A stretch of 64,000 nucleotides of DNA from Arthrobacter sp. NicSoilB4 (GTDB taxonomy: Bacteria > Actinomycetota > Actinomycetes > Actinomycetales > Micrococcaceae), in NCBI RefSeq assembly GCF_019977335.1, contig NZ_AP024653.1:1984001-2048000 (forward strand), given 5' to 3'. The notes beneath the pieces are model-generated. The model did not search any database. It saw only the letters and a list, made by a program, of their open reading frames with translations, and had not been told where the DNA came from. Below, in pieces: positions 1 through 64,000 of this stretch (within the stretch, counting starts at the first letter, position 1; each line of letters begins with the position of its first letter). A program made the translations under genes and the position numbers.

Positions 1-534
1 TTTGTGGCGTCCTCGCTGGACGGTTTCATCGCCACCGGAGATGACAATCTGGACTGGTTGCTCCAGTTCGACGGTTTCGACGGCGGTCAGGAGAGCTACG
101 ACAGCTTCATGGCCGACGTCGGCTGCATCGTGATGGGTGGCGACACCTATGCCTGGCTGCGGAAGCACGAACCGGACACCTGGCCGTATCCCGCGACGCC
201 GTGCTGGGTGTTTACCCACCACGAGCACTCAGCCCCCAAAGGCGCTGACGTGACCTTCGTCCGCGGCCCGGTTGCCGAATTCCTTGAGGATCTCAGGGCC
301 GGCGCGGCAGGCAAGAACGTCTGGATCGTGGGCGGCGGGGTCCTGGCCGCCCAGTTCGCGGACGCCGGAGCCCTCGACGAGATCATCATCTCGATCATTC
401 CGGTGGTGCTGGGCAGCGGCAAGGCGGTACTGCCGGTGTCGGGTCCGACGGCGCCGCTGGAGTTGCTCTCCTCGCACACCATGGGCCGCGGCATCGTGGA
501 GCTGCGCTACCGCTTCGGGGGCGTCCCGGCCTAG
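1..534 (+). CDS. RibD C-terminal/dihydrofolate reductase-like protein, 5' truncated by window edge
   Basis: The reading frame is open from base 1, so the true start lies left of the window. The visible 177 residues begin at SSLDGFIATGDDNLDW, which resembles the first strand and loop of the RibD_C/DHFR fold (family members usually start with a few more residues before SLDGFI). Near the C-terminus IVGGGVLAAQF and the LDEIIISIIPVVLGSGKAVL stretch match the NADPH-binding GGG and the VLGxGxxLF region of this family. The family includes small pyrimidine or pterin reductases of unknown substrate; no substrate can be read here. It converges on the thioesterase gene with a 47-nt gap that shows no strong hairpin. 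Most likely a cytosolic stand-alone reductase. Confidence 0.85.
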   Translation, partial: FVASSLDGFIATGDDNLDWLLQFDGFDGGQESYDSFMADVGCIVMGGDTYAWLRKHEPDTWPYPATPCWVFTHHEHSAPKGADVTFVRGPVAEFLEDLRAGAAGKNVWIVGGGVLAAQFADAGALDEIIISIIPVVLGSGKAVLPVSGPTAPLELLSSHTMGRGIVELRYRFGGVPA

Positions 535-581
535 GGCCTGGGCGCTCCGCTGCCTGTGCGTCGTGCCCGTGTGCTTAGTGC

Positions 582-1046
582 CTACGCGCCGATGTCGCGG
601 ATCAGGTTGGTGATGCGCGCCGTGGACAGCCGGCGGCCCAGTTCGTCCGTCATCACGACCTCGTGCGTGGTGAGCGTCCGGCCGAGGTGGATTGCCGTAC
701 ACGTCCCGGTCACGGTGCCCGACGTGATGGCCCGGTGATGCGTGGCGCTGACGTCGATCCCCAGGGCCTGCCGCCGCGGCCCGGCGTGCATTCCTGCCGC
801 AAACGAACCCAGGGTTTCGGCCAGGACCACGTGGGCGCCGCCGTGCAGGATCCCGGCGACCTGGGTGTTGCCTTCCACCGGCATGGTGGCAACTGTCCGC
901 TCCGGACTCATCTCCAGGAAATGGATCCCCATCTTCACCACCAGGGCGCCCACGCCGTATTGTCCCAGCCATTCGTGCAGGTCCTCGGGAATCCCGGCAG
1001 CCGCCAGTTCGGCCGCGAACGGGCCCGGCGTGAAATTGTCCGTCAT
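582..1046 (-). CDS. PaaI-type hotdog-fold thioesterase
   Basis: The 154-residue protein starts at MTDNFTPGPFAAEL; the frame stays open further upstream, but that would run into the oppositely oriented polA start and is Ala-rich without domain content, so I chose the ATG at 1046. The central motif GNTQVAGILHGGAHVVLAET is the hotdog signature (HGG, then a catalytic acid on the central helix) of the PaaI/YbdB acyl-CoA thioesterases. Such enzymes hydrolyse aromatic or hydroxybenzoyl-type acyl-CoA esters in the cytosol. It is divergent from polA: only 19 nt separate the two start codons, so their promoters must overlap or one transcript must start inside the other gene. Substrate unknown. Confidence 0.85.
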   Translation of the reverse strand: MTDNFTPGPFAAELAAAGIPEDLHEWLGQYGVGALVVKMGIHFLEMSPERTVATMPVEGNTQVAGILHGGAHVVLAETLGSFAAGMHAGPRRQALGIDVSATHHRAITSGTVTGTCTAIHLGRTLTTHEVVMTDELGRRLSTARITNLIRDIGA

Positions 1047-1052
1047 GGCAAC

Positions 1053-1058
1053 TAGGCT
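1053..1058 (+). promoter_or_regulatory. polA -10 element, leaderless-type
   Basis: TAGGCT fits the actinobacterial TANNNT -10 and is followed by 7 nt and then the polA GTG, so transcription would start at or next to the start codon. No convincing -35 is visible and no Shine-Dalgarno sequence could fit. Confidence 0.55.
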
Positions 1059-1065
1059 GGCACCT

Positions 1066-3957
1066 GTGAGCGAAACTACCAAACCGGCCACTGCCCCCCA
1101 TTCTGCTGCCCTTGATTCTGCTGCCGTCGATTCTGCTGCCCTCCTGTCCGCGGACACCGCGGTGGACCTTCTCCCGGCAACTGGGACCGCAGCAGTGGCT
1201 GCGGCCAAGCCCGCCCGGAAGTCCAGCCGGGCCGCGGCGTCGGTTTCCGCCACTGAGGCGCCCGTGATTCCGATCACGGACCAGCCCCGCCTCCTGGTCC
1301 TGGACGGTCACTCGATGGCATTCCGGGCGTTCTTTGCGCTCCCCGCGGACAAGTTCTCCACCGCCACAGGGCAGCACACCAATGCGATCCACGGATTTAC
1401 CTCCATGCTCATCAACCTGATCAAGGAGCAGAAGCCGACACACGTCGCCGTGGCCTTCGACGTCTCGGACGACACCACCCACCGCAAGGCCGAGTACAGC
1501 GACTACAAGGGCGGACGCAACGAGACCCCCCGGGAGATGAGCGGCCAGATTGACCTCATCGACAAAGTCATGGGCGCGTGGGGGATCAAGACCATCAAGA
1601 TGCCAGGCTATGAAGCTGATGACATCCTGGCCACTCTCGCCGCCATGGGTGAAAAAGCAGGCTTCGAGGTGCTGCTCGTGTCGGGCGACCGTGACGCCTT
1701 CCAGCTGATCACGGACAACGTTTTTGTCCTGTACCCGAGGAAGGGCGTCAGCGACATTCCCAGGATGGATGCGACGGCCATCCAGGAAAAGTACTTCGTC
1801 AGCCCCGCCCAGTATTCCGACCTGGCAGCCTTGGTGGGGGAGTCCGCTGACAACCTCCCCGGCGTCCCGGGCGTCGGCCCCAAGACGGCGGCCAAGTGGA
1901 TTAACCTGTATGGCGGGCTGGAGGGGGTCCTGGCGAACCTTGACGCGATCGGCGGAAAGGTGGGGGACTCGCTCCGGGAAAACGTGGACGAGGTCAAGCG
2001 CAACCGCCGGTTGAACCGGCTCCACACTGACCTCGACCTCCCGGTGACCCTGGACGAGCTTGCGGAACCGCGGCCGGACCAGGCCGCGCTCGAGGAATTG
2101 TTCGACGCACTCGAATTCAAGACCATCCGCACGCGGCTCTTTGCCCTGTACGGCAGTGAAGTTCCTGAAGCGGAGCGGGAAAGCCTCGAAACCCCCGATT
2201 TCGTGATCCCCGCGGACGCTGCCGAGCTGGCTGCCTTCCTCGAGTCCGGGGCCGGCCAGCGCTGCGCCGTCGCCGTCGACGTCGTGCCCGGCCGGATCGG
2301 CGAAGATGCCGCCGCCCTGGCCATCGTCCATAACGACGGGGCCGCCTACATCGACCTTGCCAGCCAGGACGCGGCTGCCGAAAACGTCCTGGCCGGCTGG
2401 CTCAGGGACGCCGGCGTGGCCAAAGTCATGCACGGCTACAAAGCCGCCCTCAAGGCGCTCTCCAGCCGCGGCCTCGGCCTGGAAGGCGTCGTGGACGACA
2501 CGTCCATCTCCGGATACCTCATCCAGCCCGACCGCCGCAGCTATGAACTCGCCGAACTTGCCCAGCACCACCTCAACATCAGCGTATCGACCGAGGCGGC
2601 CAAGGCCGGCCAGCTTGAGCTGGCGTTCGACGGCGAGGACGACGCCGCCGCTGCCGGCGCGCTGGTCCATGTGGCCGCCGTCGTGCGTGCCCTCAGCCGG
2701 TACTTCGAGACGGAACTGGCCGAACGCAAAGCCCAGGACCTCCTGACCACCCTTGAGCTGCCTGTCAGCCGCGTTCTTGCCGACATGGAACTGTCGGGGA
2801 TCGCGATCGACATGGGGCGCATGGACGAGCAGGTGGCGGATCTCGGCAAGGTGATCGACAACGCCCAGGAGCTCGCCTTCGCCGCGATCGGCCACGAGGT
2901 GAACCTCGGGTCGCCCAAGCAGCTGCAGACCGTGCTCTTCGAGGAGCTGGGGCTGCCGAAGACCAAGAAGATCAAGTCCGGCTACACCACCGACGCCGCG
3001 TCTTTGAAGAACCTGCTGGAGAAGACGGGCCACGAATTCCTGGTCCAGCTCATGGCGCACCGCGAGTCATCGAAGCTGCGGCAGATGCTGGAATCGCTGA
3101 AGAAGTCCGTCACGGACGACGGCCGGATCCACACCACGTATGCGCAGAACGTCGCAGCCACGGGCCGGATCTCCTCCAATAACCCGAACCTGCAGAACAT
3201 CCCCATCCGCAGCGAGGAAGGCCGGCGGGTCCGCGGCATCTTTGTGGTCAGCGAGGGCTATGACTGCCTGCTGTCCGCGGACTACTCGCAGATCGAGATG
3301 CGCATCATGGCCCACCTTTCCGGCGATCCGGGGCTGATCCAGGCCTACCAGGACGGCGAAGACCTGCACCGGTTCGTGGGCTCCAACATCTTCCATGTGC
3401 CCACCGACCAGGTGACCAGTGCGATGCGCTCCAAGGTCAAGGCCATGTCCTATGGCCTGGCCTACGGCCTGACGTCGTTCGGCCTCTCCAAGCAGCTTGA
3501 GATCTCCGTCGACGAGGCGCGGACACTGATGAAGGACTACTTCGACCGGTTCGGCGCCGTCCGTGATTACCTCCGCGGTGTGGTGGACCAGGCCAGGATC
3601 GACGGCTACACGGCAACCATCGAAGGCCGCCGCCGCTACCTGCCGGACCTCACCAGCACCGACCGGCAGCTGCGCGAGAACGCGGAGCGCATCGCGCTGA
3701 ACTCGCCCATCCAGGGCTCCGCCGCGGACATCATCAAACGCGCGATGCTCGGCGTCGCCGGCGCCCTGACGGACCAGGGATTGAAATCGCGCATGTTGCT
3801 GCAGGTCCATGATGAACTGGTCCTCGAAGTGGCGCACGGCGAGCGTGAGGCCGTGGAGAAGCTTGTAACGGAGCAGATGGGTGCCGCAGCGAAGCTGACG
3901 GTGCCGCTCGACGTCCAGATCGGCATCGGCTCCAGCTGGTACGAGGCCGGGCACTGA
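1066..3957 (+). CDS. polA: DNA polymerase I
   Basis: The 963-residue family A polymerase fills gaps after excision repair and removes RNA primers. The 5'-nuclease domain runs from about residue 75 (RLLVLDGHSMAFRAFFALP) to 365, with the helix-hairpin-helix at SADNLPGVPGVGPKTAAKW. The 3'-5' exonuclease-like domain (about 380-560) has lost its catalytic acids: DTE is replaced by VDVVPG, and the later Asp is also missing from VMHGYKAALKAL, so proofreading is probably absent, as in other actinobacterial PolA. The polymerase domain has motif A (SADYSQIEMRIMAH, about 735) and motif C (LQVHDELVLE, about 913). The first 74 residues are an Ala/Ser/Thr-rich tail encoded partly by three GATTCTGCTGCC repeats near 1098-1139. 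The GTG at 1066 was chosen because a -10 box sits directly before it; a shorter start is possible. Confidence 0.96.
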   Translation: MSETTKPATAPHSAALDSAAVDSAALLSADTAVDLLPATGTAAVAAAKPARKSSRAAASVSATEAPVIPITDQPRLLVLDGHSMAFRAFFALPADKFSTATGQHTNAIHGFTSMLINLIKEQKPTHVAVAFDVSDDTTHRKAEYSDYKGGRNETPREMSGQIDLIDKVMGAWGIKTIKMPGYEADDILATLAAMGEKAGFEVLLVSGDRDAFQLITDNVFVLYPRKGVSDIPRMDATAIQEKYFVSPAQYSDLAALVGESADNLPGVPGVGPKTAAKWINLYGGLEGVLANLDAIGGKVGDSLRENVDEVKRNRRLNRLHTDLDLPVTLDELAEPRPDQAALEELFDALEFKTIRTRLFALYGSEVPEAERESLETPDFVIPADAAELAAFLESGAGQRCAVAVDVVPGRIGEDAAALAIVHNDGAAYIDLASQDAAAENVLAGWLRDAGVAKVMHGYKAALKALSSRGLGLEGVVDDTSISGYLIQPDRRSYELAELAQHHLNISVSTEAAKAGQLELAFDGEDDAAAAGALVHVAAVVRALSRYFETELAERKAQDLLTTLELPVSRVLADMELSGIAIDMGRMDEQVADLGKVIDNAQELAFAAIGHEVNLGSPKQLQTVLFEELGLPKTKKIKSGYTTDAASLKNLLEKTGHEFLVQLMAHRESSKLRQMLESLKKSVTDDGRIHTTYAQNVAATGRISSNNPNLQNIPIRSEEGRRVRGIFVVSEGYDCLLSADYSQIEMRIMAHLSGDPGLIQAYQDGEDLHRFVGSNIFHVPTDQVTSAMRSKVKAMSYGLAYGLTSFGLSKQLEISVDEARTLMKDYFDRFGAVRDYLRGVVDQARIDGYTATIEGRRRYLPDLTSTDRQLRENAERIALNSPIQGSAADIIKRAMLGVAGALTDQGLKSRMLLQVHDELVLEVAHGEREAVEKLVTEQMGAAAKLTVPLDVQIGIGSSWYEAGH

Positions 3958-4004
3958 CGCTGCTTCGATTGGGCAATTGGCAGTATTCCTAGGGGGAGAG
4001 CTAC

Positions 4005-5294
4005 GTGGCTGAGAAGTATGAGATCCGGCGGTTCCGAGCGGCCGAAAAGGGCGAACCGGACTACGCGCTGGGGGTGGACTGGCTGCGCGGCGTCGGCGTC
4101 GGGTTCTACGACGAACGGCACAAAGACGAGTTCGTGGACAAGGTCATGGCCATGTACCGGGTGGACAACCGTGAGATGACCGGCGTCTACCAGACGGGTG
4201 CCGTTGCCGCCCACTCCCTGGCAGCCGATATCCCCGTGGCGACCTTCGGGACCCTGCGCAAGGACCTCAACGTCGGCTTCGGCCGGCGGCTCGAAGCGCA
4301 GCTGATCACCGCCGTGACCGTCCGCGGAACGCACCGCCGGCAAGGACTTCTGCGCCGGATGATGACCGAGGACCTGGCCGCGTCGAAGGCCGACGGCCTG
4401 GCCATTGCTGCGCTGACGGCCTCGGAGGCGTCAATTTACGGGCGGTTCGGCTTCGGCGTCGCGACGTTCGAGCGCAGCGTCAAGGTGGACACCGGCCCGC
4501 GGTTTCGGCTGCGGCACACTCCCACAGGCACTGTGGAAATCGCCGACCGTAAGGTCCTGCTGGAACTGGCGCCGGAAGTCTTCGACCGCGTCCACCGGGT
4601 CACGCCGGGCTCCATTGTGCGGCAGGACGCCTACCGGCAGCGCAGCTCGGGAACCCTCGGCCGGGACGGCGCGGAGGACGAGGCGATCCGGTGCGCCCTG
4701 CACTACGACGCCGACGGCGGTGTGGACGGCTACGTCGCCTACAAGTTCTCCGGCTGGGACACCAAGCCCTTCACCATGGAAGTCATCGACCTCGTGGCGG
4801 CCACCGAATCCGGCTACCTGGAACTGTGGCAGTTCCTTGGCAGCATCGACATGATCCAGCGGGTCACCTGGGCCGAAGCCCCCGTGGACGATCCACTGAC
4901 GTGGGCCCTGGAAGACCCGCGATGCATCGAGTCTTCAGAGAACGCCGACATGCTCTGGCTCCGCATCCTCGATACCGTCAAGGCCCTGGGCGCGAGGCGC
5001 TACTCGTCCGACGGAAGCCTGGTGCTGCGCGTCACGGATACCCTGGGGTTCGCCGCCGGGACGTTCACCCTGTCCGTGAGCGGAGGGGAGGCAAGCGTTG
5101 CGGAGGCTCCGGAAGGGGCGGAAGCCGACGTTACGCTCGACGTCGCGGACCTTGGATCGATCTATCTCGGCGCTGTCTGCCCGGTGACCCTCGCCGCTGC
5201 CGGGCGCATCACCGAGCACGCCGCCGGGGCGGCGCTGACGGCGCGGCTCATGTTCGCCGTCGAACGCGCACCGCACTGCCTGACGCACTTCTAG
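4005..5294 (+). CDS. Eis-like GNAT N-acetyltransferase
   Basis: A 429-residue protein with the layout of the mycobacterial Eis family: an N-terminal GNAT domain (acetyl-CoA loop [15 protein letters not shown] at about residues 106-120, VTVRGTHRR strand before it), a second GNAT-like half, and a C-terminal SCP2-like domain (about 330-429, ending in APHCLTHF). Eis enzymes acetylate amines, including lysines and aminoglycosides; the terminal carboxylate takes part in catalysis in characterised members. A GTG start preceded by a purine-rich GGGGGAGAG ribosome site 7 nt away supports the start. It follows polA by 47 nt and could be cotranscribed. The substrate cannot be inferred from sequence. Confidence 0.88.
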   Translation: MAEKYEIRRFRAAEKGEPDYALGVDWLRGVGVGFYDERHKDEFVDKVMAMYRVDNREMTGVYQTGAVAAHSLAADIPVATFGTLRKDLNVGFGRRLEAQLITAVTVRGTHRRQGLLRRMMTEDLAASKADGLAIAALTASEASIYGRFGFGVATFERSVKVDTGPRFRLRHTPTGTVEIADRKVLLELAPEVFDRVHRVTPGSIVRQDAYRQRSSGTLGRDGAEDEAIRCALHYDADGGVDGYVAYKFSGWDTKPFTMEVIDLVAATESGYLELWQFLGSIDMIQRVTWAEAPVDDPLTWALEDPRCIESSENADMLWLRILDTVKALGARRYSSDGSLVLRVTDTLGFAAGTFTLSVSGGEASVAEAPEGAEADVTLDVADLGSIYLGAVCPVTLAAAGRITEHAAGAALTARLMFAVERAPHCLTHF

Positions 5295-5344
5295 GGGCCC
5301 TCGCCGTCCCGTTGCAGTGGCCCGGTGCACCGTCCCGACGCGCT

Positions 5345-5374
5345 TTGACCCCCGTTCACGAAAGCGACTAGACT
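5345..5374 (+). promoter_or_regulatory. rpsA promoter
   Basis: TTGACC (5345-5350) and TAGACT (5369-5374) are separated by 18 nt, the best -35/-10 pair seen in this window. It predicts an mRNA leader of about 137 nt before rpsA. The leader contains two GC-rich stem-loops, one around 5380-5400 and one around 5450-5470 (GCCCGTGT with ACGCGGGC), which could host autoregulation by S1; this is an inference. Confidence 0.7.
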
Positions 5375-5517
5375 AAACGGGCGTGCACTACGTGCGCGCA
5401 TCTACAATCCACAAATCAGGATGACCCGGCGTTTTGCCGTGTTCTGTGCCCGTGTCGCCGACGCGGGCGCAGCGGTTTGCCTGACCGACTAACTATCCAC
5501 AACGGAGCCCCTACTAC

Positions 5518-6993
5518 ATGACCATCACCTCAACCGAGAAGCCCGGTACCCCCGTAGTCGCGATTAACGACATCGGTACCGCTGAGGACTTCCTCGCAGC
5601 AGTCGACGCCACCATCAAGTACTTCAACGACGGAGACCTCGTCGAAGGTACCGTCGTCAAGGTCGACCGCGACGAAGTTCTGCTCGACATCGGTTACAAG
5701 ACCGAAGGTGTCATTCCCTCCCGCGAGCTGTCCATCAAGCACGATGTTGATCCCGGAGACGTCGTCTCCGTTGGCGATCTCGTCGAAGCCCTGGTGCTCA
5801 CCAAGGAAGACAAAGAAGGCCGCCTGATCCTCTCCAAGAAGCGTGCTCAGTACGAGCGTGCCTGGGGCGACATCGAGAAGGTCAAGGAAGAAGACGGTGT
5901 CGTTACCGGTACCGTCATCGAGGTTGTCAAGGGTGGTCTTATCCTCGACATCGGTCTGCGCGGCTTCCTGCCCGCATCCCTCGTCGAGATGCGCCGTGTG
6001 CGCGACCTTGCTCCGTACATCGGTCAGCAGATCGAAGCCAAGATCATCGAGCTGGACAAGAACCGCAACAACGTTGTGCTGTCCCGCCGTGCCTGGCTCG
6101 AGCAGACCCAGTCCGAGGTTCGCTCCACGTTCCTCAACAAGCTGGAAAAGGGCCAGGTCCGTCCCGGCGTCGTTTCCTCCATCGTCAACTTCGGTGCCTT
6201 CGTGGACCTGGGCGGCGTGGACGGCCTCGTTCACGTTTCCGAGCTGTCCTGGAAGCACATCGACCACCCGTCCGAGGTTGTCGAAGTTGGCCAGGAAGTC
6301 ACCGTCGAGGTCCTCGAGGTCGACCTGGACCGTGAGCGTGTTTCCCTGTCGCTCAAGGCTACGCAGGAAGATCCGTGGCAGACCTTCGCCCGCACCCACG
6401 CCCTCGGGCAGGTTGTTCCGGGTAAGGTCACCAAGCTGGTTCCGTTCGGCGCGTTCGTTCGCGTTGAAGACGGCATCGAAGGCCTGGTCCACATCTCCGA
6501 GCTCGCCGTGCGCCACGTTGAGCTGGCCGAGCAGGTTGTCTCCGTTGGCGACGAGCTGTTCGTCAAGGTCATCGACATCGACCTCGAACGCCGCCGCATC
6601 TCGCTGTCCCTCAAGCAGGCCAACGAGGGCGTCGACGCCGAGTCCACCGAATTCGATCCGGCTCTCTACGGCATGGCCGCAGAGTACGACGAAGAGGGCA
6701 ACTACAAGTACCCGGAGGGCTTCGATCCGGAGTCCAACGAGTGGCTTGAAGGCTACGAGACGCAGCGCGCCGCCTGGGAGCAGCAGTACGCTGACGCCCA
6801 GACCCGCTGGGAAGCCCACAAGAAGCAGGTTGCCCAGCACGCTGCCGACGACGCTGCAGCTGCAACGTCCGGCGAGAGCGACTCCGGCACCACCAGCTAC
6901 TCCTCCGAGCCTGCTGCAACCGAGACCGGTGCAGGCACGCTTGCTTCGGACGAGGCTCTCGCAGCACTGCGCGAGAAGCTGACCGGCAACTAA
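5518..6993 (+). CDS. rpsA: 30S ribosomal protein S1
   Basis: The 491-residue protein contains four S1 RNA-binding domains, at about residues 35-105, 120-192, 208-280 and 295-366. The GLVHVSELSW and GLVHISELAV repeats mark domains 3 and 4. This is the four-domain actinobacterial form, shorter than the six-domain E. coli protein. The C-terminal 120 residues are acidic and Ser/Thr/Ala-rich and likely disordered. S1 binds mRNA and recruits it to the 30S subunit. The gene uses more T-ending codons (GTT, GGT, CGT) than its neighbours, as expected of a highly expressed ribosomal gene. It has its own promoter and long leader and ends at two terminator-like hairpins. Confidence 0.97.
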   Translation: MTITSTEKPGTPVVAINDIGTAEDFLAAVDATIKYFNDGDLVEGTVVKVDRDEVLLDIGYKTEGVIPSRELSIKHDVDPGDVVSVGDLVEALVLTKEDKEGRLILSKKRAQYERAWGDIEKVKEEDGVVTGTVIEVVKGGLILDIGLRGFLPASLVEMRRVRDLAPYIGQQIEAKIIELDKNRNNVVLSRRAWLEQTQSEVRSTFLNKLEKGQVRPGVVSSIVNFGAFVDLGGVDGLVHVSELSWKHIDHPSEVVEVGQEVTVEVLEVDLDRERVSLSLKATQEDPWQTFARTHALGQVVPGKVTKLVPFGAFVRVEDGIEGLVHISELAVRHVELAEQVVSVGDELFVKVIDIDLERRRISLSLKQANEGVDAESTEFDPALYGMAAEYDEEGNYKYPEGFDPESNEWLEGYETQRAAWEQQYADAQTRWEAHKKQVAQHAADDAAAATSGESDSGTTSYSSEPAATETGAGTLASDEALAALREKLTGN

Positions 6994-7004
6994 TTGCCCA
7001 CGTT

Positions 7005-7026
7005 CCCGGGGAGTCCGCTCCCCGGG
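7005..7026 (+). terminator. rpsA-proximal GC hairpin
   Basis: CCCGGGGAG (7005-7013) and CTCCCCGGG (7018-7026) form a perfect 9-bp stem with loop TCCG, 11 nt after the rpsA stop. There is no T-run, so on its own it is a pausing or 3'-end-stabilising hairpin. Confidence 0.6.
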
Positions 7027-7062
7027 GCTTGGCAGTTGCCAGCTTGAAGTAGCACCGTAAAG

Positions 7063-7092
7063 GTGGCCGTCCCCTCGGGGGCGGCCACTTTT
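7063..7092 (+). terminator. rpsA rho-independent terminator
   Basis: GTGGCCG (7063-7069) pairs with CGGCCAC (7082-7088), with an inner CCCC/GGGG extension, and is followed by TTTT. It is the classical terminator of the rpsA transcript and marks the left limit of the palindromic repeat array. Confidence 0.85.
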
Positions 7093-7099
7093 CATTTAA

Positions 7100-7610
7100 G
7101 GACATGTCCAGTTGGGGACATGTCCAGCGGGCGCCCCTCTCCTGGGGACATGCCCATCGGCGGGTACCACACCCACGGGACATGCCCATTCCTGGGCGCG
7201 GCCACTGGACATAGAGGCAGTATGTCCAGTCCTGGGCCCGGACCTGGTGCATGCCCAGTTTTCCCGGGCTGCCTGAACCGAAGCCGGGGAGCATGTCCAG
7301 GCCACCGAGACGCCGCGTCCACGGGACATGTCCAGTGGTTCGCCGGGTGGATGGGCAGGATGGGTCTATGTCCATTGGTTGCGCGCAGGAGTGGGCATGC
7401 CCGGTTGGGACCGCGGTGGCCAACGTGGGACATGTCCAGTGGTTCGCCGGGCGGATGGGCAGGATGGGACTATGTCCATTGGTTGCGCGCAGGGGTGGGC
7501 ATGCCCGGTTGGGACCGCGGTGGCCAACGTGGGACATGTCCAGTGGTTCGCCGGGCGGATGGGCAGGATGGGACTATGTCCATTGGTCGCAGCCAGGAGG
7601 GGGCATGTCC
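7100..7610. repeat. Array of CATG-centred palindromic repeats (cluster 1)
   Basis: A gene-free block between the convergent rpsA and GNAT genes, dense in 10-bp dyads of the form GGRCATGYCC. Perfect palindromes GGACATGTCC occur at 7100, 7116, 7324, 7428 and 7532, and GGGCATGCCC at 7393 and 7497. Asymmetric variants occur at 7146, 7178 and 7601, and degenerate ones near 7247 and 7289. A larger inverted repeat, ACTGGACATA with TATGTCCAGT and a 7-nt loop, occupies 7204-7230. The same building blocks recur at 61150-61480. Open frames cross it in several phases, but their products are only Gly/Pro/Cys/Trp repeats translated from the palindromes, so I do not call genes here. Confidence 0.9.
7323..7587. 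repeat. 104-bp tandem repeat, about 2.5 units
   Basis: Units begin at 7323, 7427 and 7531 with exactly 104-bp spacing. Each has GGGACATGTCC, then CAGTGGTTCGCCGGG, a TATGTCC half-site about 45 nt into the unit, and GGGCATGCCC about 70 nt in. The first two units differ at only a few positions, and the third breaks off after its TATGTCCATTGGT. The near identity points to recent duplication within cluster 1. Confidence 0.95.
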
Positions 7611-7622
7611 AGTGGCGGGACC

Positions 7623-8147
7623 TCAGCGGAGCGGAATCCTGGCCTTGACTGGAACCGCGGCGTCACCGGAGGCCTGGCCCTCGTCCAGCGTGGCGCCGGC
7701 GGAACGCAGGAGGACCAGGGCTGCGGTGTTCCCGGCTGTGGTGTCGGCTTCCAGCACCGCAGCACCGGACGCTGCGGCCCGGCCGATAACGAGGCGAAGG
7801 GCCTCCCGTGCGATTCCCTGGCCACGGAAGCTGCGTCCGAGCCAGATTCCGGTTTCCAGGGTGCCTTCGCCGGTCCGCTTGAGCCGGATGGATCCGGCCG
7901 GCTTCCCGTCGCAGCTGATCGCCCAGCTCTTTTGCTGCGCCGGCCCGTCGAGTCCCGCCGCAGCGTGGTGGTATTCCCGGAACCAGCTGATCCGTTCAGA
8001 ATTCCAGCCGGCGGCACTGCCCAGCGGAGGCGTCACCTCGTCGGCGTCGGCGTCCTGGATCGCGAGGGTCAGCAGCTGCTCCAGGACCGCCTCGGAGACG
8101 TCCACGAGCCGGACCGTGGCAGGGGAGTGCTCAGCTGAGGGGGACAT
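7623..8147 (-). CDS. GNAT acetyltransferase, RimJ/RimL-like
   Basis: A 174-residue protein that starts at MSPSAEHSPATVRLVDVSE; longer upstream starts would intrude further into the preceding gene. It contains the GNAT acetyl-CoA loop in GIWLGRSFRGQGIAREALRL, followed by VLEADTTAGNTAALVLLRSAG, typical of the RimJ/RimL-like branch that acetylates N-terminal residues or small amines. The start overlaps the end of the upstream YigZ-like gene by 17 nt, so the two are translated from one message. The stop lies 13 nt from the last palindrome of the repeat array. Substrate unknown. Confidence 0.85.
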   Translation of the reverse strand: MSPSAEHSPATVRLVDVSEAVLEQLLTLAIQDADADEVTPPLGSAAGWNSERISWFREYHHAAAGLDGPAQQKSWAISCDGKPAGSIRLKRTGEGTLETGIWLGRSFRGQGIAREALRLVIGRAAASGAAVLEADTTAGNTAALVLLRSAGATLDEGQASGDAAVPVKARIPLR

Positions 8148-8832
8148 CGATCCACTCCGTTTCTCCAGGCCGCAACGCGGCCGTTCCGGCTGACAGTGCG
8201 GCGATCCGTTCACCCGCCTGGGCCAGATCCGCCGGAACGTCCGGCAGTGCAAGCCTCAAAACAGTAGTCTGCGCCTCGTAGCTGGTTTCGGCCATGACAT
8301 AGCCCGCGGCGCGCAGATCATTCTCCAGCCGGCCGGCCGCCGTGTGGGGGACGGCCACTATGCAGATCCGCAACCGGCGGCGCTGCACCAGCGGCGCCCG
8401 GTCCAGGGCAGCGGTCACGGATTCGGAGTAGGCCCGCACGAGGCCGCCGGCACCAAGCAGGATCCCGCCGAAGTAGCGGACGACGACGGCGGTCACGTCG
8501 CTGAGGTCCGCCACGCCGGGGGCAGTCTCGCGTTTCAGCAGCGCGTCGAGCATCGGGATGCCCGCGGTGCCGGACGGCTCGCCGTCGTCGTTGGACCGCT
8601 GCACGCCGCGGTCCGGACCGAGCACGAACGCGGAGCAGTGGTGCCGGGCATCGTGGAACTCCTTGCGCAGCCCGGCGAGAACCGAACGGGCGCTCTCCTC
8701 ATCCCCGGTGCGGCGCAGCACGGTGATGAAGCGGGAGCGTTTCACCTCGATCTCGTGGCGGAATTCCGGACCCGCGGCCAGGGTGGTGTAAACGGTGGCC
8801 CTGCTCTCCGGGAAAACCACGTCTTCAGCCAC
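8131..8832 (-). CDS. YigZ/IMPACT-family protein
   Basis: A 233-residue protein with the UPF0029/IMPACT N-terminal fold: KRSRFITVL, then the signature DDGEPSGTAGIPMLDALL and VVRYFGGILLGAGGLVRAYS. The C-terminal 70 residues form the DUF1949 ferredoxin-like domain. The E. coli YigZ and eukaryotic IMPACT relatives have been linked to translation control and nucleic-acid binding, but no firm biochemical role is established. The GTG start at 8832 lies 6 nt after a TAAACT -10 box on the minus strand, implying a leaderless transcript shared with the downstream acetyltransferase. It is divergent from coaE. Confidence 0.88.
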   Translation of the reverse strand: MAEDVVFPESRATVYTTLAAGPEFRHEIEVKRSRFITVLRRTGDEESARSVLAGLRKEFHDARHHCSAFVLGPDRGVQRSNDDGEPSGTAGIPMLDALLKRETAPGVADLSDVTAVVVRYFGGILLGAGGLVRAYSESVTAALDRAPLVQRRRLRICIVAVPHTAAGRLENDLRAAGYVMAETSYEAQTTVLRLALPDVPADLAQAGERIAALSAGTAALRPGETEWIDVPLS

Positions 8833-8838
8833 CGGATC

Positions 8839-8848
8839 AGTTTAGTCT
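8839..8848. promoter_or_regulatory. Overlapping divergent -10 boxes of the yigZ-like gene and coaE
   Basis: The minus-strand -10 TAAACT (8839-8844) and the plus-strand -10 TAGTCT (8843-8848) share two bases. Each is followed by exactly 6 nt and then a GTG start (8832 minus, 8855 plus). Only 22 nt separate the start codons, so both genes should give leaderless messages and RNA polymerase cannot open both promoters at once. Confidence 0.65.
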
Positions 8849-8854
8849 GGTGGG

Positions 8855-10144
8855 GTGCTGAAAATCGGGTTGACGGGCGGCATCGCCTCAGGGAAGTCAG
8901 TGGCGGCCTCGCGCCTGCGCGAACTCGGCGCGGTGGTGATCGACGCCGACGCCCTGGCCCGCGAGGTGGTGGAACCCGGAACACCCGGACTCACACAGGT
9001 GGTCGGGGCCTTCAGCCGGGCCATCCTGGCGCCCGACGGCGGCCTGGACCGGCCGAAGCTCGGCGCCCTGGTCTTCGGCAACCCCGAACGGCTCGCGGTA
9101 CTCAACGGCATCATCCACCCCCTCGTCCGGGAGCGCGCCGCCGCCCTGGCTGCCGGCGCCCCGAAAGGCGCGGTGGTGGTCCAGGACATCCCGCTGCTGG
9201 TCGAGACCGGCCAAGGCGCCAATTTCCATCTGGTGCTGGTGGTCGACGCCCCTGATAACGTCCGCGTGCAGCGCATGGTGCAGCACCGGCACCTGACCGC
9301 GGACGAAGCCAGGGCCAGGATGGCCGCCCAGGCCCCCCGTGACGAACGGCTGGCCGCGGCCGACGTCGTCCTGGACAACTCGGGTTCCAAGGACGAACTG
9401 CGGGACGCCGTGGACCGGCTCTGGAAGTTCCGGCTGGCACCGTTTGCGGAGAACCTGTCCAGGCACCGCCTCGCCCCGCGTGCCGGCGGGCCGGTGCTGG
9501 CACCCGCCAATCCGGACTGGCCCGCGCAGGCCGGCCGGCTCATCGCGCGCCTGCGGGCGGCCGTCGGAGAGGACATCCTGGCCCTGGACCATGTCGGGTC
9601 CACGGCCGTCCCGGGACTGCCCGCGAAGGACGTGCTCGATCTCCAGCTGGGGGTGGCGGACATGGCCGCCGCGGAGCGGATGGCACCGATGCTGGCCGAC
9701 GCAGGTTTCCCGGCGTGGCCCGGCATATTCTCGGACAACCCCAAGCCCTCGCACCCCGACCCGGCGGACTGGCCGAAGCGCCTGCACGGCAACGCGGACC
9801 CCGGGCGGGCGGTCAACCTCCACGTCCGCGCTGTCGCGTCCCCGGGCTGGCGGTTTGCGCTCTGCTTCCGGGACTGGCTGCGCGACGACGCGGCTGCCCG
9901 GGCCGACTATCTTGCCGAGAAGCGCCGGGTCGCCAAGCTGCACGGCACGGACAAATCCACGGCACGGTACGCCGCCGACAAGGAAGGCTGGTTCACGGAC
10001 TACGCCGCGCCGCGGATGGACGCGTGGGCCCGGCGCACGGGCTGGCGGCCGCCACCGTACGCCGCCGCCGAATCCGAGGCGCGCCCTGCGACCCGGCCGG
10101 AGGCGGACACAGACGGTGCTGGCTCCGGTACCGCCCAAAGCTGA
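8855..10144 (+). CDS. coaE: Dephospho-CoA kinase fused to a GrpB (UPF0157) domain
   Basis: This enzyme catalyses the last step of coenzyme A synthesis, ATP-dependent phosphorylation of dephospho-CoA. The kinase occupies residues 1-200, with Walker A GLTGGIASGKS at 4-14, the DADALAREVV motif at about 31-40 and IHPLVRERAA at about 88. Residues about 215-380 form a GrpB domain, recognised by LDHVGSTAVPGLPAKDVLDL, related to nucleotidyltransferases. The last 45 residues look disordered. The fusion is known in actinobacteria including mycobacteria, where the extra domain is thought to help folding or regulation. Length 429 residues versus about 200 for the stand-alone kinase. Leaderless-type GTG start. 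Confidence 0.94.
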   Translation: MLKIGLTGGIASGKSVAASRLRELGAVVIDADALAREVVEPGTPGLTQVVGAFSRAILAPDGGLDRPKLGALVFGNPERLAVLNGIIHPLVRERAAALAAGAPKGAVVVQDIPLLVETGQGANFHLVLVVDAPDNVRVQRMVQHRHLTADEARARMAAQAPRDERLAAADVVLDNSGSKDELRDAVDRLWKFRLAPFAENLSRHRLAPRAGGPVLAPANPDWPAQAGRLIARLRAAVGEDILALDHVGSTAVPGLPAKDVLDLQLGVADMAAAERMAPMLADAGFPAWPGIFSDNPKPSHPDPADWPKRLHGNADPGRAVNLHVRAVASPGWRFALCFRDWLRDDAAARADYLAEKRRVAKLHGTDKSTARYAADKEGWFTDYAAPRMDAWARRTGWRPPPYAAAESEARPATRPEADTDGAGSGTAQS

Positions 10145-10173
10145 ATCAGGGGCATCCTGTCGCGGCACGGCGG

Positions 10174-10179
10174 TAGATT
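10174..10179 (+). promoter_or_regulatory. uvrB -10 element, leaderless-type
   Basis: TAGATT followed by 6 nt and the uvrB ATG at 10186. No LexA-like palindrome is visible around it, unlike at uvrA. Confidence 0.6.
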
Positions 10180-10185
10180 AGGTAC

Positions 10186-12267
10186 ATGAGTCTTGCGCAG
10201 CAGATCAACCGTGTCGTGGCGCCCTTTGAGGTCATCAGCGAGTTCAAGCCGGCGGGTGACCAGCCGGCCGCGATCGCCGAACTGACAGAACGCATCAACA
10301 ACGGCGAGAAAGACGTCGTGCTGCTCGGTGCCACCGGTACCGGCAAGAGCGCGACGACGGCGTGGCTGATCGAGCAGGTGCAGCGGCCCACGCTGGTGAT
10401 GGTGCAGAACAAGACCCTCGCGGCGCAGCTCGCCAACGAATTCCGCGAACTGCTCCCGAACAACGCCGTTGAGTACTTCGTCTCCTATTACGACTACTAC
10501 CAGCCTGAGGCCTACGTGGCGCAGACGGACACCTTCATCGAGAAGGACTCCTCCGTCAACGAGGAAGTCGAGCGGCTCCGCCACTCGGCCACGAACGCGC
10601 TGCTGACCCGACGCGACGTGATCGTTGTGGCCACGGTGTCCTGCATCTACGGCCTCGGCACCCCGGAGGAGTACATCGCCGGCATGGTGACGCTCCGCAA
10701 GGGCGCGGAGATGAACCGGGACGACCTGCTCCGGAAGTTCGTCTCGATGCAGTACGCCCGCAACGACATGGACTTCCATCGCGGCACGTTCCGGGTCCGC
10801 GGTGACACGGTCGAAATCATCCCGATGTACGAGGAGCTGGCGATCCGGGTCGAGTTCTTCGGCGACGAGATCGAGAACATCTACACGCTGCACCCACTGA
10901 CCGGCGAGGTGATCCGGGACGAGACCGAGATGTACGTCTTCCCGGCTTCCCACTACGTGGCCGGTCCGGAGCGTATGGGCCGGGCCATCAAGAGGATCGA
11001 GGACGAGCTCGCCGAGCGGCTCCAGGTCCTGGAGAGCCAGAACAAGCTGGTGGAGGCGCAGCGGCTCCGGATGCGCACCACGTACGACCTCGAAATGATG
11101 CAGCAAATGGGGTTCTGCAACGGCATTGAAAACTACTCCTCGCACATCGACGGACGTGCCCGCGGGACCGCGCCGCACTGCCTCATCGATTACTTCCCGG
11201 ACGATTTCCTGCTGGTCATCGATGAATCGCACGTCACCGTGCCGCAGATCGGCGCCATGTACGAGGGCGACATGTCCCGCAAGCGGAACCTCGTGGACCA
11301 CGGCTTCCGGCTGCCCTCGGCGATGGACAACCGCCCGCTCAAGTGGGACGAGTTCCAGGACCGGGTGGGCCAGACCGTGTACCTCTCGGCCACCCCCGGC
11401 AAGTACGAACTCGGCAAGGCGGACGGCTTTGTCCAACAGATCATCCGGCCCACCGGCCTGATCGACCCCGAGGTGATCGTCAAGCCCACCAAGGGCCAGA
11501 TCGACGACCTGCTGGGTGAAATCCGGACCCGTACCGCGAAGAACGAACGCGTCCTGGTCACCACCCTGACGAAGCGGATGGCCGAGGACCTCACCGACTA
11601 CCTGCTCGGCCACGGGGTCAAGGTCGAATACCTGCACTCCGACGTGGACACGCTCCGCCGCGTCGAACTGCTCCGTGAACTCCGGATGGGTGTCTTTGAC
11701 GTGCTGGTCGGCATCAACCTGCTCCGTGAGGGCCTCGACCTGCCCGAGGTGTCGCTCGTGAGCATCCTCGACGCCGACAAGGAGGGCTTCCTGCGCTCCT
11801 CCACGTCGCTGATCCAGACCATCGGCCGCGCCGCCCGCAATGTCTCCGGCGAGGTGCACATGTATGCGGACAAGATCACCGACTCGATGGCGCACGCCAT
11901 TGATGAAACTAACCGGCGCCGAGCGATCCAGGTCGCGTACAACACCGAAAAGGGGATCGACCCGCAACCGCTGCGGAAGAAGATCGCCGACATCACGGAC
12001 CAGATCAACAAGGAGGACGCCGACACCCGCGAGCTGCTGGCCAGCGCCGGCAAGGCCCGCGGCAAGGGCAAGGGCGCGGCGAAGGTCCGGGCGGACGGCC
12101 TGGCGGCCGCGCCGGCCGAGGACCTGGTGGGGCTGATCGAACAGCTCACGGAACAGATGCATGCCGCCGCCGGTGAGCTCCAGTTCGAACTGGCCGCCCG
12201 GCTCCGTGACGAGGTCGGGGAACTCAAGAAGGAACTGCGCCAGATGCAGTCCGCCGGTCACGCCTAG
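10186..12267 (+). CDS. uvrB: Excinuclease ABC subunit UvrB
   Basis: UvrB is the 693-residue DNA-damage verification helicase of nucleotide excision repair; it is loaded by UvrA and handed to UvrC. Walker A is [13 protein letters not shown] (about residue 46). The beta-hairpin that clamps the damaged strand is visible as [11 protein letters not shown] (about 102). The DEAD-like motif is VIDESHVT (about 344), helicase motif VI is QTIGRAARN, and the C-terminal UVR domain that contacts UvrC lies at about 645-685. The length is normal. It follows coaE by 41 nt but has its own -10 box. The uvrA, uvrC and polA genes are within 20 kb. Confidence 0.98.
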
Positions 12268-12269
12268 GG

Positions 12270-12275
12270 TATTGT
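12270..12275 (+). promoter_or_regulatory. terC riboswitch promoter -10
   Basis: TATTGT lies right after the uvrB stop and predicts a transcript start near 12282, just where the conserved riboswitch sequence begins. No clear -35 was found. Confidence 0.4.
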
Positions 12276-12279
12276 TGGG

Positions 12280-12420
12280 CAGACGTAGGGGAGTATCCCA
12301 AGCGCTACGATCGTCAACACGCACGGCACAGATGCCCTGCCGGGCGTAGCGGGCAGCCAGACAGTTCCAGGTATGCAGTACCGGACGTGCAGGCCAGTCG
12401 GAGAGACTTACACCGCACTG
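12280..12420 (+). promoter_or_regulatory. yybP-ykoY-type (manganese) riboswitch upstream of terC
   Basis: The leader carries the two hallmark segments of this class in the right order: GGGGAGTA in a stem closed by GTAG/CTAC (about 12286-12308), and CGTCAACACGC (about 12312-12322). A GC-rich arm follows (12337-12358), then GAGAGACTTACAC near 12411. Members sense Mn2+ and commonly precede terC and MntP-like exporters, which fits the gene downstream. I judge it from sequence motifs only; the actinobacterial variant is divergent and the exact 3' boundary is uncertain. The ribosome site of terC (GAAAGG near 12432) lies just outside, so control could be at translation initiation. Confidence 0.72.
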
Positions 12421-12444
12421 TCACACCCTGCGAAAGGTATCTTC

Positions 12445-13473
12445 GTGCCCGAACTTCCCGTCTGGTTTGAGGTCGGCTCCTTTGTCGTCCTCGGCATCAT
12501 CCTTGCCATCGACCTGCTGCTGGTCCTCAAGCGCCCGCACGAGCCCTCCATGAAGGAGGCCGGGCTGTGGGTTGCCTTCTACATCGCCCTCGCCCTGGTC
12601 TTCGCCGGGGCCATGTTCGCTTTCACCGGCCCCGAGTATGGCGGCCAGTTCCTCGCCGGCTGGGTGACGGAATACAGCCTCAGCATCGACAACCTGTTTG
12701 TCTTCATCATCATCATGGCCCGCTTCTCGGTACCCCGTAAGTACCAGCAGGAAGTGCTGATGGTCGGCATCATCATCGCGCTGATCCTCCGCGGCATCTT
12801 CATCCTGCTCGGTGCCATTGTGATCGAACAGTTCAGCTGGGTCTTCTACATCTTCGGTGCCTTCCTGCTGTGGACCGCATGGAAGCAGGCCCAGGACGAC
12901 GGCCACGAAGAAGAGGACAAGGAAAACCCGCTGATCGCCAGGATCCGCAAGGTCCTGCCCATGTCGGAAAAGTACGACGGCGGCAAACTCCGCACCGTAG
13001 TGGACGGCAAGAAGGTCTTCACACCCATGCTGATCGTCTTCGTGACCATCGGCCTGACGGACCTGCTCTTCGCAGTGGACTCCATCCCGGCCATCTTCGG
13101 CCTGACCCAGAGCGCGTTCATCGTCTTCACCGCCAACATCTTCGCCCTGATGGGCCTGCGGCAGCTGTACTTCCTCCTCGGCGGCCTCATGACGCGCCTG
13201 ATCTACCTCAAGCACGCACTCTCGGTGATCCTCGCGTTCATCGGCGTGAAGCTGGTGCTGCACGCCATGCACGTCAACGAACTGCCCTTCATCAACGGCG
13301 GCCAGCACATCGAATGGGCCCCCGAGATCCCCACCTTCGTCTCCCTAGGGGTGATCATCGGGACCATCGTCATCGCCGTGATCGCCAGCCTGATCAGCTC
13401 CAAGGCAGCGCAGACGAAGATCGACGCCCGGCTCGACGAGGATTCCCGCAAGAGCCTGAGCGACGCAGAGTAG
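12445..13473 (+). CDS. TerC family integral membrane protein (probable metal exporter)
   Basis: A 342-residue membrane protein starting at the GTG of VPELPVWFEVGSFVVLG, with a GAAAGG ribosome site 7 nt upstream; the frame is open further left, but that part is the riboswitch. It has about nine hydrophobic segments. The TerC signature acids appear in the repeats TEYSLSIDNLFVF and LTDLLFAVDSIPAIFG, which probably bind metal within the membrane. TerC/Alx/YkoY proteins are implicated in Mn2+ export, often with late-membrane metalation of secreted enzymes. An acidic charged loop (DDGHEEEDKENP, about residue 151) sits between helices. The 5' riboswitch predicts induction by manganese. Confidence 0.9.
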   Translation: MPELPVWFEVGSFVVLGIILAIDLLLVLKRPHEPSMKEAGLWVAFYIALALVFAGAMFAFTGPEYGGQFLAGWVTEYSLSIDNLFVFIIIMARFSVPRKYQQEVLMVGIIIALILRGIFILLGAIVIEQFSWVFYIFGAFLLWTAWKQAQDDGHEEEDKENPLIARIRKVLPMSEKYDGGKLRTVVDGKKVFTPMLIVFVTIGLTDLLFAVDSIPAIFGLTQSAFIVFTANIFALMGLRQLYFLLGGLMTRLIYLKHALSVILAFIGVKLVLHAMHVNELPFINGGQHIEWAPEIPTFVSLGVIIGTIVIAVIASLISSKAAQTKIDARLDEDSRKSLSDAE

Positions 13474-13487
13474 CCCCGTGGTTCGGC

Positions 13488-13493
13488 TAAGCT
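13488..13493 (+). promoter_or_regulatory. MFS gene -10 element, leaderless-type
   Basis: TAAGCT followed by 6 nt and the GTG at 13500. It lies between the terC stop and the hairpin at 13527-13571. Confidence 0.55.
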
Positions 13494-13499
13494 CGGACC

Positions 13500-14891
13500 G
13501 TGAAAATCTTTGACGCAACAGCAGTGAACAGTACGGCGCTGGACCCGCGACGGGTCCAGCGCCGTACTGTTTGGGTGTTAAGCTCCGCGCAGCTGCTCAG
13601 CGGAATAGGCAACGGCGCCAGCCTGTCGGTCGGATCGCTGCTGGCCGTCCAGCTTTCCGGCTCCAACGCCTGGGCCGGGTCGGTCACCACCACCATGACG
13701 CTCGGCGCCGCTGCGGCCGCCCTTCCGCTCGCGGGACTGGCCGGGCGCCGCGGTCGGCGGGCCTCGCTCGTCACGGGTCTGCTCGCAGCCATGGCCGGCG
13801 CCGGCCTGGTGATCGTGTCCACGGTGACGGGAAGCTTCCCGGTGCTGCTGCTGGCGGCGGCCCTTCTGGGACTCGGCACGGCCGCCAACCTGCAGGCCCG
13901 GTTCGCCGCCGTCGACCTCGCCGATCCGGAGCACCGCGGACGCTCCCTGGCGATCGTCGTGTGGGCCGTGACCGTCGGCGCCGTCGCCGGTCCCAACCTG
14001 ATCCGCCCCGGCGCCCTGGTCGGAGAAGCCCTCGGCCTGCCCGCCTTGGCCGGTCCCTTCGTGTTCTCGACGGCCGGGCTGGCACTCGCCGCCCTGCTGC
14101 TGATCATCGGCTTGCGGCCGGACCCGCTGCTGCTCGCCGCGCGGCTTCGTTCCGGCGGCCAGCCCACGGCCGCTATTACGGACAGCGCCGGAGGCGCCGC
14201 TGGACAGGCCAAAGGCACGTCCGGGGCCCGACGGCGGCACGGCCTCCGTCACGGCATGCGCGCCATCCAGGCCTCTCCGCGGGCACGGCTGGCCCTCGTC
14301 GCCGTGATTGCAGCCCACGGCTGTATGGCCGCCGTGATGTCGATGACGCCCCTGCACCTGCAGCTGCTGACCGAGGGCCCGCTGGCCAACATGCCGTCCG
14401 GCCACGCCCACGCCGCCAGCACCGACGTCCTGGTCCTCATCGGATTCACCATCTCGCTGCACATCGCCGGAATGTACGCGCTCTCGCCGGTCATGGGCTG
14501 GCTGACCGACAAAACGGGCAGGCTCCCGGTCATCCTGCTGGGCTACGGCCTGATCCTGCTGTCCGTCCTGGTGGCCGGCTTCGGCCAGGCCGAGCCGGCC
14601 CTGGTGACGGTCGGACTCGTGCTGCTCGGGCTGGGCTGGTCCGCGGCCACCATCGCCGGTTCCACCCTGCTGGCCGAGAGTGTCGGCGCGGATGACCGCG
14701 TCCTCGTCCAGGGCGTCTCGGACACCATGATGGGGATCGCCGGCGCGGTCGGGGCGGGGTTCTCCGGGCTGGTGATGAGCGGCGTCGGCTACCAGGGCCT
14801 CAACCTGGCGGCCGCCGGCGTCGCACTGGCAGTGTTTGCGGCCGCCCTGCGCGCGGCGGCCCAAGGCCGCCGGCTCCACGCGGCAGCCTGA
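13500..14891 (+). CDS. Major facilitator superfamily transporter
   Basis: A 463-residue protein with about twelve hydrophobic helices and the MFS loop 2-3 basic motif at LAGLAGRRGRRASLVTG and a second one at MGWLTDKTGRLPVILLG. It is probably a drug or metabolite exporter; the substrate cannot be read. I take the GTG at 13500 because of the -10 box and because homology-like content begins soon after (RRTVWVLSSAQLLSGIGNGA). Codons 10-24 coincide with a long perfect hairpin that resembles a terC terminator, so a shorter start just after the hairpin (the GTG near 13576) is an alternative. It converges on the hydrolase gene with a 30-nt gap. Confidence 0.85.
   Translation: MKIFDATAVNSTALDPRRVQRRTVWVLSSAQLLSGIGNGASLSVGSLLAVQLSGSNAWAGSVTTTMTLGAAAAALPLAGLAGRRGRRASLVTGLLAAMAGAGLVIVSTVTGSFPVLLLAAALLGLGTAANLQARFAAVDLADPEHRGRSLAIVVWAVTVGAVAGPNLIRPGALVGEALGLPALAGPFVFSTAGLALAALLLIIGLRPDPLLLAARLRSGGQPTAAITDSAGGAAGQAKGTSGARRRHGLRHGMRAIQASPRARLALVAVIAAHGCMAAVMSMTPLHLQLLTEGPLANMPSGHAHAASTDVLVLIGFTISLHIAGMYALSPVMGWLTDKTGRLPVILLGYGLILLSVLVAGFGQAEPALVTVGLVLLGLGWSAATIAGSTLLAESVGADDRVLVQGVSDTMMGIAGAVGAGFSGLVMSGVGYQGLNLAAAGVALAVFAAALRAAAQGRRLHAAA
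13527..13571. terminator. 21-bp perfect inverted repeat inside the MFS gene start
   Basis: The arms 13527-13547 and 13551-13571 are perfect complements around a 3-nt loop (CGA), and the right arm ends in TTT. Structurally it is an excellent intrinsic terminator for terC, 53 nt after the terC stop. However, it lies within the first 24 codons of the following MFS frame. Confidence 0.75.
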
Positions 14892-14921
14892 CGGCCGGAG
14901 GGCCGGAGGGCCGGTGGTCGC

Positions 14922-16328
14922 TTAGGTCCGGACGGAGCGGGTCAAGCCGAGCAGCCGGGCGAAGATGCCCTCGCCGTCGTCCGCGATGCCGTCATGGTGG
15001 AAGTCCGCCGACTCCCACACCTGCAGGCCGCGGACAGCCGCGGCCGTCTCAAGCGAGAGATCGCGGTCCACGTAGATGTCGTCGGTGTACACCGCCGCGG
15101 CCACCGGAACGGTGTTGAGGGCGAGCCGTTCGGGGTCATACAGGTGCGGCCAGTCTTCCTTTTCCGCGAGCAGTCCGGCGACGTTTTGCAGCGGCCGGAG
15201 CGCGGGATCCTGCTCGAAGTACCAGGGGTAGACCATCTCGCCGGTGAGCAGCGGCTCGGGGGACTCCGGGGAGAACTCCGGGAAGTCCTGCAGGACCCGC
15301 CAGGCGGCCCAGTCGGTGGACTCGCCCTGGCCGTAGATCGATTCGTGCATCAGCGCGTACAACGGGTTGGCGGACCGGGACACGAGCCCGCGGACCTGGT
15401 CGAGGAAGGCGTCCGAGAGGCGGTCGCCGCCGGGTGTGCCGACGAAGGCATCCTCCAGCAGGTGGTGCAGCGCATCCACCCGGGTGTTCCCGCCGAGGAA
15501 GGAACCCACCATCTGGAAGCGCTCCACGGTGAGGCGTTCGCCGTCGGGCAGGTATTCCTCAGTGTCGCGCAGGTGCCGGGCGATCCGGGTGACTGCCGCA
15601 CGGTCCTCGGGGTACCGTCCGAAGTACTCGGCGTTGCGGGCCGCCACCCGCTGGAAGGTCGCCCGGTAGACCCGGTCCGCCGGCCCTGCAAGTGGGGCGA
15701 GCCCTCCGGTGATCAGGGCTTCGCGAAGGCCTTCCGGGGCGAAGGAGAGATAGCTGAGGGCGCAGAAGCCCCCGTAGCTTTGGCCGTAGATGGTCCATGG
15801 CGCGGACCCCAGTGCCAGCCGGATGGCCTCCGCGTCGGCGACGATCGAGTCCGCCCGGAAGTGCGCCAGGTACTCTGCCTGGTCGGCGACGTTGCCGCGC
15901 AGCGGCAGGGTGTTGCGGTCGATCGCGGAGGACAGGCCGGTGCCGCGCTGGTCCAGCATGAGGATGCGGAAGTCCTTGGCGGCGGCCTTGCTCCAGCCGC
16001 CCAGGGACGGGAGCCGGTTGCCGCGGCCGCCCGGACCGCCCTGGAGGTAGAGGAGCCACGGGAGCCGGGCGGCCTCCTCCTCCGTGTGGTCCGTGGAGAC
16101 GTATTCGCGGGCAAAGACGGTGATGGTCTCACCGGCGGCCGCGTCGCCGCCGAAGTGGTCTAGCGGCACCTCGAAGTAGTGTTCCGCGGTGCGCATCCCG
16201 CGGTATTCATGCCGCGCCTTGATGGTGTGGGGGACCGGCGGGCGCGCCGCCTCGAGCAGGTCCGCGGCACCGGATCCGGTCATGGGCAAGTCGGCCCCGG
16301 GCCCGGCAGCAACGGTCCGGTCAGCCAC
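14922..16328 (-). CDS. Alpha/beta hydrolase, proline iminopeptidase-like (S33 family)
   Basis: About 468 residues. The oxyanion-hole motif LLYLQGGPGGRG precedes LMLDQRGTGLSS, and the nucleophile elbow is TIYGQSYGGFCAL (Ser in GQSYGG). This order is that of S33 aminopeptidases that release N-terminal proline or act on short peptides. The acid and histidine of the triad lie in the C-terminal third; SADFHHDGI is the likely histidine loop. The GTG at 16328 overlaps the stop of the upstream acetyltransferase by 8 nt, suggesting translational coupling. An ATG at 16283 is an alternative. No signal peptide is seen, so the enzyme is probably cytosolic. Confidence 0.85.
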   Translation of the reverse strand: MADRTVAAGPGADLPMTGSGAADLLEAARPPVPHTIKARHEYRGMRTAEHYFEVPLDHFGGDAAAGETITVFAREYVSTDHTEEEAARLPWLLYLQGGPGGRGNRLPSLGGWSKAAAKDFRILMLDQRGTGLSSAIDRNTLPLRGNVADQAEYLAHFRADSIVADAEAIRLALGSAPWTIYGQSYGGFCALSYLSFAPEGLREALITGGLAPLAGPADRVYRATFQRVAARNAEYFGRYPEDRAAVTRIARHLRDTEEYLPDGERLTVERFQMVGSFLGGNTRVDALHHLLEDAFVGTPGGDRLSDAFLDQVRGLVSRSANPLYALMHESIYGQGESTDWAAWRVLQDFPEFSPESPEPLLTGEMVYPWYFEQDPALRPLQNVAGLLAEKEDWPHLYDPERLALNTVPVAAAVYTDDIYVDRDLSLETAAAVRGLQVWESADFHHDGIADDGEGIFARLLGLTRSVRT

Positions 16329-16818
16329 GGGCTTCGGCCTTGCGGGCGCCAAACGCTTCCAGCGCGTCGCCGGTGAGGCGGAACGTGGACCATTCCTCCA
16401 TCGGGTTGGCGCCGAGTTTCTTGTAGAAATTGATGGAGGGCTCGTTCCAGTCCAGGACGCTCCATTCAACCCTCGCGTAGCCGCGGTCCACGGCTGTCGC
16501 GGCCAGATGCTGCAGGAGTGCCTTGCCGTGGCCCTCGCCGCGGGCTTCCGGCCGCACGTAGAGGTCCTCCAGGTAGATGCCGTGGACGCCTTCCCACGTG
16601 GAGTAGTTCAGGAACCAGAGGGCGAAGCCCCGGACCTCGCCGGCCTCGTTCTCGGCCATGGCGGCGAACACCCGCGGGTTCTCGCCGAACAGGACCTCGC
16701 TGAGCATCTCCGGAGTGTTCCGGACGGCGTCCGGCTCCTTCTCGTAGACGGCCAGGTCATGGATCATCTGCAGGATTGTGGGGACATCGTTCGCCGTCGC
16801 GGGCCGGATTACACTCAT
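16321..16818 (-). CDS. GNAT acetyltransferase, diamine N-acetyltransferase-like
   Basis: A 165-residue single-domain GNAT protein. DVPTILQMIHDLAVYEKEPD at the N-terminus and IYLEDLYVRPEARGEGHGKA at the acetyl-CoA loop resemble the spermidine/thialysine acetyltransferase (SSAT) group, which also has the W-E-G-x-x-G-I-Y-L-E-D order seen here. A later NFYKKLGA segment is the typical last helix. It would acetylate a polyamine or lysine-like amine in the cytosol; the substrate is inferred only. A minus-strand -10 box lies 6 nt before its ATG. It is first of a two-gene unit with the S33 hydrolase. Confidence 0.86.
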   Translation of the reverse strand: MSVIRPATANDVPTILQMIHDLAVYEKEPDAVRNTPEMLSEVLFGENPRVFAAMAENEAGEVRGFALWFLNYSTWEGVHGIYLEDLYVRPEARGEGHGKALLQHLAATAVDRGYARVEWSVLDWNEPSINFYKKLGANPMEEWSTFRLTGDALEAFGARKAEARG

Positions 16819-16824
16819 TGTTCG

Positions 16825-16830
16825 AGTTTA
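16825..16830 (-). promoter_or_regulatory. Acetyltransferase -10 element, leaderless-type
   Basis: On the minus strand TAAACT is followed by CGAACA and the ATG at 16818. The -35 is weak. Confidence 0.6.
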
Positions 16831-16883
16831 CAAGTTGTCCGCGTCCAAAAGGACCCGCCCGAAACTGCAGGGCGCCGGGCGGC

Positions 16884-19430
16884 CTAGAGCCGGTTCACGT
16901 CCGTCACGCGCACGACGGCGGTGCCGGTCTCGTCCGATGCCGCGAGGTCCACCTCGGCGGAGATGCCCCAGTCGTGGTTCCCGGCCGGGTCCTCGAAGAT
17001 CTGCCGCACCTTCCACGTCCCGGGTTCCTCGGTGATGATCAGCAGGCCCGGGCCGCGGGCGTCCGGGCCCGTGCCGATGTCGTCGTGTTCGTCGAAGTAG
17101 TCATCCAGCACGTCTTCCCAGCGCTCGGCGTCCCAGCCGGTGCCGGCGTCGAGTTCGCCGAGGGCAGCGGCGTCCTCGTCCGCGAAGAGCTCCACCCGGC
17201 GGAACATCTCATTGCGGACCATGACCCGGAAGGCCCGGACGTTGGAGGTCAGCGACGGCGGCGGGGGCGGCGGCGCGTCGTGGGGCGTCGGCGCCTTGCC
17301 GGAGGTGAGCTCCTCCCACTCATCCAGCAGGCTGGAGTCGACCTGGCGGACCAGTTCGCCGAGCCACGCGATAAGGTCCTCGAGGTCTTCGCGGAGCGCG
17401 TCCTGCGGGACGGTCTGCCGCAGCGCCTTGAAGCCGTCGGCGAGATAGCGCAGCACGATGCCCTCGGACCGTGCCAGCCCGTAGAACTGGACGAACTCGC
17501 CAAAGTTCATCGCCCGCTCGTACATGTCCCGGACCACCGACTTGGGCGCAAGCTCAAAGTCGCCGATCCAGGGCGCGGCCCGGCGGTAGACCTCGAAGGC
17601 CTCGCCGAGGAGTTCCGCGAGCGGCTGGGGGTAGGTGACCTCATCGAGCATGGCCATGCGCTGGTCGTAGTCGATGCCGTCCGCCTTCATCGCGGCGACC
17701 GCCTCGCCGCGGGCCTTCTTCAGCTGCGCGGACAGGATCTGCCGGGGCTTTTCCAGCGTCGACTCGATCACGGACACGACGTCCAGGGCGTACGACGGCG
17801 ACTCCGGATCCAGCAGTTCCAGCGCCGCGAGGGCGAAGGGGGACAGTGGCTGGTTCAGGGCGAAGTTGGCCTGCAGGTGGACGGTCAGGCGGACGGTGCG
17901 GCCGTCCATTCCCTGCTCCTCGGGCGGGATCCGCTCCACGACGCCGGCGGCCAGCAGTTCGCGGTAGATCCCGAGGGCCTTCTTCATGAGCTGGAGCTGG
18001 GACGAGCGCGTTTCATGGTTCTCGGTGAGCAGGCGGCGGGCGGCCTTGAACGGATCTCCCGGCCGTTCCATCAGGTTCATCAGCATCGCGTGGGTCACCG
18101 TGAAGCTCGACGTCAGCGGATCCGGAACGGACTCCACCAGGCGCGTGTACGTCGGTTCGCCCCAGGACACGAAGCCCTCCGGCGGCTTCTTCTTGACCAC
18201 CTGGCGGAGTTTCTTCTGGTCGTCGCCGAACTTGGCCGTGGCCTTCGCCATCGCCTTGACGTTTTCGGTCACGTGCTCGGGGGCCTGGACCACGACGGTC
18301 CCGGCGGTGTCGTAGCCGGCCCGCCCGGCGCGGCCGGCGATCTGGTGGAATTCGCGGGAGTTCAGCAGCCGGGTGCGGACGCCGTCGTACTTGCTCAGCG
18401 CGGTGAGCAGCACGGTTCGGATGGGGACGTTGATGCCCACGCCGAGCGTGTCGGTCCCGCAGATGACCTTGAGCAGTCCGGCCTGGGCGAGCTGTTCCAC
18501 CAGCCGGCGGTACTTGGGCAGCATGCCGGCGTGATGCACGCCGATGCCGTGCCGGACCAGCCGGTTCAGGGTCTTGCCAAAACCGGCGGCGAAGCGGAAG
18601 CCGGCGATCAGCTCCGCGATCTTGTCCTTCTCCTCGCGGGTGCAGACGTTGATGCTCATCAGGTTCTGGGCCCGGTCGATCGCCTCCACCTGGCTAAAGT
18701 GCACGACGTACACGGGAACCTGGTTCGTCGCGAGGAGCTCCTCGAGGGTCTCGTGGACCGGCGTCTGCTCGTAGTAGTAGTGCAACGGGATGGGCCGCTC
18801 CACGGAACTGACGGTCGTCGTCGGGCGGCCGGTCAGCTCCGTGATGCCGGCTTCGAAGCGGCTGACATCGCCCAGTGTTGCGGACATCAGCAGGAACTGG
18901 GCCTGGGGCAGTTCCAGCAGCGGCACCTGCCAGGCCCAGCCGCGCTGCGGGTCGGAGTAGAAGTGGAACTCGTCCATGATGACGGCGCCAAGCTCGGCGG
19001 CGGCACCCTCGCGGAGGGCGATATTGGCCAGGATTTCCGCGGTGCAGCAGATGATCGGCGCGTCCTGGTTGACGCCGGAGTCGCCGGTGATCATGCCGAC
19101 GTTCTCGGCACCGAAGATCTCGCACAGGGCGAAAAATTTCTCCGAGACGAGTGCCTTGATCGGTGCGGTGTAGTAGCTGCGCTGTCCGCGGGCCATGGCC
19201 TGGAAGTGGACAGCGATGGCAACCAGGGATTTCCCTGAGCCGGTGGGGGTGGCCAGGATGACATTGGCGCCGGAGGCAAGCTCCATGATGGCCTCGTCCT
19301 GGGCGGTGTACAGGGCCAGCCCGCGGGTTTCCGTCCACTCGACGAAGCGGGTGTAGAGCTCGTCCGGGTCGAGGCCTGCCCGGCCTGGGACTCGGGCGGC
19401 CGGGGCGGGGAGCTGATCAACAAGTTTCAT
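16884..19430 (-). CDS. Ski2-like DEAD/DEAH-box RNA helicase with C-terminal DUF3516 region
   Basis: An 848-residue superfamily 2 helicase. The Q-like motif is YTAQDEAIMELASG, Walker A is ATPTGSGKS (about residue 61), motif II is MDEFHFY (a DEFH variant of DEVH), motif III is LMSATLGD, and motif VI is FHQIAGRAGRAG (about residue 361). The part after residue 500 matches the DUF3516 arrangement found next to such helicases in actinobacteria, with a low-complexity APTPHDAPPPPPPS linker near 718. Ski2-type helicases unwind RNA for decay or processing; no specific partner is known here. A -10 TAAGCT lies 8 nt before the ATG, with a GGGAGG immediately before the start that is too close for a usual ribosome site. 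Confidence 0.88.
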   Translation of the reverse strand: MKLVDQLPAPAARVPGRAGLDPDELYTRFVEWTETRGLALYTAQDEAIMELASGANVILATPTGSGKSLVAIAVHFQAMARGQRSYYTAPIKALVSEKFFALCEIFGAENVGMITGDSGVNQDAPIICCTAEILANIALREGAAAELGAVIMDEFHFYSDPQRGWAWQVPLLELPQAQFLLMSATLGDVSRFEAGITELTGRPTTTVSSVERPIPLHYYYEQTPVHETLEELLATNQVPVYVVHFSQVEAIDRAQNLMSINVCTREEKDKIAELIAGFRFAAGFGKTLNRLVRHGIGVHHAGMLPKYRRLVEQLAQAGLLKVICGTDTLGVGINVPIRTVLLTALSKYDGVRTRLLNSREFHQIAGRAGRAGYDTAGTVVVQAPEHVTENVKAMAKATAKFGDDQKKLRQVVKKKPPEGFVSWGEPTYTRLVESVPDPLTSSFTVTHAMLMNLMERPGDPFKAARRLLTENHETRSSQLQLMKKALGIYRELLAAGVVERIPPEEQGMDGRTVRLTVHLQANFALNQPLSPFALAALELLDPESPSYALDVVSVIESTLEKPRQILSAQLKKARGEAVAAMKADGIDYDQRMAMLDEVTYPQPLAELLGEAFEVYRRAAPWIGDFELAPKSVVRDMYERAMNFGEFVQFYGLARSEGIVLRYLADGFKALRQTVPQDALREDLEDLIAWLGELVRQVDSSLLDEWEELTSGKAPTPHDAPPPPPPSLTSNVRAFRVMVRNEMFRRVELFADEDAAALGELDAGTGWDAERWEDVLDDYFDEHDDIGTGPDARGPGLLIITEEPGTWKVRQIFEDPAGNHDWGISAEVDLAASDETGTAVVRVTDVNRL

Positions 19431-19575
19431 CGCCTCCCAGCTTAGTGGCCGGGGCCGCAGAGCCCGCGCCGGGGCCGGGCGGGCGTGCGCCTCCTTGGCC
19501 GCCGCCGCGGCCGGGGATAGGCTTCGGAGGTCGCATCGTTGCCGGTGGCTGGAGGAACGTGAACTGGAGGAATCA

Positions 19576-20355
19576 GTGAAATGGGATCCCGCGAAGTATG
19601 TGCAGTTCGGTGACTACCGGGACCGGCCGTACTTCGACCTGACGGCCCGGATCCATGCGGACGCACCCCGCCACGTGGTCGACCTCGGCTGCGGTCCCGG
19701 GAACCTGACGGCCACCCTGGCTGAGCGCTGGTCCGAGGCGGAGGTCACCGGCCTGGACTCGTCAGCGGAGATGCTGGCCCAGTCTGCGGCGCACACCCGG
19801 CGGCTGCCCAATCTGTCGTTTGGCCGGGCGGATATCGCCGGCTGGATGCCCACTGACGAGACCGACGTCGTCGTCACCAACGCAGCCCTGCAATGGGTGC
19901 CCGGCCACCGGGACATGCTGGCCCGCTGGCTCGCCGCCCTAAAGCCCGGAGCCTGGTTCGCGCTGCAGGTCCCCGGCAACTTCAACGCCCCGTCGCACAC
20001 GCTTATGCGCGGGCTGGCGGAGTCCACTGCGTGGGCGGACCGGCTCGCCGGTGTGCTGCGCCACGCCGACGTCGCGGGCGAACCGGACGACTACCTGGAG
20101 ATCATGCTCGACGCCGGCTGCGACGCGGACGCGTGGGAGACCACGTATTACCAGCTCCTTCCAGGCGAAAATCCCGTGCTGGAGTGGGTGCGCGGCACCG
20201 GACTCCGGCCGGTCCTTGCCGCCCTGTCCGCCCCGGACGCCCGCGACTTCGAAGCGGAATACTCGGCCCGGCTGGCCGAGGCCTATCCGGCCGGGCCGCA
20301 CGGAACTGTGTTCCCGTTCCGCCGGATCTTCGCCGTGGCCCGCAAGCGGGAATGA
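19576..20355 (+). CDS. tam: Trans-aconitate 2-methyltransferase
   Basis: A 259-residue SAM-dependent methyltransferase. The start VKWDPAKYVQFGDYRDRPYFDL is characteristic of Tam, followed by SAM motif I VVDLGCGPGNLTATL (about residue 34) and WVPGHRDML. Tam methylates trans-aconitate, a by-product that inhibits aconitase, and so protects the TCA cycle. The GTG at 19576 was chosen because GGAGG lies 7 nt upstream; the frame is open further left without homology-like content. It is divergent from the helicase gene and alone in its unit. Paralogous small-molecule methyltransferases look alike, so the exact substrate is probable rather than certain. Confidence 0.85.
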   Translation: MKWDPAKYVQFGDYRDRPYFDLTARIHADAPRHVVDLGCGPGNLTATLAERWSEAEVTGLDSSAEMLAQSAAHTRRLPNLSFGRADIAGWMPTDETDVVVTNAALQWVPGHRDMLARWLAALKPGAWFALQVPGNFNAPSHTLMRGLAESTAWADRLAGVLRHADVAGEPDDYLEIMLDAGCDADAWETTYYQLLPGENPVLEWVRGTGLRPVLAALSAPDARDFEAEYSARLAEAYPAGPHGTVFPFRRIFAVARKRE

Positions 20356-20430
20356 CCCCCCGGCTCCTGCTTCCGTGCCGATTACAGCGGCCGGCGGACG
20401 TGTGACAACAGAGCACTGTGTGATCGTGCT

Positions 20431-20436
20431 TACAAT
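20431..20436 (+). promoter_or_regulatory. ABC exporter operon -10 element
   Basis: TACAAT lies 71 nt before the GTG of the first ABC gene. No good -35 is seen at 17 nt. The flanking TGTGACAACAG is the only other notable sequence in the 151-nt gap, so the leader carries a normal GATGGAGG ribosome site. Confidence 0.45.
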
Positions 20437-20506
20437 GTCGGGGCAGCGTGGGGGCCGCTGCAGCCGCGAAGCTGAATCCATGCCCTGAACTAGCGATGGA
20501 GGTTCG

Positions 20507-22234
20507 GTGCTTATTGGCCTGATGGGCCGGCTGTTGGCCGCCCACAAAGGGACCGTGCTCGCCATCGTTCTCCTGCAGCTGGTGCAGACCACCGCCAGCC
20601 TCCTCCTTCCCACGCTGAACGCGGCCATCATCGATGACGGCGTCGTCGGCGGAGATGTCCCGGCAATCCTGCGCCTGGGGTGCTGGATGGCCGCGATCGC
20701 CCTGGTGCAGGTCATCGCGGCGATCGCCGCCGGCTATCTGGGCGCCGTAGCGGCCATGGAGCTGGGCCGGGAACTGCGCGCAGAGCTGTTCGCGAAGGTG
20801 CAGTCCATGTCCTCCCAGGAGGTAGGGGCGTTCGGAGCTGCCAGCCTGGTGACGCGTGCCACCAACGACGTCGCACAGATCCAGAACCTCGTCGTCCTCG
20901 TTTTCACGATGCTGGTCGCCGCGCCCGCCATCTTTGTCGGCGGCATTGTGCTGGCCATGCACCAGGACATCGTCTTGTCCGGGATCGTGGTTGCCGTGGT
21001 CCCGGTGCTCGCGGTGATCATGACCCTGATCGTCCGGCGGCTCGTGCCGCTGTACCGGCAGGGCCAGGAACTCATCGACCGGACCAGCCGGATGCTGCGT
21101 GAACAGATCATCGGCGCCAACGTCATCCGCGCATTTGTGCGCCAGCGGCACGAAATCCGGCGCTTCGACGCGGTCAACAAGGACCTGACAAACAACAACC
21201 TGCGGTCCGCGCTGCTGGTCGCCGGAATGATGCCGCTGATCATGCTGGTGGTCAATCTGTCCTCGGTCGGTGTGGTCTGGTTCGGGGGACACCGCATCCA
21301 GTCAGGCGAGATGCGGCTGGGCGCCCTGACGGCGTTCATCGCCTATATCCTGCAGATTCTCATCGCAATCATGATGGCCATGTACGTCTTTATGACGGCC
21401 CCGCGGGCGGCTGCCTGCGCGGAACGGATCCACGCGGTCCTCGACACGGCCCCGGCAATCACGGACGGCCCGGGCGGCGCCACACCCGAGGGCCACGCCG
21501 TGGAGTTCCGGAACGTCTCCTTCGCGTATCCCGGCGCCGAGGCTGCGGTCCTCGACCGTGTCAGCTTCACGGCCGTTCCCGGGACTGTGACGGCCGTCGT
21601 CGGCGCCACCGGCAGCGGCAAGACCACCCTGCTGAACCTGCTGCCCAGGTTCCTCGCCGCCACCGGTGGGACGATCAGCATCGGCGGCTGCGATGTGCGC
21701 AGCCTGCCGCTGGACACGTTGCGGAGCCTGATCGCCGTCGTGCCACAGCAGTCCTATCTGTTCTCCGGGACGCTTGCCGGGAACCTGCGGATGGCCGCCC
21801 CGGCGGCGACGGACGAAGATCTGTGGCGCGTGCTTGGCAGCGCGCAGGCCGAGGAGTTCGTGCGGAAGCTGCCGCTGGGGCTGGAGGCGCCGGTGAACCA
21901 GGGCGGCACGAATTTCTCCGGCGGGCAACGGCAGCGCCTGTGCATCGCACGCGCCTTGCTCCGGGAGGCTCCCGTGTACTTGTTCGACGACAGCTTCTCG
22001 GCGCTGGACTACGGCACCGACCACCGGCTCCGTCAGGCAATGGCGCCGCTGCTGCGTACGGCCACCGTCCTGGTTGTCGCCGAAAGGGTCGCCACGATCG
22101 TCGATGCCGGACTGATCCTGCTCCTTGAGGACGGCCGGCTGGTGGCGCAGGGAACCCATCAGCAGTTGATGGAATCCTCGCCGGGCTACCGGGAAATCGC
22201 CGCCTCCCAGCTGGTGCTGGAGGAGACTCTGTGA
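20507..22234 (+). CDS. ABC exporter half-transporter A (degenerate catalytic site)
   Basis: A 575-residue type IV ABC exporter: six membrane helices in residues 1-305 and a nucleotide-binding domain from about 325. Walker A is GATGSGKTT and the signature is FSGGQRQRL. The Walker B end reads YLFDDSFSALD, with Asp instead of the catalytic Glu, and the switch region reads VVAERVATI, with Glu where His is expected. It is therefore the degenerate half of a heterodimer. It overlaps the next gene by 4 nt (GTGA), so the two subunits are made together. Likely exports a drug, lipid or peptide; the cargo cannot be read. The GTG start has a GATGGAGG ribosome site. Confidence 0.9.
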   Translation: MLIGLMGRLLAAHKGTVLAIVLLQLVQTTASLLLPTLNAAIIDDGVVGGDVPAILRLGCWMAAIALVQVIAAIAAGYLGAVAAMELGRELRAELFAKVQSMSSQEVGAFGAASLVTRATNDVAQIQNLVVLVFTMLVAAPAIFVGGIVLAMHQDIVLSGIVVAVVPVLAVIMTLIVRRLVPLYRQGQELIDRTSRMLREQIIGANVIRAFVRQRHEIRRFDAVNKDLTNNNLRSALLVAGMMPLIMLVVNLSSVGVVWFGGHRIQSGEMRLGALTAFIAYILQILIAIMMAMYVFMTAPRAAACAERIHAVLDTAPAITDGPGGATPEGHAVEFRNVSFAYPGAEAAVLDRVSFTAVPGTVTAVVGATGSGKTTLLNLLPRFLAATGGTISIGGCDVRSLPLDTLRSLIAVVPQQSYLFSGTLAGNLRMAAPAATDEDLWRVLGSAQAEEFVRKLPLGLEAPVNQGGTNFSGGQRQRLCIARALLREAPVYLFDDSFSALDYGTDHRLRQAMAPLLRTATVLVVAERVATIVDAGLILLLEDGRLVAQGTHQQLMESSPGYREIAASQLVLEETL

Positions 22235-24252
22235 CCCCGGAACAGGCGCTCGACGCCGGCACCGAGGCCCCCGCCGCCCGCGACGCCAAGGACCAGCCCC
22301 TGGTGGACACGCCGTCCGGCGGCCGCAGCGCATCCCTCCCGGTCCTGGCCCAGGAGGAACCCCCGAAGGGCGACCGGTTCCGGTGGCGGACCGCCGGGCG
22401 GCTGCTCGGGCTGCTGCGGCCATCGAAATGGCGGATGCTGGGCGCCTTCGCCGCCACGTGCGCCTTTGTGGTGCTCAACGTGGCCGCTCCGAAAGTGTTG
22501 GGTGACGCCACCGACGTCGTGGTCGACGGCGTGGTGCAGGGATCCTTTGACCAGGAAATGCTCGCCGCGCTGCTGACGGGGGTGTCCGTCATGTATCTGG
22601 GGGCCTCCGTCTTCAGCTGGGTACAGGGTGCCCTGACCGCCGTCGCCGTGCAGCGCCTGGGCTACCGGCTCAGGGCCTCGGTGGAGGGCAAACTGCACGT
22701 GCTTCCGTCCAGCCACTTTGACGAGCAGCACCGCGGGGACGTGCTGAGCCGCGCCACGAACGACGTCGACAACATCGCCCAGGCCCTGAACCAGCTGCTC
22801 AACCAGCTGATCATGTCGCTGCTGATGCTCTCGGGGGCGTTGGCGATGATGCTGTGGCTCTCCCCGGTCCTGGCCCTGATCGCGCTGGTCTCCGTCCCGG
22901 TGTCCACGCTCATCACCGTCGTCGTGGCCAGGAAGTCCCAGGCACATTTCAGCGAGCAGTGGGGGAGCACGGGCGACCTGCACTCCCAGCTGGAAGAGTT
23001 CTTCACCGGCCACGAGGTCCTCAAGGCCTTTGGCTCGCAGGACGCCGCCGCGGCCACCTTCAAGGAGGGCAACGACAAGCTCTTCAGGGCCAGTGCCCGC
23101 GCACAATACATCTCCGGTGTCGTCCAGCCCCTGATGGTCTTTGTGTCCAACCTCAACTACATCGCCGTCGCCGTGGTCGGCGCGCTCCAGGTCCTCGCCG
23201 GCGCCATGACCATCGGCGGGCTCCAGGCCTTCATCCAGTTCACCCGGCTCTTCAGCCAGCCGATGGGGCAGATTGGCGGCATGCTGACCCTGATGCAGTC
23301 CTGTCTCGTGTCCGCCGGGCGGGTCTTCGAACTCCTCGACGCGCCGGAGATCCCCGCGGAATTGCCGCCGCCGGCAGCCTCCGCCGTCCCGGCAGCCGCC
23401 GCCGTCCCGGCAGCCGCCGGGTCCGGAGCAGCTCCGGCCGGGGCAGGGCCGCCCGTGACAGCGCCGTCCGGGGCAGGGCCGGACGGCGCGGGCCGGGTTG
23501 CCTTTGAACATGTCACCTTCGGCTACAGCCCCGCCTCGCCCGTGGTCCAGGACCTGTCCTTCACCGTCGAACCCGGGCAGACCGTGGCGGTCGTCGGCCA
23601 CACCGGCGCAGGCAAGACCACAGTGGTGAATCTCCTGATGCGCTTCTACGAACTGGATTCCGGCCGGATCACCGTCGACGGCACGGACATCGCGGCATTG
23701 CCGCGGGATGAACTGCGGGCCGGGTTCGGCACGGTCCTGCAGGACGCCTGGCTGTTCACCGGCAGCATCCGGGACAACATTGCGTATGGGCGGCCCGGCG
23801 CCGGCGAAGCGGAGATTCTGGCCGCGGCGCAGGCCAGCCACGTGGACCAGTTCGTCCGTGCTCTGCCCGGCGGCTACGCCACCATGCTCGGCAACGACGG
23901 CGACTCACTGAGCCGCGGCCAGCGCCAGCTCGTCTCCATCGCCAGGGCGCACCTGGCGGGCCGCAGCATCCTGATCCTCGACGAGGCCACCAGCTCCGTC
24001 GATAGCCGCACCGAAGTGCAGATCCGGCAGGCGATGCAGCGGCTCCGGCAGGGCCGCACGAGCTTCGTGATAGCCCACCGCTTGTCCACCGTGCGGGACG
24101 CTGATCTAATTCTGGTCATGGACCAAGGACGGATCGTTGAGCAAGGGACCCATCAGCAGCTGATGGCCAGGGGTGGACTCTACGTGGAGCTGTACGAGGC
24201 GCAGTTCGCCCGCCGCGAACAGCGCAGGAGCGCACTGGAGCCCGGACAGTGA
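22231..24252 (+). CDS. ABC exporter half-transporter B (canonical catalytic site)
   Basis: A 673-residue partner of the preceding subunit. After a 50-residue N-terminal tail come six membrane helices (about 60-350), then a Pro/Ala/Gly-rich linker of about 50 residues (about 377-427, repeated VPAAA) before the nucleotide-binding domain. Walker A is GHTGAGKTT, Walker B ILILDEATSSVD has the catalytic Glu, and the switch histidine is present in FVIAHRLSTV. The signature is LSRGQ rather than LSGGQ, and in the dimer this faces the degenerate Walker A/B of subunit A. All departures from consensus thus fall in one composite ATP site, as in TM287/288-type exporters. Overlaps the downstream regulator by 4 nt. 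Confidence 0.92.
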   Translation: MTPEQALDAGTEAPAARDAKDQPLVDTPSGGRSASLPVLAQEEPPKGDRFRWRTAGRLLGLLRPSKWRMLGAFAATCAFVVLNVAAPKVLGDATDVVVDGVVQGSFDQEMLAALLTGVSVMYLGASVFSWVQGALTAVAVQRLGYRLRASVEGKLHVLPSSHFDEQHRGDVLSRATNDVDNIAQALNQLLNQLIMSLLMLSGALAMMLWLSPVLALIALVSVPVSTLITVVVARKSQAHFSEQWGSTGDLHSQLEEFFTGHEVLKAFGSQDAAAATFKEGNDKLFRASARAQYISGVVQPLMVFVSNLNYIAVAVVGALQVLAGAMTIGGLQAFIQFTRLFSQPMGQIGGMLTLMQSCLVSAGRVFELLDAPEIPAELPPPAASAVPAAAAVPAAAGSGAAPAGAGPPVTAPSGAGPDGAGRVAFEHVTFGYSPASPVVQDLSFTVEPGQTVAVVGHTGAGKTTVVNLLMRFYELDSGRITVDGTDIAALPRDELRAGFGTVLQDAWLFTGSIRDNIAYGRPGAGEAEILAAAQASHVDQFVRALPGGYATMLGNDGDSLSRGQRQLVSIARAHLAGRSILILDEATSSVDSRTEVQIRQAMQRLRQGRTSFVIAHRLSTVRDADLILVMDQGRIVEQGTHQQLMARGGLYVELYEAQFARREQRRSALEPGQ

Positions 24253-24650
24253 CGACCAGTGACACGTCAGCAACATCAGTCGCGCCGTTTCCCGGTGCCT
24301 GGCGGCCCAATCCGGCCAGTACCGTCCCCCTGTTTGAACAGCTCCGGCTCAACATCATTGAACGCGCCGACAACGGGACCCTCGCGCCGGGGACGAAGCT
24401 CCCCGCGGTCCGGAGCCTCGCCGGCGAGCTGGCCGTCGCTCCCCACACCGTGGCGCGCGCCTACAAGGAACTGGAGGCCGCCGGCGTCGTGGTGACGCGG
24501 GGCCGGAACGGGACGGTGGTGTGCGCCCGGGACGAGGCCTGGAGCTCGCTTTCCGCAGCCGCCGCCGAATTCGCCGCCTCGGCCAAGGCCCAGGGTGCCA
24601 GCTTCGCCGAGGCCGTCCAGCTGCTCGCCGCCGCCTACGACCGCGAGTAG
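24249..24650 (+). CDS. GntR family regulator, short YtrA-like type
   Basis: A 133-residue protein with one winged-helix domain: [38 protein letters not shown] for the recognition helix, and [20 protein letters not shown] for the wing. The C-terminal part is a short helical region of about 45 residues rather than a ligand-binding domain, as in the YtrA subfamily, which typically represses adjacent ABC transporter genes. Its GTG overlaps the stop of ABC subunit B, so it is the last gene of the exporter operon and a probable autoregulator. The ligand is unknown, and no operator palindrome stands out upstream of 20507. Confidence 0.88.
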
Positions 24651-24709
24651 GCCGCCACCAACACAACGGCCGGCGGCCCCCGGCGCGGGACACAGCCGGG
24701 AATGGATAT

Positions 24710-24725
24710 TCGAAGAAGTTTTCGA
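24710..24725. promoter_or_regulatory. LexA-like SOS box of uvrA
   Basis: TCGAAGAAGTTTTCGA has the 5-bp arms TCGAA/TTCGA and the 16-bp length of the actinobacterial LexA box (consensus close to TCGAACATATGTTCGA). It ends 1 nt before the uvrA -10, so a bound repressor would block RNA polymerase. The sixth bases of the arms differ from consensus. Confidence 0.7.
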
Positions 24726-24726
24726 T

Positions 24727-24732
24727 TAGCAT
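24727..24732 (+). promoter_or_regulatory. uvrA -10 element, leaderless-type
   Basis: TAGCAT followed by 7 nt and the uvrA GTG at 24740. Confidence 0.6.
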
Positions 24733-24739
24733 TGGTAGC

Positions 24740-27712
24740 GTGCCTAAAGCCGTAGCTGAAGATCCAGCCGTTGATACCCAGACCGCCGCAGTTCCGGAGC
24801 GTGCCGTTCCGGAGGGCTCCGCAAAGCCGGGCCGCGCCGTCGGAACCCGCCCCGCGGTGACACGTCCGGACATGTCCCGGCTCGTCGTCAAGGGCGCGCG
24901 GGAGCACAACCTGCGCAACGTGGACCTGGACCTGCCGCGCGATTCCATGATCGTGTTCACGGGGCTCTCGGGTTCGGGCAAATCCTCGCTCGCGTTCGAC
25001 ACGATCTTCGCCGAGGGCCAGCGGCGCTACGTTGAATCGCTCTCCGCCTACGCCCGGCAGTTCCTGGGCCAGGTGGACAAGCCCGACGTCGACTTCATCG
25101 AGGGACTCTCGCCCGCGGTGTCCATCGACCAGAAATCCACGAGCAAGAACCCCCGCTCGACCGTGGGCACAATCACCGAGATCTACGACTACATGCGCCT
25201 CCTGTGGGCCCGTGTCGGCCGCCCGCACTGCCCTGTGTGCGGCGAGCCCGTCACGAAGCAGACACCGCAGCAGATCGTCGACCAGCTGCTGGAACTGCCG
25301 GAGGGCACCCGTTTCCAGGTCCTCGCCCCGGTGGTCCGCGGCCGCAAGGGCGAATTCGTCGAGCTGTTCAAGGAGCTCACGGCCAAGGGCTACTCGCGGG
25401 CCCGGGTCGATGACAAGCTGATCCAGCTCAGTGATCCCCCCAAGCTCGGCAAGCAGTTCAAGCACACCATCGAAGTGGTGGTTGACCGGCTGGTGGTCAA
25501 GGAAGGCATCAGCCAGCGACTCACCGACTCGGTGGAAACCGCACTCGGCCTGGCCGAGGGGCGGATCCTTGCCGAGTTCGTCGACCTCGACGCGGACGAT
25601 CCCGAACGGATCAGGGCTTTCTCCGAGCACCTCGCCTGCCCCAACGAGCACCCGCTCGCGATCGACGAGATCGAACCCCGCTCCTTCTCCTTCAACAACC
25701 CCTTCGGTGCCTGCTCGGCCTGCAGCGGCATCGGCACCAAGCTGGAAGTGGATGAGGAACTCATCATCCCGAACGGGGAACTGTCCCTCTCGGAGGGGGC
25801 CATCGCGCCGTGGTCCCTCGGCACCGCCACGACGGAGTACTGGAACCGCCTGCTCGACGGCCTGGCCAAGGAACTCGGCTTCTCGATGACCACCCCGTGG
25901 GACAAGCTCTCCGAGGACGCCCGCCAGACCGTGCTGCACGGCAAGGACCACAAAGTCGTGGTGCAGTACCGGAACCGCTTCGGCCGGGAACGCAAGTACA
26001 GCACCGGTTTCGAGGGCGTCATCCAGTACGTCCACCGCAAGCACCTCGAAACGGACTCGGACTCTGCCCGCGACCGGTACGAGGAATACATGCGGCAGAT
26101 CCCGTGCCCCGCCTGCAACGGCGCGCGCCTGAACCCGGCGTCGCTCTCGGTGCTGATCAACGGCAAATCGATCGCCGAGGTCGCCGCCCTGCCGATGCGC
26201 GAATGCGCCCACTTCCTGGACCACCTGGTGCTCACCGGCCGTGAAGCCCAGATCGCGAACCAGGTCCTCAAGGAGATCCAGGCCCGCCTGACCTTCCTGC
26301 TCGACGTCGGCCTGGAGTATCTGAACCTGGAGCGCCCGTCGGGCACCCTGTCCGGCGGCGAGGCCCAGCGCATACGGCTGGCCACCCAGATCGGCTCCGG
26401 CCTCGTGGGTGTGCTCTACGTCCTGGACGAGCCCTCCATCGGCCTGCACCAGCGCGACAACCGGCGCCTGATCGAGACCCTCACGCGGCTGCGGGACCTC
26501 GGAAACACACTGATCGTGGTGGAGCACGACGAGGACACCATCCAGGAAGCCGACTGGGTGGTGGACATCGGACCGGGAGCCGGCGAACACGGCGGCATGG
26601 TGGTGCACTCCGGTTCCTACAAGGAACTGCTCGAGAACACCGAATCCCTCACGGGCGACTACCTCTCCGGCCGGAAACGGATTGAGATCCCCAAGAAACG
26701 GCGCAAATACGACAAAAAGCGCGAACTGAAGGTGGTCGGCGCCAAGGAGAACAACCTCCTGAACGTGGATGCCGCGTTCCCGCTGGGCCTGTTCACCGCG
26801 GTGACCGGCGTCAGCGGCTCCGGCAAGTCCACCCTGGTCAACGAGATCCTCTACAAGGTCCTGGCCAACAAGCTCAACGGCGCCAAGCAGGTGGCGGGCC
26901 GGCACAAGTTGATCCAGGGCCTCGAACACCTGGACAAGGTGGTCCACGTCGACCAGAGCCCCATCGGCCGCACACCGCGGTCCAACCCGGCCACCTACAC
27001 CGGGGTCTTTGACAACATCCGGAAGCTCTTCGCCGACACCACCGAGGCCAAGGTCCGCGGCTACCTGCCGGGCCGGTTCTCCTTCAACGTCAAGGGCGGC
27101 CGCTGCGAGGCGTGCTCCGGCGACGGCACCCTGAAGATCGAAATGAACTTCCTGCCGGACGTCTACGTGCCGTGCGAGGTGTGCCACGGCGCCCGGTACA
27201 ACCGCGAGACGCTGGAAGTCCACTACAAGGGCAAGACGATCGCCGATGTCCTGAACATGCCGATCGAGGAAGGCGCCGAGTTCTTCGCCGCCTTCTCGCC
27301 GATCGCCCGGCACCTCAGCACGCTGGTCGACGTCGGACTCGGCTATGTCCGGCTGGGCCAGCCCGCCACCACGCTCTCCGGCGGCGAGGCGCAGCGCGTG
27401 AAGCTCGCGGCGGAACTGCAAAAACGCTCCAACGGCCGCAGCGTCTACGTGCTGGACGAACCCACCACGGGCCTGCACTTCGAGGACATCCGGAAGCTGC
27501 TCCTGGTGCTCCAGGGCCTCGTGGACAAGGGCAACACCGTCATCACCATCGAGCACAACCTTGACGTCATCAAGAGCGCGGACTGGATCGTCGACCTGGG
27601 TCCCGACGGCGGATCCGGCGGCGGCCGCATTGTCGCCTCGGGAACCCCCGAACAGGTGGCCAAGTCCACGGAAAGCCATACGGCGGCCTTCCTGGCCGAC
27701 ATCCTGGCCTGA
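24740..27712 (+). CDS. uvrA: Excinuclease ABC subunit UvrA
   Basis: UvrA is the 990-residue damage-recognition ATPase that loads UvrB. The N-terminal tail of about 45 residues is Ala/Pro/Val-rich and probably flexible. ATPase I has Walker [16 protein letters not shown] (about 73) and ATPase II has [12 protein letters not shown] (about 693). The signature LSGGEAQR occurs twice. Zinc-binding Cys pairs are visible at [24 protein letters not shown] and CEACSGDG...[11 protein letters not shown] was chosen because it lies 7 nt after a -10 box; the frame is open further left but without the family's sequence. The adjacent LexA-like box predicts SOS induction. Length is normal for actinobacteria. Confidence 0.98.
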
Positions 27713-27727
27713 GCCACGCCACGCCCG

Positions 27728-27759
27728 GATGCATCCGCGGTACCAGCCGCGGATGCATC
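27728..27759. terminator. uvrA downstream hairpin
   Basis: GATGCATCCGCGG (27728-27740) and its perfect complement (27747-27759) enclose the 6-nt loop TACCAG. It lies 16 nt after the uvrA stop and has no T-run. Likely terminator or 3'-end stabiliser. Confidence 0.7.
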
Positions 27760-27836
27760 GGCGTCGCCGACGGCGGTATATTCCCGTTGAGGCATGCGAG
27801 TTTCTGGCATCCGTCCACTCGTGAGAAACTAGGCCG

Positions 27837-28628
27837 GTGACCCAAACAACAGTGCCCGTGATCTTTGACCTGGACGGCACTCTTGTCGATCCGGCGCAGG
27901 GAATTACGGACGGAATCGCAGCGGCCCTCACGGAGCTCGGACTCGGCGTTCCCGGCAAAGCCCGGATGAATGCCATGATCGGCCCGAAACTCAGCCATTC
28001 CCTCACGGAGATCGCCGGGGTCCCCGCCGACCAGCTCGACGACGCCATCCGGATCTACCGCGCGAACTACCTTGCCACGGGCATCGCCCAAAGCAGGCTC
28101 TACCCGGGAATCCGGGCCCTGCTGGAATCCTTCGTGCAGGCCGGCCGTCCCATCGCCGTGGCCACCCAGAAGCCCGAAGGCATTGCCAGGACAGTCCTCG
28201 AGCACCACGGCATCGCCGACCTGTTCCATACCATCCGCGGCTCGGCCGCCGACGAGGCCGCAGCGGCAGGAGTGTCCTCGGGGAAGGCCGAAATCGTGGC
28301 GGCCGCCCTCACGGACCTCGCGACGCAACACGGCCTGGACACGCAGCATGCCGTGATGGTGGGGGACCGGGCGCAGGACGTGGCCGGAGCCGCTGCCAAC
28401 GGACTCGACTGCATCGGCGTAGGCTGGGGTTTTGCTCCGGACGGTGAACTGGACACGGCCGGAGCCGTGGAGATCGTCCACAGCAGCAGGGCCCTGCACG
28501 AGACCATTGCCCGGAGGGACGCCGAACACTCCCATCCAGTGGCCGGCAGCCCAGTGAATCCCAACGCAATGACCCCGGACCCGACGACCGAAGCCCAAGA
28601 CGAGGTGCACACCGATGGCAATGTTTGA
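27837..28628 (+). CDS. HAD superfamily hydrolase (phosphoglycolate phosphatase-like)
   Basis: A 263-residue HAD phosphatase. Motif I is VIFDLDGTLVDP (residues 7-18) with the nucleophile and acid/base Asp; motif II is near VATQKPEG; and motif IV is VMVGDRAQDVAGAAANG. The four-helix cap between residues 20 and 90 places it with the Gph/PGMB-like subfamily. A C-terminal tail of about 35 residues (after residue 228) is non-conserved. The GTG at 27837 has only a weak -10-like GAAACT 6 nt upstream. It overlaps the acyltransferase by 14 nt, so the two are coupled. Possible role in phosphoglycolate or nucleotide clean-up; the substrate is unproven. Confidence 0.86.
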   Translation: MTQTTVPVIFDLDGTLVDPAQGITDGIAAALTELGLGVPGKARMNAMIGPKLSHSLTEIAGVPADQLDDAIRIYRANYLATGIAQSRLYPGIRALLESFVQAGRPIAVATQKPEGIARTVLEHHGIADLFHTIRGSAADEAAAAGVSSGKAEIVAAALTDLATQHGLDTQHAVMVGDRAQDVAGAAANGLDCIGVGWGFAPDGELDTAGAVEIVHSSRALHETIARRDAEHSHPVAGSPVNPNAMTPDPTTEAQDEVHTDGNV

Positions 28629-29283
28629 CGCAATCCGCTGGACCACACGGGGCCTTGTCAGCTCCACCTGCCGGCCCACGGTCGTCGGACTTGACAACGT
28701 GCCCAAGGAGGGCCCGTTCATCGTGGCACCCAACCACCTGTCCTTCCTGGACAGCGTGATCGTCCAGGCGCTGATGCCCCGCCCCGTCGCCTTCTTCGCC
28801 AAAGCGGAATATTTCACCACCGGCGGCGTCAAAGGCAAGGTCATGAAGTCCTTCTTCGAGGCGGTCGGATCCATCCCGGTGGAACGCGGCGAACAGGCCG
28901 CCAGCGTCCAGGCGCTCAAAACCCTGCTGGAAATCCTCGACTCCGGCAAGGGCGTCGGCATCTATCCTGAGGGCACCCGCTCCCGGGACGGCATCCTCTA
29001 CCGCGGCCGCACCGGCGTGGGCTGGCTGGCCCTGACTACGGGCGCCCCCGTGATCCCGGTCGGGCTGATCGGCACCGAGAACCTGCAGCCCGCGGACAGC
29101 AAATCGGTCAAGCCGCAGCACTTCACCATGAAGGTCGGTGAACCGCTGTACTTCGACAAGACCGGGCCGGACCATTCCCTGCCCGCGCGCCGCCAGGCCA
29201 CCGACCGCATCATGGACGCCATCGCCGAACTCAGCGGCCAGGAACGCTCCACGAGCTACAACCAGAGCAAAGCCACCGACTAA
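28615..29283 (+). CDS. 1-acylglycerol-3-phosphate O-acyltransferase (PlsC family)
   Basis: A 222-residue acyltransferase of glycerophospholipid synthesis. The catalytic H-x4-D motif is in APNHLSFLDSV (about residue 40) and the substrate motif is YPEGTRSRDG (about 119). FFAKAEYF and GSIPVERG are the two intermediate conserved blocks. It transfers an acyl chain to lysophosphatidate at the inner membrane face. The ATG overlaps the end of the HAD gene by 14 nt. Paralogues are common in actinobacteria, so the gene need not be the essential plsC. Confidence 0.9.
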   Translation: MAMFDAIRWTTRGLVSSTCRPTVVGLDNVPKEGPFIVAPNHLSFLDSVIVQALMPRPVAFFAKAEYFTTGGVKGKVMKSFFEAVGSIPVERGEQAASVQALKTLLEILDSGKGVGIYPEGTRSRDGILYRGRTGVGWLALTTGAPVIPVGLIGTENLQPADSKSVKPQHFTMKVGEPLYFDKTGPDHSLPARRQATDRIMDAIAELSGQERSTSYNQSKATD

Positions 29284-29317
29284 CGCCCCGCGGTGCGAGG
29301 CACGGCGGAGTCCTCAG

Positions 29318-29323
29318 TAGACT
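29318..29323 (+). promoter_or_regulatory. uvrC -10 element, leaderless-type
   Basis: TAGACT followed by TGAACT and the uvrC GTG at 29330. No LexA-like box nearby. Confidence 0.6.
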
Positions 29324-29329
29324 TGAACT

Positions 29330-31354
29330 GTGGCAGATCCAGCGAGTTACCGACCCCAGACGGGTGAAATTCCGACCAATCCGGGCGTGTACCGCTTCCG
29401 CGACCCGCACGGACGGGTCATCTACGTCGGCAAGGCCAAGAACCTCCGCTCGCGGCTGAATTCCTACTTCGCCAATCCGGCGGGGCTGCTCCCCAAAACG
29501 TATGCCATGGTGCACACGGCCAGCAGCGTCGAGTGGACGGTTGTCGGCAGCGAGCTCGAGTCGCTGCAGCTTGAATACACCTGGATCAAGGAATTCAAGC
29601 CCCGTTTCAACGTGATGTTCCGGGATGACAAGAGCTACCCGTACCTCGCCGTCTCGATGGGGGAGAAGTACCCCCGGGTCCAGGTCCTGCGCGGTGAGCG
29701 GCGCAAGGGCACCCGCTACTTTGGCCCGTACACGGCCGGGGCGATCCGGGACACCATGGACACCCTGCTGCGTGTTTTCCCGGTCCGCAGCTGCAGCCCC
29801 GGTGTCCTGAAGCGGGCCGAAGCCAGCGGCAGGCCATGCCTGCTCGGGTACATCGACAAGTGCGCGGCGCCGTGTGTCGGCCGCATCTCGGCCGCGGACC
29901 ACCGTGCCCTGGCCGAGGACTTCTGCACCTTCATGGGCGGTGAGGCCAAGCCCTTCGTCACCCGGCTGGAGAAGGACATGGCCGCGGCCGTCGCGGAACT
30001 GGACTATGAGCGGGCGGCGCGGATCCGTGATGACATCGTCGCGCTCAAGAAGGTTTTCGAACGCAATGCCGTGGTCCTGGCCGAGGGAACCGACGCGGAC
30101 GTCTTCGCCCTGCATGAGGATGAACTCGAAGCCGCCGTGCAGGTCTTCCACGTCCGCGGCGGCCGGATCCGCGGCCAGCGCGGCTGGGTCGTCGAGAAGG
30201 TCGAGGACTCCACCACCCCGGACCTCGTCGAGCACCTGCTCCAGCAGGTCTATGGCGAGGAAGCCGGGCTGGAGGGCAGGCTGCCGCGAGAGGTCCTCGT
30301 CCCGGTGGAGCCCAGCAACGCCGCCGAGCTGGCGCTGTGGCTCGGCGGGCTGCGCGGAGCCCGGGTGGACATCCGGGTGCCGCAGCGCGGCGACAAGGCC
30401 GCCCTGCTGTCCACCGTCCGGGACAATGCCGAGCATGCCCTCAAACTCCACAAGTCCCGGCGCGCCGGCGATCTGACCATGCGGTCCCAGGCGCTCCAGG
30501 AGCTGCAGGAGGCCCTCGAACTGCCGGTCGCGCTGCTCCGGATCGAATGCTTCGACATCTCGCATGTGCAGGGCACCAACGTGGTCGGCTCCATGGTGGT
30601 GGTCGAGGACGGCCTGCCGAAGAAGTCCGATTACCGGAAGTTCTCTGTCACCGGCGCCGCCGCGAACGACGACACGGCCGCGATGCATGACGTGCTGACC
30701 CGGCGGTTCCGGAACTACCTGCAGGAGCAGGCGGTCCAGGCCGACGCCGCGCGCCAGCCAGGCCATCAGGCCATGCTCAACGCCACCGCGGACGCGGCGG
30801 TGGCAGGCGCTCCGTCCACCGTCGCGGACACCACCACCCCGGCGCCGCGGAGCAAGTTCGCCTACCCGCCCAACCTCGTGGTGGTCGACGGCGGCAAGCC
30901 GCAGGTCAACGCGGCCGCCCGCGCCCTGGCCGAACTGGGCATCGACGACGTCTACGTCGTCGGGCTCGCCAAGCGCCTTGAGGAAGTCTGGCTCCCGGAC
31001 AGCGATTTCCCGGTGATCCTGCCGCGTGCCTCGGCCGGACTGTACCTGCTCCAGCGCATCCGCGACGAGGCCCACCGCTTCGCGATTTCCTTCCACCGGC
31101 AGAAGCGCGGCAAGGCGATGACCGTCTCCGCGCTGGATGGTGTGCCCGGCCTGGGCGAATCCAAGCGCAAGGCCCTCCTCGCCCAGTTCGGCTCGGTCAA
31201 GAGCATCAGGACAGCCAGCGTCGAGGAACTCACCGGCGCCAAGGGGATCGGTCCGTCCCTCGCCGCCGCGATCGTCCGGCACTTCACCGACGACGACGGC
31301 GCCGCCGCCGTGCCCGCGATCAACATGACCACCGGGGAAATCCTCGAGACTTAG
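29330..31354 (+). CDS. uvrC: Excinuclease ABC subunit UvrC
   Basis: UvrC is the 674-residue dual-incision nuclease of nucleotide excision repair. The GIY-YIG domain that cuts 3' of the lesion is at residues 16-95 ([20 protein letters not shown]). The Cys-containing hinge (CAAPCVGRI) follows at about 182, then the UVR domain (about 207-242). The RNase H-like domain for the 5' cut starts around 400 ([20 protein letters not shown]), and two helix-hairpin-helix motifs end the protein ([20 protein letters not shown]). An Ala/Thr-rich insert of about 40 residues (about 472-508) interrupts the nuclease domain, as is usual in this group. It begins the uvrC-rapZ-yvcK-whiA order typical of actinobacteria. 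Confidence 0.97.
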
Positions 31355-31375
31355 CTGGGACCGGCAAACTTAGCT
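31349..31375 (+). repeat. Short direct repeat at the uvrC-rapZ junction
   Basis: ACTTAGCT occurs at 31349-31356 (including the uvrC stop TAG) and again at 31368-31375, 19 nt apart, each followed within a base or so by GGG. The second copy runs into TAGGGT, a possible -10 for rapZ. Could be chance or an operator half-pair. Confidence 0.35.
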
Positions 31376-31477
31376 AGGGTAAGGACTTGGGAAACGGCAC
31401 GCGCGGCGACTTTTCGCAGTGCGGCCGCCACCCGGCGGTCATAGCGCACAACAGCACAGCAGAACGGGGCTTCACTG

Positions 31478-32401
31478 ATGGCAGAGTCGACGGCAGGATC
31501 CGGGACGGAATCGGACGGCATGACGCCGGTCAAACCCGTTGAGGCGGAACTGCTCGTAGTGACGGGCATGTCGGGAGCCGGCCGGAGCACCGCGGCGGAC
31601 GCCCTGGAGGACCACGGCTGGTATGTCGTGGAAAACCTCCCCCCGCAGATGCTCGGCACGCTCGCGGAAATCGTGTCGCACGCGCCCGGCTCCATCTCCA
31701 AGCTCGCCGTCGTGATGGACGTGCGCAGCAAGGAGCTGTTCGCGGACATCCGCGCCGCCCTCCGCAATCTTGAAACGAGCGGCGTCGGCTTCCGGGTGTT
31801 GTTCCTCGACGCGGACGACGGCGTCCTGGTCCGGCGTTTCGAGCAGGGCCGGCGCCCCCACCCGCTGCAGGCTGGCGGCAGGATCCTTGACGGCATCGCC
31901 GCCGAACGCGAACTGCTGCAGGAGCTCCGCACCTCCGCCGACATCGTTCTGGACACCTCGGCGCTGAACGTCCACGGCCTCGCCACCGCCATCACGGAAC
32001 TGTTCAGCGAGACCGGTCCCGTGGCCCTCCGCCTCAACGTGATGAGCTTCGGTTTCAAGTACGGGCTCCCGGTCGATGCGAACTTCGTCGCCGACGCCCG
32101 GTTCATCCCCAACCCGCACTGGGTCCCCGCGCTCCGCCCGCACACCGGGCTGGACAAGGACGTCAGTGACTACGTGCTGGAAGCGCAGGGCGTCAGCGAC
32201 TTCGTGGGGCGCTACGTGCTGGCCCTCGAACCGGTCCTGGACGGCTACCGGCGGGAGAACAAGCACTACGCCACTATCGCCGTCGGCTGCACCGGCGGCA
32301 AGCACCGCTCCGTTGCCGTCGCCGTCGAACTGTCCCGCAGGCTCGCGCAATACCCGCGCGTCACCGTGACCACCACGCACCGGGACCTGGGCCGCGAGTA
32401 A
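31478..32401 (+). CDS. rapZ: RNase adapter/nucleotide-binding protein RapZ
   Basis: A 307-residue protein with an N-terminal kinase-like domain and a C-terminal domain. The P-loop reads [17 protein letters not shown], with Arg where Lys is usual; this substitution is common in actinobacterial homologues. VVENLPPQM and the C-terminal [16 protein letters not shown] are family hallmarks. E. coli RapZ binds the sRNA GlmZ and glucosamine-6-phosphate; in actinobacteria the family is conserved, but its role is not settled. It follows uvrC by 123 nt. Its stop overlaps the yvcK start (TAATG), so they are translationally coupled. Confidence 0.93.
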
Positions 32402-33420
32402 TGGCGCTGCTTACCGGGCCGCTGCCGCTCGTCCCTCCGGCCAGCGCAGCCTTCGCCAGCCAGCAGGACAAGGGCCCCTCTGTCGTCGCGCTCGGCGGCG
32501 GCCACGGCCTCTCAGCCTCGCTGTCCGCGCTGCGCCTGCTCACGTCCGAGCTGACCGCCATCGTCACCGTGGCGGACGACGGCGGTTCCTCGGGACGGCT
32601 GCGGGAGGAGTACGGGGTGCTGCCGCCCGGCGACCTCCGGATGGCGCTCTCCGCGCTCTGTGACGACACGGACTGGGGGCGTACCTGGCGCGATGTTATG
32701 CAGCACCGCTTCGCGCCCGGCAAGGGCCGCGGAGGGTCCCTCGACGAACACGCCATGGGCAACCTGCTGATCGTGACGCTCTGGGAGCTCCTGGGCGATA
32801 CCGTCGCCGGCCTCAAATGGGCAGGGGCGTTGCTCGGTGCCCGCGGCGAGGTCCTGCCGATGTCCAGCGTCCCGCTGACCATCGAGGGCCAGGTCCGCGT
32901 CACGGCCCCCGACGGCACCTCGGTGCTGCAGACCCTCACCGGGCAGGCCAAGTGCGCTGTGGCCGGCTCGCTGGAAAGCGTGCGGCTGCTGCCGACGGAC
33001 GCGCCGGCGTGCATCGAGGCGCTCACCGCCATTGAGCTGGCCGACTGGGTCATCCTCGGCCCGGGATCCTGGTACACCTCCGTGCTCCCGCACCTGCTGT
33101 TGCCGGAAATGCGAGAGGCGCTCTGCAACACGGCCGCCCGGCGCTGCCTCACCATGAACCTCGCGACGGACACCAAGGAAACCCTCGGGATGTCCGCCGC
33201 GGACCACCTGCGGGTGCTCCGGGAGTACGCGCCGGACTTCACGATCGACGTCGTCCTGGCCGATCCGGCGTCCGTGACGGACCTCGCCGACTTCGAGCAG
33301 GCGGCCGGGATGCTCGGTGCCGAGGTTGTGTTGGGTAAAGTGGGGGCGTCGAGCCGCCGGCCGATCCACGACCCGCTGCGTCTGGCAACGGCGTACCACG
33401 ACATTTTCGGGAACAGGTAG
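32401..33420 (+). CDS. yvcK: YvcK/CofD-like gluconeogenesis factor
   Basis: A 339-residue protein of the CofD-like YvcK family. [20 protein letters not shown] (about residue 23) is the nucleotide-sugar-binding loop, followed by [20 protein letters not shown] and the HAMGNLLI motif. In Bacillus and Mycobacterium the protein binds UDP-sugars and is needed for cell-wall homeostasis on gluconeogenic carbon sources. It sits between rapZ and whiA, coupled to rapZ by a 1-nt overlap and 10 nt before whiA, which is the conserved actinobacterial arrangement. A short N-terminal tail of about 20 residues precedes the fold. Confidence 0.93.
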
Positions 33421-33430
33421 GAAAGGTGCC

Positions 33431-34411
33431 ATGGCACTGACAGCATCAGTCAAGGAAGAACTTTCCCGGCTGGACATCAAGAAGTCCTCGGTCCGCAAGG
33501 CTGAAGTGTCCGCCATGCTTCGCTTCGCCGGGGGACTGCACATCATCTCCGGCCGGATCGTGATCGAGGCCGAAGTCGACCTCGCCTCGACCGCACGGCG
33601 GCTGCGCGCCGCCATCGCGGAGGTCTACGGGCACCAGAGTGAAATCATCGTCGTGTCCGGCGGCGGCCTGCGCCGCGGCAGCCGCTACGTCGTCCGGGTG
33701 GTGCGCGACGGCGAGGCCCTCGCCCGCCAGACGGGTCTGCTGGACGCCCGCGGCCGGCCTGTCCGCGGCCTGCCGTCGGTAGTGGTGAACGGATCCGCCG
33801 CCGACGCCGAGGCCGTCTGGCGCGGCGCCTTCCTGGCCCACGGTTCCCTCACGGAGCCCGGCCGGTCCTCCGCGATGGAGGTCACCTGCCCCGGCCCTGA
33901 ATCCGCCCTTGCGCTCGTCGGCGCGGCCCGCCGGCTGGGCATCCAGGCTAAGGCCCGCGAGGTCAGGGGAGTGGACCGGGTGGTCATCCGCGACGGCGAC
34001 ACCATCGCCGCCCTGCTGACCCGCATGGGCGCCCACGACGCGCTGATGGTGTGGGAGGAACGCCGGATGCGCAAGGAGGTCCGGGCCACCGCGAACCGGC
34101 TGGCCAACTTCGACGATGCCAACCTGCGGCGTTCTGCACAGGCCGCAGTCGCCGCCGGCGCCCGCGTGGACCGCGCCCTGGAGATCCTCGGCGACGACGT
34201 CCCCGACCACCTGAAGTACGCCGGGGAGCTGCGCGTCGCGCATAAGCAGGCCAGCCTGGACGAGCTCGGCCGCCTCGCCGACCCGATCATGACCAAGGAC
34301 GCCATCGCAGGGCGGATCCGCCGCCTGCTGGCCATGGCGGACAAACGCGCCCAAGACCTCGGGATTCCCGGCACGGAGGCAAATGTGACACCCGAAATGC
34401 TGGACGAGTAG
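33431..34411 (+). CDS. whiA: WhiA DNA-binding regulator
   Basis: A 326-residue WhiA protein that starts at the ATG with GGAAAGG upstream ([20 protein letters not shown]). The N-terminal half is a degenerate LAGLIDADG homing-endonuclease fold ([18 protein letters not shown]), and the C-terminal half carries the helix-turn-helix (residues about 215-310, [20 protein letters not shown]). In Streptomyces WhiA acts with WhiB to switch on division genes such as ftsZ at sporulation. In non-sporulating actinobacteria and Bacillus it links growth to division. Last gene of the uvrC-rapZ-yvcK-whiA cluster. Nothing resembling a terminator follows immediately. Confidence 0.96.
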
Positions 34412-34584
34412 CCTCTGCCGAAAAACACCAGCAGAATCGGAACGGGCCGGCGGGAATACCTCAGGGGGACCGGAGGCTATGCCCACTGGATTCCGATCCA
34501 GAGACTTCCGGGTGCCACAACATCCGGATGCACAATCCGAGAGTTACCAAAACGGACAATCAGTCCACGACATTGGAGGATTTT

Positions 34585-35208
34585 GTGACCGAGTACGTAC
34601 TGCCTGAACTCAGCTATGACTACGCAGCGCTGGAACCCCACATTTCCGCGCGGATCATGGAGCTGCACCACAGCAAGCACCACGCCGCCTACGTGGCGGG
34701 CGCCAACAACGCCCTCGCCCAGCTGGCCGAAGCACGCGACAAGGGCGATTTCGCCAACATCAACCGCCTCTCCAAGGACCTCGCGTTCCACACCGGCGGC
34801 CACATCAACCACTCGGTGTTCTGGAACAACCTCTCCCCGGACGGCGGCGACAAGCCCGAGGGCGAGCTGGCCGCGGCAATCGACGACGCGTTTGGCTCCT
34901 TCGACGCGTTCCGGGCCCACTTCACCGCGGCGGCCATGGGCCTGCAGGGTTCCGGCTGGGCATTCCTGGCCTACGAGCCGATCGGCGGCAACCTCGTGAT
35001 CGAGCAGCTTTACGATCAGCAGGGCAACGTGGCCGTCGGCACCACCCCGCTGCTGATGCTGGACATGTGGGAGCACGCCTTCTATCTGGACTACGTCAAC
35101 GTCAAGGCCGACTACGTCAAGGCCTTCTGGAACATCGTGAACTGGGCCGACGTCGCCAAGCGTTTCGACGCAGCCCGCAAGAACGCCACCGGCCTCATCA
35201 CGCTCTAG
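34585..35208 (+). CDS. sodA: Superoxide dismutase (Mn/Fe)
   Basis: A 207-residue cytosolic superoxide dismutase. The metal ligands appear in [12 protein letters not shown] (first His), [13 protein letters not shown] (second His), and [13 protein letters not shown] (Asp and last His); GSGWAFL is the active-site Trp region. Sequence alone does not decide Mn versus Fe. I chose the GTG at 34585, preceded by TTGGAGG 5 nt upstream; the longer frame from 34528 adds residues absent from the family. It has 173 nt of its own upstream sequence, in which I see no clear metal-regulator operator, and ends with a strong terminator. Confidence 0.95.
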
Positions 35209-35254
35209 GACGGTGCCGGGCGGCGGCGCTGCACTTGCACTGCCGTTCACCTGA

Positions 35255-35353
35255 ACGTAACAAAGCTCACATTTGCCGCCGCGAGGCTCGAATAGTGGAC
35301 GGTCTGCCCCCGCACTTGCGGGGGCAGACCAAGTTAAACGTAAGATAGGTCAC
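35255..35353 (+). repeat. Direct repeat flanking the sodA terminator
   Basis: ACGTAACAAAGCTCAC (35255-35270) and ACGTAAGATAGGTCAC (35338-35353) match at 13 of 16 positions and lie either side of the terminator hairpin. The second copy contains TAAGAT, a possible -10 for gap. Candidate regulator sites; no known factor recognised. Confidence 0.4.
35301..35330. terminator. sodA terminator
   Basis: GGTCTGCCCCCGC and its perfect complement form a 13-bp stem with loop ACTT, 92 nt after the sodA stop. No long T-run follows (AAGTTAAACG). Confidence 0.8.
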
Positions 35354-35434
35354 GGAAGGCGGTTAGCCTTCAGCAATGTGGCTGTTCGCCCTCCGATCTG
35401 TAAATCATCTCTGCCCAATGGCGTGCGGGATCTG

Positions 35435-36508
<1,074 letters not shown>

Positions 36509-36518
36509 GGTAAGACTC

Positions 36519-37745
36519 ATGACATTCCACACCCTCAACGAACTGATCGCTGATGGTGTCCGCGGGCGGTACGTTCTGGTCAGAAGTGACCTGAACGTGC
36601 CGCTCGACGGCTCTACAGTGACTGACGACGGCCGCATCAAGGCCTCCCTGCCAGTGCTGGCGAAGCTCACGGACGCCGGTGCCCGCGTGCTGGTCACAGC
36701 ACACCTGGGCCGCCCCAAGGGCGCCCCCGAGGACAAGTACTCGCTCAAGCCCGCCGTCGCACGGCTGGCCGAGCTGGCCCCCTTCAAGGTCTCCCTCGCC
36801 GAAGACACCGTCGGCGGCGCCGCGGCGGCGTCCGCCGCCGCCCTGCAGGACGGCGAAGCACTCGTCCTCGAGAACGTGCGCTTCGACGCCCGGGAGACGT
36901 CGAAGGACGACGCCGAGCGCGGCGCGTTCGCGGACGAACTGGTGTCCCTGACCGGCGACAGCGGTGCTTTCGTGGATGACGCCTTCGGCGCCGTCCACCG
37001 CAAGCACGCCAGCGTGTACGACGTCGCCACCCGGCTGCCGTCGTACCAGGGCGACCTGGTCCGCACCGAGGTCGAGGTGCTGCGCAAGCTCACCACCGAC
37101 ACGCAGCGCCCCTACGTCGTGGTGCTCGGCGGCTCCAAGGTCTCCGACAAGCTCGCCGTGATCGACAACCTCATCGGCAAGGCGGACACCATCCTGGTCG
37201 GCGGGGGCATGCTGTTCACCTTCCTCGCAGCCGCGGGCCACAAGGTGGCCGGCAGCCTGCTGGAAGAGGACCAGATCCCTGTCGTGCAGGACTACCTCAA
37301 GCGCGCAGCGGACGCCGGAACCGAATTCGTGGTGCCCACCGACGTCGTGGTGGCCAGCAAATTCGCCGCCGACGCCGACCACGAAACGGTGCGGGCTGAA
37401 GCCATTGAAGACAGCAGCTTCGGCGCCCAGGGTATCGGGCTGGACATCGGCCCGGAGTCGGCCGCCGCCTTCGCGGAGCGGATCAAGGGGGCCAGGACGG
37501 TGTTCTGGAACGGTCCCATGGGCGTGTTTGAGTTCCCGGCTTTCGCCGGCGGGACCCGGGCCATCGCCCAGGCGCTGACGGAAACCGGAGCCTTCACCGT
37601 TGTCGGTGGCGGCGACTCCGCCGCGGCGGTCCGGACCCTCGGCTTCGCCGACGACCAGTTCGGGCACATTTCCACCGGCGGCGGCGCCAGCCTCGAGTAC
37701 CTTGAAGGCAAGGAACTCCCCGGCCTGAGCGTCCTGGACCGCTAG
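36519..37745 (+). CDS. pgk: Phosphoglycerate kinase
   Basis: A 408-residue two-domain kinase that makes ATP from 1,3-bisphosphoglycerate. The N-domain substrate loop is [13 protein letters not shown] (about residue 19) followed by HLGRPKG; the C-domain nucleotide loop is [14 protein letters not shown] and VGGGMLFTF, and the glycine-rich end is [11 protein letters not shown]. The ATG at 36519 sits 10 nt after the gap stop, with GGGTAA as a weak ribosome site, so the gene is probably cotranscribed with gap. A strong hairpin separates it from tpiA. Confidence 0.98.
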
Positions 37746-37753
37746 AAACCTCC

Positions 37754-37797
37754 AGCCGGCAGGGCGCCCGGCCCCAGGACGGGGCGCCCTGCCGGCT
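37754..37797. terminator. Intercistronic hairpin between pgk and tpiA
   Basis: AGCCGGCAGGGCGCCC (37754-37769) pairs perfectly with 37782-37797 around a 12-nt loop and is followed by GTTCC rather than a long T-run. It starts 8 nt after the pgk stop, so it may terminate part of the transcripts or mark a processing/stability boundary. Confidence 0.7.
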
Positions 37798-37828
37798 GTT
37801 CCACTGCTACGAACTTCTTGGAGATCAC

Positions 37829-38644
37829 GTGACTACGTCAACCAACGGCAAATTCGACCGCACGCCCTTCATCGCGGGCAACTGGAAGATGAACATGGAC
37901 CATGTCCAGGGCATCACCCTCCTGCAGAAACTGGCCTGGACCCTGTCCGACGCCAAGCACGACTACAGCCGGGCGGAAGTCGCCGTCTTCCCGCCGTTCA
38001 CAAGTCTCCGAGGCGTCCAGACCCTCGTCCAGGGCGATGAACTCAAGGTCGTCTACGGCGGCCAGGATCTCTCCCAGTTCGACTCCGGCGCCTACACGGG
38101 GGACATCTCCGGGCAGTTCCTCGCCAAGCTCGGCTGCAGCTACGTGCTGGTCGGCCACAGCGAACGCCGCACTATCCACCACGAGTCCGATGAGGTGCTC
38201 AACGCCAAGACCAAGGCGGCATTCCGGCACGGCATCACACCCGTGCTCTGCGTCGGCGAGGGCCTGGAGATCCGCCAGGCCGGAACCCACGTGGACCACA
38301 CGCTCGCACAGCTGCGCGCCGGCGTCGAGGGCCTCACCCCGGAGCAGGCGGCCGAACTCGTCGTCGCCTACGAGCCGGTGTGGGCCATCGGGACCGGCGA
38401 AGTCGCGGGCCCCGAGGACGCCCAGGAAATGTGCGCTGCCATCCGGGCCGAGCTCGCAACGCTCTTCGGCGCCGACGTCGCCGGCAAGACCCGCCTCCTC
38501 TACGGCGGTTCAGTCAAGGCCAATAACGCCGCGTCGATCCTGAAGGAACGCGACGTGGACGGATTGCTTGTCGGTGGTGCCAGCCTTGACGCCGCCGAGT
38601 TTGCTAATATTGTCAGGTTCGAGAGTCACCTGCTGACGGATTAG
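37829..38644 (+). CDS. tpiA: Triosephosphate isomerase
   Basis: A 271-residue TIM barrel that interconverts dihydroxyacetone phosphate and glyceraldehyde 3-phosphate. [11 protein letters not shown] carries the catalytic Asn and Lys, LVGHSERR the electrophilic His, and [13 protein letters not shown] the catalytic Glu with loop 6. [11 protein letters not shown] is the phosphate site. GTG start with TTGGAG 7 nt upstream. It follows the pgk hairpin, so its expression may be lower than that of gap and pgk unless it has a promoter in the short gap. Confidence 0.97.
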
Positions 38645-38693
38645 TCCGGACACTGTTGTGGCCCCCGTAATCCAAATCTTCTGAAAGGCCGTC

Positions 38694-38951
38694 GTGGACG
38701 TTCTTCATGTCATTCTGCAGGTCCTCCTGGGTATCACCAGCCTCCTGCTGACCTTGCTCATCCTGCTCCACAAGGGCCGTGGCGGCGGCCTGTCCGACAT
38801 GTTCGGCGGCGGGATGAGCTCCGGACTCAGCTCCTCCGGCGTGGCCGAGCGGAACCTGAACCGCTTCACGATCATCCTCGGCGTCACCTGGGGACTGGTG
38901 ATCATCGGCCTCGGCCTGATCATGCGGTTCAGCGGCGGCGGAGACTCCTAG
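38694..38951 (+). CDS. secG: Preprotein translocase subunit SecG
   Basis: An 85-residue membrane protein with two hydrophobic helices (about residues 3-23 and 58-78) joined by the Gly-rich loop HKGRGGGLSDMFGGGMSSG, which is characteristic of SecG. It assists SecYE during protein export. GTG start with TGAAAGG 7 nt upstream. Placement after tpiA is conserved in many actinobacteria and Firmicutes. Confidence 0.95.
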   Translation: MDVLHVILQVLLGITSLLLTLLILLHKGRGGGLSDMFGGGMSSGLSSSGVAERNLNRFTIILGVTWGLVIIGLGLIMRFSGGGDS

Positions 38952-39012
38952 CACCTCTTCCCGAAAACTTCATAGGGGTCCTGTGGCCCTCCCCGCATCG
39001 GGAACTCCGAAC

Positions 39013-39018
39013 TACACT
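39013..39018 (+). promoter_or_regulatory. rbpA -10 candidate
   Basis: TACACT lies 49 nt before the rbpA ATG; no clear -35 at the expected distance. Confidence 0.4.
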
Positions 39019-39067
39019 GTGGCTGATTGCACGCGCATTCCGTCCGCCAAGTAGCCAGGAGTTCCCG

Positions 39068-39448
39068 ATGCTGCATTCCGCCTCCGGATTCCGGGGCATC
39101 CGTGTAGGAGCCACCGAAGGGGCCGCGCCCCGCCATGAACCTCTCGACGGGGCTGCTGTCCGCACGCCCCGTATCCGCATCACCTACCAGTGCGCCAAAG
39201 GCCACGAGACTCCGCTGGTGTTCGCCCAGCTGCCCGACGAACAGATCCCCGGGGTTTGGGACTGCCGCCGCTGCGGCGGGACGGCCACGCGGGACGAGGC
39301 GCAGTTCGCGCTCGAGGAAATTCCGGTGGAAGGCTTCAAGAGCCATCTGGAATACGTTAAAGAGCGGCGCTCCAGCCAGGACGCCGAAGACGTGCTGGCT
39401 GGAGCGCTCGAAAGACTGCGTGCCCGCCGCGGCCTCCCGGAGGAGTAG
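39068..39448 (+). CDS. rbpA: RNA polymerase-binding protein RbpA
   Basis: A 126-residue actinobacteria-specific factor that binds the housekeeping sigma factor and RNA polymerase and stabilises the open complex at promoters. The core domain shows ITYQCAKGHETPLVFA and WDCRRCGGTA (the Cys residues typical of the zinc-ribbon-like fold), followed by the basic/linker and sigma-interacting helix near the C-terminus (EGFKSHLEYVKERRS). CCAGGAG lies about 7 nt before the ATG. It has a 116-nt upstream region separate from secG and converges on pgl with only 14 nt between stops. Confidence 0.95.
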   Translation: MLHSASGFRGIRVGATEGAAPRHEPLDGAAVRTPRIRITYQCAKGHETPLVFAQLPDEQIPGVWDCRRCGGTATRDEAQFALEEIPVEGFKSHLEYVKERRSSQDAEDVLAGALERLRARRGLPEE

Positions 39449-39462
39449 CGCGGAGGGGTAGC

Positions 39463-40281
39463 TCAGCCCTTCCGAACCAGCTGTTCCGGCACCCGGGAGG
39501 CGGCGTTTTCGTCGATCAGCCAGAGCGTTTCGTTCCGTCCCCGCGGGCCCGCAGCCGGCACCTGCACAGGGTTCGCGCCCGCGAGGGCCAGGCCCACGGC
39601 GCCCGCCTTGTCCTCGCCGGCCACCACCATCCAGATCTCTGCCGCCGTGTTGATGGCAGGCAGAGTGAGGGAAACCCGCAGCGGCGGCGGTTTGGGCGAG
39701 TTGCGGACACCCACCACTGTCAGTTCTTTCTCGCGGATGCCCGCCTGCTCCGGGAAGAGGGACGCGACGTGCGCGTCCGGTCCCACACCGAGCAGGACGA
39801 TGTCGAAGCGGGGGAGCGCGGACGGGCGCTCCGGGCGGTCATCCGACATATCTGCGGCGTGTTCGGCGGCAGCGGCGTCGCTGAGCCGGCGGGCGTAGTC
39901 CGCGGCCGCCTCCTCGGGAGTGTCGAAGTCCTCGGTCGAGCCGGGCACGTGGATCCGCGCCGGGTCGGCGGAGATCCGCTCGAGCAGCGCCTCGTGGGCC
40001 TGGCGGGCGTTGCGTTCAGGGTCGGAGGCTGAAACGAAGCGCTCGTCACCCCACCAGAAGTTGACCTTGGACCAGTCGACCGCGGGTGCCGCAGGCGACT
40101 CGGCCACGGCTTTGAGGGAGCCGATCCCCATCGAGCCGCCGGTAAGCACCACTGTCGCCTCGCCGTGTTTGTCCTGGATGTCCACCAGCTTGGTGATCAG
40201 GCGTGCCGCGATGGCAGCCATGAGGACGGTCGAGTCGGGATGGATGCTTACTCTGGGGTCAGCGCTCACTGGGACGGACAC
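39463..40281 (-). CDS. pgl: 6-phosphogluconolactonase
   Basis: A 272-residue SugarP_isomerase-fold enzyme that hydrolyses 6-phosphogluconolactone, the second oxidative pentose phosphate step. VVLTGGSMGIGSL (about residue 43), VNFWWGDERFV and DIVLLGVGPDAHVASLFP are its conserved blocks. The GTG start has the strong ribosome site AAGGAG 7 nt upstream and overlaps the end of opcA by 23 nt, so translation is coupled. Last gene of the tkt-tal-pgi-zwf-opcA-pgl unit. Two short inserts (after residues 130 and 155) are Ala/Asp-rich. Confidence 0.95.
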   Translation of the reverse strand: MSVPVSADPRVSIHPDSTVLMAAIAARLITKLVDIQDKHGEATVVLTGGSMGIGSLKAVAESPAAPAVDWSKVNFWWGDERFVSASDPERNARQAHEALLERISADPARIHVPGSTEDFDTPEEAAADYARRLSDAAAAEHAADMSDDRPERPSALPRFDIVLLGVGPDAHVASLFPEQAGIREKELTVVGVRNSPKPPPLRVSLTLPAINTAAEIWMVVAGEDKAGAVGLALAGANPVQVPAAGPRGRNETLWLIDENAASRVPEQLVRKG

Positions 40282-41200
40282 TCCTTAGATTGGTACGTGG
40301 CAGTCCAATAGTAATCACTTCACCGAACACTTCGTCCGGATCGAGGCGGCGCAGCTCCTCGGCGAGGCAGTCCTTCAGGCTCCGGCGGGGCAGCGAGATG
40401 CGCTGGGCGGGCTGGCCGGGCTGGGTCAGTTCGGCCACGTTGAGGCCGGGCCGGAAAAGCTGGATGTCGCCGCCGGTGCGGGTGAGCCGCACCCGCCGGA
40501 TCCCGGTTCCGGCGGGATCGGCGACGATCGTCACCGGGGCGTCCAGCGCGAGGGTGAGCCACGCTGCGAGCAGGATGGTGCTGGGGGAGTCCGAGGCGCC
40601 TTCGACGGCGACGGCCGTGACGGGCGAGCCGTCCACCTGGTCCAGGGCCGCGGCCAGCTGGATCCGCCAGTTGGTCAGGCGGGTCCAGGCAAGGTCCGTG
40701 TCGCCGGCCTTGTAGGTGCGGCGGATGTTCTCCAGCGCCCCCTGCGGATCGCTCTCGTTGCCCGAGTCCGTGATCCGGCGGTGCGCGATCCGCCCGATCG
40801 AGGTCTCGCAGGCGTTTTTCGGCGCGCCATGGGGCCACCAGGCCACGATGGGCGCGTCCGGCAGCAACAAGGCCGCGACGAGCGATTCGCTCTCCTCCGC
40901 AAGTTCGCCGTAGCCGCGGAGCAGGATGACCTCGGAGGCTCCGGCGTCGCCGCCCACCCGGATCTGCGCGTCGAGCCGGGTCGGGGCGGCGGCGCCGGCA
41001 TCAGCGAGGACGATGATCCGGCAGGGGTGCTCACGGCTGGCTTCGTTGGCCGCCTCGATGGCCTCCTCCTCCAGACCGGACTTGGTGACGACCACGAGCG
41101 TCAGCACCCGGCCCAGGGCGATCACGCCGCCCTGCTCGCGCAGCGCCATGATCTTCTTGGAAATCTTGGAGGTGGTGGTATCGGGAAGATCTACGATCAT
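40259..41200 (-). CDS. opcA: Glucose-6-phosphate dehydrogenase assembly protein OpcA
   Basis: A 313-residue OpcA protein, required with Zwf for full glucose-6-phosphate dehydrogenase activity in actinobacteria and cyanobacteria. Conserved segments include DTTTSKISKKIMALREQGG at the start, ADAPIVAWWPHGAP-type sequence (LLPDAPIVAWWP) and DLAWTRLTNWR. It overlaps zwf by 4 nt (ATGA) upstream and pgl by 23 nt downstream, which fits obligate co-expression with its partner. No enzymatic motif of its own is visible. Confidence 0.94.
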   Translation of the reverse strand: MIVDLPDTTTSKISKKIMALREQGGVIALGRVLTLVVVTKSGLEEEAIEAANEASREHPCRIIVLADAGAAAPTRLDAQIRVGGDAGASEVILLRGYGELAEESESLVAALLLPDAPIVAWWPHGAPKNACETSIGRIAHRRITDSGNESDPQGALENIRRTYKAGDTDLAWTRLTNWRIQLAAALDQVDGSPVTAVAVEGASDSPSTILLAAWLTLALDAPVTIVADPAGTGIRRVRLTRTGGDIQLFRPGLNVAELTQPGQPAQRISLPRRSLKDCLAEELRRLDPDEVFGEVITIGLPRTNLRSVRPSER

Positions 41201-42771
41201 GGCCTTCTCCAGGTTCGTCCGTCACGGGCAAGCAACTCGTCAGCGGAGGCAGGTCCCCAGCTTCCGGGCGCGTAGGGTTCGGGCTGCTCGTCCAGGGACG
41301 CCCAGTAGTCCTCGAACGGGTCCAGGATCTTCCAGGACAGCTCCACTTCCGCGTGCCGGGGGAACAGCGGCGGTTCGCCGAGGAGCACATCGAGGATGAG
41401 CCGTTCGTAGGCTTCGGGGCTGGACTCCGTGAAGGAGTGTCCGTAGCCGAAGTCCATGGTGACGTCGCGGACTTCCATCTGCGTGCCGGGAACCTTGGAC
41501 CCGAAGCGGATGGTGGCGCCCTCGTCGGGCTGGACCCGGATCACCACGGCGTTCTGGCCGAAGTCGTCCTCACCGTGGTCGGTGAAGAGCAGGTTGGGGG
41601 CACGTTTGAGCACGACGGCGATTTCGGTCACCCGGCGGCCCAGCCGCTTGCCCGCGCGCAGGTAGAACGGCACCCCGGACCAGCGGCGGGTGTTGATGTC
41701 CACCCGGATCGCGGCGAACGTCTCAGTCTTGGAGTCGGCAGGGATGCCATCCTCCTCGAGGTAGCCCACCACCTGTTCGCCACCCTGCCAGCCACCTGTG
41801 AACTGCCCGCGGGCCGAGTGCGTGGAAAGGTCGTCCGGGAGCCGGACGGCTGCGAGGACCTTTTCCTTCTCGGCGCGCAGGTCGTCGGCGTTGAAGGAAA
41901 TCGGTTCTTCCATCGCAGTCAGCGCCAGGAGCTGGAGCAGGTGGTTCTGGATCACGTCGCGGGCCGCGCCGACGCCGTCGTAATACCCTGCCCGGCCGCC
42001 GGTGCCGATGTCCTCGGCCATGGTGATCTGGACGTGGTCCACGTAGTTGGCGTTCCACAGCGGCTCGAAGAGCTGGTTCGCGAAGCGCAGTGCGAGGATG
42101 TTCTGCACTGTCTCCTTGCCCAGGTAGTGGTCGATCCGGAACACCGCGTCCTGCGGGAAGACCGACTCGACGATGTCGTTGAGCTGACGCGCCGACTCGA
42201 GGTTGTGGCCGAACGGCTTTTCGATCACCACGCGCCGCCACTTGTCGCCCTCGGCCTGGGCCAGGCCATGCTTGGACAGCTGCCGGCAGACCAGCTCGAA
42301 CGCGTTCGGCGGGATGGAGAGGTAAAACGCGTGGTTGCCACGGGTTCCCCGCTGCTCATCGAGTTCGTCGATGGTTTCGCTGAGACGCTTGAAGGCATCG
42401 TCGTCGTCGAACTCGCCCTGCACGAAGCGGATGCCCTCGGAGAGCTGCTTCCACACCGTTTCATCAAAGGGGGTACGGGCGTAGGCCTTGACGGCCTCCT
42501 TGACCTCGGCCGCGAAGTCCTCGTTCTCCCAGTTCCGCCGGGCGAAGCCCACCAGCGCGAAGCTCGGCGGCAGCAGCCCGCGGTTGGCCAGGTCGTACAC
42601 GGCCGGCATGAGTTTCTTGCGCGCGAGGTCCCCCGTGACCCCGAACAGGACCAGGGATGACGGTCCCGCAATGCGGTTCAGGCGACGGTCCCGCGGGTCC
42701 CGGAGCGGGTTGCGGCCAGACCTTCCCGAACGCGTCGGGGACGTGAGGCCGCCGTTGAGTTTTTCTGGCAT
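41197..42771 (-). CDS. zwf: Glucose-6-phosphate 1-dehydrogenase
   Basis: A 524-residue NADP-dependent enzyme that opens the oxidative pentose phosphate pathway. The nucleotide-binding loop is LVLFGVTGDLARKKLMP (about residue 39), and the substrate signature RIDHYLGKETVQN lies at about residue 218. EKPFGHNLESA is the other catalytic region. Length is normal. It is 15 nt after pgi and overlaps opcA by 4 nt. The first 30 residues are Arg/Ser/Gly-rich and lie before the fold, so a start at a later codon is possible but not needed. Confidence 0.97.
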   Translation of the reverse strand: MPEKLNGGLTSPTRSGRSGRNPLRDPRDRRLNRIAGPSSLVLFGVTGDLARKKLMPAVYDLANRGLLPPSFALVGFARRNWENEDFAAEVKEAVKAYARTPFDETVWKQLSEGIRFVQGEFDDDDAFKRLSETIDELDEQRGTRGNHAFYLSIPPNAFELVCRQLSKHGLAQAEGDKWRRVVIEKPFGHNLESARQLNDIVESVFPQDAVFRIDHYLGKETVQNILALRFANQLFEPLWNANYVDHVQITMAEDIGTGGRAGYYDGVGAARDVIQNHLLQLLALTAMEEPISFNADDLRAEKEKVLAAVRLPDDLSTHSARGQFTGGWQGGEQVVGYLEEDGIPADSKTETFAAIRVDINTRRWSGVPFYLRAGKRLGRRVTEIAVVLKRAPNLLFTDHGEDDFGQNAVVIRVQPDEGATIRFGSKVPGTQMEVRDVTMDFGYGHSFTESSPEAYERLILDVLLGEPPLFPRHAEVELSWKILDPFEDYWASLDEQPEPYAPGSWGPASADELLARDGRTWRRP

Positions 42772-42786
42772 GGTTGCTTTGGTGCC

Positions 42787-44421
42787 TTAGCTTTCGGTGG
42801 AGGGGACTGCCTGGCGGGCCAGCGCGGCGACGAGGTCCTGCAGCTGGCGGACGCCGGCTGCGCGGTCCGTGAGGTGCAGGCGGAGGACCGGGCGGCCGTG
42901 GTCGGAAAGTACCTGCGCATCGCCGGCGGCCTGGGCCGAGATCAGCTCGCCGAAGCTAAAGGGCCGGTCCGGGATGGCCAGGTCGGAGGCGGCCGCGGCC
43001 GTCACCTGCAGGAAAACGCCGACTGCGGGTCCGCCCTTGTGGAACTGACCGGTGGAGTGCAGGAAGCGCGGTCCCCAGCCGAAGGTCACCGGACGGCCGC
43101 TGACGGCGGCCAGCTGGTCCCGGACGCCTTCCAACGGTGCGTAGGCGAGCCGGTCGAAGTAGGCCTGGACGCTCAAGTAGCTGTCCGGGCCGAGCTCGCC
43201 CAACAGGGCGGTGACGGCCCCGGCGGCGGTATCCGCGGCGCCGAGCCAGTCCCCGCCGCGGACCTCAATGGCTCCGTCGGTGAAGGCTGCCGGCGTCGGC
43301 TCCGGCTGTGCGTCCAGCAGTCCGCGGGCGGCCACCTTGGCGGCCTCGACATCGGGCTGGTCGTAGGGGTTGATGCCCAGCAGGCGTCCCGCAACGGCGG
43401 TGGCGAACTCCCACGTCATCATCTGGGTGGGCAGGCCGCCGGCGATGGCGACCTCGTTTTCGCCGAGTTCGACGTCGGCGTCCGCGGCGACGAGGCGGAT
43501 CACCAGCACGTCGGCGGCGCCGAGAGCGGCCTCCGGCGAGGCGGGACCGGCAACAACCGGCAGCACGCCGGTGCCGAGCTTGCCGGTGGATTCGGCGATG
43601 AGCTGTTCGGCCCAGTCGGCGAAGCCCTTGATCCCGGAACCGTCCTCGGCGATGACGATCTTGTCGCGCAGCGGGTTGGTGCCGCCCAGCGCAGCGCCGA
43701 GGGCGAGTCCGATGTTTTCCTCGCCGTCCTCGTTGAGGACCTCGGCCGCCTCCTCCGCTTCGTCCAGGAACGCCTGGATGTCCACGCCGGCCAGGCCGCA
43801 CGGCACCATCCCGAAGGCGGTGAGCGCCGAGTAGCGTCCGCCGACGTTGGGGTCGGCGTTGAACACGGCACGGTAGCCGGCCTCGCGGGCGGACTTGTCC
43901 AGCGGCGAGCCCGGATCGGTGACGATGATGATCCGGCTCTTCGCGTCGAGTCCCGCCTCGGTGAAGGCGTGCTCGAAGATCCGGCGCTGGGAGTCCGTTT
44001 CCAGGGTGGAACCGGACTTGGAGGACACCACGATCGCGGTTTCGGCGAGCCGGTCCGCGAGGGCGGCGGCAACCTGTTCCGGATCGGTGCTGTCCAGCAC
44101 TGTCAGCTCGACGCCGGCGGTGCCGGCGATGACCTCGGGGGCCAGCGATGATCCGCCCATGCCGCAGAGGACAATCCGGCTGACGCCCTCCGCGCGGAGG
44201 GCGTCGCGGAGTGCCAGGATGTCGGCAACGAGCGGCTGGGAGACGGTGGCCGCCTCGACCCAGCCGAGCCGGACGGAAGCCTCGGCCTCGGCCTCGGGGC
44301 CCCACAGGGTGGGGTCCTTGGCGAAGATCCGCGTGGCGACCTTGTCCTCCAGCAGGGCGGGCAGGTGCTGTTCGTGGGCCAGGCGGGCGGCGCCTGTGGC
44401 GTCGTAGCTGAGAGTGGTCAT
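42787..44421 (-). CDS. pgi: Glucose-6-phosphate isomerase
   Basis: A 544-residue sugar isomerase that interconverts glucose 6-phosphate and fructose 6-phosphate. SIS-type phosphate loops are visible at IVLCGMGGSSLAPEV and IVVSSKSGSTLETDSQ. This is the divergent actinobacterial form found between tal and zwf in this operon rather than the canonical E. coli-type PGI, with relaxed active-site sequence and many Ala/Gly insertions. It lies 5 nt after tal. An additional classical pgi elsewhere in the genome cannot be excluded. Confidence 0.88.
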   Translation of the reverse strand: MTTLSYDATGAARLAHEQHLPALLEDKVATRIFAKDPTLWGPEAEAEASVRLGWVEAATVSQPLVADILALRDALRAEGVSRIVLCGMGGSSLAPEVIAGTAGVELTVLDSTDPEQVAAALADRLAETAIVVSSKSGSTLETDSQRRIFEHAFTEAGLDAKSRIIIVTDPGSPLDKSAREAGYRAVFNADPNVGGRYSALTAFGMVPCGLAGVDIQAFLDEAEEAAEVLNEDGEENIGLALGAALGGTNPLRDKIVIAEDGSGIKGFADWAEQLIAESTGKLGTGVLPVVAGPASPEAALGAADVLVIRLVAADADVELGENEVAIAGGLPTQMMTWEFATAVAGRLLGINPYDQPDVEAAKVAARGLLDAQPEPTPAAFTDGAIEVRGGDWLGAADTAAGAVTALLGELGPDSYLSVQAYFDRLAYAPLEGVRDQLAAVSGRPVTFGWGPRFLHSTGQFHKGGPAVGVFLQVTAAAASDLAIPDRPFSFGELISAQAAGDAQVLSDHGRPVLRLHLTDRAAGVRQLQDLVAALARQAVPSTES

Positions 44422-44426
44422 GGGGA

Positions 44427-45545
44427 CTATGCGTCCTTCCGTGCAGCGGCGAGGGCACCCTCGACGTCGGCCAGCAGTTCCTTCCAGCTTGCCACGAACT
44501 TGTCGAGGCCTTCGGACTCGAGCACCGCGACGACCTCGTTGTACGAGATGCCGAGGGCATCGAGGGCGTTCAGCGTGGCGTTGGCATCGTTATAGCCGCG
44601 GGTGATCGTGTTGCCCGTGACGGTGCCGTGGTCGAACGTGGCGTCGAGGGTCTTCTCCGGCATGGTGTTCACGACGCCGGGGGCGACGAGTTCCGTGACG
44701 TAGAGGGTGTCCGGGTAGGCCGGATCCTTGACGCCGGTGGAGGCCCACAGCGGGCGCTGGGGGAGCGCCCCGGCGTCGGCCAGGAGGGCCCAGCGTTCGG
44801 TGGAGAACAGCTCCTCGTAGACCTGGTAGGCGAGGCGGGCGTTGGCTACGCCTGCCTTGCCCTTGAGGCCGCGGGCCTCGTCGGTGCCGATCGCGTCGAG
44901 GCGCTTGTCGATCTCGGAGTCCACGCGGGAAACGAAGAAGGACGCCACGGAGTGGATCTTGGAGAGGTCGTGGCCGTTGTCCTTGGCCTGCTCCAGTCCG
45001 GACTGGAAGGCGTTGATGACGGCGCGGTAGCGTTCCAGCGAGAAGATCAGCGTGACGTTGACGCTGATGCCCTCGGCCAGGGTGGCCGTGATGGCCTCGA
45101 GGCCTTCCAGGGTTGCCGGGATCTTGATGTGGACGTTGTCCTTGCCGACCTTCTTGTACAGGTGCTTGGCTTCGGCGATGGTGCCGGCGGTGTCCCAGGC
45201 GAGGCGCGGGTCAACCTCGATGGACACGCGCCCGTCAACGCCCTTGGAGGCGGCGGCGACGGGGGCGAACAGCTCGCAGGCGTCGGCCACGTCGGTGGTG
45301 GTGATCTCGAAAACGGTCTCTTCCACGGTGGCGCCGGCCGCGGCCTGGGCGGCGATGATGGCGTCGTAGTCGTGGCCGGTGGTGATGGCGGCGTGGAAGA
45401 TGCTGGGGTTCGTGGTGACACCGACAACGTTCTTCTCTTCGATCAGCTTGCGGAGCGTTCCGGTGGCGAGGCGGCCGCGGGAGAGGTCATCGAGCCAGAT
45501 GGAGACGCCGGCGTCGGAGAGCAGTTGCGTGGGGGTGGTGGTCAT
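44427..45545 (-). CDS. tal: Transaldolase
   Basis: A 372-residue transaldolase of the actinobacterial type. The Schiff-base Lys lies in [13 protein letters not shown] (about residue 140), and [14 protein letters not shown] at the N-terminus and [10 protein letters not shown] are subfamily hallmarks. It exchanges C3 units between sedoheptulose 7-phosphate and glyceraldehyde 3-phosphate. The ATG has CCAGGAG 7 nt upstream. A hairpin lies between the tkt stop and this gene, so the upstream transcript may be partly attenuated. Confidence 0.96.
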
Positions 45546-45564
45546 GGGTAACTCCTGGAGTCTG

Positions 45565-45595
45565 GGGCCGCCGCCGTCAGTTGGGGCGGCGGCCC
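45565..45595. terminator. Intercistronic hairpin between tkt and tal
   Basis: GGGCCGCCGCC (45565-45575) pairs perfectly with 45585-45595 around the 9-nt loop. There is no T-run on the minus strand. Note the order: tal is transcribed away from tkt on the minus strand, so this lies downstream of tal start and upstream of nothing else; on the minus strand tkt (45615-47741) is read first, then this hairpin, then tal. Probably a stability or partial-termination element. Confidence 0.55.
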
Positions 45596-45614
45596 GGAAA
45601 ATGGGAAGTCTGGG

Positions 45615-47741
45615 TCAGGCCGGGAGGCCGGCGAGGGAATCCTTGGCCGCGGCGGCGACGGCCTCCGCGGTGATGCCGAATTCCTGGAACAGGCGCTTGT
45701 AGTCCGCCGAGGCGCCGTAGTGCTCGAGGGAGACGGAACGGCCGGCGTCGCCGACGAATTCCCTCCAGCCCAGGGAGAGCCCGGCTTCGACGGATACCCG
45801 TGCCTTGACTGCAGCCGGGAGCACCGCTTCACGGTAGGCGGCGTCCTGCTTGTTGAACCACTCCACGCACGGCATGGAAACAACGCGGGTGGGGATGCCT
45901 TCGGCCTGCAGCGCCTCACGGGCGTGCACGGCCAGCTGGACTTCGGAGCCGGTGCCGATCAGGATGACCTGGGCGTCGGCGGTCTTGCCACCGGCAGAGG
46001 CTTCGGCCAGGACGTAGCCGCCCTTCGCGACGCCGGCGGTGGAGCCGAACGTGTCGCCGTCGGCCTCGCCGGCCCCGCGGGCATACGTGGGGATGTTCTG
46101 GCGGGTCAGGACGATGCCGGCCGGGTTCGCGTGGTTCTCGAGCATGACCTTCCAGGCGGCGGCGACCTCGTTGGCGTCGCCCGGGCGGACGACGTCCAGG
46201 CCCGGGATGGCGCGGAGTGAGGCGAGCTGCTCCACCGGCTGGTGGGTGGGCCCGTCTTCGCCGAGGCCGATCGAGTCGTGCGTCCAGACATACAGTGACG
46301 GGACACCCATGAGGGCGCCGAGGCGGATCGCCGGTCGCTGGTAATCGCTGAAGATCAGGAACGTGCCGGAGAAGGCGCGGGTGCGGCCGTGCAGGCTGAT
46401 GCCGTTGACGATCGACGCGGCCGCGTGTTCGCGGATGCCGAAGTGCAGCACCCGGCCGTAGGGGTTGCCCTTCCAGGCATCCGTGGAGCGGGAGACCGGG
46501 ATGAACGACGGCGAACCCTCGATCGTGGTGTTGTTGGACTCGGCGAGGTCGGCCGAGCCGCCCCACAGTTCCGGCATGACCGGGCCGATCGCGTTCAGGA
46601 CCTTGCCGGAGGCGGCGCGGGTGGAGACGTCCTTGCCGGCTTCGAAGACCGGGAGGGCGGCGTCGAGTTCGGCCGGGAGCTTGCGGGCCTCGACGCGCTC
46701 CAGCAGGGCGGCAGCCTCGGGGTTGCCGGACTGCCAGGCCTCGAAGGCTTCCTGCCATTCGCTCCGGGCTGCCGCGCCGCGGTCCACGGCCTCACGGGCG
46801 TGGGCCAGGACGTCGTCGTCGACCTGGAAGGAACGCTCCGGGTCGAAACCGAGGACCTTCTTCAGTGCGGCGACTTCCTCGGACCCGAGGGCGGAGCCGT
46901 GGATCTTGCCGGTGTTCTGCTTCTTCGGGGCAGGGTAGCCGATGATGGTGCGCAGCGAGACGATGGAGGGCTTGCCCGTCTCGGCCTTGGCGGCCAGCAG
47001 GGCGGCGTGCAGTTCCTGCACGTCCTCCTTGTACTCCCCGGTGCGGGTCCAGTCGACGCGCTGGACGTGCCAGCCGTAGGCTTCGTAGCGCTTCAGGACA
47101 TCCTCGGTGAAGGAGATGTCGGTGTCGTCCTCGATCGAGATGTGGTTCTCGTCGTAGATGACCACGAGGTTGCCGAGCTCCTGGTGCCCGGCGAGCGAGG
47201 ACGCTTCGGACGTGACGCCCTCCTGGAGGTCGCCGTCGGACGCGATGACCCAGACCGTGTGGTCGAACGGGCTGGTGCCTTCGGCGGCGTCGGCGTCGAA
47301 CAGTCCGCGCTGGCGGCGCTGGGAGTACGCAAAGCCGACGGCGGATGCGAGGCCCTGGCCCAGCGGGCCGGTGGTGATTTCCACGCCCTTGGTGTGCTTG
47401 TACTCGGGGTGGCCCGGGGTCAGCGAGCCCCAGGTGCGCAGCGCCTCAAGGTCCTTCAGTTCCAGGCCGTAGCCGGAGAGGAAGAGCTGGATGTACAGCG
47501 TCAGGGAGGTGTGGCCGGGGGAGAGGACGAAACGGTCGCGTCCCAGCCAGTCGGGGTTCTTCGGATCGTGCCGCATCAGCTTCTGGAAGAGAAGGTAGGC
47601 GGCCGGAGCCAGGCTCATCGCGGTGCCGGGGTGGCCGTTACCGACCTTCTCGACGGCGTCGGCGGCCAGGACGCGGATGGTGTCCACGGCACGCTGGTCC
47701 AAGCTGGTCCATGACAGTTCTTGCTCTTCCAAATGTGGCAC
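45615..47741 (-). CDS. tkt: Transketolase
   Basis: A 708-residue thiamine diphosphate enzyme that transfers C2 units in the non-oxidative pentose phosphate pathway. VGNGHPGTAMSLAPAAYLL (about residue 36) and the ThDP motif VIASDGDLQEGVTSEASSLA (about residue 160, GDG...) are clear, as is IPTYARGAG in the C-terminal part. The GTG at 47741 was chosen because the protein body begins at once (HLEEQELSWTSLDQRAV) and GAGGGG lies about 10 nt upstream; a TTG at 47732 is an alternative. First gene of the pentose phosphate operon, behind a structured leader. Confidence 0.96.
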   Translation of the reverse strand: MPHLEEQELSWTSLDQRAVDTIRVLAADAVEKVGNGHPGTAMSLAPAAYLLFQKLMRHDPKNPDWLGRDRFVLSPGHTSLTLYIQLFLSGYGLELKDLEALRTWGSLTPGHPEYKHTKGVEITTGPLGQGLASAVGFAYSQRRQRGLFDADAAEGTSPFDHTVWVIASDGDLQEGVTSEASSLAGHQELGNLVVIYDENHISIEDDTDISFTEDVLKRYEAYGWHVQRVDWTRTGEYKEDVQELHAALLAAKAETGKPSIVSLRTIIGYPAPKKQNTGKIHGSALGSEEVAALKKVLGFDPERSFQVDDDVLAHAREAVDRGAAARSEWQEAFEAWQSGNPEAAALLERVEARKLPAELDAALPVFEAGKDVSTRAASGKVLNAIGPVMPELWGGSADLAESNNTTIEGSPSFIPVSRSTDAWKGNPYGRVLHFGIREHAAASIVNGISLHGRTRAFSGTFLIFSDYQRPAIRLGALMGVPSLYVWTHDSIGLGEDGPTHQPVEQLASLRAIPGLDVVRPGDANEVAAAWKVMLENHANPAGIVLTRQNIPTYARGAGEADGDTFGSTAGVAKGGYVLAEASAGGKTADAQVILIGTGSEVQLAVHAREALQAEGIPTRVVSMPCVEWFNKQDAAYREAVLPAAVKARVSVEAGLSLGWREFVGDAGRSVSLEHYGASADYKRLFQEFGITAEAVAAAAKDSLAGLPA

Positions 47742-48240
47742 GAAAACCGGGCCCCTCTCTGTGCTGACGGCGGGTGGTATGGTCAGTCCCGTCCGGGGCA
47801 CAGTTCGGTGCCCGCTGCGGTACGTACCAGCCGTTCACCATCGAAACGTTGATCTAACATTCAGTCGCGTGTGCACATGCACAGCTGCATTACGCTGCAG
47901 CCACCAGGGCGGCCGGATGTCGCTGCGGCCCGTGCACGCTGATCTGCTGACAGCTTAGCCCCATTCCATCTGCCGGGCGCTGTATATCTCACCAATTGGA
48001 CGGGATTTACGCTTATATGAATCACCGGCATCCGCGGCGGCCGTGAGCCCGCGTTAATCTGTTCGAATCATGGGGGTGCGGCCGCGCCGTTCCCGGAACC
48101 TGCCGTCCAGCGCCTGCACGGTATGATGGTTCGTGGCTACCAACGGGGGCGACGGACACGCCTGTGCACTGCGCGTGGACCCCCTCGATATGCAACCCGC
48201 GTTGCGGAACCAGCCGGACTGAACAGCCAGACAGAACAGA
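47742..48240. promoter_or_regulatory. Divergent regulatory region between tkt and ctaB
   Basis: About 500 nt without a large gene. On the tkt side: a stem-loop GGGCAC/GTGCCC (47796-47813, loop AGTTCG), the palindrome GGTACGTACC (47819-47828), a minus-strand -10 candidate TTAGAT (47852-47857), and the dyad TGTGCACATGCACA (47870-47883) over its -35 region, a good operator candidate. On the ctaB side: TATGAT (48122-48127) followed by a short frame. The middle, 47900-48100, shows only scattered small hairpins. Confidence 0.5.
48133..48222 (+). CDS. Possible 29-residue leader peptide upstream of ctaB
   Basis: A GTG lies 5 nt after TATGAT, which would make it the first codon of a nearly leaderless transcript. 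It opens a 29-codon frame (MATNGGDGHACALRVDPLDM and a further nine residues) ending in TGA 18 nt before the ctaB GTG. There is no homology I recognise and no run of a single amino acid. It could be a translated leader that couples to ctaB, or chance. Low confidence. Confidence 0.25.
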   Translation: MATNGGDGHACALRVDPLDMQPALRNQPD

Positions 48241-49203
48241 GTGACTGCCACCGTGAGCACAACAGATACGCCGCTGACCGCTTCGCCCACCCGCGGAAGA
48301 ATCGGCTTCGCCCGCAAAGCCAAGGCCTACCTGGCGCTCACGAAACCCCGCGTCATCGAACTCCTGCTGGTCAGCACCCTGCCGACCATGATCTACGCCG
48401 AACGCGGCTTCCCGTCGATCGGCCTGATCCTGGCGACCCTCGTGGGCGGGGCGTTTGCCGCCGGCAGCGCAGGCGCGTTCAACTGCTACCTGGACCGCGA
48501 CATCGACAAACTGATGCACCGCACGGAGAACCGCCCCCTGGTCACGGGTGAGGTCACCCCGCGTGAAGCGCTGGTCTTCTCCTGGCTCCTGGGCGCGGCG
48601 GCGATCGCAATCCTCTGGTTCGGGGCCAACCCGCTCGCAGCCTGGCTCGGGCTCGGCGCGATCGTCTTCTACGTCGTCATCTACACGATGATCCTCAAGC
48701 GCCGCACGGCCCAGAACATCGTGTGGGGCGGGGCGGCCGGCTGCTTCCCGGTGCTCATTGCCTGGGCCGCCGTCACCAACACGGTGGAATGGCCCGCCGT
48801 CGTCCTCTTTATGGTGATCTTCCTCTGGACCCCGCCGCACTACTGGCCGCTGTCCATGCGCTACGGCGAGGACTACCGCAACGCCAACGTGCCGATGCTG
48901 GGCGCGATCGCCGGGGCCAAGGTTGTCTCGGTCCAGGTGGTCCTGTACGCGTGGGCCATGGTGGCCTGCTCGCTGCTGCTGGTACCCGCCGGCGGCGCAG
49001 GCTGGGTCTACACCGTCACCGCCGTGCTCGCCGGAGCGTGGTTCCTTTACGAATCGCACGCGCTGTACAACCGCGCGCAGGCCGGCGACGTGTCCAACAA
49101 GGGCGCCATGAAGGTCTTCCACGGCTCCATCAGCTACCTGACCCTGCTCTTCATCGCCCTCGCCGTGGACCCGTTCGTCGGCTCCGCCATCATGGGCGGC
49201 TGA
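48241..49203 (+). CDS. ctaB: Protoheme IX farnesyltransferase (heme O synthase)
   Basis: A 320-residue UbiA-family membrane enzyme that adds the farnesyl group to heme B, making heme O for cytochrome aa3 oxidase. About eight or nine hydrophobic helices. The first Asp-rich site is [20 protein letters not shown] (about residue 80), and the second conserved cytoplasmic loop is [32 protein letters not shown] at the first helix is typical. Starts GTG at 48241 or 48253; neither has a strong ribosome site. It converges with ctaA, which performs the next step. Confidence 0.95.
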
Positions 49204-49216
49204 CCAAAGAGCACAA

Positions 49217-49283
49217 AACAACGCGGGGTCAGATACCGCCCATCCGGAAGCCCGGCATGGACGGTATCTGACCCCGCGTTGTT
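49217..49283. terminator. Long bidirectional hairpin between ctaB and ctaA
   Basis: Arms 49217-49238 and 49262-49283 are perfect 22-bp complements. The 23-nt apical part pairs further (CCATCCGG with CCGG-C-ATGG, one bulge), giving about 30 bp in all. On the plus strand it is followed by GTTTGTGG, and on the minus strand by TTTTGTGC. It serves both convergent genes and is unusually long for a simple terminator. Confidence 0.85.
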
Positions 49284-49294
49284 GTTTGTGGCGC

Positions 49295-50239
49295 CTACTT
49301 GACCGGGCTGCTGCGGGCCAGGTCCGCGGCGTTCGTGGCCGCGCTCATCAGCAGGGCGGCCGCGAGCATGTGCGCCGCAACCAGGAGCGCCGGGATGCCG
49401 TTGTAGTACTGGGTGAACCCGATGACGGCCTGCAGCACGGTGACGCCCAGGAGCAGCACGACGGCCGTGCGGAACGGGCCGGCAATCCGGTCGCGCAGGA
49501 CGAGGTACAGCGCGAACAGAGTCCCGGCGGTGACCAGGTAGGCAGGGACGGCGTGGATGTGCGAGAACAGGTCCCAGTCCAGGTTGTTGCGCGGGGCGTC
49601 GGCGTCGCCGGCGTGCGGGCCGGCGCCGGTGACCACGACGCCCAGGCATACGGCCAGGGCGGAGAACAGTGCGACGGCGGACATCAGGGGGCGCGCGGTA
49701 CCAGGCAGGGCCGGCAGATCAGCCACCCGGAATTTTCCTGTCCGCCCGTACGCGCGGTTGACCAGCAGGGTCGCCACGACCACGAGGGCCATCGAGACCA
49801 GGAAGTGCAGCCCCACCACCCAAGGGTTCAGCTGGGTCAGCACCGTGACGCCGCCGATAATGGCCTGCGCCGGGATGCTGGCAAGCAGCCCCAGGGCGAG
49901 CAGGAAGAGGTCGCGGCGTTCCTTGCGGAGATTCCACAGGTACACGAGCATCGCCACGGCGATGGCGGCCAGGGCGAAGGTGAGGAGCCGGTTGCCGAAT
50001 TCGATAATGCCGTGGATTCCCATTTCGGGAGTGTTCACCAGCGAGGCGTCCGTGCAGCGGGGCCAGGTGGGGCAGCCCAGGCCCGAGGCGGTGAGGCGGA
50101 CGGCGCCGCCGGTCACGATCAGGATGGTCTGGCCGATCAGGGACAACACGGCCAGCCGCTTCACCGTCTTGTCGACGGTGACGGGCAGCCACGAGATGTT
50201 CCGGGAAGCGGTCCGGGGAGGGCGGGAGGCCGTGCTCAC
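49295..50239 (-). CDS. ctaA: Heme A synthase (COX15/CtaA family)
   Basis: A 314-residue membrane protein with about eight helices that oxidises heme O to heme A. GGAVRLTASGLGCPTWPRCTD is the conserved first extracytoplasmic loop with the Cys pair, and EFGNRLLTFALAAI carries the first heme-ligand region; VHMLAA-like H residues (VAAHMLAAALL) and HIHAVPAYL appear in the second half. I chose the GTG at 50239 (VSTASRPPRTASRN), just before the fold and 7 nt after the ABC permease stop; the open frame to 50311 is probably not used. Confidence 0.93.
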   Translation of the reverse strand: MSTASRPPRTASRNISWLPVTVDKTVKRLAVLSLIGQTILIVTGGAVRLTASGLGCPTWPRCTDASLVNTPEMGIHGIIEFGNRLLTFALAAIAVAMLVYLWNLRKERRDLFLLALGLLASIPAQAIIGGVTVLTQLNPWVVGLHFLVSMALVVVATLLVNRAYGRTGKFRVADLPALPGTARPLMSAVALFSALAVCLGVVVTGAGPHAGDADAPRNNLDWDLFSHIHAVPAYLVTAGTLFALYLVLRDRIAGPFRTAVVLLLGVTVLQAVIGFTQYYNGIPALLVAAHMLAAALLMSAATNAADLARSSPVK

Positions 50240-50246
50240 AGTTTTC

Positions 50247-51056
50247 TCAATTCCATTTGAACCAACGGGTTGCTGCGCCGCCGGCAATCGCCGTCCAGAG
50301 CAGCAGGACAAGTACGGACACAGGGTTGACGGTGCCGGACAGGAATGCTTCCCGCATTCCCTGTCCCAGGGCGCCGGAGGGAAGGAACTGAACGAACGCC
50401 TCCAGCAGGGCGGGCAGCCGTTCGGCGGGGATCACGATCCCGCCGAGGGCACCCAGCAGGATCCACAGCAGGTTGGTGATGGCCAGGGTCGCTTCCGGCC
50501 GGACGGTGCCCGCCACCAGCAGCCCAAGCGCCGTGAACGCGGCGGCCCCGAGCACCAGCAGGGCAAGTGCCGGGGCCCATCCCTGCGGATCCGGCTGCCA
50601 GCCCAGCACCAAGGCCACGGCCGTGACCACCAGCACCTGCAGGAACAGCACCGCGAGGACCGCGAGGACCTTCCCGGCGATCAGCCCGGTGCGGCCCAGG
50701 GGGGTGGTGGAGAGGAAGCGCAGAACCCCGTAGCGGCGGTCAAAGCCGGTGGAGATCCCCTGGCCGGTAAAAGCGGTGGACATGGCACACAGCGCCAGGA
50801 TGCCCGGCACGGCCACATTGATCCGGCTCGCGCCGAACCCGTCCAGCAGGGGTGTGACGGTCAGGCCCACCATGGCCAGCAGCGGAAGCACAATGGCCAG
50901 GATCAGCTGTTCGCCGTTCCGCAGCATGGTGACGGTTTCGTACCGGCCCTGCTGGACGATGCGCCGCAGCAGCGTGGCCGGGGCACCGCCAAGGGGGCGG
51001 GCCGGCAGGGCACTGCCCGAAGGCGCGTTCCCCAGTGCGGCGCTGTCGCGGGTCAT
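50247..51056 (-). CDS. ABC-2 type transporter permease
   Basis: A 269-residue membrane protein with about six helices of the ABC2 membrane fold (LILAIVLPLLAMVGLTVTP, ALCAMSTAFTGQGISTGFDR, RYGVLRFLSTTPLGRTGLIAG). The RYGVLRFLSTTPLGR loop is the conserved coupling segment. It pairs with the ATPase that overlaps it by 4 nt upstream and forms an exporter of unknown cargo. Placement beside ctaA/ctaB and suf suggests, but does not prove, a link with heme or metal metabolism. It is followed by ctaA after 7 nt. Confidence 0.9.
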   Translation of the reverse strand: MTRDSAALGNAPSGSALPARPLGGAPATLLRRIVQQGRYETVTMLRNGEQLILAIVLPLLAMVGLTVTPLLDGFGASRINVAVPGILALCAMSTAFTGQGISTGFDRRYGVLRFLSTTPLGRTGLIAGKVLAVLAVLFLQVLVVTAVALVLGWQPDPQGWAPALALLVLGAAAFTALGLLVAGTVRPEATLAITNLLWILLGALGGIVIPAERLPALLEAFVQFLPSGALGQGMREAFLSGTVNPVSVLVLLLWTAIAGGAATRWFKWN

Positions 51057-52024
51057 CGGATCTCCCTTCCGGAGATGTCGAGGAAGACGTCCTCGAGGCT
51101 GCGGGCCTCAAGGCTCAGGGAACGTGGCATGATTCCCCGGGCCGCCCACCACGCGGTGATCGCGGCCAGGTCGGCCGGGGTGAGGGCGCCGGTCGCGGCG
51201 TAGCTGCCCGCCCGCGCCTCGGTGACGTCGATGCCGTCGGGGAGCACTCCGGTGAAATCCAGTCCGGGGTCGGCCTCGAACAGCAGGGTGCGGATGTGCT
51301 GTTCCCCGGCCCCGGGCGGCAGCGGGTGCTCCAGGAGCTGTGCGACTGTCCCCTCGGCAACATTGCGGCCGGCGTCGATGATGTAGACGTAATCGGCCAG
51401 ACGCTGGGCGTCATCCATGAGGTGCGTGGTCAGGACGATGCCCATCCCGCGGTTCCTGAGTTCGGAGATGAGCTCGAACACGAGTTGGCGCGATTGCGGG
51501 TCCAGGCCGGCGCTCGGCTCGTCGAGGAAGAGCACGTCGGGGTTGCCCACGAGGGCTGCCGCCAGGGCGAGCCGCTGCTTCTGTCCGCCGGAGAGCCGCC
51601 GCACGGAGGTCCGGCTGAACACGTCGATGCCGAGGCGGTCAACGAGCTCCCCGACCGGCCAGGGGTCCTGGTACATGCCGGCAATATGCTTGAGCAGGGG
51701 AATGGGACGGGCCGACGGCGGCAGGCCGCCGTCCTGCAGCATCACGCCGACGCGGGCCCGCAGCCCGGCGCCGGCCGTGTCCGGGTCCTCGCCCAGGAGG
51801 CTGATGCTGCCGTGGGTGCGTTTCTGGAGTCCCTGGGCGCATTCGATGGTGGTGGTCTTGCCGGCACCGTTGGCTCCCAGCAGGGCTGTCACCTGTCCGC
51901 GTTCGGCGACGAGGGAAAGGCCGCTGACCACACGAAGCATCTTGCCGTCGAGGGTGGACAGTGGACCAACATCCTTGACTAGCCCGCTGATGGACAGGAC
52001 GGGGGATTCGGGGGATCGCACCAC
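51053..52024 (-). CDS. ABC transporter ATP-binding protein
   Basis: A 323-residue ATPase of the drug/heme-export (DrrA/CcmA-like) type. Walker A is LLGANGAGKTTTIECAQGL (about residue 49), the signature is RRLSGGQKQRLALAAALVG, Walker B is VLFLDEPSAGLD and the switch His is in IVLTTHLMDDA. The C-terminal 90 residues form the accessory domain seen in DrrA-like ATPases. It overlaps the permease by ATGA. It is divergent from the sufR operon, with a 123-nt gap. Confidence 0.92.
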   Translation of the reverse strand: MVRSPESPVLSISGLVKDVGPLSTLDGKMLRVVSGLSLVAERGQVTALLGANGAGKTTTIECAQGLQKRTHGSISLLGEDPDTAGAGLRARVGVMLQDGGLPPSARPIPLLKHIAGMYQDPWPVGELVDRLGIDVFSRTSVRRLSGGQKQRLALAAALVGNPDVLFLDEPSAGLDPQSRQLVFELISELRNRGMGIVLTTHLMDDAQRLADYVYIIDAGRNVAEGTVAQLLEHPLPPGAGEQHIRTLLFEADPGLDFTGVLPDGIDVTEARAGSYAATGALTPADLAAITAWWAARGIMPRSLSLEARSLEDVFLDISGREIR

Positions 52025-52050
52025 AGCATTCTACGGGATGTAGTACGTCC

Positions 52051-52072
52051 GGGTCCGGCGGCGGCCGGACCC
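52051..52072. promoter_or_regulatory. GC palindrome between the ABC ATPase gene and sufR
   Basis: GGGTCCGGC (52051-52059) and its perfect complement (52064-52072) with a 4-nt gap. It sits in the divergent gap and could be an operator or a hairpin in the ABC leader. A TAAATT -10 candidate for sufR lies at 52117-52122. I see no CAAC-N6-GTTG-type SufR site. Confidence 0.4.
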
Positions 52073-52147
52073 GCCGGCTGCCCGGAGGATAGCCATGCCT
52101 TACTGGATCAGGGGACTAAATTAGGACATGATTGTGTTGTGTATTCC

Positions 52148-53007
52148 ATGACCGCCCCGACTTCTGCCGCGCCCGCCGGGCCCGGCCGCTCGCGCGTGGC
52201 ATCGGCAGCCCCCTCCGGGGCAGCGGGATCGCTGGCAGCGCGGGCCTCAGCAGCCTTCCCTGCGGCCGACGCCGAGGAACGCACCCGGGACCGCGTCCTG
52301 AACGCCGTCCTGGAGCATGGCCCCATCAGCGCCGCCGAACTCGGCGATCTGCTCGGCTTCACACCCGCCGCGGTCCGCCGGCACCTCGACCACCTTTCGC
52401 GCGACGGAGTGATCGAGGTCAAGCGCGCTACCCGCGCCGGTGCGGGTGCCGGGCGCCCCGCCCGACGCTATGTGCTCAGTTCCCAGGGCCAGTCCACGCT
52501 CGGCAACGACTACCTGGACATTGCCGCCCTGGCGCTGCAGCGCCTTGGCGAGATGGCCGGTCCCGAAGCCGTGCGGCAGTTCGCCGTCGAGCGCTTCGGG
52601 GACATGGAGCGCCGCTACGCACCGGAAATCGACGCGGCCGGCCCTGACATCACCGCCCGGGCGCAGGCACTCTCCGCTGCGCTCAGCCGGGACGGGTTCG
52701 TGGCCTCCACTGCGTCGATCGAGGCCAAGGCACCCCTGCCGGCTGCGCTCTCCAGCGTCCAGCTGTGCCAGGGCCACTGCCCCATCCAGCAGCTGGCCGC
52801 GCAGTTCCCCGTGTTCTGCGACGTGGAGACCGATGTGTTCTCCCGGCTGGTCGGCGTCGATGTCCGGCGGCTTTCCACACTGGCGCGCGGCGGCCATGTC
52901 TGCACCACCCACATACCTACGGGCCGTCCGGCCGCCGTCGGGGCTCCCAGCCCCGAGGGCACGGGCAACCCGGACGAAGTATCCAACCATCTGCAAGAAA
53001 GGCCGTG

Positions 53008-53008
<1 letters not shown>
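52148..53008 (+). CDS. sufR: SufR-type Fe-S-sensing transcriptional regulator
   Basis: A 286-residue regulator (289 if the GTG at 52139 is used) at the head of the suf operon. After a 40-residue Ala-rich tail, a DeoR/ArsR-like winged helix spans about residues 42-105 ([37 protein letters not shown]). The C-terminal region has Cys residues spaced C-x3-C-x12-C ([10 protein letters not shown] and VFCDVE), the expected ligands of the labile Fe-S cluster that lets SufR repress the operon when clusters are plentiful. The stop overlaps the sufB start by one base. No ribosome site precedes either start. Confidence 0.9.
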
Positions 53009-54470
<1,462 letters not shown>

Positions 54471-54471
<1 letters not shown>

Positions 54472-55757
54472 TGACTGACATCACTACTGAAAAGGCCCGC
54501 ATCGGCGCGCCGTCAGCCCAGCCGTTCATCAACGGTTTCACCGAGGAAGGCGAGAGCCTGTCACCGCTGAACGCCGCGGAGTCCAAGTCCCCGCTGGCCG
54601 GCGAGGCCGTGAAGCGGCACTCGCACGGCGGCGGCGTCGGCGTTCCGGACAGCTCACGCGCCGGCCGACTGACCTCCTACAAGCTGGCGGACTTCAAGCC
54701 GCTGACCGGCATGGAAGAGGACTGGCGGTTCACCCCGCTTAAGCGCCTCCGCGGCCTGCACACCGAGGTCCTCAACGGCGCCGCCCCGTCCGTGGCCGTC
54801 ACCGGCCCGGACAGCGTCCGCGTGGAGACCGTCGGCCGGGACGACGCCCGGATCGGCTCCGCAGCCATCCCTGAGGACCGTGTGTCCGCGAACGCCTGGG
54901 AGAACTTCACCGAGGCCACCGTGATCACGGTTCCCGCCGAGGTCCAGGCCGAAGGGGAAGTCAGCGTCCTGCTGACCGGCCAGGGCACCGGGGCTTCCGC
55001 CCAGCACATCGTGATCGTCGCGGAGAAGTTCTCCAAGGCCGTCGTCGTCCTGGACCACCAGGGCACCGCCGTCGTGTCGGAGAACATCGAGATCCTCGTG
55101 GAGGACGGCGCGCAGCTCACCGTCATCTCGCTCCAGGAATGGAACGACGACGCCGTGCACGCCTCCTCCCAGCAGGCGAAGCTTGGCCGCGACGCCAAGT
55201 TCAAGCACATTGTCGTCAGCCTCGGCGGCGACCTTGTCCGCGTCACGCCGTCGGCCCGCTTCACTGCCCCGGGCGCCGAAGTGGAACTGTTCGGCCTGTA
55301 CTTCGCCGACGCCGGCCAGCACCTGGAGCAGCGCCTCTTCGTGGACCACGCCGTCGCCAACTGCAAGTCCAACGTGCTGTACAAGGGCGCCCTGCAGGGC
55401 CGCAACGCGCACACCGTCTGGGTGGGTGACGTCCTGATCCGCAAGGAAGCAGAAGGCACCGACACCTACGAGGCCAACCGCAACCTGGTCCTCACCGACG
55501 GCGCCCGCGCCGACTCCGTGCCGAACCTGGAAATCGAAACCGGCCTGATCGCCGGCGCCGGCCACGCCAGCGCCACCGGACGGTTCGACGACCAGCACCT
55601 GTTCTACCTGATGGCCCGCGGCATTCCGGAAGAGGTGGCCCGCCGGCTGGTGGTCCGCGGCTTCCTGAACGAGATCATCCAGAAGATCAACGTTCCGGCC
55701 ATCGAAGAGCGCCTCACGGAAGCCGTCGAGCGCGAACTCGCGGCAACGAACCACTAG
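54471..55757 (+). CDS. sufD: Fe-S cluster assembly protein SufD
   Basis: A 428-residue SufD, partner of SufB in the scaffold. The beta-helix core resembles SufB (LYFADAGQHLEQRLFVDHAV, NLEIETGLIAGAGHASATGR), and the C-terminal helix FYLMARGIPEEVARRLVVRGF binds SufC. His in AGHASATG is the residue commonly needed for function. The start overlaps the sufB stop (TAATG). After the stop comes an 18-bp tandem repeat before the Rieske gene. Confidence 0.96.
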
Positions 55758-55763
55758 TGCGAA

Positions 55764-55799
55764 GCACTAGAGAACACAGAAGCGCTAGAGAACACAGAA
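55764..55799 (+). repeat. 18-bp tandem repeat between sufD and the Rieske gene
   Basis: Two copies of GC(A/G)CTAGAGAACACAGAA (55764-55781 and 55782-55799), differing at one base, followed by GCAC as the start of a third. It lies within the operon, 7 nt after the sufD stop, and is A-rich compared with surrounding DNA. Confidence 0.9.
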
Positions 55800-55814
55800 G
55801 CACGGGAAGCATCA

Positions 55815-56174
55815 ATGACTGAACAGCCAAGAGGCGAGCTCGTCTGCAACGCCAGTGAGATCCAACTCAAGCAGGCGCTGCGGATCCTGGTCGACGACTA
55901 CCCTGTCGCGATCGTCAAGGACTCGATGGGCGAAATCCACGCCATCGGTGACACCTGCTCGCACGCGGACATCTCCCTTTCCGAGGGCGAGGTTGAAGGC
56001 TGCATGATCGAGTGCTGGGGCCACGGCTCCCAGTTCGACCTGCGCAGCGGCGAGCCGCTCCAGCTGCCTGCGTATGATCCTGTTCCCGTCTTCGCAGTGA
56101 CCGTGCTGGACGACGAGGTCTATGTGGACTTCACCAACGTCCTGAACGGCGCCGCGGCTCCGAACTTCAGCTAG
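55815..56174 (+). CDS. Rieske-type non-heme ferredoxin
   Basis: A 119-residue Rieske [2Fe-2S] ferredoxin. The cluster ligands are in GDTCSHADISLS (C-x-H) and CWGHGSQFD (C-x2-H), about residues 50-80; LQLPAYDPVPVF is the proline loop. Within the suf operon it probably delivers electrons for cluster assembly, or is itself an early target; the conserved position between sufD and sufC in actinobacteria supports a role in this pathway. ATG start with GGGAAGC upstream. Confidence 0.93.
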   Translation: MTEQPRGELVCNASEIQLKQALRILVDDYPVAIVKDSMGEIHAIGDTCSHADISLSEGEVEGCMIECWGHGSQFDLRSGEPLQLPAYDPVPVFAVTVLDDEVYVDFTNVLNGAAAPNFS

Positions 56175-56221
56175 CTGCCTGCAGCCGGCCACCCGCACAA
56201 CAGAACTTATCGACAAGAAAC

Positions 56222-56245
56222 GCACCGTGCCGAAGGGCACAGTGC
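56222..56245 (+). promoter_or_regulatory. Hairpin directly upstream of the sufC ribosome site
   Basis: GCACCGTGCC (56222-56231) and GGCACAGTGC (56236-56245) pair at 9 of 10 positions around loop GAAG. The sufC ribosome site AGAGGAG follows at once. Possible boundary that raises sufC translation or stability relative to sufB/D, fitting the SufBC2D stoichiometry; inference. Confidence 0.5.
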
Positions 56246-56262
56246 AGAGGAGAACAAGGCAC

Positions 56263-57060
56263 ATGTCTACTCTTGAGATCAAGGACCTGCACGTCAGCAT
56301 TGACACCGAGCAGGGCACGAAGGAAATCCTGAAGGGCGTCAGCCTGACCATCCGGACGGGCGAGACCCACGCCATCATGGGCCCGAACGGTTCCGGCAAG
56401 TCCACCCTGGCGTCCACCATCGCCGGGCACCCGCGCTACAACGTCACCTCCGGCACCATCACGCTGGACGGCGAAGACGTCCTCGCGATGAGCGTCGACG
56501 AGCGCGCCCGCGCCGGCATGTTCCTGGCCATGCAGTACCCCGTCGAGGTTCCCGGCGTCAGCATGACCAACTTCCTGCGCACCGCCAAGACGGCCATCGA
56601 CGGCGAAGCACCCAAGCTGCGCACCTGGACCAAGGACGTCAAGGCCGCCATGGCGCAGCTGCGCATCGACGCCGACTTCACCCAGCGCAACGTCAACGAA
56701 GGCTTCTCCGGCGGCGAGAAGAAGCGCGTCGAAATCCTCCAGCTGGAGCTGTTCAAGCCGAAGTTCGCCATCCTCGACGAGACGGACTCCGGCCTGGACG
56801 TCGACGCACTCAAGGTTGTCTCCGAGGGCGTCAACCGCGCCCACTCCGAAGGCAACATGGGCACCCTGCTCATCACGCACTACACCCGGATCCTGCGCTA
56901 CATCAAGCCGGACTTCGTGCACGTGTTCGTCGACGGCCAGGTTGTTGAAGAGGGCGGCCCGGAGCTCGCCGACCGCCTCGAAGAAGAAGGCTACGACCGC
57001 TACGCCACCGGCGCCGGGGCAGCCACCATCGCTGCTGCGTCCGCTGCAGCACAGGCCTAG
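56263..57060 (+). CDS. sufC: Fe-S cluster assembly ATPase SufC
   Basis: A 265-residue ABC-type ATPase that powers the SufBCD scaffold. Walker A is IMGPNGSGKSTLAST (about residue 34), the signature is NEGFSGGEKKRVEILQ, and Walker B is FAILDETDSGLDVDAL. The switch His is in LLITHYTRIL. The ATG at 56263 has AGAGGAG about 12 nt upstream; the open frame further left is the hairpin region. The last 15 residues are Ala-rich. Followed after 13 nt by the DUF59 gene. Confidence 0.97.
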   Translation: MSTLEIKDLHVSIDTEQGTKEILKGVSLTIRTGETHAIMGPNGSGKSTLASTIAGHPRYNVTSGTITLDGEDVLAMSVDERARAGMFLAMQYPVEVPGVSMTNFLRTAKTAIDGEAPKLRTWTKDVKAAMAQLRIDADFTQRNVNEGFSGGEKKRVEILQLELFKPKFAILDETDSGLDVDALKVVSEGVNRAHSEGNMGTLLITHYTRILRYIKPDFVHVFVDGQVVEEGGPELADRLEEEGYDRYATGAGAATIAAASAAAQA

Positions 57061-57073
57061 TTAGGACTTCACG

Positions 57074-57406
57074 ATGACCGAACTCAATGTGGCCCGCACG
57101 GGCCTCGAGGATGTCGAAGAGGCACTCAAGGATGTGATCGACCCTGAACTGGGTGTGAACATCGTTGACCTGGGCCTGCTGTACGGCCTGAAGTACTCAG
57201 ACGACGACGGCGCCCTGCTGATCGACATGACGCTCACCACGGCCGCCTGCCCGCTCACCGACGTGATCGAGGAGCAGGTCGGCAAGGCCCTGGACGGGGT
57301 TGTCGACGAATGGCGCCTGAACTGGGTGTGGATGCCGCCGTGGGGTCCGGAACGGATCACCGAGGACGGCCGCGACCAGATGCGCGCCCTCGGCTTCAAC
57401 ATCTAG
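57074..57406 (+). CDS. DUF59 (MIP18/SufT-like) iron-sulfur maturation protein
   Basis: A 110-residue single-domain protein of the DUF59/MIP18 family. DVIDPELGVNIVDLGLLYGL and TTAACPLTDVIEEQ are its two signature blocks; the Cys in AACPLTD is the conserved residue implicated in cluster transfer. Related SufT/PaaD-like proteins help mature Fe-S enzymes. It closes the sufR-B-D-Rieske-C operon. No cysteine desulfurase (sufS) or SufU gene follows here; the sulfur source must be encoded elsewhere. Confidence 0.92.
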   Translation: MTELNVARTGLEDVEEALKDVIDPELGVNIVDLGLLYGLKYSDDDGALLIDMTLTTAACPLTDVIEEQVGKALDGVVDEWRLNWVWMPPWGPERITEDGRDQMRALGFNI

Positions 57407-57421
57407 AACCGCACCGCTTAA

Positions 57422-57468
57422 ACGACGACGGCGGGTCCACCTTTCTGAGGTGGGCCCGCCGTCGTCGT
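57422..57468. terminator. Bidirectional terminator after the suf operon
   Basis: A 21-bp stem (57422-57442 with 57448-57468), with one G-U wobble and loop TTCTG. It separates the suf operon from the convergent zinc metallopeptidase gene. There is no T-run on either side. Confidence 0.85.
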
Positions 57469-57543
57469 CCCGTCGGTTGTTCCGCAACCGCCCTTTTGGC
57501 GGCCCATAACGGCAGGCACGGAGCAGTCGATGGGGCTATCGGG

Positions 57544-58431
57544 TCATGGGGTGGCGACGGCGAACGTGTCGCACTGGTTGATGTCGCCGGTCGAGTAGCC
57601 CTGGTAGAACCATTTCTGCCGCTGGGCGCTGGAACCGTGCGTCCAGGCCTCGGGGGAGACCCGGCCCGTCGCGGCTTTCTGGATCCGGTCGTCACCGACG
57701 GCGGAGGCGGCGGAGAGGGCATCCTGCAGATCCCGCTCCGTCAGCGGCTCCAGGAACGGCAGCCCGGTCTTGGGATCCTGCTGGGTCGTGGCGTAGCGGA
57801 CCCACAGCCCGGCGTAGCAGTCAGCCTGCAGCTCCACCCGGACGGCACCGGATTCCGGTCCCTGCGGATCCTGCTGGGCCCGGTCCAGGTTCCCCAGCAC
57901 GTTCTGGATGTGGTGGCCGAACTCGTGCGCCACCACGTATTCCTGGGCGAGGGGTCCGCCGGAGGAACCGAAGCGGTCCACGAGTTCCTGGAAAAAGCCC
58001 GGGTCGAAGTACGCGGTGGAGTCGGCGGGGCAATAGAACGGGCCCACATCCGAGGTCGCCGAGCCGCAGCCGGTGTTGGTGGCCGCGTCGAAGATCACCG
58101 TGTCAGGCTGCGGATACTGCCTGTTGTATTGGGCGAGGTAGGCGGGCCAGAAGGCGTTCAGGCTGTTGACCGTTCCGGTGATGCGGCAGTCGAGCCGGGC
58201 GTCGGCGTCGGCGCCGGTCGTGCACGCAGGGGCGGTGCCCTGGCTTTGCGATCCGGGATCCTGCGTGCCGGCGCCTAGGCCTTCCAGCAGGCTCGGATTG
58301 ATGCCGAGCAGGGCCGCGATCAGCAGGATGATGCCGCCGCCGATCCCGCCCCCGACTTTGACGCCGCGGCCCATGCCGCGGCGGTCCTGGACCTGCGAGG
58401 GATCCAGCTGAACATTGTCATTGAAACTCAT
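57544..58431 (-). CDS. Membrane-anchored neutral zinc metallopeptidase (YpfJ family)
   Basis: A 295-residue protein. After a 28-residue cytosolic tail it has one transmembrane segment (GGGIGGGIILLIAALLGINP), then an extracytoplasmic catalytic domain with the zincin motif VVAHEFGHHIQNVLG (HExxH, about residue 165). ELQADCYAGLWV supplies the downstream Glu ligand (E-x2-D). Four Cys (TACTTGAD, DCRITG, TGCG, FYCP) may form disulfides outside. Substrate unknown. ATG at 58431 follows a leaderless-type -10. Converges on the suf operon. Confidence 0.9.
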   Translation of the reverse strand: MSFNDNVQLDPSQVQDRRGMGRGVKVGGGIGGGIILLIAALLGINPSLLEGLGAGTQDPGSQSQGTAPACTTGADADARLDCRITGTVNSLNAFWPAYLAQYNRQYPQPDTVIFDAATNTGCGSATSDVGPFYCPADSTAYFDPGFFQELVDRFGSSGGPLAQEYVVAHEFGHHIQNVLGNLDRAQQDPQGPESGAVRVELQADCYAGLWVRYATTQQDPKTGLPFLEPLTERDLQDALSAASAVGDDRIQKAATGRVSPEAWTHGSSAQRQKWFYQGYSTGDINQCDTFAVATP

Positions 58432-58437
58432 GCTGTC

Positions 58438-58482
58438 ACAATATCGCGTGCCGCCTTGCGGACGGCTCCCGGCCGGTAAAGT
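58438..58482. promoter_or_regulatory. Divergent leaderless-type promoters of the metallopeptidase and acyl-CoA ligase genes
   Basis: On the minus strand TATTGT (58438-58443) is followed by GACAGC and the ATG at 58431. On the plus strand TAAAGT (58477-58482) is followed by TGGTCTG and the ATG at 58490. The two -10 boxes lie 33 nt apart, back to back. Confidence 0.55.
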
Positions 58483-58489
58483 TGGTCTG

Positions 58490-59902
58490 ATGCCTTTCCT
58501 CGACAGACTTCAGCGCTGGGCCGATGACCGCCCCGACGGGACCGCCGTCGTCGTGGCCGGGCAGCGCCTGAGCTGGGAAGAGCTGCGGGACACGGCCGCC
58601 GGGCTGGTGCCGGGCGCACCCGCCGTGACCGTGCTGTCGGAAGAGAATTCGCTGCACTTCGCCGCGGCCTTCGCGGCCGGCGTTGCCGGGGAACGGCAGT
58701 GTGCCGTGCTGGACCCGACGTGGCACCAGCAACTGCAGGACGCGATCAGGGACCGGATCCGCGGCCTGTCGACGGGAGCCGCCGCTGCGGACGCCCTCAC
58801 CGCTACGGAACTCGCCGACGGGCTCCCGGACACGACGTTCCTAATCGGCCTGACGTCCGGGACCACGTCCGTGCCCAAGGCCTTCTCCCGCACACGGCGG
58901 TCCTGGCAGCTGTCCTTCGACGCGTCGATCGAGTTTTTTGGCCTGGCCGCCGACGACAAGACCCTGGCGCCCGGGCCGCTCGCGGCAAGCCTCAACCTTT
59001 ACGCACTGGCCGAATGCCTGTACGCCGGCTCGGAGTTCCACACCCTGTCACAGTTCGACGTCGGCGACGCCCACGCCGCGGTCAGCCATGACGGAATCAC
59101 CCGGCTGGTGCTCGTACCCACGATGCTGCGGCTCCTCAGCGAGCGGGGACTGAGCGGCGGCGTGGACGCCTCCGGGATCAGGAGCATCATCTGTGCCGGT
59201 TCGAAACTGGACGCCCGGACTCTCGAGGCTGCCCGCCGCTGGGCGCCCAATGCGACCATCTTCGAGTACTACGGCGCCTCCGAGCTGAGCTTTGTCTCCG
59301 GGGCCGGACTCCGGCCCGGCCAGCCGCCGGAGCAGCGCGGAACCGGAATCGGGAAGCCGTTTCCCGGCGTCGAGATCCGCATCCTCGACGACGCCGGAGT
59401 CGAACTGCCGGACGGCGCCGACGGCAACATCTGTGTCCGCAGCGGGATGGTCAGCGACGGGTACCTCTGGGGCGACGACGGCCAGGCCCTGCAGAGTTTC
59501 GACGGCTGGCACACGGTGGGGGACCAGGGCTACCTCGACCGCGGGACCCTGCACATGCTGGGGCGCCGCTTGGACATGATCATCACGGCCGGGACCAACG
59601 TCTACCCGCACGAGGTGGAGCTGGCACTGGCATCCGTACCCGGCGTTGCCGCCGCCGTGGCCGCCGGCCTGGCGGACGATCTCCGGGGCCAAAAGGTCGT
59701 CGCCGGCATCGTTCCGTCCCACGGCGGGGTGACTGCCACGCAGCTGAAGGCCGGCGTGGAGGACGTGCTGGCGCGGAACAAACGGCCGCTGGAGTACTTC
59801 GCCCTGGCCGAACTCCCCCTCACTGACCGGGGCAAGCTCAGCCGGGAACTGCTGCTTGACTGGATTGCGCGCAACGACCCCCGGATCCGGCGCCTTGGCT
59901 GA
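58490..59902 (+). CDS. AMP-forming acyl-CoA ligase
   Basis: A 470-residue ANL-superfamily enzyme that adenylates a carboxylate and transfers it to CoA. The P-loop is IGLTSGTTSVPKAFSRT (about residue 120), A5 is IFEYYGASELSF, the hinge is around LGRRLDMIITAGTNVYPHEV, and the catalytic Lys is in LTDRGKLSRELL. It is shorter than fatty acyl-CoA synthetases (500-560). It overlaps the thiolase by 8 nt and lies next to the biotin transporter; in B. subtilis the equivalent yhfT-yhfS pair sits with bioY. The substrate may be a pimelate-like or medium-chain acid (inference). Confidence 0.9.
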   Translation: MPFLDRLQRWADDRPDGTAVVVAGQRLSWEELRDTAAGLVPGAPAVTVLSEENSLHFAAAFAAGVAGERQCAVLDPTWHQQLQDAIRDRIRGLSTGAAAADALTATELADGLPDTTFLIGLTSGTTSVPKAFSRTRRSWQLSFDASIEFFGLAADDKTLAPGPLAASLNLYALAECLYAGSEFHTLSQFDVGDAHAAVSHDGITRLVLVPTMLRLLSERGLSGGVDASGIRSIICAGSKLDARTLEAARRWAPNATIFEYYGASELSFVSGAGLRPGQPPEQRGTGIGKPFPGVEIRILDDAGVELPDGADGNICVRSGMVSDGYLWGDDGQALQSFDGWHTVGDQGYLDRGTLHMLGRRLDMIITAGTNVYPHEVELALASVPGVAAAVAAGLADDLRGQKVVAGIVPSHGGVTATQLKAGVEDVLARNKRPLEYFALAELPLTDRGKLSRELLLDWIARNDPRIRRLG

Positions 59903-61115
59903 GCAGGAGACGCGGATTCTTCCCGACGACCGGCAGCCTGTCATCATCGCGGCCCGGCGCACCCCGGTCTGCCGCGCCAACGGTGCCCTGAAAAGCCTGC
60001 ACGCCCACGAACTCCTCGCCCCCGTACTCCGCAGCCTGCTGGCCGACGCCGGAGCGGCTCCGGAATCGGTGGCGGATGTGGTGATCGGCAACGCAGTGGG
60101 CGGCGGCGGGAACGTGGCCCGGCTGGCCGCCCTCGAAGCGGGCCTGCCTTTCAGCGTCCCCGGCGTCACGGTGGACCGTCAGTGCGGCTCCGGACTCGAC
60201 GCGATCGTGCTAGCCGCCCAGCTCGTGGCCGCCGGAGGCGGCGGCCTGTACCTGGCCGGCGGAGTGGAGAGCATCAGCACGGCGCCGCTGCGGGCCCGCC
60301 GGAATTCCCAGGGCGACCCCGAATTCTTCTCCCGGGCGCAGTTCGCACCCAAGGGCCTCGGCGACCCGGTCATGGGCGTTGCCGCTGAAAATGTTGCCGA
60401 ACGCTTCGGTATCAGCCGGGAGCGGCAGGACGAGCTGGCGCTGCGCAGCCACCAGCGTGCCCTGGCGTCCGCCGCCGCGGGGGTGTTCGACGCCGAAATC
60501 GTCCAGCTCGACGGCGTTGCGGGGCCGGACGGGGCTGTTGGTCCCGACGGCGGCACGGTGACGGCCGACGACGGGCCGCGCCGCGCGTTGACCGCAGCCG
60601 TGCTGGCCCGGTTCCCTCCGGTGTTCGCCGAGGGTGGCACCGTCACCGCCGGGAACTCCTGCTTCGATGCGGACGGCGCCGCCGCCGTCGTCATCACCTC
60701 GGTGCAGCGCGCCCGGGAACTGGGGGCCACCAACGGATTCCTGGTGCGCGGCACGGACACGGCCGGCGTGGACCCGGAACTGCTAGGCATCGGGGCGGCC
60801 GCGGCAGCCGAACGACTGCTGGAACGGTGTGGCGTCCCAGCCGCCGGGCTGGGGCTGGTCGAGTTCAACGAGGCGTTCGCGTCCCAGACCCTGGCGTGCC
60901 TGGACCGGCTCGGCATCCCGCCGGAGGGCGCCAACCTCGACGGCGGCGCCCTGGCCCTGGGCCACGCCTACGGGGCGTCCGGCGCGGTGCTGGTCACGCG
61001 TTTGCTGGCGCAGGCTCGCCGCGATCCGGTCGAGGGGCAACTGGCGCTGGCAATGATCAGCATCGCCGGGGGCATGGGAACAGCCGCGCTGCTGGAGTAC
61101 CGCAGCATTTTGTAG
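59895..61115 (+). CDS. Thiolase (acetyl-CoA acetyltransferase family)
   Basis: A 406-residue thiolase. The nucleophilic Cys is in VDRQCGSGLDAIVLAAQ (about residue 96), the GFNEAFASQ-type motif is VEFNEAFASQTLACLD, and the C-terminal GHAYGASGAVLV carries the His region but reads GHAYG where most thiolases have GHPIG. The final catalytic Cys-Gly block is changed to SIAGGMGTAAL where CxGxG is usual, so its condensing/thiolytic activity may differ from classical AtoB. A TTG start within the ligase stop (CTTGGCTGA) is my choice; another TTG at 59856 is possible. Probably acts with the upstream ligase. Confidence 0.86.
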   Translation: MAEQETRILPDDRQPVIIAARRTPVCRANGALKSLHAHELLAPVLRSLLADAGAAPESVADVVIGNAVGGGGNVARLAALEAGLPFSVPGVTVDRQCGSGLDAIVLAAQLVAAGGGGLYLAGGVESISTAPLRARRNSQGDPEFFSRAQFAPKGLGDPVMGVAAENVAERFGISRERQDELALRSHQRALASAAAGVFDAEIVQLDGVAGPDGAVGPDGGTVTADDGPRRALTAAVLARFPPVFAEGGTVTAGNSCFDADGAAAVVITSVQRARELGATNGFLVRGTDTAGVDPELLGIGAAAAAERLLERCGVPAAGLGLVEFNEAFASQTLACLDRLGIPPEGANLDGGALALGHAYGASGAVLVTRLLAQARRDPVEGQLALAMISIAGGMGTAALLEYRSIL

Positions 61116-61149
61116 CAGGTGCTCGTGGCGGCTTCGCCTCGGCACCGGG

Positions 61150-61482
61150 GGACATGCCCATTCCTGGGCGCGGGCGATGGGCATACCGGGGTTATGTCCA
61201 CCCGTCACGCTCAGGGGAGCGCATGTCCAGTGGTCCTACGGCTTCGGAGCCCAGACCCGCCCGATGCCACGGGGGGGACATGCCCATTCCTGGGCGCGGG
61301 CGAAGGACATACCGGGGTTATGTCCACCCGTCACGCTCAGGGGAGAGCATGTCCAGTGGTCCTACGGCTTCGGAGCCCAGACCCGCACGAAGCCACCGGG
61401 GGACATGCCCATTCCTTGGCGCGGCCAGTGAACATACTGGGCTTATGTCCACCCTCCACACTCAGGGGAGCGCATGTCCCCC
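61150..61482. repeat. Array of CATG-centred palindromic repeats (cluster 2), 125/126-bp units
   Basis: Three units begin with GGACATGCCC at 61150, 61276 and 61401 (spacing 126 and 125). Each continues with ATTCCTGGGCGCGG (ATTCCTTGG in the third), then a 7-bp inverted repeat with a 7-nt loop: GGGCATA/TATGTCC 61179-61199, GGACATA/TATGTCC 61305-61325 and GAACATA/TATGTCC 61430-61450. Then come CTCAGGGGAG and GCATGTCC. The first two units also share TGGTCCTACGGCTTCGGAG. The same module is found once in cluster 1 (7178-7230). It fills the gap between the convergent thiolase and ecfT genes. No gene is called inside it. Confidence 0.93.
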
Positions 61483-62142
61483 TGGGGATGCGGGCCCGGG
61501 CGAGTGCTGGTCCTCGTCGTTGTGCTCGGCCTCGCCCAGGCCGCGGGCGGCGAGGGCGTCGCCGGTTTGCCGGGCGAAGGCCACGGTGGTGATGAAGACC
61601 GGAAGGATCAGCGCCCGGGGGTTGCGTTCCAGTCCGCGGGCCCGGGCGGAATCGCGGACATCGCTGTACGCGCCCGCGATGAACGGGATACTGCGCAGCA
61701 TGATGGCGATCGTCAGGGCGAAGCGCTCCGGATCCGCCCCGAAGCGCTGGAACGGCATCGCCAGGGAAGCTACCCCGTCCAGCAGCCGCTGCACCGGAGT
61801 GGTGGCGGTGAGGATCGACGCCGCCACAATACAAACCAGCACGTTGAGCACAATCCGTGCCGCCGTGGGCCCGCCGAGCTGCCACCACTGGAACAGTCCG
61901 ATGGCCGCGAGGACGGGCAACACGGGCCGCACCGCCCGGAACAGGCGCGGGAACCCTGCCCCGCTGAGCAGGAACAGTGCACACATCAGCACCAGGGCGG
62001 CGGCCGCCACGGCCCAGTCCACAATCAGGAACGACGCCATCCCGCAGCCGAGGACCAGCAGGAATTTCAGCCACAGCGGCGCGCGGTGCACCACGGAGTT
62101 CCCGGGCACGTAGTTGGCCAGCAGGAATCCGTGGCCGCTCAC
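61462..62142 (-). CDS. ECF transporter transmembrane protein EcfT (BioN-like)
   Basis: A 226-residue membrane protein with about five helices and the Ala-Arg motif DSARARGLERNPRAL near residue 165, which is the coupling helix that contacts the ATPase. It is the shared energy-coupling transmembrane subunit for the adjacent BioY. The last seven codons (GGHALP and stop) lie within the CTCAGGGGAG-GCATGTCC part of a repeat unit, so the palindromic array supplies the stop codon. It overlaps the ATPase by 4 nt (ATGA/TGA). Confidence 0.9.
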   Translation of the reverse strand: MSGHGFLLANYVPGNSVVHRAPLWLKFLLVLGCGMASFLIVDWAVAAAALVLMCALFLLSGAGFPRLFRAVRPVLPVLAAIGLFQWWQLGGPTAARIVLNVLVCIVAASILTATTPVQRLLDGVASLAMPFQRFGADPERFALTIAIMLRSIPFIAGAYSDVRDSARARGLERNPRALILPVFITTVAFARQTGDALAARGLGEAEHNDEDQHSPGPASPGGHALP

Positions 62143-62891
62143 AGTTGCCCCTGGCGCGGTTTTTCCAGCCCTCCGCCCGGAGCCGGGGGGAACGCCGCGC
62201 AGAGCTCCCGGTAGTGGGCGACGGCGGCGGCCGGACCGCCGTCGAACACCACCGACCCTGCGTCGACGACGAGGACCCGGTCCAGGTCCAGCGCGAGTTC
62301 CAGGTCGTGCGTGGAAAGGATGATCTGCTGGCTGAGCCCGGCCAGCGTCCGCCGGAGCAGCTCCCTGTTGCGCAGGTCCAGCAGGGTCGACGGCTCGTCG
62401 AGGACCAGCACTTCCGGGTCGACAGCGAGGACCGCCGCGAGGGCCAAGAGCTGCCGCTCCCCGCCGGAAAGCTCATAGATGCTCTGGTCCGCCAGGGGCA
62501 GGAGGCCGAAACGGTCCAGGGTGGCCTCCGCCTGGCTGCTGCGTTCGCGGGCGTTTCGGACCGAACGCCGGAGTGACAGTTCAACGTCCTCCCGCCCGGT
62601 CGGCATCACCAGCTGCGACAGCGGATCGGTGAAGACGAAGCCGACCCGGCGTCGTACTTCCCGCACCGAGCGGACCGTATCTGAGCCGTCCACCGTGACG
62701 GTGCCGCTGCTCGGCGCCACGAGTCCGTTGAGGAGCCGCAGCAGGGTGGACTTGCCGGAACCGTTGGCGCCGATTACGCCGATCCGCTGCTCAGTGAGCC
62801 GCAGGCTCAGCTCCTCCAGCAGGGTCTTGGGCGACGTGCGGCCGTCGACGGCGACCCGCACCGCAGCCCGGTCCAGCACGATGGTGCTCAC
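62139..62891 (-). CDS. ECF transporter ATPase (BioM-like)
   Basis: A 250-residue ABC ATPase of the energy-coupling type. Walker A is IGANGSGKSTLLRLLNG (about residue 39), the signature is YELSGGERQLLALAAVL, Walker B is VLVLDEPSTLLD and the switch His is IILSTHDLEL. It drives vitamin uptake with EcfT and BioY. Only one ATPase gene is present, consistent with a dedicated BioMNY-type system rather than a shared EcfAA' module. Overlaps bioY by 4 nt. Confidence 0.93.
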   Translation of the reverse strand: MSTIVLDRAAVRVAVDGRTSPKTLLEELSLRLTEQRIGVIGANGSGKSTLLRLLNGLVAPSSGTVTVDGSDTVRSVREVRRRVGFVFTDPLSQLVMPTGREDVELSLRRSVRNARERSSQAEATLDRFGLLPLADQSIYELSGGERQLLALAAVLAVDPEVLVLDEPSTLLDLRNRELLRRTLAGLSQQIILSTHDLELALDLDRVLVVDAGSVVFDGGPAAAVAHYRELCAAFPPAPGGGLEKPRQGQL

Positions 62892-63583
62892 GGCCGGCTG
62901 CCCGCCCCGGCGCCGGGAGCGGGTGTGGCGGTCGCGGGGAGGGGGGTCCCGGCGGTCCGGACCCTGCGGATGAGCAGGTCCGGGAACGCCTTGTGCAGCG
63001 CCAGGGCAATGGTCACTGCCAGTGCGTTCTTGATCACATCGCCGGGGTAGAAGACGAGGTCGGCGAGAAACGCTTTGGAGAAGTCCAGCTTTGCGTTGAC
63101 CATCATTCCCAGGATGCCAAGGCCGTGGACGAAGATGAGGCTGCTCACCATCGCGGCGGCGAAAAGGAGGACGGCGCGGAGCTTGCCGGGACGGCCCGCA
63201 GTGCGGCGGAACACGACGACGGTGAGCCAGCCCACCGCCGTTGCAGCGAACACGAAGCCGATGATGTAGCCCGCTGAGGGGCCGGCTAGGACGCCGAGTC
63301 CGCTGCGTCCGCCACTGAAGATCGGCAGTCCGGCGAGACCAAGGAGAACGTAGAGCCCGACGGCGGCGAAGGCCCTGCCTGGGCCCAGGGCAAGGCCGGT
63401 GAGCATCACGGCGAGCGTCTGCAGGGTGATGGGAACACCGAGTCCGCCAACCGGGATGGCTGCGATCAGGGCGGATCCTGCAACGAGCGCGGCGAAGACG
63501 GCGATCAGTCCCAGGTCGGTGGCGTTCCAGCGGTTCCGGTGCCGGGCGGGGGTGGCGGCAGCGGTGCCGTCAATCTGTGTCAT
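62888..63583 (-). CDS. bioY: Biotin transporter substrate-binding component BioY
   Basis: A 231-residue membrane protein with about six helices that binds biotin in ECF transporters. PITLQTLAVMLTGLALGPGRA, LGLAGLPIFSGGRSGLGVLAGP and GYIIGFVFAA are the BioY signature blocks. The ATG at 63583 has AGGAACTCCC (AGGA 7 nt upstream); the frame is open further left but the conserved fold starts about 20 residues in. First gene of bioY-ecfA-ecfT. I see no BioQ-like dyad or riboswitch in the leader. Confidence 0.94.
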   Translation of the reverse strand: MTQIDGTAAATPARHRNRWNATDLGLIAVFAALVAGSALIAAIPVGGLGVPITLQTLAVMLTGLALGPGRAFAAVGLYVLLGLAGLPIFSGGRSGLGVLAGPSAGYIIGFVFAATAVGWLTVVVFRRTAGRPGKLRAVLLFAAAMVSSLIFVHGLGILGMMVNAKLDFSKAFLADLVFYPGDVIKNALAVTIALALHKAFPDLLIRRVRTAGTPLPATATPAPGAGAGSRP

Positions 63584-63853
63584 GGGAGTTCCTATCGCGA
63601 ATGAATCGGGGACATGCTTCTCTGTTTCTGACTGTACGAGCATGGCCGGGCGGGTTTTTTGTAGGTGCTCCACTAACCGGCGGCCCGGCAGCTGGAGGGC
63701 AGCACCAAAGGCTCCCGCCCGGGGTCCATGTCATGGGGCCGGGGCCGGGCCGGTAGACTTGGAGAGGCCGTCCTCTCGGCCACACTGCCCCGGCCCTTTC
63801 CAGACTCCACCGTTGTGCCGCGGCATTCCCTGTTGTGAAAGGCCTTAGCTGCA
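63584..63853. promoter_or_regulatory. Divergent region between bioY and the ABC-F gene
   Basis: 270 nt. On the plus strand TAGACT (63754-63759) is a -10 candidate about 95 nt before the ABC-F start, followed by a small hairpin GAGAGG/CCTCTC (about 63762-63778). On the bioY side there is a T6 run (63655-63661) and a GGGGACATGC near 63608 that resembles half of the repeat dyad. No other structure stands out. Confidence 0.4.
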
Positions 63854-64000
63854 TTGATTACCGTCCAGGATCTCGAACTGCGCGCCGGCGCCCGCCTCCT
63901 TATGGACCAGGTGAGCTTCCGGATCGACAAGGGAGACAAGATCGGCCTTGTGGGCCGTAACGGTGCAGGCAAGACGACGCTGACCCGTGTTCTCGCGGGC
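63854..64000 (+). CDS. ABC-F family ATPase, 3' truncated by window edge
   Basis: Only the first 49 codons are present, running off the right edge. From a TTG start (MITVQDLELRAGARLLMDQV when initiated) the sequence goes straight into a nucleotide-binding domain with Walker A LVGRNGAGKTTLTRVLAG. The absence of membrane segments and the N-terminal form match ABC-F proteins (EttA/Uup-like translation factors or ribosome-protection proteins). Which subgroup it is cannot be decided from this fragment. The TTG start has no clear ribosome site. Confidence 0.8.
   Translation, partial: MITVQDLELRAGARLLMDQVSFRIDKGDKIGLVGRNGAGKTTLTRVLAG

Follow-up and report, generated by a model that had tools for sequence, protein, structure and literature searches.

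A dispersed element with REPIN-like hairpin symmetry in the intergenic regions of one Arthrobacter clade

The CATG-centred palindromes that form two clusters in a 64,000-nucleotide stretch of the Arthrobacter sp. NicSoilB4 genome (hereinafter the window) are the ends of a larger, ~89-bp element with the consensus CCGnG-GGACATGYCC-n18-TGGRCATA-n7-TATGTCCA-n18-GGRCATGTCC-CGYGG. We estimate the probability at about one half that this is a lineage-specific, REPIN-like single-strand-hairpin element that would have been spread by an enzyme other than a RAYT and is now largely fixed and conserved.

Architecture of the element and its arrays

The CATG palindromes are located at both ends of a 79-bp core, with the end starts 69 bp apart in nearly all copies. 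Conserved flanks, CCGnG preceding the left end and CGYGG following the right end, add five bases apiece and extend the core to ~89 bp, with terminal inverted repeats of ~15 bp (CCGnGGGACATGYCC). The consensus right end GGGCATGTCC is the reverse complement of the left end GGACATGCCC, each falling short of perfect palindromic symmetry. At the exact centre of the core, TGGRCATA-n7-TATGTCCA forms a second stem, the 7-nt loop of which contains a conserved GG.

The geometry of the element is tightly constrained: across all fetched loci, adjacent ends are spaced by 69 bp in 323 cases, the other recurrent distances being 32 (118 cases), 29 (95), 33 (37) and 35 bp (29), an inner spacer of 9 is found in 245 of 273 cases, and the distance between the inner and outer centres is 34.5 bp. 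End sites spaced by 29 and 32 bp recur across many genomes. In another Arthrobacter (locus L065:1343-1571), the left end together with a part of its arm recurs by itself at intervals of 31-32 bp, for five consecutive spacings that are followed by a complete element.

Within cluster 1 (7100-7610), exact GGRCATGYCC sites number ten (five GGACATGTCC, two GGGCATGCCC, two GGACATGCCC and one GGGCATGTCC), in agreement with the first-pass annotation, which had listed at least ten dyads; the whole window contains 14 such sites compared to 0.55 expected from shuffles. The block is gene-free, as had been claimed, with rpsA ending at 6993 and a GNAT-like gene on the minus strand ending at 7623, and the fixed register of the sites is real as well: four copies of the 79-bp core start at 7178, 7324, 7428 and 7532, the left and right ends of each starting 69 bp apart, and the copies from 7324 onward form a 104-bp tandem array. 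The repeat unit itself had to be redrawn: the dyads are present, but the true unit is the ~89-bp element with its central stem rather than the 10-bp dyad. Similarly, the larger inverted repeat that had been noticed is found at 7172-7228 / 7352-7408 but arises from comparing neighbouring near-palindromic elements. Altogether, the window holds seven complete elements in two arrays, four in cluster 1 and three in cluster 2 (Table 1). We rejected the possibility that the cluster 1 array is coding: long ORFs cross it, but the 104-bp unit is not divisible into whole codons, and no gene is called there by the coding model, the gene calls being those of a simple in-house script.

Table 1. Elements, solo end sites and the terminator-like hairpin in the window (window coordinates)
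Feature	Coordinates	Strand	Basis and remarks
Intrinsic-terminator-like hairpin and T-run after rpsA	7062..7092	+	Sequence reading; array starts 8 bp downstream
Solo end site GGACATGTCC	7100..7109	.	Motif scan; outside complete elements
Solo end site GGACATGTCC	7116..7125	.	Motif scan; outside complete elements
Solo end site GGACATGCCC	7146..7155	.	Motif scan; outside complete elements
Complete element 1	7178..7256	+	Right end degenerate (GTGCATGCCC); apical stem-loop 7206-7228
Solo degenerate end site GAGCATGTCC	7289..7298	.	Sequence reading, repeat family D4; outside complete elements
Complete element 2	7324..7402	+	First unit of the 104-bp tandem
Complete element 3	7428..7506	+	104-bp unit 97% identical
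Complete element 4	7532..7610	+	
Cluster 2 element	61150..61228	+	Thiolase-like / CbiQ-like convergent gap
Cluster 2 element	61276..61354	+	
Cluster 2 element	61401..61479	+	18-bp overlap with the predicted CbiQ-like gene end

Genomic placement and phyletic distribution

Genome-wide, GGRCATGYCC occurs at 207 sites compared to 14 for the reversed pattern, and thus the motif is not of random frequency outside the two loci, an outcome that the first-pass annotation had envisaged as fatal to its proposal. A sequence-only model combined with a position-weight scan yields about 63 elements in ~31 gene gaps of this genome, none of them inside a gene, with overlaps of ~18 bp at predicted gene ends; in a multispecies set of 353 distinct elements, the overlap with a gene never exceeds 40 bp. 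The gaps that hold elements are enriched between convergent genes (11/18) and depleted between divergent ones (4/28).

Within the sampled order, all carriers are members of Arthrobacter. In this genus, the element is present in 34 of the 101 sampled species, including A. oryzae, A. humicola, A. bambusae, A. silvisoli and A. celericrescens, with at least 44 matches in most carriers and zero in each of the other 67 species. The carriers cluster on a small tree in which a single non-carrier (G020, locus L137) is nested among them, reflecting either loss of the entire family or failure to acquire the element. A contig labelled as a Ramlibacter MAG also holds an element (locus L263) and is probably a mis-binned Arthrobacter contig.

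No match to the element was found in phage, plasmid and viral collections, and no Rfam covariance model matched within the window. Among the papers listed in literature searches, the matches were p53 sites and unrelated sequences, and no bacterial repeat with this motif was present. The description of the family as undescribed therefore stands with respect to Rfam, these sequence collections and the bacterial-repeat literature found.

Conservation in place

The arrays are additions: in most carriers, the rpsA gap measures about 450-950 bp, compared to about 85-230 bp where the element is absent, and the short gap of the non-carriers also ends in a terminator-like hairpin. Among 234 foreign loci, 149 have at least one flanking gene in common with a locus that is occupied in this genome, and 83 have both flanks in common, implying that most of the insertions are old. 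Between orthologous copies (middle class), the arms are ~35% different and the stems 8% different, with the stems and the length of the element kept.

When two of the three sites are required to be intact, the third one is also preserved, without loss of register, in 480 of 487 cases (both strands counted), and in a permissive collection from this genome alone, the third site matches at least 8 of 10 positions in 72 of 73 cases; the loci were fetched for good copies, which inflates the apparent conservation, and the third-site tests lessen this bias. These results argue for selection in place that appears to act on both the sequence and the length of the element. The slowness of this decay implies that either an enzyme continues to use the element or the element has a putative role for the host at gene ends.

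Covariation of the ends and the central stem

For the dense symmetric sites, the first-pass annotation had suggested either binding of a dimeric protein or hairpin-rich DNA or RNA. We compared these readings using 43 elements that are less than 70% identical and gap-free over 89 columns. When the 20 end columns are read as a single left-right stem, the covariation is 0.168 compared to 0.116 in shuffled alignments (0/500), with 15 double changes compared to 6.1; when the same columns are read as two independent palindromes, the respective values are 0.109 and 0.113 (324/500). The terminal and apical stems together reach 0.199 compared to 0.149 in the shuffles (0/500), far above every slid register; the shuffles leave relatedness in, whereas the slid registers and the head-to-head contrast between the two readings have equal relatedness. 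In this covariation analysis, the left and right ends are thus shown to behave as the halves of one predicted terminal stem. Because the ends covary jointly and not as separate palindromes, the dimer-site reading is disfavoured, whereas the hairpin alternative gains support from the stem covariation.

The arms follow a different pattern. The 18-nt arms show weak covariation among the 43 elements (13/500) and none in strict register among 63 and 171 elements; thus, conservation covers the base and the apex of the hairpin, and in the middle, it concerns mainly the length. Replacing the right arm with that of another element leaves the fold energy unchanged (p = 0.73), any arm of the family folds better than a shuffled arm, and full-length symmetry stands out weakly among the registers.

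Constrained geometry could also be accounted for by a rigid double-stranded DNA scaffold with three sites, in which a clade-specific nucleoid or regulatory protein would bind GGRCAT half-sites in the ends and the centre, with its subunits touching across exactly 34.5 bp, and would organise the chromosome or insulate gene ends. Such a scaffold, which we regard as possible if rather doubtful, is compatible with the rigid spacing that persists while the arm sequence drifts, with the recurrence of extra solo ends at the discrete distances 22-23, 29, 32-33, 35 and 42-43 and with the bias of the elements toward convergent and away from divergent gaps. It is at odds with the ends covarying with each other rather than within themselves, with the asymmetry of mismatches between the top and bottom strands, and with the conserved central GG, an asymmetric feature that a symmetric dimer site would not need.

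Strand asymmetry, transcription and replication

The two strands of the element are not equivalent. The top strand folds with an energy of -42.3 kcal/mol compared to -37.7 kcal/mol for the bottom strand, and its mismatches include G.T and A.C in the proportion 200:100, where the ratio expected from composition is 1.36. Individual copies were also compared with their shuffles: element 1 folds with z = -4.3 both as DNA and as RNA, whereas element 4 outperforms the shuffled sequences when folded as RNA (z = -3.4) and does not when folded as DNA (z = -0.6), the latter result counting against the favoured reading.

The strong predicted RNA folds (z from -3.4 to -8.9), the tolerance of G-U pairs on one strand and the location of elements downstream of genes would all fit a role in RNA, with the elements acting as structured stretches of transcripts (3' ends, attenuators or small RNAs). 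We consider such a role unlikely given that, in co-directional gaps, the direction of the element shows no link to that of transcription (38 same and 50 opposite, p = 0.24), that several copies reside in divergent gaps and that there is no match in Rfam.

The orientation relative to replication is biased. The chromosome carries dnaA, recognised from its protein sequence, at the start, and a likely dif site, CCGATAATCAACATTATGTAAA, at G000:C1:2130586-2130607 (locus L312), ~82 kb past the end of the window, with counterparts in the four other genomes tested; this site likely sets the replication terminus. With these landmarks, 77 of the 107 clusters from five genomes have the better-folding top strand in the template of the lagging strand, which is exposed in single-stranded form; the clusters are not independent in that some loci are common to several genomes. 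Taken singly, two of the five genomes show a significant bias, namely, this genome (p = 0.02) and G070 (19:3, p = 0.0009), with the caveat that, for G070 as well as G050, the origin was set opposite dif, which is an approximation. The apical half-site of the element, TTATGTCCAGT, was considered as a XerD/dif-like sequence, with TTATGTCAAGT taken as the arm of an actinobacterial dif; the likeness to the real dif is weak, and this reading was dropped.

For the hairpin element that we favour, the following scenario can be proposed. A clade-specific endonuclease or recombinase distinct from RAYT would recognise, or would have recognised, the element in its folded single-stranded form, with the lagging-strand template at the replication fork as the most likely source of that form. 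The spread of the element would have resembled that of REPINs, and at present, it probably moves only rarely. Targeting of the lagging-strand template has been described for IS200/IS605-type enzymes (PMC6006769).

Search for a mobilizing enzyme

REPIN-type repeats are considered to depend on RAYT transposases. The RAYT domain (Y1_Tnp, PF01797) was detected in none of the 31 genomes searched, whereas 5 of the 14 control genomes gave a signal, and we accordingly rejected a RAYT-driven REP. The integron integrase (TIGR02249) was also absent above the cut-off in all 31 genomes, the weak matches being to tyrosine recombinases in general, and the identification of the element as an integron attC site was discarded on these grounds. 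The Y2 transposase of IS91-like elements (PF04986) gave 0/31, but the control genomes were silent too. Neither a GTAG nor a CGTC tag is found beside the ends, where the flank consensus is that given above. Among the flanking genes listed, which look housekeeping, no transposase was recognised, and 62 isolated elements showed no convincing excess of flank repeats over the control that would indicate target-site duplication. Nor was any excision event seen. At one locus (L090:7917-8156, minus strand), there is a predicted 80-aa, secreted-looking peptide with IGNWPDPM-type repeats.

These observations bear on the possibility that the element is a conventional MITE, that is, a deletion derivative of an insertion sequence encoding a DD(E/D) transposase and having matching terminal inverted repeats. 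The element is short, non-coding and multi-copy, and its ~15-bp terminal inverted repeats are of the type expected for a MITE. Nevertheless, with target-site duplications not convincingly above the control, no transposase recognised among the listed neighbours, no plasmid or phage copy, and a central stem at the exact midpoint for which a MITE has no need, we find such an origin improbable, even more so than a role in RNA.

A more specific version of the favoured reading, in which a new, non-RAYT class of enzymes specific to one Arthrobacter clade would maintain a REPIN-like single-strand-hairpin element, with a central recognition stem that is absent from known REPINs, is put forward here as a tentative proposal. 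The sharp pattern of presence and absence, with 34 carriers among 101 species and a non-carrier nested among them, suggests that the missing factor can be found through gene content.

Comparison with known repeat systems

Integron attC sites are imperfect hairpins with conserved boxes at the base and the apex and variable arms. The Arthrobacter element is likewise an imperfect hairpin in which the base and the apex are conserved and the arms are variable; unlike attC, it comes without gene cassettes and, in the 31 genomes, without an integron integrase above the cut-off. The fit of GGACATGTCC to the consensus of the p53 response element (RRRCWWGYYY) is a coincidence, p53 being a eukaryotic protein.

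REPs are 20-50 nt palindromes preceded by GTAG (PMC8266576). The Arthrobacter arrays resemble enterobacterial BIMEs and REPs in consisting of palindromic units located in gene gaps, but differ from them in sequence, in the lack of TnpA-REP and in the ~89-bp size of the unit. A survey of REPs includes one Arthrobacter genome, at least in a table row of counts (PMC12306157).

The greatest similarity is to REPINs, the REP doublets of Pseudomonas (Bertels and Rainey 2011), in which the inverted ends are 71 bp apart in the case of the GI REPIN (PMC3116915). Both consist of two conserved inverted ends at a set distance (69 bp in the Arthrobacter element), separated by a less conserved spacer of constrained length, and both are predicted hairpins that are intergenic and occur in tandem clusters. 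Compensatory changes are common in REPINs (PMC3116915) but weak or absent in the arms of the Arthrobacter element, which also differs in having a third stem, located centrally and with GG in its loop, and in lacking the RAYT (0/31 genomes) and the GTAG or CGTC tag. Thus, the REPIN is the closest known kind, although membership fails on a defining feature, the RAYT. If a conserved family with the REPIN architecture (69 vs 71 bp) resides in an actinobacterial clade where RAYT is not detectable, then either another class of enzymes is able to drive elements of this type or selection by the host is sufficient to maintain them.
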